Source: Flavobacteriales bacterium (GTDB taxonomy: Bacteria; Bacteroidota; Bacteroidia; UBA10329). Taken from it: 34,015 nucleotides of DNA. The notes under the pieces were generated by a model. The model saw only the letters and a program-made list of their open reading frames with translations, had not been told where the DNA came from and did no database searches. The stretch is from positions 1 to 34,015 of the forward strand of contig JAIPBJ010000031.1 of the NCBI GenBank assembly GCA_021739625.1. The letters are read 5' to 3'. The position numbers were made by a program, and so were the translations under genes. Shown piece by piece: positions 1 through 34,015 of this stretch (position 1 is the first letter of the stretch; every line of letters starts with the position of its first letter).

Positions 1-1
1 C

Positions 2-2011
2 AATCGCATCAAGGCCATCAATGACATCGTTGAAAAGAAAGAGAGGGACGAACTGGCGTTGTTGAGCAAGGCGGAGGCCGACCGCAAAGCAGCTGAAGCA
101 ACGGCCAAGGCTGACGAGGAAAGAAGACAGCGTCAGGAGGCTGAGGCAGAAGCCAAACGGATAGAGGCGGAGCGGAAAGCAGCAGAGGCCAGATCCGCTG
201 AAGAAGCACTGAGGAGCAAGGAACAGGAAATTGCGGCCGCCAAGGCAGCTGAGGAGGCCCGCAGACAGCAGGAGCAGGAGGCCAAGCGCACTGCAGAGGA
301 GCAGGAGAAGGCCCGTATTGCGGCTGAGATGGCCAAGATCGAAGAGGATAAGCGAAACAGGGAGGCCGAGCGTGCTGCCCGTGAAATTGCCGAGCAACAG
401 GCACGTGAGCTGGCCGAGCAGGAACGCGTGCGGCTTGAACAGGCCCGGGCAGCATCTGAAGAGGCGAAACGGAAGGCTGACGAGGACAAGGCCAGACTTG
501 CCAAGCAGGAGGAGGAACGCAAGCTGGCCGAGGTACGTCAGGCTGAGGAGGAGCGTAGAGTCAAACTCATTGAAGAGGAACGCAAAAAGCAGGAGGCCAG
601 AGAGCGGGCCGAGCAGGAGGCCAGGGCCAAGGCGGAATCAGACCGTAGGGCCGAGGAGGCCAGATTGAAGGCAGAAGGGGAGGCCCGTGAGGCCGCAGCC
701 AAAGCCGAGATGGAATCACGTGCAGAGCGCGAACGCAGGGAACGTATGGAAATTGAGCAGGCAGAGGCCGAGCGCAGGCGTTCTGCAGAAGAGGAACTGA
801 GGAAACAGAGTGCAGAGGAGGAGCGTAAGGCACAACTGGAGGCCGACCGCATGGCTGAGGAAGCTGAAAATATCCTCAACTATGAATTGCGCCAACGCGA
901 TGACCGGATGAAGGCCGAGGTGGAGGCCAAGGTGCGCGCTGAGTTTGAGAAGAAATTCGCAGGAGAGCTGAAGGACATGTCTGCCAACGAGCGTGAAGAG
1001 GCCGTGCAGAAGGCATTGCGCGAGAGGACCGAAGAGCTTGAGACACGCAGAAAGGATCAGGAGCGCGAGCAGAAGATCGCCATCATGGAGACGCGCAAAC
1101 GGCAGGAGGTCGAGCGGTGGGAAAAGGAGGAGGAGAAACGCATAGCGGACGAGCAGGCCAGAAGAATAGCGCAGGAGGCACAATTGAAGAAGGAGGCGGA
1201 AGCATTGGAGAGGTCGGAGCAGGAACGGTTGGCCAAGGAGGAACAGGCCCGCATAGCAGCCGAACGATTGGCCGAGCAGGCGGCCGAGCTGGAGGCAAGA
1301 CGCTTGCAAGAGGAGGAGCGTAAACAGTCACAGGCCGTTGCGACAGAGCAGGCCAAGCAGCAGGCCACAAAGGAGAAGCAGGAAAGAGAAGAGGCTCAGC
1401 GTATCGCTGATGCGGAAAAGATCGCCCGCGCACAGGAGCAAAGGGCAATTGAGGAGCGGGTGCGTGCCGAGGAGTCCGCCCGCCAAAAGGCAGAGGCTCA
1501 GGAATTGGCCCGAATAGCGGCTGAAAAAAAGGCCTTTGATGAGAAATTGCGTTTGGATCAAGAGGCGCAACGGTTGAAAGAGGTCCACGCAAGGGAAGAG
1601 AGTTTTCACGACAAGCAGGAATTTGAGAAAAAGGCAAAGGAACTGGCCAAGACCATGGTCGAATCTGAACGTGCAGGATATGAACAGGAGGTTCGATCAA
1701 AGTTGGAGAAGGAATATGCGGAGAAGCGTGCAGCCGTATTGGAAGAGAAGGAATTGGAGAAACAGCGTATGGCCTCCTTCGATTTCAAACCGACCCAGTA
1801 TCAGATCGATCTGGCCGAACGCTACCCAGAGGGGGTGACCGAAGAGATGGAATCACTGCCCAATCGTGAAGTGAAGCGTATCATCATCAATCGAGGTGGT
1901 GGCAACATCAACCTGTTCAGCCGAGTGCAATGGAACTGGGGCGGTGTCTATTACTTCAAGAACGAGCAGAGTACGAGCAAGCAGATATACGATGTGGAAA
2001 GCAAGTGGTGA
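2..2011 (+). CDS. Very long charged alpha-helical protein, 5' end missing
   Basis: The frame is open to the left edge, so the true start lies outside the window; about 669 residues are visible. Nearly the whole visible part is Glu/Ala/Arg/Lys/Gln with almost no Gly or Pro, as in a long coiled coil or single charged helix. Only the last 70 or so residues look folded. They hold Gly, Pro and aromatic residues, including RIIINRGGG and a WNWGGVYYFK segment near the end. Similar WGG-x-Y/F-F-K endings occur, as I recall, in other Bacteroidota proteins of unknown role. No membrane segment or T9SS sorting domain is visible. The following gene starts 238 nt downstream on the same strand, so a shared transcript is possible but not shown. 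Function is unknown; a structural or scaffolding role is only a guess. Confidence 0.8.
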   Translation, partial: NRIKAINDIVEKKERDELALLSKAEADRKAAEATAKADEERRQRQEAEAEAKRIEAERKAAEARSAEEALRSKEQEIAAAKAAEEARRQQEQEAKRTAEEQEKARIAAEMAKIEEDKRNREAERAAREIAEQQARELAEQERVRLEQARAASEEAKRKADEDKARLAKQEEERKLAEVRQAEEERRVKLIEEERKKQEARERAEQEARAKAESDRRAEEARLKAEGEAREAAAKAEMESRAERERRERMEIEQAEAERRRSAEEELRKQSAEEERKAQLEADRMAEEAENILNYELRQRDDRMKAEVEAKVRAEFEKKFAGELKDMSANEREEAVQKALRERTEELETRRKDQEREQKIAIMETRKRQEVERWEKEEEKRIADEQARRIAQEAQLKKEAEALERSEQERLAKEEQARIAAERLAEQAAELEARRLQEEERKQSQAVATEQAKQQATKEKQEREEAQRIADAEKIARAQEQRAIEERVRAEESARQKAEAQELARIAAEKKAFDEKLRLDQEAQRLKEVHAREESFHDKQEFEKKAKELAKTMVESERAGYEQEVRSKLEKEYAEKRAAVLEEKELEKQRMASFDFKPTQYQIDLAERYPEGVTEEMESLPNREVKRIIINRGGGNINLFSRVQWNWGGVYYFKNEQSTSKQIYDVESKW

Positions 2012-2190
2012 TGGATTCGATGTCTCCTTTCGTCTGAAAGTGGTACAAAGAAGTCCATCCCAATTGTGTCGGAAACAGAATTTTAGACCAATTTGTTGAT
2101 AGTTCATCCGTGCGTAATGGAGGGCTTAACTCAAGTAAACAGTGGTTCCCGTGCGGGATGTTTATGATTAGACCAAAATTGTACTTTAAC

Positions 2191-2205
2191 CCCCTGAAAC
2201 AGGGG
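2191..2205 (+). promoter_or_regulatory. Short hairpin in the leader of the giant surface-protein gene
   Basis: CCCCTG, loop AAA, CAGGGG forms a perfect 6-bp stem 44 nt before the chosen start codon of the giant gene. No T-run follows, so it is not a typical terminator. It could be an mRNA 5' structure. The remaining intergenic stretch (2012-2190) shows two similar segments, TTTAGACCAATTTGT near 2082 and ATTAGACCAAAATTGT near 2167, and no confident promoter. Confidence 0.3.
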
Positions 2206-2249
2206 TGTCACATTCAATGCCCCAAAGGGAACGAACCAATCTAATCGCC

Positions 2250-5200
2250 ATGAAGCGACTCCTACTCCAATCGACAAGATTTTCAATTGCGGTGCTGTTG
2301 AGTTTTGCCTTTTTCGGATCGGCAAAAGCACAGTGTCCCGTTGTTATCGACTCCGTCATAGTCACCAACGTGACCTGCTCGGGGGCCAATGACGGAACCA
2401 TCTGTGTATATGCATCCGGAGGATTTCCTACTTACATCTTCCAGATATTCAACGGGCCGCAGTTCTTTCACTCACCAGATGGCTATACCGGTCTTTCCTA
2501 TTGTTTCACGGGTCTTGGCGCAGGTATCAGCAGTTGGGTGGTGCAGGTGGTGGGCGAAGATGGTTCGGGAGGTACATGTGCCCCCATCCCTTCAACGTCT
2601 GTGCTGATCAATGATCCCGATCCATTTGACATTCAGATCACCACGACAGATGAGACCTGTCCCGACAGCAATGATGGCACAGCTTCGGTGGTGGTGACAG
2701 GAGGGTTTGCCCCGTATTCGTACAGCTGGCTTCCGTTTGCAGGCACTGGGACATCAATCTCAGGCCTTAACTCCGGAACTTATGACCTTGTGGTAACGGA
2801 CGCAAATAGCTGCTCTCAGAGCGTTCAATACACCATCAATCAGGAACCTGACTGGGCAGGCACGCTCACGGGCACCAATGTGACCTGCAATGGAGGAACG
2901 GATGGGGAGATCGTCTCATCAGGCATCACCGGAGGCACTCCTCCGCTGTCGTTCCTGTGGACACCTGACGGTCAGGTGACCGAGGACATCAATACCCTTT
3001 CGGCAGGAAACTACACGCTGACAGTAACGGATGACGTGGGCTGTACATTCACCCCGCCTACGGTCGTCATAGCGCAGCCGTCTCCCATTGTCATCAACGA
3101 ATCTCAAGTCAATGTGAGTTGCGATGGCCTTCAGGACGGATCCATAAATATCACCGTCAGTGGAGGAGTGGCACCCTACACTTATCAATGGAGCAACGGT
3201 GCAATCACTGAGGACATAAATGTGCTGGGTGCAGGGTTCTATCTGGTCACTGTGACCGATGACAACGGCTGCACCGCTGCATTACCCATCACCATACTGG
3301 ACGGATCAAGCCTCAATGTTTCTTTCATCACCACTACCGCACAATGCGGAGAGGCCAATGGCAACATTGACCTTACAGTGGTCGGTGGTTCGGGCAGCTA
3401 CGCATACAATTGGCAGCCTGGAGGCCAGACATCGCAGGATGTGAGCGGGCTGTTGGCAGGAATCTATACGGTAATTGTCACCGATAACGTTCTGGGCTGT
3501 GCCGATACGTTGGACATCCTGCTGAACAACATTCCCGGACACACAGTTGATGGAGTCGTGACAGATGGCAGCAACTGCATCGCAAATGATGGTTCGATAG
3601 ATGCCACAGTGACCGGGGGCAGCGGTGATTTCACCTACGGCTGGTCGAGTGGGCCGGTGACCGAGGACATTACAGGGCTGGCCACGGGCACGTACATAAT
3701 CACAGTGACGGACAACATCATGGGATGCGTGTCCTTTGCGTCCTTCAATGTCCAGTCTGGCAGTGAGATCATTACGAATGCAGCCCTCACCCAACCTTCA
3801 TGTGGCCTGATTAATGGTGCCATCAATCTGACAGTGGGCGGAGGCTCAGGGCCATACACGTTTATCTGGTCCAACAGTGCCACCACGGAGGATCTCTCTT
3901 CTCTTACCTCCGGTATCTATGCAGTGACCATCACTGATGTCAACGGTTGCACCTCGGATGAAGTGTACAATCTCAGTGAAGTGGATGGTCCGGATGTGAC
4001 TGCAACGGTCATCAGTCCCATTTGCACTAACACAGAGGACGGTTCCATCACATTGGTGCTGACGGGAGGAGTCGGCCCATTCGCTTTCAATTGGTCCACA
4101 GGTGCCACTGTGCAGAATTTGACGGGACTGTCAGGTGGAACCTATACCGTGATTGTGACCGATCAGGGCAGTGGCTGTGTGGCCATCGAATCGTTCACGC
4201 TTGTTACTCCTTCTCCAATGGGAGGTAATGTGAATCTGATGCCTGTGGGTTGCGATGGTGATAGTGACGGCTCAATTGACGTGACCATTTTCGGTGGGGT
4301 GGCACCATATTCCTATCTGTGGAATCCGGGGGCCATCACCACCGAGGATCTTGCAGGAATTAGCGCAGGAACTTATACTGTTACGGTGACAGACGCGGTC
4401 GGCTGCAGCATTTTCGGCCAGTTCAACGTGGCGCAGTCGCCTCCGATCGTTATCAACGAGACCCATCAGAATGTCTCCTGTTCAGGTGCGGCCAACGGTT
4501 CTATCAACCTCACGGTCTCAGGTGGGGTAGGTGGTTTCACTTATGCATGGCTTCCTGACGGTCAGACCACAGAAGACCTGAGCGGCCTTTCGGGCGGAAC
4601 TTATGATGTCACTGTCACCGACACCGATGGTTGCACGCAGACAGCGTCCATCACCATCAATGAGCCGACCACTTTCCAATTGAACCCATCCTCAACGGAC
4701 GCATCCTGCAATGGCGTATGTGACGGAACTGCGGGCGTCATTGTCAGTGGAGGAACGCTTCCCTACACCTATAGCTGGACACCTCCTGCGGGAAACGTGC
4801 CGAGCGTCTCAGGTCTCTGCGGTGGTAATTATCAGGTGGTCGTGACTGATGCCAACGGATGTTCTGATGTGGCGCAGTTCAGTATCAGCAGCAACCAGAT
4901 CCAAGTATCCATTGTTGCAACAAATGCAAGTTGCAACGGTGATTGCGATGGCACTTTGACAGCCACCGTAACAGGAACGAACGCCCCTTTCACCTACCAG
5001 TGGTTGGAGACTGGTGGAACTGGGCTTTCTGAATCAGGCCTGTGCCCGGGCACCTACACTTTTGAAGTGACGGACGGGATCGGCTGCACTGTGCAACAGC
5101 CAGTGACCATCACTGAGCCCGACCCTATCCTTATTTCCATGGCGGTCACCGATGTGAGCTGCAATGGCGGTTCTGACGGTTCCATTGACATGACTGTTTC

Positions 5201-8200
5201 AGGAGGAACAGCACCCTATATATATCAGTGGTTCCCTGGCGGTCAGACCACTGAGGATATCACCAACCTGCCTGAGGGCGATTATTCCGTAGTTGTCACT
5301 GATGCCAATGGATGCACATCGAGCCAAATAGTCCTCGGGGGGTCATTCGCAGGTGGAACCCTCGCACTTCCTGATGGCAGTGGAGTGTCTTACAGCACGA
5401 CAGTCGGAATCACTGGATTCCCCGCCAATTCGACCATTACATCAGCCACCGACCTTCAGGATGTGTGCATCAACATGGAGCACTCCTATCTCGGTGATCT
5501 GCAACTGCGCCTCATCTGCCCTAATGGACAATCGGTGATTCTGAAGGAGTATCCGGGCGGGACTGGAACCTATTTGGGCGCAGCGAACGATGCCGGGGCC
5601 AACGGAATACCGGGCACGGGGGCAGACTACTGTTTCTCGGCCTCTGCCACTTGGGGAACCCTGTTGCAGGAGAACGCGCTGGGCAACTGGGTGACCGCTG
5701 GCAATGCGCCCAACAACTCCATGACACCGGGCACCTATAGCCCATTCCAATCATTCAACAACTTTATCGGTTGCCCACTCAATGGAACTTGGACCATTCA
5801 GGTCACGGACAATCTCGGCATAGACGATGGATTCATCTTCGGATGGGATCTGACCTTCGGTGGCTCGGGGGCCAACGACTCGCTCGCTACAGTGAATGAG
5901 CCTACCCCTATTCAGATCAGTTCAACTGTCACAGATGCTTCGTGCGGAGTGTGCGATGGAAGTGTCACTGTTTCTGCTTCAAACGGTCTGGCCCCTTATT
6001 CCTATCTGTGGAACACTGGGGCAACAACCGCCACGCTCAACAACATCTGTGCAGGTGTCTATCAGGTGCAGGTCACTGATGCCAATGGTTGCACCAATGA
6101 ATTCTTTGTTCCTGTCGACAACATCGCAGGTCCAACTGCTGGAAATCCGGTTATCACCGATGCCACCTGTTTCGGTGGATGTGACGGTGCTGCAACACTC
6201 AGTCCGGTGGGAGGAACAGCGCCCTACACCTATCAATGGGTGCCTGGTGGACAGAGTACGAACAGTGTTTCCGGTCTATGCACAGGAACCTATTTCGTTC
6301 AGATAAGAGATGCTGCAAGTTGCATCTATACCGAGACAGTGACCATCGGTTCGCCTGCCCAGATACAGATCGGACAGACAGTGACCAATTCTGGCTGCGG
6401 GCTATGTGATGGTGCCATCACCCTGACCCCGATCACAGGTGTTGCACCATACACCTATGACTGGTCTCCGGCAGTTGCAGGCAACGTGCCTGACGCCACA
6501 GGCCTATGTGCCGGTGTTTACAACATCACTGTCACCGATGCCACAGGCTGCTCCGAACCGGTAACTGTACTGCTCAACGATTTCCCATCGGCAACCCTGT
6601 TCATGTCTGCCACCGACCCGGGCTGCAACAACGGCTGTGATGGAACCGCAACGGTCGCCACATTCGGTGGAACGGCACCGTTCTTCTTCGTCTGGGACGA
6701 CCCGCTCACTCAGACCAACGCAACTTCCATCGACCTCTGCACCGGGCTTTATACCGTTACGGTGACCGATGCGGACGGATGTGTAGCGGTCGGTCAGGTC
6801 ACACTTGACAATCCAGCTCCCATCGGTCTGTCCCTGCTCATCATTGACAATGGCACCTGTGCGGGCAACTGCGATGGCTCCATCACAGTTATTCCTTCAG
6901 GTGGAACCATCCCATTCACCTATCTGTGGGATGATTCGAACGGTCAGACCTCGGCCACTGCCGTGAATCTGTGTGCAGGCATCTATTCGGTAACCGTCAC
7001 TGATGCCAATGGATGTACCGATGTGGTTACTGGAACGGTCAACAATCCGGTCGGACTTACAGCTACGGTTGTCGGGACCGATGCGAATTGCAATGGTATA
7101 TGTGATGGAACGGCAACGGTCACCGTTCAGGGCGGAACCGCCCCATTCACCTATCTGTGGGATGACCCGGCTGCCCAAACAACGGCAGTTGCCACAGCAC
7201 TTTGCGCAGGCACGTACAGCGCGACTGTGACCGATGCCAATAACTGCTCTTTCACAGTGTCAATAACGATTGACGAACCTGATCTCATTGCCATCACTTT
7301 CTCAAATGTGATCAACCTGCAGTGTGACGGGGTGTGTGCCGGACAGGCCACAGCCAACATTTCGGGAGGAGTTGGTCCATACAGTGTTGTGTGGAATGAT
7401 GCATTGGCGCAGACCACGCAGACTGCCACTGGCCTTTGCGCAAGCAGCTACACCATCACAGTGACTGATGCGAATGGTTGCGTTCAGACCGCCACGGTGG
7501 TGATCACCGGACCCGGTGGGCTCACCTCATCGGTCACATCACAGGTCAATGCCACGTGCAACGGTGATTGCAATGCTACGGCAACCGTCACCGCAACCGG
7601 TGGCACGGCCCCGTACTCCTATCAATGGAACGACCCTGCCAGCCAGACAGGACAGACCGCGACCGGACTTTGTGCAGGGATTTATACCGTAACGGTCACG
7701 GATGACAACGGCTGTGTGTCCGCTACCACTGTCACCATTGCACAGCCAGGTGTGCTTAACGCATCTACCACTGCCAATGACCCTGACTGCTATGGTATCT
7801 GTGATGGTACTTCCACAGCCTTCACCACCGGAGGAACATTCCCATACTCCTATCTTTGGAATGATCCCAATGGTCAGACGACCATTACCTCAGTAGGTCT
7901 CTGCCCCGGACCATACAGCGTCACGGTCACTGATGCGAATGGATGTGTGGACGTGGCATCGGTCAACATTTTCCAACCCACACAGATTATTGCCAATAGC
8001 AACGTGGTCAATGCCACATGCGGTCAATGCAACGGTCAGGCATCAGTGTCGCCTACCGGAGGAGTTCAGCCTTATACCTACCTGTGGGGTGATGGCCAGA
8101 CCACAGCGACTGTTACCGGTCTTTGCCCTGGGGTTTACAATGTGGATGTGATAGACGCATTCGGATGTGTGTCCAATTTCATCATACCGGTGAACAATGA

Positions 8201-11200
8201 TGGAGGTGCCACCAGTGCAACTATCAATACCACAGGAGCCACCTGCTTTGGCAACTGTGATGGTTCGGCATCTGTTTCAAACGTGGTCGGTGGTGTTGCT
8301 CCATATACCTATCTCTGGGTTCCCGGAGGACAGACCGCGGCATCGGTCACCGGACTTTGCGCAGGCGCTTACAATGTGCAGGTTATCGATGACCTCGGCT
8401 GCATTTTCACCCAGCAGGTGGTCATTGCCCAACCCGCCCAAATAGTTCCCAATTATGTGTCAACCCCAGCCGCTTGTGGCAATGCTGATGGGACCATCAC
8501 GGTGAACCCCACGGGTGGCGATGGTGGCCCTTACACCTACCTGTGGGTGCCGGTTGTTTCCGCTACCAACACTGCTACCGGGCTTGCCTCCGGTGTTTAC
8601 ACAGTGACCATCACCGATGGAAGCGGATGCACCGCGACCACAGTGATTCCTGTAAACAACATGGATGGCCCGAACGTGACCGCCTCTGCAACTCCAGCAA
8701 ATTGCAATGGGGTGTGCGATGGAACGGCCACAGTGACGATCACTGGCGGCACTGCTCCCTATACGGTGCTTTGGAACGACCCTGCAGGTCAGACCACCAA
8801 CACGGCCACGGCACTATGCGCAGGTCAGTACAGTGTCACTGTCACAGATGCGAACGGCTGTGTCAGCGTGCGTCAGGTCACTGTCACCGAACCGACTCAG
8901 CTTTCTTTCAGTCTGCCCATCATTTCCGATGCGCAGTGCAACTCGGCCTGCGATGGCCAGATCACCGTGGTCACTTCTGGCGGAACCCTTCCTTATACAG
9001 TGGTGTGGTCTCCTGCTGGTGGCAACCTTCCAACTGCAACTGGACTTTGCGCAGGAACCTACACTGCCCTGGTGACCGATGCCAACGGATGTACAGCTTC
9101 ATTGCAGGCCATCGTAGGCGAACCGGACACTTTGGTCACGGCTGTCACGCCTGTCGATGCTTCGTGCTTCGGTGTCTGTGATGGTGAGGCCACGGCAGTT
9201 CCTACTGGGGGCACGGCCCCGTACACTTACCAATGGAACGACCCGGCCAACACCACGACCAATCAGGTGACGGGACTGTGCGCAGGAACCTACATCTGCA
9301 TTGTGACCGATGCCAATGGGTGTAGCGACACGGCCACTGTCATCATCAGCGAACCTGCCGCCATTGTCATCACACCGACTGCACAGGGCACCTCATGCTT
9401 TGGAGACTGTGATGGCGAGGCCTATGCGAGTGTGACAGGAGGATCGGCACCCTACACTTACCAATGGAACGATCCGGCACTTACGGCCAACGACACGGTG
9501 ACGGGCCTATGTGCCGGCATCTACAACATCATCGTGACGGATGACAACGGATGTACCGCCACTGTTGCGGTCATCATCACCGAACCCGATCCTTTGATTG
9601 CGTCAGGCCAAGGGGTGGACGCCTCCTGCCCGGGAGTTTGCGATGGCTCGGCCACGGCACTCGTGCAGGGTGGAACCGGCCCGTACACTTACCTGTGGGA
9701 TGACCCCAATGCCCAGACAACGGTTACTGCGACCGGTCTTTGTGCCGGTACCTACAACGTGACCGTGACCGATGCAAACGGCTGTTCGGATGTGACCAGC
9801 GTGACTATCAATGAGCCTGCCGCATTGGATGTGAATGTGACTGTAGTGGATGCAAGTTGCAACGGTGTGTGTGACGGAGAAGCGTCTGCAACCGTGAGTG
9901 GAGGCTCTGCCCCATACACACTCCTGTGGTCAAACGGGTCTTCAACGAATCCTGTCACCGGGCTTTGCGTAGGTTCATACACGCTGCTGGTGACCGATGC
10001 GAATGGCTGCACCGAAACAGTCTCCTTCAATGTGGGTGAACCCGATGCCATCATCATTTCCACTTCAACGCTCGATGCCTCCTGCTTCGGAACGTGTGAC
10101 GGTGAGGCTTATGCCTCCGCCACCGGTGGTTCAGGAGTGTTCGCCTTCGTTTGGAGCGACCTGAACACCACGGCCAACGATACGGTGACAGCTCTCTGTG
10201 CCGGATCTTACACGGTGACCGTTACTGATGACACCGGTTGCTCGGCCACTGCCCAGGTCATCATCAACCAGCCTTTGGACATCACCATCACAGCTTACAC
10301 ACAGGGTGTAAGCTGCTTCGGTGACTGCAATGGTCAGGCCTTTGCGTCAGCCAGCGGTGGCACAGGCCCCTACACCTATCAGTGGGACGATGTCAACCTT
10401 ACCGCCAACGACACGGTCATTGACCTTTGTCCCGGCATCTATAATGTGATTGTGACCGATGCCAATGGTTGCACATCTACAACCGCGGTCATCATCACCG
10501 AGCCGCTGCCGCTGCAACTTGTCGGTGTGCCAACGAACATTTCGTGCGGGGGTCAGTGCAATGGGGTGGCCACGGTGCTGGTTCAAGGTGGAACCCCACA
10601 GTACACCTATCAGTGGAACGACCCGCAGCAACAGACCGGAGCTTCTGCAACAGGTCTATGCGCAGGTACTTTCACGGTGATTGTCACTGATGACAACGGA
10701 TGTATCGACAGTGTCGATGTCACCATCACCGAGCCGCCTGTTCTCGATGTCACCGTCACAGTGGTGAACCCGAGCTGTGGTGGCGTGTGTGACGGAGAGG
10801 CTTCTGTCACTATTAACGGTGGTACGGGCCCGTACACCATCCTCTGGTCAGATTTCAGTTCAGGAAGCTCGATCATCGGTCTGTGCGCAGGCAACTACTC
10901 TGTGATCGTGGTGGATGCCAACATGTGTTCCGATTCTGTGAACTTCATCCTTACCGAGCCGCCCGTGCTCAACGCCAATATCACAGCCACTACTCAGGTT
11001 CTGTGTTCAGGAAGCTGCACGGGTGCAGCAACGGTGGAGGGTTCGGGAGGAACTCCGCCATACAGTTATCAGTGGTCGAACGGACAGACCACTCCGACCG
11101 CTACCAACCTCTGCGTTGGGCAGTATTCGGTAATCATCACCGATGACATAGGTTGCACCGCCACGGCCATCGTCACCATCAATGACGACAATGCGTTGGC

Positions 11201-12620
11201 GGCCGCAGTACCTGTGTTCACCTCGGTGAGCTGTTTCGGTGACTGCAACGGAACTGCCACCGTGTTTGCCACAGGTGGGGTAGGGCCGTTCACCTACTCA
11301 TGGAACGACCTCTTCAACCAGACGGCACAGACAGCCATCAACCTCTGTCCGGGCACTTACACTGTCACAGTGGTAGACAGCCAGACCCCTGCATGTACCA
11401 CTCAGGCATCAGTGACAATCGATGAACCTGCCGTGCTCACATCAACTACTTCTGCGACTGATGAGAGCTGTGGAGGTGCATGCAATGGCACTGCAACGGC
11501 AGCACCTCAGGGAGGAACACAGCCGTATTCCTACCTGTGGAGCGACCCGTCCAACCAGACCTTGGTCACTGCTACCGGACTTTGTGTCGGCACTTACACC
11601 GTTACCATTACAGATGCCAATGGATGTTCCGTTCAGAACAGCGTGACCGTGTCAGGCCCACCAGCCATTATGGCCAATGCCACCACAGTGGCCTCCACAT
11701 GCAGCAACGTGGCCAATGGTTCCATCGACCTTACGGTTGCGGGTGGTGTAGGTGGACACACCTTCCTTTGGAACCCTGGTGGTGGGGTTACAGAGGATCT
11801 GTCGAACATCCTGTTCGGAACCTACGCGGTCACCATCACCGATGCAACCGGATGCCAGTTAGTGGCGCAGTACAGTGTGGGCACTTTGACCAACATAGTT
11901 GTTGATGCAGGTGAGGATATGATGCTGTGTGTGGGAAGCTCGTTGACGCTCAATGGAAGCGGTGGGGGCAATTACAGCTGGACTCCGTCCGAAACCCTAA
12001 GCAATGCCAGCGCGGCCAATCCGACCGCCAATCCTGTGGAGTCCACCACCTATGTGCTCACAGTGAGCATCGGCAACTGCGTGGATGTGGATTCGGTGAA
12101 TGTCACCATGTATGATATGCCGCAAGTGGATGCCGGTAATGATGTGACCATCCCCACGGGCGGCACCATCGGACTCAATGCCAATGGCGCGGTAACAGGT
12201 TGGCAGTATGCGTGGTCGCCATCGGAGTCCTTGGACGACCCGAACATCACCAATCCTGCAGCGTCACCACTGGAAACGACCATGTATTACGTCACTGTGA
12301 CCGATGACAACGGCTGTACCAACGTGGACTCGGTACTGGTTGAAGTGGTGCCCGGCATCAAGTTCCCTGACGGCATCTCGCCCAATGGAGACGGCATCAA
12401 CGACACGTGGATCATCGACAACATCGAACTTTTCCAAGATGCCATTGTCGAGATATACAACCGTTGGGGTCAGATGCTGTGGCAGTCGGCCCCCGGATAT
12501 CCAATACCGTGGGACGGTCGCTATAAGGGCGAAGACCTGCCTGTCGGCACCTACTACTATGTCATCCGTTCAGACAACTTCGACCAACCGTTCACAGGCC
12601 CTATCACCATTGTACGCTGA
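2250..12620 (+). CDS. Giant SprB-repeat surface protein with type B T9SS sorting domain
   Basis: The protein has 3456 residues from the ATG at 2250. That start is preferred over 2205 because it directly opens a signal peptide (MKRLLLQ..., hydrophobic core, cleavage after AKA near residue 27). About 39 SprB-type repeats of roughly 75 residues follow, recognisable by the G-G-x-x-P-Y-x-Y-x-W, G-x-Y-x-V-x-V-T-D and N-G-C motifs and an EP-like linker. A P-domain-like module interrupts repeat 13. After the repeats come two Ig/PKD-like domains (11889-12350) and a gliding-motility-type C-terminal domain with SPNGDGINDTW, YNRWG and PVGTYYY. By family knowledge, SprB of Flavobacterium johnsoniae is a cell-surface adhesin moved by the gliding machinery and exported by T9SS. 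A mobile or static adhesin is therefore the best inference. The downstream PorP/SprF gene fits that role. Substrate specificity cannot be read from the sequence. Confidence 0.93.
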   Translation: MKRLLLQSTRFSIAVLLSFAFFGSAKAQCPVVIDSVIVTNVTCSGANDGTICVYASGGFPTYIFQIFNGPQFFHSPDGYTGLSYCFTGLGAGISSWVVQVVGEDGSGGTCAPIPSTSVLINDPDPFDIQITTTDETCPDSNDGTASVVVTGGFAPYSYSWLPFAGTGTSISGLNSGTYDLVVTDANSCSQSVQYTINQEPDWAGTLTGTNVTCNGGTDGEIVSSGITGGTPPLSFLWTPDGQVTEDINTLSAGNYTLTVTDDVGCTFTPPTVVIAQPSPIVINESQVNVSCDGLQDGSINITVSGGVAPYTYQWSNGAITEDINVLGAGFYLVTVTDDNGCTAALPITILDGSSLNVSFITTTAQCGEANGNIDLTVVGGSGSYAYNWQPGGQTSQDVSGLLAGIYTVIVTDNVLGCADTLDILLNNIPGHTVDGVVTDGSNCIANDGSIDATVTGGSGDFTYGWSSGPVTEDITGLATGTYIITVTDNIMGCVSFASFNVQSGSEIITNAALTQPSCGLINGAINLTVGGGSGPYTFIWSNSATTEDLSSLTSGIYAVTITDVNGCTSDEVYNLSEVDGPDVTATVISPICTNTEDGSITLVLTGGVGPFAFNWSTGATVQNLTGLSGGTYTVIVTDQGSGCVAIESFTLVTPSPMGGNVNLMPVGCDGDSDGSIDVTIFGGVAPYSYLWNPGAITTEDLAGISAGTYTVTVTDAVGCSIFGQFNVAQSPPIVINETHQNVSCSGAANGSINLTVSGGVGGFTYAWLPDGQTTEDLSGLSGGTYDVTVTDTDGCTQTASITINEPTTFQLNPSSTDASCNGVCDGTAGVIVSGGTLPYTYSWTPPAGNVPSVSGLCGGNYQVVVTDANGCSDVAQFSISSNQIQVSIVATNASCNGDCDGTLTATVTGTNAPFTYQWLETGGTGLSESGLCPGTYTFEVTDGIGCTVQQPVTITEPDPILISMAVTDVSCNGGSDGSIDMTVSGGTAPYIYQWFPGGQTTEDITNLPEGDYSVVVTDANGCTSSQIVLGGSFAGGTLALPDGSGVSYSTTVGITGFPANSTITSATDLQDVCINMEHSYLGDLQLRLICPNGQSVILKEYPGGTGTYLGAANDAGANGIPGTGADYCFSASATWGTLLQENALGNWVTAGNAPNNSMTPGTYSPFQSFNNFIGCPLNGTWTIQVTDNLGIDDGFIFGWDLTFGGSGANDSLATVNEPTPIQISSTVTDASCGVCDGSVTVSASNGLAPYSYLWNTGATTATLNNICAGVYQVQVTDANGCTNEFFVPVDNIAGPTAGNPVITDATCFGGCDGAATLSPVGGTAPYTYQWVPGGQSTNSVSGLCTGTYFVQIRDAASCIYTETVTIGSPAQIQIGQTVTNSGCGLCDGAITLTPITGVAPYTYDWSPAVAGNVPDATGLCAGVYNITVTDATGCSEPVTVLLNDFPSATLFMSATDPGCNNGCDGTATVATFGGTAPFFFVWDDPLTQTNATSIDLCTGLYTVTVTDADGCVAVGQVTLDNPAPIGLSLLIIDNGTCAGNCDGSITVIPSGGTIPFTYLWDDSNGQTSATAVNLCAGIYSVTVTDANGCTDVVTGTVNNPVGLTATVVGTDANCNGICDGTATVTVQGGTAPFTYLWDDPAAQTTAVATALCAGTYSATVTDANNCSFTVSITIDEPDLIAITFSNVINLQCDGVCAGQATANISGGVGPYSVVWNDALAQTTQTATGLCASSYTITVTDANGCVQTATVVITGPGGLTSSVTSQVNATCNGDCNATATVTATGGTAPYSYQWNDPASQTGQTATGLCAGIYTVTVTDDNGCVSATTVTIAQPGVLNASTTANDPDCYGICDGTSTAFTTGGTFPYSYLWNDPNGQTTITSVGLCPGPYSVTVTDANGCVDVASVNIFQPTQIIANSNVVNATCGQCNGQASVSPTGGVQPYTYLWGDGQTTATVTGLCPGVYNVDVIDAFGCVSNFIIPVNNDGGATSATINTTGATCFGNCDGSASVSNVVGGVAPYTYLWVPGGQTAASVTGLCAGAYNVQVIDDLGCIFTQQVVIAQPAQIVPNYVSTPAACGNADGTITVNPTGGDGGPYTYLWVPVVSATNTATGLASGVYTVTITDGSGCTATTVIPVNNMDGPNVTASATPANCNGVCDGTATVTITGGTAPYTVLWNDPAGQTTNTATALCAGQYSVTVTDANGCVSVRQVTVTEPTQLSFSLPIISDAQCNSACDGQITVVTSGGTLPYTVVWSPAGGNLPTATGLCAGTYTALVTDANGCTASLQAIVGEPDTLVTAVTPVDASCFGVCDGEATAVPTGGTAPYTYQWNDPANTTTNQVTGLCAGTYICIVTDANGCSDTATVIISEPAAIVITPTAQGTSCFGDCDGEAYASVTGGSAPYTYQWNDPALTANDTVTGLCAGIYNIIVTDDNGCTATVAVIITEPDPLIASGQGVDASCPGVCDGSATALVQGGTGPYTYLWDDPNAQTTVTATGLCAGTYNVTVTDANGCSDVTSVTINEPAALDVNVTVVDASCNGVCDGEASATVSGGSAPYTLLWSNGSSTNPVTGLCVGSYTLLVTDANGCTETVSFNVGEPDAIIISTSTLDASCFGTCDGEAYASATGGSGVFAFVWSDLNTTANDTVTALCAGSYTVTVTDDTGCSATAQVIINQPLDITITAYTQGVSCFGDCNGQAFASASGGTGPYTYQWDDVNLTANDTVIDLCPGIYNVIVTDANGCTSTTAVIITEPLPLQLVGVPTNISCGGQCNGVATVLVQGGTPQYTYQWNDPQQQTGASATGLCAGTFTVIVTDDNGCIDSVDVTITEPPVLDVTVTVVNPSCGGVCDGEASVTINGGTGPYTILWSDFSSGSSIIGLCAGNYSVIVVDANMCSDSVNFILTEPPVLNANITATTQVLCSGSCTGAATVEGSGGTPPYSYQWSNGQTTPTATNLCVGQYSVIITDDIGCTATAIVTINDDNALAAAVPVFTSVSCFGDCNGTATVFATGGVGPFTYSWNDLFNQTAQTAINLCPGTYTVTVVDSQTPACTTQASVTIDEPAVLTSTTSATDESCGGACNGTATAAPQGGTQPYSYLWSDPSNQTLVTATGLCVGTYTVTITDANGCSVQNSVTVSGPPAIMANATTVASTCSNVANGSIDLTVAGGVGGHTFLWNPGGGVTEDLSNILFGTYAVTITDATGCQLVAQYSVGTLTNIVVDAGEDMMLCVGSSLTLNGSGGGNYSWTPSETLSNASAANPTANPVESTTYVLTVSIGNCVDVDSVNVTMYDMPQVDAGNDVTIPTGGTIGLNANGAVTGWQYAWSPSESLDDPNITNPAASPLETTMYYVTVTDDNGCTNVDSVLVEVVPGIKFPDGISPNGDGINDTWIIDNIELFQDAIVEIYNRWGQMLWQSAPGYPIPWDGRYKGEDLPVGTYYYVIRSDNFDQPFTGPITIVR
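2331..11888 (+). repeat. Array of about 39 SprB-type protein repeats in two cysteine classes
   Basis: Repeats were counted by eye using the invariant first Cys, the GG-x-x-P-Y-x-Y-x-W core and the final N-G-C. Repeats 2-10, 13, 25 and 39 carry only those two cysteines. The other 26 (11, 12, 14-24, 26-38) add one in the C-x-G-x-C-D-G motif and one in G-L-C-A-G, and the two added cysteines always appear or vanish together. Repeat 1 is divergent, with cysteines in other places. The four-Cys class begins near 4668. Repeat 28 has one further Cys (TYICIV). The units are diverged at the DNA level, so this is an old array and not a recent tandem expansion. Confidence 0.85.
5346..5876 (+). other. P-domain-like (proprotein convertase P/Homo B) module inside the repeat array
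   Basis: This segment of the giant protein breaks the repeat pattern. It contains DVCINMEHSYLGDLQLRLIC, then an NGTWTIQVTDN motif and GWDLTF, which match the usual beta-sandwich signature of P-domains (H-T-x-x-G-D-L-x-x-x-L-x-x-P-x-G and G-x-W-x-L-x-V-x-D). It lies between the last Cys of repeat 13 and the VNEP linker that normally ends a repeat. P-domains in Bacteroidota are often accessory modules of secreted proteins; no protease domain is present here. Confidence 0.65.
12360..12617 (+). other. Type B T9SS C-terminal sorting domain of the giant protein
   Basis: The last 86 residues carry SPNGDGINDTW, IEIYNRWGQ-like (here VEIYNRWGQ), W-D-G-R, LPVGTYYYVI and a terminal GPITIVR. This is the layout of the gliding motility-associated C-terminal domain (CHU_C type), which directs T9SS export. 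Type B substrates are usually paired with a dedicated PorP/SprF-like protein, and one is encoded immediately downstream. Confidence 0.9.
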
Positions 12621-12628
12621 TCAAGGAA

Positions 12629-12656
12629 GTAGGGGGCTGGAAGCCCGGTTCCCTAC
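12629..12656 (+). promoter_or_regulatory. Hairpin between the giant adhesin gene and its PorP/SprF partner
   Basis: GTAGGG at 12629-12634 pairs with CCCTAC at 12651-12656, and inside it GGGCT pairs with AGCCC around a GGA loop. No T-run follows. In a 78-nt gap between two genes that should work together, it may stabilise or partially attenuate the message. A full terminator is less likely. Confidence 0.4.
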
Positions 12657-12698
12657 GCACTTGACACTTTCAAGATCCCACCCTTCAAGTTAAAGAAG

Positions 12699-13649
12699 AT
12701 GAAAAAACTTCTCTACATCACAGGTCTTGCAATGGCTTTGGCCACTACAGGTCTTGCACAGCAGATTCCGCAGTACAGTCAGTACATGATGAACAGTTAT
12801 GTGCTCAACCCTGCCTTCACGGGCATGAACGATTATTGGGAGGTCAAATCCAACAACCGCCTCAACTGGATCGGGATCACCGATGCCCCGCGCACGTTCA
12901 TCCTGTCGGCCCATGGACCGTTCCGCAAATACAACATGGGCATGGGCGTGACCATCTTTTCTGATGTCACAGGCCCCACCAGCCGAACGGGTGCTCATAT
13001 CTCCTATGCCTACCACTTGAAACTCTCCCCGAAACTGCGTCTGGGAATGGGTCTCAGTATCGGTATCCTTCAGTTCAGGATCGATGGCACCAAGGTGGAC
13101 CTATACACACAGGGCGACCCGGCATTCCCCAACGCAGTGATGTCCGCCTACTCGGCCGATGCCACCTTCGGACTCAACCTGCAGCACAAGAACTTCATCG
13201 TGGGGTTCTCTGCCCCGCAGATCATCGGCAACAAGTTGGCGTTTGACAACGGTGAAGGTGATGGAAGTTCGGCTCTGTCACGTCACTACATGTTCATGGG
13301 CGCTTACACCTTCCGCATCAAGAATTTTGGGATCATGCCCAATGTCCTGCTCAAGTATGTGCATCCCGTGCCTCCTCAGTTCGATGCCGGTGTGCGGTTC
13401 GACTACAAGGAGCAGTTCTGGGTGGGTGCCACCTACCGTCATGACGATGCCGTGTCGTTCATGGGCGGGCTGATGTTCCGCGACTTCCTGCTCATCGGCT
13501 ACAGCTATGATATGAACACCAGCAACCTGAGCAACTACAGCGATGGCAGCCACGAGGTGATGATTGGCGTCCGTTTCAAGCCATGGAAGAAGAAGGCTGT
13601 GCTTGATGCCGCAGCAGGCGAGAATGCGCCTGTGCAGACGACCCCTTAG
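12699..13649 (+). CDS. PorP/SprF family type IX secretion outer-membrane protein
   Basis: The 316-residue protein has a signal peptide (MKKLLYITGLAMALATTGLA, then QQ). The family hallmark PQYSQYMMNSYVLNPAFTG follows, then NRLNWIGI and alternating beta strands typical of an outer-membrane barrel. In the F. johnsoniae system SprF is needed for surface delivery of SprB, and sprF lies just after sprB. The same order is seen here, 78 nt after the giant SprB-repeat gene, so this protein is probably its dedicated secretion or anchoring partner. The N-terminal start is fixed by the signal peptide. Its stop lies 7 nt from the stop of the convergent minus-strand lipoprotein gene. Confidence 0.92.
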   Translation: MKKLLYITGLAMALATTGLAQQIPQYSQYMMNSYVLNPAFTGMNDYWEVKSNNRLNWIGITDAPRTFILSAHGPFRKYNMGMGVTIFSDVTGPTSRTGAHISYAYHLKLSPKLRLGMGLSIGILQFRIDGTKVDLYTQGDPAFPNAVMSAYSADATFGLNLQHKNFIVGFSAPQIIGNKLAFDNGEGDGSSALSRHYMFMGAYTFRIKNFGIMPNVLLKYVHPVPPQFDAGVRFDYKEQFWVGATYRHDDAVSFMGGLMFRDFLLIGYSYDMNTSNLSNYSDGSHEVMIGVRFKPWKKKAVLDAAAGENAPVQTTP

Positions 13650-13656
13650 CCACCGT

Positions 13657-14055
13657 CTATCTGCGTCCCCGGAACTGAGTGTTGCTGCTTCCACCGAGCC
13701 CTCCACTCTGTGAACTGACCAACAGACTGTCGGGCTGCACGAACCGTACACTATAGAATCCCGAACCTCCCGAATAGACCGTGTACTGACCATCGGTACC
13801 GATCTTGAAGGGCGCTGAACCATTCACGGTCAGGGATGAATCGTCAACCGCCTCCACGGTGTAGTTGTCCGAACCTTCATAAGTGGTCTGCATTGGCTCA
13901 TTGATGGTCCAGAAAGTGGAGACCCTCCAACCATTGTATGTACCTACGAATGCGTCCCGGTAATCCTGCGGCCCCGGATCCTGATCGATGGGGTCGGTGT
14001 CGCAGGCCGAAAGCCCGAAAATGGTACAGATGAACAGCAGAGAGGTCGGTCTCAT
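13657..14055 (-). CDS. Small predicted lipoprotein of unknown function
   Basis: The 132-residue protein begins with a lipoprotein signal ending in the lipobox LSAC at about residue 18, followed by an acidic, Pro-rich spacer (DTDPIDQDPGP). The rest has short beta strands with Gly/Ser/Thr-rich turns (GTYNGW, SLTVNG, SGFYSVRF) and resembles small beta-rich lipoproteins of Bacteroidota, but no named domain was recognised. Its ATG overlaps the stop of the upstream PAP2 gene by 4 nt (ATGA), so the two are probably translated from one mRNA. It is convergent with the PorP/SprF gene. Confidence 0.75.
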   Translation of the reverse strand: MRPTSLLFICTIFGLSACDTDPIDQDPGPQDYRDAFVGTYNGWRVSTFWTINEPMQTTYEGSDNYTVEAVDDSSLTVNGSAPFKIGTDGQYTVYSGGSGFYSVRFVQPDSLLVSSQSGGLGGSSNTQFRGRR

Positions 14056-14891
14056 AGCGAATAGCTGAAGTGTAGTCCTGCCCCGTACTGTGATCCGAAG
14101 GGCGACACCGTCATTCCCTTGGGCAGGTGTTTCTTTCTGTGCAGCTCAGGTACCAGATATCCGATGGTGGCCCCGACCAGATAGCCCGTGATCACATCTG
14201 ATGGGAAGTGCTTCCCCGAATGAACGCGCAGAAAGCCCACCACGGCAGGCGCAATCACCGCTCCCGTCCACACAAGGCCCTCGGCAACCCTATTGTCCGA
14301 ATAGTCGGAGAATACCTTGGCGGTCAGAAAGCACATTGCGGCCGTGGTCGAAGTGTGGCCCGAAAAGAACGACAGCCGGGCATCTGGGGCCATGCGCTCT
14401 TCCAGCGGCACATCGGTGTTGTAGGCATAAGGCCGGGGGCGTCTCACCATGCCCTTGGTCAGTTCTGTGAGGCCAATGGTGAATCCTCCCACTTCTATGT
14501 ACATCATGGCCAATCCCAGCCAGTCCTGCCGCGCGCGCCTGTCGGCCATCATCAGCAGGGGCATTGCTGCCGAGGCATACATCATATAGTCTGATGCAGT
14601 GGCAACGGACGGCCTCCAGTTGTCCACGGTGCTGCGGTCGAAGCCCGGCACATCATAGCGGTCCAGACCGAGTAGGGTCTGTTCTGTGTGGCCGGTCACC
14701 TGTTTGCGTGTGAAATAACCTATCCCGGTGAACACCAATGCCCCCGAAGCATAGATGGCATCGCGCTTCCAGTTCAGGTCATAAGGGCTGTCCTGTTCCT
14801 GTTTCTGTTCCTGTGCCATGCTTGGCGGGCATGCCACCAGCAGGGCGACAAGGAGGGCAAGCGAGCTGCGCAGATACCGGTGGACAATCAT
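14052..14891 (-). CDS. PAP2-superfamily phosphatase, exported or membrane-bound
   Basis: The 279-residue protein has an N-terminal signal or anchor (MIVHRYLRSSLALLVALLVA). It carries the three PAP2 motifs in order: K-G-M-V-R-R-P-R-P, then S-F-F-S-G-H-T-S, then R-V-H-S-G-K-H-F-P-S-D-V. These supply the catalytic His pair and phosphate-binding Arg/Lys residues. Such enzymes dephosphorylate lipid phosphates such as undecaprenyl pyrophosphate or phosphatidic acid; which substrate applies here cannot be told. A short Gln/Glu stretch (AQEQKQEQ) follows the signal sequence. It is first in a two-gene unit with the small lipoprotein. A TTACTTTG promoter-like element lies about 112 nt upstream. Confidence 0.9.
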   Translation of the reverse strand: MIVHRYLRSSLALLVALLVACPPSMAQEQKQEQDSPYDLNWKRDAIYASGALVFTGIGYFTRKQVTGHTEQTLLGLDRYDVPGFDRSTVDNWRPSVATASDYMMYASAAMPLLMMADRRARQDWLGLAMMYIEVGGFTIGLTELTKGMVRRPRPYAYNTDVPLEERMAPDARLSFFSGHTSTTAAMCFLTAKVFSDYSDNRVAEGLVWTGAVIAPAVVGFLRVHSGKHFPSDVITGYLVGATIGYLVPELHRKKHLPKGMTVSPFGSQYGAGLHFSYSL

Positions 14892-15170
14892 TTCGCTTCC
14901 TTCAGTTTATCGTCAAGGTCTGGGACCACTGTCCTTTGGACGATCGGTATGAGGGCGGTCGACAGCACATTTTCTCATCCGGTCGTGTGATGGTTGCAGG
15001 ACGCAAAGTAAGGGCATCAGAAGTTGATATTGCGTGGCCCTGACAACGGGTGGGACATGATGCCATCATCCCACATCGCGCCTCCAACTGCTCCGGTTTT
15101 ACCCCGCCCGCTTCTCCACACTGAAATCTTCCGACATTCGGCCTCACACACGCCCCTTCACAGCACAGCA
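14892..15170. other. Divergent intergenic region between the PAP2 and flippase genes
   Basis: This 279-nt stretch separates divergent genes. On the minus strand TTACTTTGCGTC (CAAAGTAA at 15003-15010 on the plus strand) resembles the Bacteroidota -7 element TAnnTTTG with one mismatch, without a clear -33 TTG. On the plus strand no convincing promoter was found. The reading frame of the flippase stays open to 15024 with ATGs at 15057 and 15060, so a longer flippase N-terminus cannot be excluded. Confidence 0.35.
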
Positions 15171-16637
15171 TTGTCCATCCTGAGAAAACTTGCCGGCCAA
15201 ACGGCCATTTATGGTCTCAGTTCCATTCTGGGGCGCTTTCTCAACTACCTGCTCGTGCCGCTGCACACTGCGGTTTTCCTGCCTTCGCAATATGGCGTCA
15301 TCACCGAGATGTATGCCTACGTTGCATTTCTCATCATTCTGCTCACCTATGGCATGGAGACGGCCTATTTCCGATTCTCCACCACAGGAGGCCACGATCT
15401 ACGCACCGTCTTTTCCACCACGCTCACGTCACTGACGGTCACCACCGCCCTCTTCATCCTCTGGGCCATGGCATTCGCGCAGCCGGTAGCTGATTGGCTC
15501 CTCTATCCCGACAACAGGGAGTATGTGCTCTGGTTCGCCATCATCATAGGGCTCGATGCCGTGTCAAGCATCCCGTTGGCGCGTCTGAGGCAGGAGAATC
15601 GCGCCAAGACCTTTGCGGCCATCAATATCGCCAATGTGGTCGTCAACATTGCGCTCAACGTCTTCTTCCTCGGCTATTGTCTGCCGCTGGTTAGCGGTGG
15701 CGGTGGCAACTGGCTCACCGACACCTTCTATGACCCCGGCACAGGTGTGGGCTATGTGTTCATCGCCAACCTCATTGCCAGCGGGGTCAAGTTTCTACTG
15801 CTCGCCCCCACCATGCTCCGAGGTTTTGTGCCTCCGAGCCTTGCCTTGCTCCGTCCGATGCTGGTCTATGCACTTCCGCTGCTCATTGCAGGTCTCGCTG
15901 GCATGGTCAACGAGACCATAGACCGCATATTGCTCAAGCGGCTGCTCATTCCCGAACTGGGCGAACTGGCCACCATGGAGCAGGTGGGCATCTATGGGGC
16001 CTGCTACAAGATCAGCATCCTCATCACCCTCATGATACAGGCGTTCCGCTATGCGGCCGAACCGTTCTTCTTCTCGCAGGAGAAGGAGGAGGGCAGCCGC
16101 CAGCTCTACGCCAAGGTGATGACATGGTTCGTGTGGGTGCTGGCAGGCACATTCCTCGGGGTGATGCTCTATATCGACCTCTTCCGCTACCTTGTTCCGA
16201 ACCCGGCCTATTGGGAAGGGCTGCGCGTGGTGCCCATCCTGCTGCTGGCCAACATCTTCCTCGGCATTTACTACAACCAGAGCGTGTGGTACAAGCTTTC
16301 TGGCCGCACCGGCTACGGGGCCGCACTGGCGGTGATGGGTGCTCTCATCACCCTCGCGGTCAATCTGGCATTCATCCCCACGTATGGATACATGGCCAGT
16401 GCCTATGCCACATTGGCCTGTTATGCGACCATGATGGCTGTTAGCCATGTGCTCGGCCAACGCTACTATCCAGTTCCCTACCGCATTGGAAAGATCTCCT
16501 TCTTCATCATCACTGCGATGGTCCTTTGGGCCGTGAGCCTCGTTGTGGATCTGCACGGGCCATGGCATTGGGCCTTGGCGGGCGTCCTGCTGATGGCCTA
16601 CGGTGGGGTCACGGGCCTGTTGGTGCGCAAGGGCTGA
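15171..16637 (+). CDS. Polysaccharide/oligosaccharide flippase (Wzx/MurJ-MATE-like membrane protein)
   Basis: From the TTG at 15171 the protein is 488 residues, the usual size for this family. It starts with an S-I-L-R-K-L-A-G-Q-T-A-I-Y-G segment that matches the normal N-terminus of these flippases. In-frame ATGs at 15057/15060 would add about 38 residues of Pro/His-rich, non-conserved sequence, so they are less likely. About 12-14 hydrophobic segments span the protein, with the polysaccharide-biosynthesis pattern L-G-R-F-L-N-Y-L-L-V-P-L and Y-G-x-x-T-E-x-Y-A near the start. The family moves lipid-linked glycans across the inner membrane. In Bacteroidota this gene is often followed by dut, a TPR gene, a DUF4292 gene and an M23 gene, as here; the reason for the linkage is not evident from sequence. 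Confidence 0.85.
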   Translation: MSILRKLAGQTAIYGLSSILGRFLNYLLVPLHTAVFLPSQYGVITEMYAYVAFLIILLTYGMETAYFRFSTTGGHDLRTVFSTTLTSLTVTTALFILWAMAFAQPVADWLLYPDNREYVLWFAIIIGLDAVSSIPLARLRQENRAKTFAAINIANVVVNIALNVFFLGYCLPLVSGGGGNWLTDTFYDPGTGVGYVFIANLIASGVKFLLLAPTMLRGFVPPSLALLRPMLVYALPLLIAGLAGMVNETIDRILLKRLLIPELGELATMEQVGIYGACYKISILITLMIQAFRYAAEPFFFSQEKEEGSRQLYAKVMTWFVWVLAGTFLGVMLYIDLFRYLVPNPAYWEGLRVVPILLLANIFLGIYYNQSVWYKLSGRTGYGAALAVMGALITLAVNLAFIPTYGYMASAYATLACYATMMAVSHVLGQRYYPVPYRIGKISFFIITAMVLWAVSLVVDLHGPWHWALAGVLLMAYGGVTGLLVRKG

Positions 16638-16666
16638 TGCCTTTGGCATGTGCCCCGACCGCTGAG

Positions 16667-16711
16667 GGACATCCCCCGGATCGTTGCGGACCGTCCCCGG
16701 AGGAGATGTCC
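16667..16711 (+). promoter_or_regulatory. Strong hairpin between the flippase and dut genes
   Basis: GGACATC at 16667-16673 pairs with GATGTCC at 16705-16711, and a further CCGG pairing extends the stem inward. A smaller ATGCC-TTT-GGCAT hairpin lies at the flippase stop codon. Neither is followed by a T-run. Together they could end or slow transcription before the separate dut promoter. Confidence 0.4.
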
Positions 16712-16795
16712 AAGGGATGGACAAGCGGACGGTGGCAGTCCATGCTGTCGGTTTTGCCAGAGAACCCGCCCCCATTTCTCCCTTTGTCGAATCCC

Positions 16796-16803
16796 TACCT
16801 TTG
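16796..16803 (+). promoter_or_regulatory. Predicted Bacteroidota-type -7 promoter element for dut
   Basis: TACCTTTG matches the -7 consensus TAnnTTTG of Bacteroidota primary sigma promoters exactly. At the expected distance upstream there is only a weak TTT in place of the -33 TTG. Transcription would begin near 16808-16810, leaving roughly 33 nt before the ATG at 16842. Confidence 0.5.
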
Positions 16804-16841
16804 TGGCCGTTGCACCATCAATGAGCAGCAGACCACACAGT

Positions 16842-17276
16842 ATGACCGTCCGCATAGTCAACCGATCGCAGCACCCACTTCCCGAATATGCCACTGCCCG
16901 CTCGGCAGGCATGGACCTTAGGGCCGACCTTACATCCGACATCATTCTGCGTCCCTTGGAGAGGGTGCTCGTGCCGACCGGCCTCTTCATCGAACTGCCC
17001 GAGGGTTCTGAGGCCCAGATACGCCCGCGCAGCGGCCTCGCTTTCAAGCATGGGATCACGGTGCTCAACAGCCCCGGAACCATAGATGCGGATTACAGGG
17101 GCGAAGTCAAGGTGCTGCTCGTCAACCTCAGCGACCAGCCGTTCACGGTCGGCAATGGCGAACGCATCGCCCAGATGGTCATCGCCCGACACGAGACGGT
17201 GAAGTGGGATGCCGTGGAATCGCTGGAAGAGACAGCGCGTGGCGCAGGTGGTTTCGGACACACTGGAAAGCACTGA
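16842..17276 (+). CDS. dut: Deoxyuridine 5'-triphosphate nucleotidohydrolase (dUTPase)
   Basis: The 144-residue product has all five motifs of trimeric dUTPases in order: [41 protein letters not shown]; and the C-terminal arm [10 protein letters not shown]. It hydrolyses dUTP to dUMP and pyrophosphate, keeping uracil out of DNA and feeding dTMP synthesis. The ATG at 16842 gives the standard length; another in-frame ATG at 16821 would add seven residues, and a longer upstream frame is not dUTPase-like. The arm has His where many relatives have Ser in GFGSTG, a mild variation. The next gene starts 1 nt after the stop. Confidence 0.97.
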
Positions 17277-17277
17277 T

Positions 17278-18993
17278 TTGCGGCACATCATTCTCATACT
17301 CCTTCTGCTCACTTGCACTGGCGCCCTCGCCCAGCAGAAAGGAAAGGCCGTCAAAGGGCTGGGCGTGGAGCAGGAACGGCAGCTCGCAGAGACCTTCTTC
17401 GAGGCCAGCCGTCAGAAGATGCTCGGCAATCTCAAGGAAGCGGCCGTCCTCTTTCACGACTGCGTGAAGATAGACCCCCAACATGCCGCATCCCACTTCG
17501 AACTGGCCAACATCCTCTACAAGACCGAACAGCTCGCAGACGCCCTCCCTTTTGCCCGCAAGGCCCGGCAGTTGGACGTTGACAACGAGTGGTACATTCT
17601 CTTCGAGGCCGATATTCTCATGAATCTGGGCGATGTGGCCAATGCCATTGTCCTTTATCAGCGGCTCATCAAAGGCCATCCCGACAAGCCCGAATACACC
17701 TACGAACTCGCAAACGCCTACCTCTTTGCCGGCAAATTGGACGAGGCCATAAGGACCTACGATCAGATTGAGACCAAGACCGGTGTCTCCGAAGAAATCT
17801 CCATTCAGAAGGAAAAGCTGTATCTCGAAATGGACAAGCTCGACAAGGCCGTGGCCGAGCTCGAAAAGCTCATTGCCGCATTCCCTCACGAGCAGCGATA
17901 TATGGGCATGTTGGCCGAGGTGTATGTGGCCAACGATGACGAGGAAAAGGCATTCAAGGTCTATGAGCGCATGTTGGCCAACGATGCCGATGACCCCATC
18001 CTCCACCTCAATCTGGCGGAGTACTACAAGCGCAAGGGCGATTTCAACCGCTCTTTCTCCGAATTGAAACTGGCCTTTGCCAGCCCGGATCTCAATATCG
18101 ATCAGAAGATCCAGGTGCTCATGTCCTACTATGTCCTCACCGAAAAGGACAAGCGCCTTGTGCCGCAGGCCTTCGAGCTGCTCGACCTCACCATAGCAGC
18201 ACATCCGCAGGATCCCAAAGGATTTGCCATGAAGGCCGATTTCCTCTATCGCGAAAGAAAACTGGAAGAATCGCGCGAGGCGTTCTATCACACCATCAAA
18301 CTCGACAGCGGCCGCTTTGCAGTGTGGAGCCAGCTCATTCAGGTGAGCTACGAACTGGGCGACCACGATGCCATGCTGCGCGACAGCGAGACCGCCCTCG
18401 AACTTTTTCCCAATCAGGGCATCTTCTATCTCTTCAATGGAATAGCACTCAACCAGCACGAAAGGCATCAGGCGGCAGTGGACATCATGACCGAAGGAGA
18501 GATCTTCGTCAAAGGCGATTCCTATCTGCATGTTCAGCTGCTGTCGCTTCTGGGCGACAGCTACAATGCCTTGGGCAGATTTGCCGAATCGGACAGGACG
18601 TTCGAGAAGGCATTGGCCCGCGAACCGAGCAATCCGCTCTTGCTCAACAATTACAGCTACTTTCTTTCGTTGAGAAAGGAGAGCCTCGAAAAGGCCGAGG
18701 AGATGAGCAAGCGCTCCAACCTCCTGCAAATGAATCAATCGTCCTATCTGGACACTTATGCCTGGATACGATATCAGCAAGGGGAATATGCCGATGCACT
18801 CACTTGGATCGACAAGGCCATCGCCAACGGTGGCGACCGCAGCGGCACCATTGTGGAGCACCGTGGCGACATCCTTTTCCGCCTTGGCAGGCAGGACGAG
18901 GCCATGGATGCATGGAAGAAGGCCAAGGAACTGGGCGAGCATTCTGATGCACTGGACAGGAAGATCGGCACAGGGAAACTGGTCGAGGAGTGA
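17278..18993 (+). CDS. Exported tetratricopeptide-repeat (TPR) protein
   Basis: The chosen TTG at 17278, one base after the dut stop, opens a clean signal peptide (L-R-H-I-I-L-I-L-L-L-L-T..., cleavage after GALA). The upstream in-frame ATG at 17209 would lie within dut and add a non-signal segment. The mature protein of roughly 555 residues is almost entirely helical TPR units, about 10-12, with typical motifs such as ANILYKTEQLADALPFARKA, ANAYLFAGKLDEAI and RGDILFRLGRQDEAMDAWKKA. TPR arrays act as protein-protein interaction scaffolds; the partner is unknown. Co-directional, tightly packed neighbours (dut, DUF4292, M23) suggest an operon and a cell-envelope location. Confidence 0.88.
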   Translation: MRHIILILLLLTCTGALAQQKGKAVKGLGVEQERQLAETFFEASRQKMLGNLKEAAVLFHDCVKIDPQHAASHFELANILYKTEQLADALPFARKARQLDVDNEWYILFEADILMNLGDVANAIVLYQRLIKGHPDKPEYTYELANAYLFAGKLDEAIRTYDQIETKTGVSEEISIQKEKLYLEMDKLDKAVAELEKLIAAFPHEQRYMGMLAEVYVANDDEEKAFKVYERMLANDADDPILHLNLAEYYKRKGDFNRSFSELKLAFASPDLNIDQKIQVLMSYYVLTEKDKRLVPQAFELLDLTIAAHPQDPKGFAMKADFLYRERKLEESREAFYHTIKLDSGRFAVWSQLIQVSYELGDHDAMLRDSETALELFPNQGIFYLFNGIALNQHERHQAAVDIMTEGEIFVKGDSYLHVQLLSLLGDSYNALGRFAESDRTFEKALAREPSNPLLLNNYSYFLSLRKESLEKAEEMSKRSNLLQMNQSSYLDTYAWIRYQQGEYADALTWIDKAIANGGDRSGTIVEHRGDILFRLGRQDEAMDAWKKAKELGEHSDALDRKIGTGKLVEE

Positions 18994-18994
18994 T

Positions 18995-19798
18995 ATGGGA
19001 CGGACGGCAATGAGACTTCTCCTTCCGGTGCTGTGCGCCACGCTGCTGTTCTCCTGCAAGGCCAAGGACGTGGTATCGGGCTCCGCACTTCCGGCCCTCA
19101 CAGCACAGGAGATACTTGCAAGGTCGGCCCTCAACCGCCAGTTCGGTGAAATGAGTTCCAAGGTCAACATCAGCTATAAGGTGGGCGAGCAGGGCCAGAG
19201 CTTCAGTGCCCGTGTGCGAATGAAGCAGGACAGCATCATCTGGGTGAGCATCGCCCCGATGTTGGGCATCGAGATGGTGCGGGCCGTCATCACACCCGAC
19301 AGCCTCAAGCTCCTCGACCGATTCGGGAAGCGTTTCTACATCGGCCCTTTCGACCGCCTTGACCAACTGCTGGGCGTGGATCTGAACTTCGCCATGCTGC
19401 AAGCACTCATCACGGGAAACAACATCGACCTTTACGCCATGGAACGCTACGAGTCGCGGCCCGATGCCGTGATGTATATGGTGCAGGTGGCCACCCCAAC
19501 GCGCAGGGAACAGCGCAAAGGGGCGAACATGGTCTCCATCAATCAGCAGACGTGGTTGGAACCCCAGCATTTCACGGTGGCGCGTTCCCTTGTGGTGGCC
19601 GCAGACACCGGTTCATCGCTCGATGCCACCTATCGCAATCCGATGCCAATGGGCAAAGTTCATTTCCCGGAGCGCATGGCCTTTCGCATAGAAGGCAGGC
19701 AACAGGCGCAGGTGGACATGCAGTGGTTCAGGCCGCAGAGCGCATCAGGTCAGGATTTTCCATTCAGCGTTCCCGAAGGTTATGATGCGATCAAATAG
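18995..19798 (+). CDS. DUF4292-family lipoprotein
   Basis: The product is 267 residues from the ATG at 18995, 1 nt after the TPR stop; an in-frame ATG at 19010 (MRLLLPVLC) is an equally good start. A lipoprotein signal ends in LLFSC. The body has the features I associate with DUF4292 (an LolA/LolB-like beta-sheet fold): K-V-N-I-S-Y-K near the start, then D-S-I-I-W-V-S-I-A-P-M-L-G-I-E, followed by D-R-F-G-K-R-F-Y. Family members probably bind hydrophobic molecules or lipoproteins in the periplasm, but no reaction is established. The end overlaps the following M23 gene by 17 nt, which implies translational coupling. Confidence 0.82.
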   Translation: MGRTAMRLLLPVLCATLLFSCKAKDVVSGSALPALTAQEILARSALNRQFGEMSSKVNISYKVGEQGQSFSARVRMKQDSIIWVSIAPMLGIEMVRAVITPDSLKLLDRFGKRFYIGPFDRLDQLLGVDLNFAMLQALITGNNIDLYAMERYESRPDAVMYMVQVATPTRREQRKGANMVSINQQTWLEPQHFTVARSLVVAADTGSSLDATYRNPMPMGKVHFPERMAFRIEGRQQAQVDMQWFRPQSASGQDFPFSVPEGYDAIK

Positions 19799-21011
19799 GC
19801 ATATCGTCCTTATGCTGGTGGTGCTGCTGATGCCCGCAGTGGTTTTCTCCCAGTCGAAGAACGACCTGGAGAAGCAGAAGCAGCAACTGATGCAGGATAT
19901 CAAGTACACCAACAAACTGCTGCAGGACACTGAGAAGAACAAGAAGAAGACCCTCAACGAGCTGACGCTGATGAAGGCCAAGATCGACCAGCGGCAGAGC
20001 CTGATCAACACGGTATCGAGCCAGGCGAAACTGGTCGAGAAGCAGATAGGGGAGACACAGATGATAGTGGTGGCCTTGGAGAACGACCTCAAGAGCCTCA
20101 AGGAGGAATACGGCAAGATGCTCTATCACACCTACCGCAACAAGAACCAGTACGACCGATTGATGTTCATCCTTTCATCTGACGACATCAATCAGGCCTA
20201 CAGGCGAATCAAATACTTCCAGCAATATGCCAAGCATCGGCAGCAACAGGCCGAGGCCATCGAGGCCGTGCAACGGACGCTCAATGCCCGAGGCGATGAA
20301 CTGAGGTCGAAGAGACGGGAGTTCGCTGTGCTGGTGGAAGATACCGAACGGGAGAAACTCAAACTCTCCAGCGAGCGTGAGGATCGCGACAAGCTGGTTC
20401 ACCACCTCCAGGACAAGGAGAAGGAGTTGCGTGCAGAACTGAAGAAGAAGGACCGCGAGGCGAAGAAATTGGAATCGGCCATTGCGCGCATCATCGAGGA
20501 GGAGATTCGCAAGGCCAAGGTCAAGGCAGAGAAGACCGACACCAAGGTCACCAAGTCGGGATTTGCCCTGACCCCCGAAGAGATGACGCTCTCCAACAGT
20601 TTTGTGGAGAACCGCGCCAAGCTGCCGTGGCCGTCAGAGCGGGGCGTCATCACCTCCACCTTCGGAGAGCATGCGCATCCCACGCTCCGCGACATCAAGA
20701 CCGTGAACAACGGGATCGATATTTCCACCGAGGAGGGAACCAAGGCAAGGGCGGTATTCGAGGGAACGGTCTCTGCGGTCATTGCCATTCCGGGTGCCCA
20801 CAAGGCGGTGATCATGCGGCATGGCGAATACCTCACGGTCTATTCCAACCTCGAGAACGTGGAGGTGAAGATGGGCGACAAGGTGGCGGTGAAGCAGCCC
20901 CTCGGCACGGTGGTCACCGACCGCGAGGAGAACCACACCCTGCTTCACTTCGAGCTTTGGAAAGGGGCTGAAAAGCAGAACCCCGCGCTATGGATTGCGA
21001 AGCAGAAATAA
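19782..21011 (+). CDS. EnvC-like murein hydrolase activator (degenerate M23/LytM protein)
   Basis: The 409-residue protein has a signal peptide (R-H-I-V-L-M-L-V-V-L-L-M-P-A-V-V-F-S), a long coiled coil to about residue 260 and a C-terminal LytM domain (G-V-I-T-S-T-F-G, then G-I-D-I, H-G-E-Y-L-T-V-Y-S-N-L, L-H-F-E-L-W). Active M23 peptidases bind zinc through H-x3-D and H-x-H. Here the first His is Asn309 (D313 remains) and the first His of the second motif is Leu387 (H389 remains). It therefore probably lacks peptidase activity and, like E. coli EnvC, activates a partner amidase during septum cleavage. ATGs at 19782 and 19785 are both possible starts. Confidence 0.88.
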   Translation: MMRSNRHIVLMLVVLLMPAVVFSQSKNDLEKQKQQLMQDIKYTNKLLQDTEKNKKKTLNELTLMKAKIDQRQSLINTVSSQAKLVEKQIGETQMIVVALENDLKSLKEEYGKMLYHTYRNKNQYDRLMFILSSDDINQAYRRIKYFQQYAKHRQQQAEAIEAVQRTLNARGDELRSKRREFAVLVEDTEREKLKLSSEREDRDKLVHHLQDKEKELRAELKKKDREAKKLESAIARIIEEEIRKAKVKAEKTDTKVTKSGFALTPEEMTLSNSFVENRAKLPWPSERGVITSTFGEHAHPTLRDIKTVNNGIDISTEEGTKARAVFEGTVSAVIAIPGAHKAVIMRHGEYLTVYSNLENVEVKMGDKVAVKQPLGTVVTDREENHTLLHFELWKGAEKQNPALWIAKQK

Positions 21012-21071
21012 GTCGCTATTGCCGTTCCGGTGATGCGTATCAGCGCACAGGTGTTCTGATTCTCCCCGGAA

Positions 21072-21091
21072 GTGTGGAGCTGATTCCACAC
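21072..21091 (+). promoter_or_regulatory. Perfect inverted repeat, candidate upstream activator site
   Basis: GTGTGGA (21072-21078), 6-nt spacer, TCCACAC (21085-21091). The right half TTCCACACA recurs in two other upstream regions of this island (23562-23570 and 25455-25463). It lies 109 nt before a TGGCAC element, a typical distance for NtrC-family enhancer sites. The nearest such regulator is encoded at 22167-23525. No T-run follows, so it is less likely to be the terminator of the M23 gene. Confidence 0.45.
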
Positions 21092-21192
21092 ATTGTCGGA
21101 GCATAAGAGGAATCCCCAACTTATAGTGGTTCTCTTCAATGAATTGAAAAACAGGTTCTTGATATTGATATTGGGCTTGTGCCGATAGAAAG

Positions 21193-21246
21193 TGGCACGG
21201 TTTCCTCAATAGGGCCAGCAGTTCTAACCCTTAAAACTTGGAAATC
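21193..21246 (+). promoter_or_regulatory. TGGCAC element plus shared leader before the DUF4382 gene
   Basis: TGGCAC at 21193 resembles the -24 half of a sigma54 promoter, but the expected GC twelve bases on is TC. Exactly 32 nt further is TAACCC, part of the leader TCTAACCCTTAAAA, followed by TTGGAAATC and the ATG at 21247. The same TGGCAC-to-TAACCC distance occurs before the gene at 25593. The leader recurs before five genes in the window. Confidence 0.5.
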
Positions 21247-22110
21247 ATGAAAAAGCCAATTGCAAGTCTGATAGTGGCGATTGCCGCGGTGGTGTCGTTC
21301 ACGGCCTGCGACAAGCAGGAAACCAATGATGGGATGGGCGGAGCTCTCACCGTGAAGATGACGGACGCTCCAGGCGATTACGCAGCCCTCAATGTGGAGA
21401 TTGCCAAGGTGGATGTCTATTCCGAGAGCTCCGGATGGGTGACCATCAGCAATGAGTCGCGCATCGTCAATGTGCTGGAACTTACCAACGGGGCAGAGAC
21501 CACGTTGGCCCACAGTTCAAGTCTGGAGGCCGGGGTCTATACCAAGGCAAAGGTGTTCTTCGGAACGGCCAATAGTGTTCAGATCCAGAGCGGTGGTCAA
21601 TTCCACTCGTTGGATATGGGTGCCGAGGGTTCCGTGATCATTGATATCAATGCCGAGGTGCAGGCAGAGGCAGAGGCACAGGCCGCTGCCGAGGTGCTCC
21701 TCGACTTCAATGTGGCGCAATCTGTGGCTGAGGTCAATGGTGTGTTCACGCTTCATCCCACGGTCACTGAGATTGACGACCCCGAAACAGGCGTGAGCGG
21801 TCAGGTACACGGTGTGGCCATCGCAGCGGTGATCCTTTCCAGCGGCAACCTGAGCTACAGCGGCTACACCGATGCCAGCGGCAACTTCCTCATCCGTGGT
21901 CTGGCGGCCGGCACATACTCGCTGACCATCCAAGGCCAGTCCGATCTGAGCGCAGGTCTTGAGGGTGCTATCGGTGGCGGCATCGGACTCATAGGCGTGG
22001 CGCAGGGCGGAGCAAATGCCGGTGTTGGAGCACTGCTGACAGCCACTTATCCCAATGTGGTCATCGTAGAAGGTCAGATCGTCTCCATGGGGTCGATCAC
22101 CCTCCAGTAA
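21247..22110 (+). CDS. DUF4382 lipoprotein with carboxypeptidase-regulatory-like domain
   Basis: The 287-residue product starts at 21247, set by the shared leader motif. A lipoprotein signal ends in the lipobox FTAC at residue 21, and an acidic spacer follows. Residues about 30-180 match DUF4382: a L-T-V-K-M-T-D-A-P-G-D-Y start, V-N-V-L-E-L-T-N-G, and a later V-F-T-L-H-P-T. An Ala/Glu/Gln-rich stretch (about 138-150) interrupts this domain. The rest (V-S-G-Q-V-H-G, D-A-S-G-N-F-L-I-R-G-L-A-A-G-T-Y-S-L) is a beta-sandwich of the carboxypeptidase regulatory type. Both domains are common in surface lipoproteins; their role is unknown. Its promoter elements resemble those of 23718 and 25593, implying co-regulation. 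Confidence 0.85.
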   Translation: MKKPIASLIVAIAAVVSFTACDKQETNDGMGGALTVKMTDAPGDYAALNVEIAKVDVYSESSGWVTISNESRIVNVLELTNGAETTLAHSSSLEAGVYTKAKVFFGTANSVQIQSGGQFHSLDMGAEGSVIIDINAEVQAEAEAQAAAEVLLDFNVAQSVAEVNGVFTLHPTVTEIDDPETGVSGQVHGVAIAAVILSSGNLSYSGYTDASGNFLIRGLAAGTYSLTIQGQSDLSAGLEGAIGGGIGLIGVAQGGANAGVGALLTATYPNVVIVEGQIVSMGSITLQ

Positions 22111-22131
22111 TGAAAAGTCCCGTGGTCGGGT

Positions 22132-22160
22132 AGAAGGGGGAGCGCAGTGCTCCCCCTTCT
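22132..22160. terminator. Intrinsic terminator between two convergent genes
   Basis: A perfect 12-bp stem, AGAAGGGGGAGC with GCTCCCCCTTCT, around a 5-nt loop, lies between the stop of the DUF4382 gene (22110) and the stop of the minus-strand regulator gene (22167). The plus strand continues TTGT. Being nearly symmetrical, it probably serves both directions. Confidence 0.82.
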
Positions 22161-22166
22161 TTGTGC

Positions 22167-23525
22167 TTAGATGAGTCCGTACTGGTTCATCTTGTTGTAG
22201 AGCGTCTTGCGGTCCACTTTCAAGCGTTTGGCCGTGTCGCTCTTGTTGAAATTGGTCTCGCGCAGCACCTGGAGGATGGCCTTCTTCTCCGCCTCCTCCA
22301 CCACAGATTTCAGATCCACGATCGCTCCGTTGACTGTCGATTCGGGTTTCAGGCTTGCATGATTGCCGAATATGATCTCTGTAGGGATGCACTCCACACT
22401 GATCTCATCCGAATTGGCCAGCAGCACCGCCCGTTTCACCACATTCTTCAGCTCGCGGATGTTGCCATGCCAGTAATAGTTGCGCAGCTTCTCGTAAGTG
22501 ATCTCATCCACGCGCTTCACCTGCTTGCCCAGCGATTCATTGGCCAGTTTGAGGAAATGGTCCACATAAATGGTGATGTCCTGTTTCCTTTCGCGCAGCG
22601 GGTCTATGATAATGGCGAATTCGTTCAGGCGATGGAAAAGGTCTTCCCTGAACCTGCCCTGCCTCACCGCCTCCTGCAGGTCCTCGTTGGTCGCCACAAT
22701 GAGCCTCACGTCAATGTCGATATCTCTGTCGCCACCCACCTTGCGCACCTTGCGTTCCTGAAGCACACGTAGCAGTTTCACCTGATTCTCGTAGGTCAGA
22801 TTGCCGATCTCGTCAAGGAAGAGCGTGCCACCGTTGGCCAGCTCGAACTGTCCCTTCTTGTCCTGCAATGCGCCAGTGAAAGCCCCTTTCACATGACCGA
22901 ACAGCTCGCTGCCCGCAAGTTCTTCCGTTAGCGAGCCGCAGTCGATGGCCACGAATTGTTTCGCGCCCCTTTGGCTCCGCTCGTGGATGGCGTTCGCAAC
23001 GAACTCCTTGCCCGTTCCGCTCTCGCCTTCAATGATCACGGTCATGTCGGTAGGAGCCACCAGTTCGATGTTCTTCAACATTCGCTTTGACTGCGGGCTG
23101 CTTCCCCACACATAGCCTGTCCCATTGGACTTCTCCTTCTTGGGAGGCTGTGAAGAGAGTCCACGCGAACTGAGCGCATCCTTCACCAGACTGAACATCT
23201 CCTGATGGTGGATGGGCTTGGTAATGTAATCCAGCGCGCCCAGCCTGATGCAGCGGATTGAGGTCTTCACATCCGCATAAGCGGTCATGATGATGATAGG
23301 CGTATCGGGTTGCAGGCGTTTCATTCTGGGGATGAGTTCGATACCGTCAAAGTCGGGCAGACGGTAGTCGCACAGCACCAGGCCGTATTCGGTCTTCTCC
23401 AGATGCTTGAGACCTGACGCTCCCGAATAGGCCTCATCGGTCTCAAATTTCTCCCGCTTCAAATAGTTGGAAAGCAGGCTGCACATCTCTGTGCTGTCGT
23501 CAATAATTAGAATGCGCTGGAGCAT
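22167..23525 (-). CDS. NtrC-type sigma54-dependent response regulator
   Basis: The 452-residue protein has three full domains. The receiver (1-120) has D9/D10, phospho-acceptor D53, T81 and K103. The AAA+ sigma54-activation domain has Walker A G-E-S-G-T-G-K-E, the intact sigma54-contact loop G-A-F-T-G-A and Walker B G-T-L-F-L-D-E. The Fis-type helix-turn-helix lies at the C-terminus (A-K-R-L-K-V-D-R-K-T-L-Y-N-K). It should bind enhancer-like DNA sites and drive RNA polymerase-sigma54 after phosphorylation by a kinase. The start at 23525 is chosen because the receiver fold begins there (MLQRILIIDD); the upstream frame has no conserved content. No cognate kinase is adjacent; the nearest ones are at 29275-33619. 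It is divergent from 23718, with a TTCCACACA site in between. Confidence 0.95.
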   Translation of the reverse strand: MLQRILIIDDSTEMCSLLSNYLKREKFETDEAYSGASGLKHLEKTEYGLVLCDYRLPDFDGIELIPRMKRLQPDTPIIIMTAYADVKTSIRCIRLGALDYITKPIHHQEMFSLVKDALSSRGLSSQPPKKEKSNGTGYVWGSSPQSKRMLKNIELVAPTDMTVIIEGESGTGKEFVANAIHERSQRGAKQFVAIDCGSLTEELAGSELFGHVKGAFTGALQDKKGQFELANGGTLFLDEIGNLTYENQVKLLRVLQERKVRKVGGDRDIDIDVRLIVATNEDLQEAVRQGRFREDLFHRLNEFAIIIDPLRERKQDITIYVDHFLKLANESLGKQVKRVDEITYEKLRNYYWHGNIRELKNVVKRAVLLANSDEISVECIPTEIIFGNHASLKPESTVNGAIVDLKSVVEEAEKKAILQVLRETNFNKSDTAKRLKVDRKTLYNKMNQYGLI

Positions 23526-23558
23526 GAGTGGGGAATTTCTGTCGGGCAAACGTAGAGA

Positions 23559-23717
23559 AATTTCCACACACACGGGTTGACCAATAAATTCGACTGGAAT
23601 ATAAAGCGTTGAAATACAGCAGACAATGAATGGTTTCTCGCCTTGGCACACTTGTTCCTAACGTCTTGGCATCAGGAAATCGGAACAATCAAGTCTAACC
23701 CTTAAAAACTGGAAATC
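23559..23717 (+). promoter_or_regulatory. Regulatory region of the gene at 23718: TTCCACACA site, TGGCAC element, shared leader
   Basis: AATTTCCACACA lies at 23559-23570, TGGCAC at 23644 (82 nt from the TTCCACA core), and the leader TCTAACCCTTAAAAA directly before TGGAAATC and the ATG at 23718. A second TGGCA-like site at 23667 is 29 nt before TAACCC. The TTCCACACA site is also 34 nt upstream of the divergent regulator's ATG, so self-regulation is possible. The sigma54 -12 GC is not present (CC instead). Confidence 0.45.
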
Positions 23718-24353
23718 ATGAAACAGGACATTCAAATGACCGTGATGGCATTCGCTGTGATAGCGGGGCTTTTCCTCTTCCAGCAATGCACCGAGACCGT
23801 ATTCAAGAAAAAGCAGGCCGAGCAAAGGGCGATCACCGCAGAGGTGGCACTGCCCGCAGACCTTCCTGCGGAATGGACAGAGGACTGTCCTCCGGCCAAA
23901 AGCGAAGCTCTGAAAACCGCAGAGGCCGAGAAAGAAGGCATCAAAGCGGTGAACGCGGACTTCAAGCAGGCCTTCGGAACCCTTGGTGACCATATAGGCA
24001 CACAATGGAACAAGATCGACAGGTCGGCCGTGGTCAACGACATGAAGGTGCAGGCCAATCAACTGGCAAGGCGCATCGACCGTTTGGAGAAAAAGATCAC
24101 CAAGGATTATGGCGAACATCAGGCAAAGGCCGAGACGCTTCCATTGCGTCAGCTGCACAGTGATCTGCTCGATCAGATCGCAGCGGCAGAACAGGCTGAT
24201 GCACGCGACTGGAGCGAAATGCGCGCAGACCAGCGGTTCTCCTTCAAATTCCTCCGCGATGACCTCCGCGATGAGCTTGCTCTGACAGAGGAACTTCTGG
24301 ACGAAGGACTCCAGAATGGATCGGAACCGCAGCTGGCCTCCAGTGGCAAATGA
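23718..24353 (+). CDS. Unrecognised protein with N-terminal membrane anchor
   Basis: The 211-residue protein has one hydrophobic segment at residues 7-23 (M-T-V-M-A-F-A-V-I-A-G-L-F-L-F-Q-Q). Cys24 follows, but the preceding F-Q-Q is a poor lipobox, so an uncleaved inner-membrane anchor is more likely. The remainder is Ala/Glu/Lys/Asp-rich and mostly helical, probably exposed to the periplasm, with some coiled-coil character. No domain was recognised and no function can be assigned. Its leader is nearly identical to those of the neighbouring envelope genes, and it is divergent from the NtrC-type regulator gene, so it may be a target of that regulator. A hairpin at 24367-24404 separates it from the next gene. 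Confidence 0.75.
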   Translation: MKQDIQMTVMAFAVIAGLFLFQQCTETVFKKKQAEQRAITAEVALPADLPAEWTEDCPPAKSEALKTAEAEKEGIKAVNADFKQAFGTLGDHIGTQWNKIDRSAVVNDMKVQANQLARRIDRLEKKITKDYGEHQAKAETLPLRQLHSDLLDQIAAAEQADARDWSEMRADQRFSFKFLRDDLRDELALTEELLDEGLQNGSEPQLASSGK

Positions 24354-24366
24354 TCTGACCGATCGC

Positions 24367-24404
24367 GGGGCGGTGTCCGACAATGAGTAAAAGGCCACCG
24401 CCCC
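24367..24404 (+). terminator. Hairpin after the gene at 23718, probable terminator
   Basis: GGGGCGGTG (24367-24375) pairs perfectly with CACCGCCCC (24396-24404) around a 20-nt loop, with a further CC/GG pair after one mismatch. There is no T-run, so read-through into the OmpA gene is possible. Confidence 0.5.
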
Positions 24405-24426
24405 TGCATCGGGACAACACAAGTAC

Positions 24427-24448
24427 TGACCAACAAAACCTGGAAATC
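24427..24448 (+). promoter_or_regulatory. Divergent copy of the shared leader before the OmpA-family gene
   Basis: CTGACCAACAAAACC followed by TGGAAATC and the ATG at 24449. The second half is identical to the leaders before 21247, 23718 and 27703, while the first half is diverged. No TGGCAC or TTCCACACA lies between the previous stop and this site, so this gene may depend on read-through. Confidence 0.5.
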
Positions 24449-25264
24449 ATGATACCCTTGAGCAGAGTGACCGCCATGATGATAGTAGTAGGACTGCAGA
24501 TGAGTTCCTGCGTATCGTCCAAGAAATACAACGAACTGCTGGGCACTTCAGAACGGTCGGAGAGGCGATATGAGAGCCTCCTTGAAGAGCACGGAAAGTT
24601 GCAACAGCACCACGAAGCAATGAAATTGGACAAGCTGACACTGGAGCAGGCCAATAGCGAAGTACTCGCTCGTAAGCAGCGCGAACTGGCCGAGAAGGAA
24701 CTTGCCTTGGCCGATCAGGAGAAGGCACTGGAAGACCTCCGTGCCCTGCAACAGGCCCAACGCGATGCGATGGCCGCGCTGAGACAGGAGGTGTGCAGCG
24801 CACTCAAGTGTTTTTCTCCGGATGAGCTTCAGGTCGATGTGCGCGAGGGCAAACTCTATGTCTCCATGTCCGACAAGCTGCTGTTCCCTTCTGGCAGTGA
24901 TGCGCTGAACGAGCGTGGGGCCATGGCCATCGAGATGCTGTCGGCCGTGCTGTCCAACAGCGATCTGGAGATCGTGGTGGAAGGCCACACGGACAATGTG
25001 CCGATCCACAGTGAACGCAACCGCGACAACTGGGATCTGAGCGTACACCGCGCCACCACCGTGACCCGACACATGATGGACAACGGTATCCAACCGGAGC
25101 GCATCATTGCAGGTGGCCGTGGGGAGCACAGGCCTGTGGCAGACAACAGCGTGGCCGATGGACGGAAGCTGAACCGCAGAACAGAGATCGTGCTCGCTCC
25201 GAAGCTCGACCGTCTGTGGAAGCTGACCGAAGACAATAGCAATGGCCGCACGGCAAGCAGATAA
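24449..25264 (+). CDS. OmpA-family lipoprotein, peptidoglycan-binding
   Basis: The 271-residue protein starts at 24449, as the shared leader shows. A short lipoprotein signal ends in the lipobox MSSC, then a coiled coil (about residues 25-115). The C-terminal OmpA/MotB-like domain has L-L-F-P-S-G-S-D-A-L, V-E-G-H-T-D-N-V-P-I, L-S-V-H-R-A, then G-G-R-G-E-H-R-P-V and L-N-R-R-T-E-I-V. These include the Asp and Arg that bind the diaminopimelate side chain in peptidoglycan. The protein should anchor the outer membrane to the cell wall. Its size and layout resemble Pal/OmpA lipoproteins with an added coiled-coil spacer. It is flanked by hairpin terminators. Confidence 0.92.
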   Translation: MIPLSRVTAMMIVVGLQMSSCVSSKKYNELLGTSERSERRYESLLEEHGKLQQHHEAMKLDKLTLEQANSEVLARKQRELAEKELALADQEKALEDLRALQQAQRDAMAALRQEVCSALKCFSPDELQVDVREGKLYVSMSDKLLFPSGSDALNERGAMAIEMLSAVLSNSDLEIVVEGHTDNVPIHSERNRDNWDLSVHRATTVTRHMMDNGIQPERIIAGGRGEHRPVADNSVADGRKLNRRTEIVLAPKLDRLWKLTEDNSNGRTASR

Positions 25265-25592
25265 ACCACCGCTCCACAGAGAGCGTCCAGATAGATAGAG
25301 TAGTGGAGGCCTGGACCGATGAAGGTCCGGGCCTCTGCGCTTTGAAGACCGGACGGCCCCCAGACCTCTTCTGCTCAGTTCTGACATCGAATGATCAATA
25401 GCGTTCGAATCGTGCATATTCTGTGGAGGAATTTCAACGCTGATGGGCAATGATTTCCACACAAATGAACAGTGCGAGGCAATATACATACATGTATCAT
25501 ATTGATAAACAGTTGAGTACGCCATGGAATCGGATGATGGCACGTTTCTTCTAAGTAGCGTGGCATGTCTAACCCTTAAAAACCGATCAGTC
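25265..25592 (+). promoter_or_regulatory. 328-nt control region before the T9SS beta-helix gene
   Basis: The region holds, in order, a terminator hairpin (25306-25335), GATTTCCACACA at 25452-25463, a 10-bp palindrome ATACATGTAT at 25488-25497, TGGCAC at 25538 (83 nt after the TTCCACA core), and TCTAACCCTTAAAAA 32 nt after TGGCAC. The ATG at 25593 follows after AACCGATCAGTC. Spacing of the first and second elements matches the gene at 23718 within one base. The sigma54 -12 GC is not present (CT). Confidence 0.5.
25306..25335 (+). terminator. Hairpin terminator after the OmpA-family gene
   Basis: GAGGCCTGGACC (25306-25317), loop GATGAA, GGTCCGGGCCTC (25324-25335) forms a 12-bp stem with one T-G wobble. 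Only a short TTT lies downstream, so it may be a weak or Rho-assisted terminator. Confidence 0.6.
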
Positions 25593-27617
25593 ATGAAAAC
25601 CTTTACCGACATAACCAAGATGACAGGGCTTATAGGCCCTCTGGTGGCATTGCTGCTTATGCCGGCAGTGTCGCAATCAGCGGTGTTCACCGCGACCAGC
25701 TCCGGTTCTTGGAGCAGTTCGGCCACTTGGGGTGGAATTGCTCCGGGCAACAACATCACGCTTGACCAGATCATCATCCCTGCGGGCATCCAAGTAATCA
25801 TGGACGCTGATGTGATGGTGAATGGAGCACTCTCCAGTGTTCAGGTGGATGGTGCGCTTCAGGGCGGGGCATACGTCCTCACCGTGGTGAATGGCACTGT
25901 TACCGGCATCGGCCAGATGGTAGTCAGCCAACTGGTGCTGGGTGCATCAGCGAGCATGGCGTTCTCAGGTTCGGTCTCGGCCGGAAGCCTTGTTAACAAT
26001 GGGGCAGCGCTGGCCTTGGCCGCTGCTGCCACTATTGAGGACGAGTTGCAGCTAAACGGTGGGGCAGTGATCATCGGCAGCGGTTCGCTGGCATTGGCAA
26101 GCGGCACCCAGATCATTGTGAACGGTGGCAGCATTTCGCTCAATGGTGGTGTGTTCCTCGCCACGCAGGGATACACTGTTGTCTATCAGGGCAGCAGCAC
26201 TTCCATGGGCATCGAGGTGTCAGGTGCCGGTCTTTCGGGGATAGAGATCGCCCTCGCAAATCCATCTCAACAGATTTCCTTGAGCGGAGACCTGACGTTG
26301 GACGGAGACCTGACCATCAATCAGGGAGTGCTGGTAATCGGCAACAACTCGCTCACAGTGAACGGAATCCTTGACGTGTCAGGAGCGGGATCCCTGTCGG
26401 TCAGTGGATCGTCAGAGCTGTATGTGACAGCCAGTGGCATTGGCACCACCGATCTGAACTTCGGCTCGGGGTCCTCTACCATCGGCACCCTGTCTGTTGA
26501 TCTGGGAGGCAGCGGACAGGCCCAGTTTCAGGGAGACCTGACCGTGCAGGACTCCTTCTCGCTGCAAGGCGGGCAGTTGAATCTGGGCAGCAGTTCGGCA
26601 CTCACCCTCAACGGACAGGCGGCATTCGGTGCGGGCGCACAGCTGGGGGGCAATGGCAGTGCAGACCTCACCATCGCCACAGCCGGCAGTGTCAACGGGT
26701 CTGTCTCCTTTGCGGGCGGTTCGGCCACCATCGGTGACCTGACCATTGCCATCGACAACGGAGGTTCTGTGAGCCTTGGCTCAGACCTCGGTGTCAGCGG
26801 CACGCTAGGCCTCCAGAGCGGATTCATCGCCCTCGGTGCGGGCGACCTCAGCGTGAATGGCACCGTAAGCGGTGGCTCCTCCTCAAGCTATGTGGTCACC
26901 AGCGGACAGGGTTCTCTGATGCTGGATGTGGATGCCGGTGCTTCGGGCAGTTTCTATCCCGTGGGCACTGATGTACACTTCAGCCCTGTGACACTCGCAC
27001 AGGCGGCAGGCAGTGCATCGGGCATGTTCGGTGTAAGCGCGATGGCAGGTGTGCTTGCCTACGGATCCACAGGTGTGAACATGGCCGACTTCACCAGCGT
27101 GGTCAACACCTCTTGGATGGTGATGGCAGAGGCCAGCGCCAGTGCCGACATCGACCTGACCATGACCGTGGAGTGGGCCGCACAGCAGGCCGTGAACAGC
27201 TTCAACGCTGGTCAGGCCTACATCAGCCACTATGTGAACAGTGCATGGGATGTGAGTGCAGGTGCGGAGGCAACAGTGAATGCCGAGGGCCGATTCGAGT
27301 TGAGCCGTGAAGGCATCTCCTCGCTGAGTCCGTTCGCGGTGTTCGACAACAACACGGCCGTGGGCATCGAGGCACGGGAGACCATCTCTTTCAGCTTCTA
27401 TCCCAATCCGACAGTGGATGTGGTCAACTATACATTGACCGGAAATTCAGGGGCCACCCACATCCAGTTGTTCGATGCCACCGGCAAGCTCATCATGGCA
27501 AGGAGCGAGGCGGGCAGCCGAGGAACCATCGACCTGCAAGGACTGCCCATTGGCATCTACACGGTAAGGATCATTGACAGTGAGCAGACGCGCATCGAGC
27601 GCATAGTCAGACAGTGA
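25593..27617 (+). CDS. T9SS-secreted beta-helix protein (G8-like start, type A sorting domain)
   Basis: The 674-residue protein starts at 25593, where the shared leader ends. A signal peptide ends near S-Q-S-A (residue 30). The mature start T-S-S-G-S-W-S-S-S-A-T-W-G-G with I-I-P-A-G-I-Q-V matches the opening of G8/beta-helix secreted proteins. A long Gly/Ser/Asn-rich region of short strands follows (G-S-L-V-N-N-G-A-A-L, T-L-N-G-Q-A-A-F and similar), consistent with a parallel beta-helix. The end (F-Y-P-N-P-T-V-D-V, L-F-D-A-T-G-K-L, G-I-Y-T-V-R-I, R-I-V-R-Q) is a type A T9SS sorting domain, so the protein is exported and probably kept on the cell surface. No catalytic site is obvious. Confidence 0.88.
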   Translation: MKTFTDITKMTGLIGPLVALLLMPAVSQSAVFTATSSGSWSSSATWGGIAPGNNITLDQIIIPAGIQVIMDADVMVNGALSSVQVDGALQGGAYVLTVVNGTVTGIGQMVVSQLVLGASASMAFSGSVSAGSLVNNGAALALAAAATIEDELQLNGGAVIIGSGSLALASGTQIIVNGGSISLNGGVFLATQGYTVVYQGSSTSMGIEVSGAGLSGIEIALANPSQQISLSGDLTLDGDLTINQGVLVIGNNSLTVNGILDVSGAGSLSVSGSSELYVTASGIGTTDLNFGSGSSTIGTLSVDLGGSGQAQFQGDLTVQDSFSLQGGQLNLGSSSALTLNGQAAFGAGAQLGGNGSADLTIATAGSVNGSVSFAGGSATIGDLTIAIDNGGSVSLGSDLGVSGTLGLQSGFIALGAGDLSVNGTVSGGSSSSYVVTSGQGSLMLDVDAGASGSFYPVGTDVHFSPVTLAQAAGSASGMFGVSAMAGVLAYGSTGVNMADFTSVVNTSWMVMAEASASADIDLTMTVEWAAQQAVNSFNAGQAYISHYVNSAWDVSAGAEATVNAEGRFELSREGISSLSPFAVFDNNTAVGIEARETISFSFYPNPTVDVVNYTLTGNSGATHIQLFDATGKLIMARSEAGSRGTIDLQGLPIGIYTVRIIDSEQTRIERIVRQ

Positions 27618-27624
27618 TAATTCC

Positions 27625-27680
27625 GGAAGGGGATGCTCCGTCATTCCGTTCGCTCAATGGAGCTCCCCTTCCACTTTTTC
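27625..27680 (+). terminator. Intrinsic terminator after the beta-helix gene
   Basis: GGAAGGGGATGCTCC (27625-27639) pairs with GGAGCTCCCCTTCC (27659-27672) apart from one bulged T, with a 19-nt loop, and is followed by ACTTTTTC. This is the clearest Rho-independent terminator in the window. It lies directly before the shared leader of the next gene. Confidence 0.85.
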
Positions 27681-27702
27681 TAACCTTTAACAACTGGAAA
27701 TC
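27681..27702 (+). promoter_or_regulatory. Shared leader before the stand-alone receiver gene
   Basis: TAACCTTTAACAAC followed by TGGAAATC and the ATG at 27703. It differs at a few positions from the TAACCCTTAAAA form but keeps the TGGAAATCATGAAACAG end seen at 23718, extending six bases into the coding region. No TGGCAC is present upstream; the terminator abuts it. Confidence 0.5.
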
Positions 27703-28227
27703 ATGAAACAGGCGGCACCATTTCAGCAAACAGAACCCGAACGACTCTTAGACTACATGGTCATGGAAAGAAAGATCAAGATTTTCGTGGTTGAGGACTC
27801 CGACATCTATCGCGAGCTCATCTCCAGTTTCATCTACACGATGGACAGGGGCTATCTCTCGCCTCAGGAAAGCAATTTCGATATCCGTTCCTTCAGCACG
27901 GGCGAGCACTGCATCGGTGAGATGGGCGAGAGGCCCGACATCGTGGTGCTGGACTATCATCTGGACGGCTACAAGAACCACCCCGACTGCATGGACGGGC
28001 TGGATACCTTGAAGTTGATCAAGCATTACAGCCCAAGCACCCACGTAGTGGTCATCACCGCTGACCGCGACACCACCCTTGCCAACGAGTTCATTGTCAA
28101 CGGAGCATCTGATTACGTTTCCAAGGAGCCTGGCGTGCGTGAGAAGTTGCAGCATTCTGTGGCAAGGCTCATCCGCATCGTCAGGAGGGAGCTCAAGGAA
28201 TATAGGGATCTCGGAAACGCTGAGTGA
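27703..28227 (+). CDS. Stand-alone receiver-domain response regulator
   Basis: The 174-residue product begins at 27703, as indicated by the leader; ATGs at 27757 and 27763 are alternative starts that would begin at the receiver fold. The receiver covers about residues 24-150: acidic E31/D32, phospho-acceptor D84 in V-V-L-D-Y-H-L-D-G, a T before A-D in V-I-T-A-D-R, and K in S-K-E-P. A short charged helix follows (R-I-V-R-R-E-L-K-E-Y-R). No DNA-binding or enzymatic output domain is present, so it probably acts by protein contact or as a phosphate sink or relay. A cognate kinase could be one of the three encoded at 29275-33619; this is inferred from proximity only. Confidence 0.88.
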   Translation: MKQAAPFQQTEPERLLDYMVMERKIKIFVVEDSDIYRELISSFIYTMDRGYLSPQESNFDIRSFSTGEHCIGEMGERPDIVVLDYHLDGYKNHPDCMDGLDTLKLIKHYSPSTHVVVITADRDTTLANEFIVNGASDYVSKEPGVREKLQHSVARLIRIVRRELKEYRDLGNAE

Positions 28228-28286
28228 CTGCTCTCTTCTCCCCAAGGAACCTTTCCAATGACCACGGTGACCACTGTGCAATGGGG

Positions 28287-28302
28287 GCGGACAGATGTCC
28301 GC
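28287..28302. promoter_or_regulatory. Perfect hairpin downstream of the receiver gene
   Basis: GCGGACA-GA-TGTCCGC, a 7-bp stem with a 2-nt gap, in the 137-nt space between the receiver and barrel genes. No T-run follows immediately, though a CTTTTTA lies about 25 nt later. It could be an operator palindrome or a weak terminator. A direct repeat TGACCAC-GG-TGACCAC lies just upstream. Confidence 0.3.
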
Positions 28303-28364
28303 TTACATGTCTCCCCTTGACCACAGACTTTTTAGCTTGATTCTCAATACGAAAGGGTTGAAAA

Positions 28365-28955
28365 ATGAGAACCATTGTCATCTGTATCTTCATGGTCGCA
28401 CTGATGCTGTCAGACACCGATGGCCACGCTCAGAACAAGGCGTGGACCAAGGACGGCAAGGTGCTCTCGTTGGGTTTCGGTCTCAGCCGGTTCTACCATA
28501 TCGATGAACGTTTCGGCCCTGGGGCTCCCCGTCCCGGACGGGTACACTTGCCCAGCTCGGGACAGTTCAACTTCCTTATGGAGTTCGGGATTCACCAGTA
28601 TGTGGGTCTGGGGTTCACAACTGGAATCGGTGGCAGGGCAGCTCTCCCTTTCGGCTATCTTGGTGAGGTGAACTTCCCCATCGGCATGGTGACGAACTTC
28701 CATTTCTACCAGCTCATCGCAGACCGCACGGAAAAGAACATCCATGCCGAACAGCTCGATATTTATGCAGGGTTGAGTCTTGGTAGCGGGTTTGCCCTCG
28801 CCTATTACAACAACGAGGATGTGCGTGTTGTGCCGATGGCATGGGGCGGCCCTCATGCCGGCATCCGCTGGTATTTCGCCCCACGTGTCGCCTTGAACGC
28901 TGAAGTAGGATTTGGCAAGAGCATCGTCAACGCGGGATTCTCGTTCAAACTATGA
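28365..28955 (+). CDS. Putative outer-membrane beta-barrel protein, unknown function
   Basis: The 196-residue protein has an N-terminal signal peptide (MRTIVICIFMVALMLSDTDG-like, cleavage after G-H-A). The rest shows alternating strands ending in aromatic or hydrophobic residues: V-L-S-L-G-F-G-L-S-R-F-Y, then F-L-M-E-F-G-I-H-Q-Y-V-G-L-G-F, G-I-R-W-Y-F-A-P-R and a final N-A-G-F-S-F-K-L with C-terminal aromatic. This fits a small outer-membrane barrel of roughly eight strands, as in OmpW-like or PorT-like proteins, but no specific family is recognised. The start is preceded by AAGGGTTGAAAA. It is co-directional with the signalling genes that follow, across a repeat-containing gap. Confidence 0.72.
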   Translation: MRTIVICIFMVALMLSDTDGHAQNKAWTKDGKVLSLGFGLSRFYHIDERFGPGAPRPGRVHLPSSGQFNFLMEFGIHQYVGLGFTTGIGGRAALPFGYLGEVNFPIGMVTNFHFYQLIADRTEKNIHAEQLDIYAGLSLGSGFALAYYNNEDVRVVPMAWGGPHAGIRWYFAPRVALNAEVGFGKSIVNAGFSFKL

Positions 28956-28987
28956 CCCAGGCAGGGACTGCAATCGAATAAAAAACC

Positions 28988-29176
28988 ATGACTGTCCTTC
29001 CCAAAACCACGACTGTTCTTCCCAAAACCACGACCGTTCTTCCCAATACCACGACTGTTCTTCCCAAAACCACGACTGTTTTTGCCAAGAACACAGGTGT
29101 TTTTGCCAAAACTATGGGTGTGCTTGCCAAGACCACTGGTGTTCTTCCCAAGACCACGACTGTCATGGCCGAGAAC
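28988..29176 (+). repeat. Nine tandem 21-bp repeats (seven codons, TTVLPKT-like), possible small ORF to 29287
   Basis: Nine units of exactly 21 bp start at 28988. Units 2 (29009) and 4 (29051) are identical (ACGACTGTTCTTCCCAAA plus ACC), while units 5-9 are increasingly changed. Because 21 is a multiple of three, the frame from ATG 28988 to the stop at 29287 stays open and would encode a 99-residue protein of T-T-V-L-P-K-T repeats. It would end where the kinase begins (GTG 29284). The minus strand is also open across the repeats, which follows from periodicity and does not prove coding. The 319-nt interval 28956-29274 has no other gene. A TGGCAC motif lies at 29178. Confidence 0.8.
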
Positions 29177-29274
29177 ATGGCACATTCCCATGGCATTTGC
29201 CGCACGAAGGAAAAACGTAGCTTCGCTCTGCATGATTCGGACATGGAGTATCCACAACCAATACCAGGGAACAT

Positions 29275-30846
29275 TTGGAACAGGTGATAGATTTCTTCAG
29301 ACAATTGCTGCGATCGGACCAGTTCATGCCCCGATGGGTGTGTGGCGAATGGACTCCTGTTCACGGCTGGCTCTACATCATATCAGATGTGGTCATATTT
29401 CTCGCCTACATGGTCATTCCGTTCGCGATGGTCTATTTTGTCAGAAAAAGGTGGGATGACCTGCCCTTCCGCCATGTGTTCTGGCTTTTCATCGCTTTCA
29501 TTGCGCTCTGCGGCACATCGCATCTGGTCGATGCCATCATCTTCTATGTGCCGCTTTACCGTTTCAATGCGCTGGTGCTGGTGGCCACTGCCATCGTGTC
29601 GGTGATCACGGTGGGCAGTATGTTGAAGGTGATTCCGGAAGCGTTGAGATACAAGAGTCCATCAGATTTACAGAGCATCGTGGCAGAGAAGACGGCCGAG
29701 CTGGAACATCAGAAGACCGTGCTATCTGAAGTGAACGGCCGACTGGAGCGCGAAATACAGGAGAACCTCCGCTCGCAGCGCGACATGGCAAGACTTGCGG
29801 CCATCGTCCGTGCCTCGGATGACGCCATTGTTTCCCTCACCACCGAAGGCATCATCACCAGTTGGAACGATGCTGCCGTGCGCATGTACGGCTACACGGC
29901 CGAAGAGGCCATCGGATGCAGCATTGCCATGCTCAGCCTTGAAGATGACCGCTTGGAATTGGAACAGGCACTTGCCAAACTGCGCGAGGGCCAGTCCATA
30001 GACCACTTCGAGACCCCGCGAGTGAGGAAGGACGGAGGTCTTATCCATGTTTCGGTCACCTATTCCCCGCTTCGCGATGAGCAAGGGGAAGTGACCGGGA
30101 TCTCAGGCATCGGGCGCGACATCACTGATGAAAGAAGGGCCGCAGACGAACAGAAGCACCTGATGCGCGAATTGGAACGCGCCAACAAGGAGCTGGAGGA
30201 CTTCGCCTACATCACCTCACACGACCTGAAGGCTCCGCTGCGGGCCATCGGTTCCCTCACCGACTGGATACAGAGCGACAACCACGAGAAGCTGGGCGAT
30301 GAGGGCAAGCAGTATCTCAAGCTGCTCAAGAACCGCGTCCACAGGATGAACGAGCTCATTGAAGGCATCCTCGGATATTCGCGGGTGGGCCGGGCAAAGG
30401 GAAGGTCTGAGCAGGTGGACATGAACACCCTCATGCAGGAAGTGATGGAGCTGGTCCATGTTCCAGACCACATCAAAGTGACCGTTCAGGAAGGACTGCC
30501 CGCGCTGATGACACAGAAGACCTACCCTGTGCAGGTGTTCGAGAACCTCATCAGCAATGCTGTCAAATACTGCGACAAGGAGGTCGGAACGGTGGAGGTC
30601 GGTGTGGATGAATTGCCACGGTTCTGGAAATTCCATGTCAGAGACAATGGTGTGGGCATCAATCCGCTCTATCACGAGCGCATCTTTGAGATATTCCAAA
30701 CCTTGAAGTCGCGCGATGAGGTGGAGGGAACGGGCATCGGTCTGACCATCGTCAAGAAAATTGTTACCCATGTAGGTGGCGAAATTTGGTTGGAATCGGA
30801 ACCGGGACAGGGCAGCACATTCTATTTCACCTGGCCCAAGCACTGA
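29275..30846 (+). CDS. Sensor histidine kinase with ethylene-receptor-like membrane domain and PAS domain
   Basis: The 523-residue protein begins at TTG 29275 (GTG 29284 and ATG 29326 also possible). Residues about 32-116 form three membrane helices closely resembling the ethylene-binding domain of plant ETR1. I-S-D38, A-Y45, I48-P49, I76 and C79-G-T-S-H83 match ETR1 D25, Y32, I35, P36, I62, C65 and H69, with the same spacing apart from one inserted residue. C65 and H69 bind copper(I) in ETR1. A linker helix follows, then a PAS domain (about 177-290), a HisKA region with phospho-acceptor H316 (S-H-D-L-K-A-P-L-R-A) and an ATPase domain (E-N-L-I-S-N-A-V-K-Y; D-N-G-V-G-I; G-T-G-I-G-L-T-I-V). It likely senses a small ligand such as ethylene, or copper or redox state. 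Its stop overlaps the next kinase by 1 nt. Confidence 0.93.
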   Translation: MEQVIDFFRQLLRSDQFMPRWVCGEWTPVHGWLYIISDVVIFLAYMVIPFAMVYFVRKRWDDLPFRHVFWLFIAFIALCGTSHLVDAIIFYVPLYRFNALVLVATAIVSVITVGSMLKVIPEALRYKSPSDLQSIVAEKTAELEHQKTVLSEVNGRLEREIQENLRSQRDMARLAAIVRASDDAIVSLTTEGIITSWNDAAVRMYGYTAEEAIGCSIAMLSLEDDRLELEQALAKLREGQSIDHFETPRVRKDGGLIHVSVTYSPLRDEQGEVTGISGIGRDITDERRAADEQKHLMRELERANKELEDFAYITSHDLKAPLRAIGSLTDWIQSDNHEKLGDEGKQYLKLLKNRVHRMNELIEGILGYSRVGRAKGRSEQVDMNTLMQEVMELVHVPDHIKVTVQEGLPALMTQKTYPVQVFENLISNAVKYCDKEVGTVEVGVDELPRFWKFHVRDNGVGINPLYHERIFEIFQTLKSRDEVEGTGIGLTIVKKIVTHVGGEIWLESEPGQGSTFYFTWPKH

Positions 30847-32345
30847 TGGAGCATTTTGAAAAACATCCCGAACGCGAGGAGCTTGCTTCAGAGGTGGTGC
30901 GGCAGAAGCTGCACACGGCTGAGAGCTACTCGGCCATTGTGCGTATGGCTGTGGTCATCATCAACTCGGTGGCGTTCGTTTTCCTGATCGACAAGGCGCA
31001 GACCATCCCGTGGCTTGCCTGGCCGATCATGGTCTCATCGCTCATTTACAGCATCTATGTCGCCATCTGGGAACCGTTCAAAAAGTATCCGATCAAACGC
31101 ACCAGCTACCTCACTTCAGCTGCCGATTCGATCTTCATACTGCTGTGGATCATCGCCACAGGCATGTCAGGCTCGCCCTTCTTTCTGCTGTGGTACATCT
31201 CCATCATCGCCTTCGCGCAGCGGTTCACCTTCAGGGCCACGCTGCTCACATCGGTGGCCTACGCTGCAGCCTATATGACCGTGCTGAGGATAGATATCGG
31301 CTACATCACCTCGGCCGACATGTTCCTCCGCGTGCTTTATATCCCAGTTGCAGGAGTGTTGGCGGCCTTCTTCTCGCGCGAGTTCGAGGCGCAGGTGGGC
31401 GACAAGCTGCGGGCCATGCGGTCCGAGGACAAGGCCCTGAGTGCGAAACGCAAGCAGAAGGAACTGCTTACGGAACTTCAGGCCATCCGTGACGGGCTGG
31501 AGCATACCGTGCAGGAGCGCACCTTTGAACTGCGTTCGCTCAACACCGACCTGAGGCGCGAAATGACCGAAAAGGAGGCTGCTCAGCGCGCACAGCGGCA
31601 GATGGTGGAAAGCCTCAGCCGCATCAATGCCGAGCTGGAGAGTTTCGCCTACGTCACCTCGCACGACCTCAAGACCCCCCTGCGCGGCATCGCCACCATA
31701 GCCGACTGGCTGCTGGAGGACTATGCCGACCGCCTTGACGAAGCAGGTCGCGACAACCTCATATTGATGAAGAAACGCGTGCAGCGGATGAACGACCTCA
31801 TTGACGGAATCCTGCGCTATTCCCGCGCGGGCCGTGCCAGCGATGAGACCGAACCCATAGATGTCGTTGCCCTCGTCCATGACTGCATCAGCGTGATGCA
31901 CGTACCGGAAACCACGGCCATCACCGTGGGCGGTGAATTCCCGACCATCACGGCCAACCGCACACTCCTGCTTCAGGTGATCGAGAACCTGCTGGGCAAT
32001 GCGGTGAAATATGCCGACCCGGTGCAAGGCGATGTGCGCATCACAGGCACCGCATCGGCCGAGGGATGGGAGATCGCGGTGTTCAACAATGGCCCGGGCA
32101 TTCCGATTGAGTACCACGACCGCATCTTCGAGATATTCCAGACGCTGCACAACGGAGATGATGCGCAGAGCACGGGCGTTGGACTCACCATCGTGAAGAA
32201 GGTGATCGCTGCGTGGGGCGGTTCCGTCAGGGTGGATTCGGACGGGACCAACGGTGGCACCACATTCACATTCACCATTCCGGGCAGCATGCTGTTGAAA
32301 GACGATTCAAAGACCGATGGAAAGCGACCCAAAGCGAAGGTGTAA
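30846..32345 (+). CDS. Sensor histidine kinase with six-helix membrane sensor
   Basis: The 499-residue product starts at ATG 30846 within the previous stop codon (TGATG), so the two kinases are translationally coupled. Six hydrophobic segments lie between about residues 30 and 178 with short loops; no named sensor family was recognised (MASE-like modules look similar). A coiled-coil linker (about 185-260) leads to the HisKA site H273 (S-H-D-L-K-T-P-L-R-G) and the ATPase domain (N box E-N-L-L-G-N-A-V-K-Y; F-N-N-G-P-G-I; G-V-G-L-T-I-V-K-K). The kinase core is very like those of the flanking kinases, which points to duplication with exchange of the sensor part. The C-terminal tail after the ATPase fold is Lys/Asp-rich. 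Confidence 0.93.
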   Translation: MEHFEKHPEREELASEVVRQKLHTAESYSAIVRMAVVIINSVAFVFLIDKAQTIPWLAWPIMVSSLIYSIYVAIWEPFKKYPIKRTSYLTSAADSIFILLWIIATGMSGSPFFLLWYISIIAFAQRFTFRATLLTSVAYAAAYMTVLRIDIGYITSADMFLRVLYIPVAGVLAAFFSREFEAQVGDKLRAMRSEDKALSAKRKQKELLTELQAIRDGLEHTVQERTFELRSLNTDLRREMTEKEAAQRAQRQMVESLSRINAELESFAYVTSHDLKTPLRGIATIADWLLEDYADRLDEAGRDNLILMKKRVQRMNDLIDGILRYSRAGRASDETEPIDVVALVHDCISVMHVPETTAITVGGEFPTITANRTLLLQVIENLLGNAVKYADPVQGDVRITGTASAEGWEIAVFNNGPGIPIEYHDRIFEIFQTLHNGDDAQSTGVGLTIVKKVIAAWGGSVRVDSDGTNGGTTFTFTIPGSMLLKDDSKTDGKRPKAKV

Positions 32346-32362
32346 TAGGGCAGAGGCCCAAA

Positions 32363-32395
32363 TTGATATGACCATTGACACATTTTTTATTTTTG
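32363..32395 (+). promoter_or_regulatory. Predicted promoter of the third kinase gene
   Basis: TTG at 32363-32365 and TATTTTTG at 32388-32395, 22 nt apart, match the Bacteroidota -33/-7 pattern TTG and TAnnTTTG. Transcription would start near 32400, about 23 nt before the ATG at 32423. The third kinase could thus be expressed apart from the first two. Confidence 0.6.
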
Positions 32396-32422
32396 AATCC
32401 ATGAATCTACATTGACGGAAGC

Positions 32423-33619
32423 ATGACGAAGCACGATGAACAACTCCTGACCACGCTCAAACCCTCGTTCACAGAGCGGGAACTGACGCAGATGCAGTGC
32501 TATTTTGACGTGACCACCAAGCACAACTCTGCGATGCGCGCCTACTTCGAGGAGAAATTGGCGGTCCATCCCGTCTATGGCCCACTCATGGCCATGCAGA
32601 CCTATGAACAGCGACAGGCCCGCAACGCATATACGGACGAGCTGACCCGCAAGGCACTGTTCGAGGGCGAGTGGGAACCCCTCACCAATGACCTTATCAT
32701 GCAAGGCATCACATACGCCAAGGTGGGCATGGAGTTCAATGCGTGGTATGAGGTGGTGGCCATGGTAAAGGATTATCTCCTGCCCGTGATCGTGACCGAA
32801 TTCGAGGGCGACCTCCAAAAGCTGCTGGACGCGCTGGCAGGGCTGGGACGCTACATGGATTTTGCCCTACAGGCCATTGCAGAGTCCTACTTCATTGAGA
32901 AACGTGCCATCATTGAAGAGCAACGGGCAAGACAGGAAGTGCTGATCCGCGACCTGGAGAGCTTCGCTTATGTGGTGTCGCACGACTTGAAATCACCGCT
33001 CCGGGGCATCTCCAAGCTGGCCGAGTGGCTCGTGGCCGACTATCACGACAAGCTGGACGAGGAGGGACGAACAAGCCTGCGCCTGCTCACATCGCGTGTG
33101 CAGCGGATGGACAGCCTCATTGACGGCATTCTCGAATACTCCCGCCTTGGCCGTCAGGAGAGGTCAATGACCAATGTGGATCTGAACGAACTGCTGCGGG
33201 ACATCATCGATATGCATTCCGACAACGGGCATGTGCGCATCGCGGTCAACGGAACCATGCCTTCCATCCGCAACGACAGGGCCAAGCTGGGGCAGGTGTT
33301 CTCCAACCTCATCAGCAACGCCATCAAACACAACGACAAGGAGAAGATCGACATCGAAGTGAACTGCGAGGACCGTGGCGACCGCTTCGCGTTCAGCATC
33401 ACGGACAACGGCCCGGGCATCGACCCCGAATATCACGAGCGGGTGTTCGGAATGTTTCAGACCCTGCAGCCCAAGGACGAGCGTGAGAGCACGGGCATCG
33501 GGCTGCCCATCGTCAAGCGCATCGTGGAGGACAATGGTGGCAATATCTCCCTCAATTCAGAATCGGGCAGAGGGGCAACCTTTACTTTCACCATCCCGAA
33601 ACAGACTCCGGAGAATTGA
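32423..33619 (+). CDS. Soluble histidine kinase with globin-like sensor domain
   Basis: The 398-residue protein has no membrane segment. Residues about 15-165 are all-helical and resemble globin-coupled sensor domains: I-T-Y-A-K-V-G-M-E-F-N-A-W-Y lines up with the F-helix pattern I-x-H-V-x-I-G-L-x-P-x-W-Y, and L-G-R-Y-M-D-F-A-L-Q with the final helix. The proximal haem ligand expected at His is Tyr98, so the domain may bind haem through Tyr, bind another cofactor, or be haem-free. The kinase part has H187 (S-H-D-L-K-S-P-L-R-G), N box S-N-L-I-S-N-A-I-K-H, D-N-G-P-G-I and G-I-G-L-P-I-V-K-R. It has its own predicted promoter and is followed 44 nt later by a receiver gene, its likely phospho-partner. 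Confidence 0.88.
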   Translation: MTKHDEQLLTTLKPSFTERELTQMQCYFDVTTKHNSAMRAYFEEKLAVHPVYGPLMAMQTYEQRQARNAYTDELTRKALFEGEWEPLTNDLIMQGITYAKVGMEFNAWYEVVAMVKDYLLPVIVTEFEGDLQKLLDALAGLGRYMDFALQAIAESYFIEKRAIIEEQRARQEVLIRDLESFAYVVSHDLKSPLRGISKLAEWLVADYHDKLDEEGRTSLRLLTSRVQRMDSLIDGILEYSRLGRQERSMTNVDLNELLRDIIDMHSDNGHVRIAVNGTMPSIRNDRAKLGQVFSNLISNAIKHNDKEKIDIEVNCEDRGDRFAFSITDNGPGIDPEYHERVFGMFQTLQPKDERESTGIGLPIVKRIVEDNGGNISLNSESGRGATFTFTIPKQTPEN

Positions 33620-33663
33620 TCCATCAGCATTTGAAAAACCGATCAACGAAGAAAACTGATACA

Positions 33664-34015
33664 ATGAAAAACTACGAACCTGTCCTGTTGGTGGAAGATG
33701 ATGTGGTGGATGCCATGACAGTGAGCCGCTCATTCCGCGAGCTGAGCATCCTGAATGAGGTGATACACCGCATCAACGGTGTGGAGGCGCTCGAATACCT
33801 GAAAGACACCGACCGGCTGCCATGCCTCATCCTGCTCGACATCAACATGCCCAAGATGAACGGCATCGAGTTCCTCGAAAGGGTGAAGCGGTCTGAGGGG
33901 CATCGCAGGATTCCCGTGGTGGTGCTCACCACCAGCAATGACGATCGCGACAAGTTGGAGGCCTACAACCTCGGAGTGGCCGGCTACATGCTCAAGCCTG
34001 TGGACTACCGTCAGT
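33664..34015 (+). CDS. CheY/Rcp1-like response regulator, 3' end missing
   Basis: The first 117 residues of a single receiver domain are visible; the gene runs off the window. The start at ATG 33664 follows AAAACTGATACA. E11, D12 and D13 form the acidic pocket, D59 is the phospho-acceptor (L-L-D-I-N-M-P-K-M-N-G), T89/T90 and K111 (L-K-P-V-D) complete the active site. The I-N-G-V-E-A-L-E-Y-L segment is typical of the Rcp1-like receivers that pair with phytochrome-type kinases. Placed 44 nt after the globin-type kinase, it is the probable shared target of the three upstream kinases. Whether an output domain follows cannot be seen. Confidence 0.92.
   Translation, partial: MKNYEPVLLVEDDVVDAMTVSRSFRELSILNEVIHRINGVEALEYLKDTDRLPCLILLDINMPKMNGIEFLERVKRSEGHRRIPVVVLTTSNDDRDKLEAYNLGVAGYMLKPVDYRQ

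Follow-up and report, generated by a model that had tools for sequence, protein, structure and literature searches.

Work on ethylene perception has centred on plants and on a few cyanobacteria and Proteobacteria. The 34,015-nucleotide stretch analysed here (the window) encodes a histidine kinase whose N-terminal membrane domain carries the seven residues that the Arabidopsis receptor ETR1 needs for ethylene binding. Does this kinase belong to the ethylene-receptor family, and is ethylene what it senses?

Architecture and family of the kinase

The ORF at 29275–30846 on the forward strand encodes a sensor histidine kinase of 523 amino acids. Pfam resolves it, within one ORF and in this order, into an ETR1_N ethylene-receptor-type membrane domain (PF25487; residues 30–125, 29362–29649), a strongly scoring PAS domain (residues 173–283, 29791–30123) and a kinase core comprising HisKA and HATPase_c (30193–30840), the pair of domains that marks it as a two-component histidine kinase. 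This is the layout of membrane domain, PAS and kinase that the initial annotation had described. The GAF domain of plant-subfamily ethylene receptors finds no Pfam match in the window kinase, the PAS domain standing in its place. The TTG start is plausible, since two relatives from the same genus (L003 and L004) have a Met codon at the matching site, their proteins starting MEQVIDFF and MEQMIDFF, and AGGG lies just 5' of the TTG.

Against the Pfam ETR1_N model, which has a cut-off of 27 bits, the kinase scores 104.4 bits (E 4e-30), the strong match that had been set as a check on the assignment. A profile search of the genome returns the domain at 29275–30846 as the sole match (108 bits), and none of 14 control genomes has one. 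In an alignment of 114 rows, D38, Y45, I48, P49, I76, C79 and H83 (29386–29523, forward strand) share columns with ETR1 D25, Y32, I35, P36, I62, C65 and H69; the residue offset is 13 and then 14, exactly as first proposed. C79 (29509–29511) and H83 (29521–29523) occupy the Cu(I)-ligand positions. Across 112 related domains the Tyr, Pro, I76, Cys and His columns are invariant and the I48 column has a single exception. The Asp column is looser, with Asp in 98 domains, Asn in six, Ser in six, Glu in one and a gap in one.

The numbering of the ETR1 row of this alignment (AtETR1) agrees with the published residue numbers. The Pfam ETR1_N model and AzoEtr1, encoded on an Azospirillum plasmid (L112), served as independent checks on that row. 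AzoEtr1 comes out with D35, C75, H79, K98 and a length of 525 amino acids; this full agreement with the published description (PMC11819568) validates the alignment.

An AlphaFold2 model of the domain, built from 41 sequences (pLDDT 94.5), predicts three transmembrane helices at residues 28–58, 66–89 and 95–125. We found no sequence relatives of the domain in the PDB and no PDB fold match to the model at E<=0.001, in agreement with the ETR1 membrane domain structure being so far unsolved (PMC13012798). The initial annotation had named a better fit to an unrelated three-helix family as the result that would overturn it, and no such fit appeared. Given the profile E value, the lack of a competing PDB fold and a tree that places the domain within the ETR1_N family, a chance likeness of an unrelated three-helix membrane domain is vanishingly improbable. 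Profile, residues, predicted structure and tree together make the kinase almost certainly an ETR1_N family member.

Arabidopsis ETR1 shares with it the seven binding residues, three transmembrane helices and a histidine kinase, and 37 of 116 aligned residues are identical. ETR1 carries GAF and receiver domains, whereas the window encodes a PAS domain and a separate regulator; Lys91 of ETR1 is Leu here. AzoEtr1 of Azospirillum brasilense (PMC11819568) likewise combines ETR1_N and the same seven residues with a histidine-kinase output, and the N-terminal regions of the two are about 35% identical; it has a PHGxC N-terminus and keeps Lys98, while the window kinase has PRWxCGxWTxxHGWLY and Leu102. 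Synechocystis SynEtr1 (slr1212) and other cyanobacterial Etr proteins (PMC6682694) are also bacterial kinases that bear an ethylene-binding domain and work with a response regulator, and SynEtr1 senses light as well. Four cyanobacterial sequences (L113, L114, L116 and L117) entered the comparison directly, and SynEtr1 is likened by description.

The ligand and the lost lysine

In the mechanism that we propose, helix 2 would hold Cu(I) through C79 and H83 with helix 1 assisting, and ethylene or a similar small olefin would bind the copper within the membrane. The resulting helix rearrangement would change kinase activity, and the phosphoryl group would pass to the response regulator encoded at 33664. 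The domain probably binds copper. That the gene encodes an ethylene-receptor-family membrane sensor kinase working by this copper and ethylene mechanism seems to us reasonably likely, and for ethylene as the physiological ligand we would put the chances at even or slightly above. It is fair to suppose that ethylene is sensed, because a member of the family is known to bind it: the first 130 residues of AzoEtr1 are reported to bind ethylene in a radioligand assay (PMC11819568).

The initial annotation spoke of a full set of receptor residues. This holds for the seven discussed above and fails for an eighth: ETR1 K91 (K98 in AzoEtr1), proposed to pair with D25 through a salt bridge and to share in output (PMC11819568, PMC13012798), corresponds to Leu102 in the window kinase (29578–29580), so that the Asp has lost its partner. 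Leu is also found in two relatives from the same genus. A basic residue is common at this position (Lys or Arg in 94 of 114 domains), although it is not counted as defining for ETR1_N membership. Asp and Lys/Arg occur together in 92 of the first 114 domains, and in that set all 12 domains with Asn or Ser at the Asp position do without the base (six S/L, four N/L and two N/D). A later N/L case (L146) brings the non-viral Asn/Ser domains lacking the base to 13 out of 13; two viral domains break the pattern by pairing N with R. Loss of the charge pair was recorded at L007, L018, L033, L042, L045, L048, L076, L088, L099 and L146; the window kinase keeps the Asp only.

In the tree the window domain (Asp and Leu) sits in a branch with support 90, not starred, in which every member lacks the base, and D-to-N/S variants are present in the branch nearest to it. 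It looks as if the base was lost first and the acid afterwards, which we offer as a lead and not as a result. In a phylogenetically corrected test of joint Asp/Lys loss nearly all random pairings are concordant, but there are only two well-supported pairs, too few for significance, and for this reason the plain Fisher value is not used as proof of the association. The missing Lys91 equivalent is a genuine caveat for ethylene sensing: with Leu where the Asp should find its partner, the window kinase may well differ in affinity or coupling from ETR1 or AzoEtr1. The Leu at this position, together with the D-to-N/S variants in the nearest branch, also leaves room for the idea that the window branch may no longer bind ethylene with high affinity.

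Could Cu(I) be bound via C79 and H83 in a kinase that physiologically responds to copper level, to redox state, to oxygen or to some small ligand other than ethylene? Such a sensor would fit the contrast between invariant copper-ligand positions and an Asp and Lys/Arg partner that vary in the window branch, and exchange of this Asp for Asn costs about 100-fold in ethylene affinity, according to a review (PMC13012798). However, the window protein retains Asp38 and the other six residues, and AzoEtr1, in which all seven are present, binds ethylene (PMC11819568), and we think a non-ethylene signal unlikely, if well worth keeping in mind. Less probable still is a degenerate receptor that has kept the fold and lost ligand coupling, with the PAS domain as the working sensor. 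The lost K91, the several branch relatives that also lack the Asp and the strong PAS score behind the membrane domain would all fit it, but over 112 domains the Tyr, Pro, Ile, Cys and His columns show little or no change, which argues for continued selection on the site. Copper-dependent ethylene sensing stays our preferred reading.

Gene neighbourhood and split receptors

The ETR kinase heads a same-strand run of three kinases followed by a CheY-like regulator. The second kinase, HK2 (30846–32345, forward strand, Pfam), has its own hydrophobic membrane N-terminus, and its ATG overlaps the stop codon of the ETR kinase by 1 nt (TGATG, 30844–30848). The third, HK3 (32423–33619, forward strand, Pfam), begins with an all-helical, soluble domain of ~165 amino acids (32423–32923) that has no Pfam match. 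A globin-like sensor, suspected there from the sequence, found no support: Pfam gave no match, the PDB only a weak local one, and an alignment-free fold was unreliable at a pLDDT of 54. The run closes with a CheY/Rcp1-like single-domain response regulator (33664–34015, forward strand) that is cut by the contig end. The two neighbouring kinases had been called paralogues, and so they are: the three kinase cores are 44–45% identical. Since the cores are alike but the sensor parts differ, the arrangement suggests several inputs feeding one regulator, and HK2 and HK3 may deliver other signals to the protein encoded at 33664.

On the 5' side, a second single-receiver response regulator lies at 27703–28227, with a 196-amino-acid ORF between it and the ETR kinase. 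Just 5' of the kinase is a tandem array of 8.7 copies of the 21-bp unit AAAACCACGACTGTTCTTCCC (28982–29163, no strand assigned), which has no Rfam match, and a promoter scan gave nothing above shuffled sequences. ACC deaminase, the one ethylene gene looked for, does not exceed the cut-off in the genome, a point against the ethylene reading; the best match reaches 53 of 392 bits, and such matches occur in six control genomes as well.

How widespread is this domain? Ethylene receptors beyond plants and cyanobacteria have already been reported in Proteobacteria, and ETR1_N is common in parts of the Bacteroidota, so the window kinase is a genuine ethylene-receptor-type kinase of this phylum, one of many, and less unusual than its first description implied. 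ETR1_N exceeds the cut-off in four of 59 genomes in a search of relatives (the window genome and two congeners included), and in 21 of 395 sampled Bacteroidota species (~5%); within a single order, 56 of 291 genomes (19%) have it. A scan of genome contigs yields 80 loci, nearly all from Bacteroidota (Mucilaginibacter, Dyadobacter, Hymenobacter, Spirosoma, Algoriphagus, Fulvivirga and others). Most of the relatives that we fetched share the N-terminus RWxCGxWxxxHGW, where other domains have PHGxC; as the scan patterns favour the former subtype, its share is not a census. In the tree this subtype is a single starred clade (87 rows, support 98), which also holds a few contigs from Myxococcota, Planctomycetota and Ignavibacteria and one labelled as a cyanobacterium.

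The output side of these proteins varies even between close relatives. In the congeners L003 and L004 the ETR domain is joined to a different kinase core, which lacks PAS and has another HisKA type, and L028, from the same genus, has it on a non-PAS kinase core followed by a regulator. Two kinase architectures for one ETR domain within a genus would be a sign of domain shuffling. Among fused relatives with enough flanking sequence, a CheY-like regulator lies directly behind the kinase in 30 of 58, an arrangement comparable to the order ETR kinase, HK2, HK3, regulator in the window.

At 17 loci ETR1_N is a separate protein of 159–170 amino acids, counted from the domain start (L040, L041, L049, L056, L057, L058, L062, L066, L074, L079, L081, L089, L090, L096 and L108, also L060 and L092). 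All 14 of these with enough flank show the same gene order: ETR protein, adjoining membrane kinase, CheY-like regulator. The seventeen form one starred clade with support 99. Two further free-standing copies (L052 and L069) have no kinase behind them and three more (L131, L137 and L138) are followed by one; a CheY-like regulator comes third behind 14 of the 16 free-standing genes with enough flank. The free-standing proteins, from Algoriphagus, Aquiflexum, Marivirga, Cyclobacterium and others, resemble the window kinase in their RWxCG...HGW subtype and in their linkage to kinase and regulator, but here the domain is a protein of its own, ~160 amino acids long, with the kinase as the next gene, whereas in the window it is fused. 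We considered the membrane domain of HK2 as a relative of that of the split-receptor kinases and found no similarity. The literature searched, in which the main reviews were partly covered, holds no description of a split receptor.

Phage copies and wider uses of the domain

A Foldseek comparison of the window model with viral structures gives one significant match, and tblastn against phage sequences picks out eight records with the domain, from the Maribacter phages Molly and Colly. The Molly and Colly copies are most likely the same protein, 289 amino acids long in both. The gene (Molly_1 gp065; L175, 5893–6762; also L176) lies 4 nt upstream of an endolysin gene (Amidase_3), and its product scores 60.9 bits against ETR1_N. 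Scans of viral contigs add further copies, many of them free-standing and ~120–175 amino acids long (among them L162, 5905–6420; L168, 5995–6369; L181, 3808–4176; L182, 5977–6363; and L193, 5983–6405). The copies tested score 56–73 bits against ETR1_N, and the free-standing proteins tested have no match in PHROGs. Viral contigs yielded no close relatives of the full window kinase.

Several of these genes have lysis genes for neighbours. A GH108 endolysin gene is close in L162 and in L165, L168, L169 and L171 (called by Pfam in L162 and L168, by evident sequence similarity in the other three). A phage tail lysozyme and an Rz-spanin-like ORF lie near the gene in L181, a GH25 endolysin in L182 and L183, and a weak phage-lysozyme match in L193. 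In L157, L173 and L189 the domain stands beside portal, tail or terminase genes, and L164, L195 and L196 have no link to an endolysin or structural gene. In L189 the phage portal ORF (6952–9636), which lies close to a free-standing ETR1_N gene, resembles the anti-CBASS protein Acb1 in its C-terminal part as well (113 bits). Altogether an endolysin, of one chemistry or another, is nearby in six of about 12 phage-like free-standing lineages. Lysis genes often adjoin structural genes in phages, and the binomial figures for this count assume a background rate in place of a position-matched one, so that we take the association of ETR1_N with endolysins as a suggestion and no more. Among the phage sequences aligned, the first Cys never changes, nor do the Tyr, Cys and His equivalent to ETR1 Y32, C65 and H69; the Asp and Pro positions vary. 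It is possible that the phage proteins are holin-like or regulate lysis. The literature searched makes no mention of phage ETR1_N proteins.

The free-standing and phage copies suggest that the domain may serve other roles too. In the broadest version, to which we give tentative credence at most, ETR1_N would be a general small copper-site membrane module with at least three uses: fused to a kinase, as in the window; in Bacteroidota, as a stand-alone subunit acting on a membrane kinase encoded by its own gene; and, in phage lysis modules, as a stand-alone protein that is holin-like or regulates lysis. The window kinase itself might then sense a signal other than ethylene.

The window kinase is a known kind of protein with a safe family assignment, and the split and phage forms are the surprising parts. 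A review (PMC13012798) lists as open questions by what route a change at the copper site spreads across the helices, and how the kinase receives its signal from the membrane domain. The large Bacteroidota clade, with an N-terminal motif of its own, cases in which the Asp-Lys pair has been lost in nature and a receptor that is naturally split, is ready material for both. Compared with full receptors, a free-standing ETR1_N protein may also be simpler to purify. Should the phage copies act in lysis, a fold of ethylene receptors would prove to have a second, unforeseen function.
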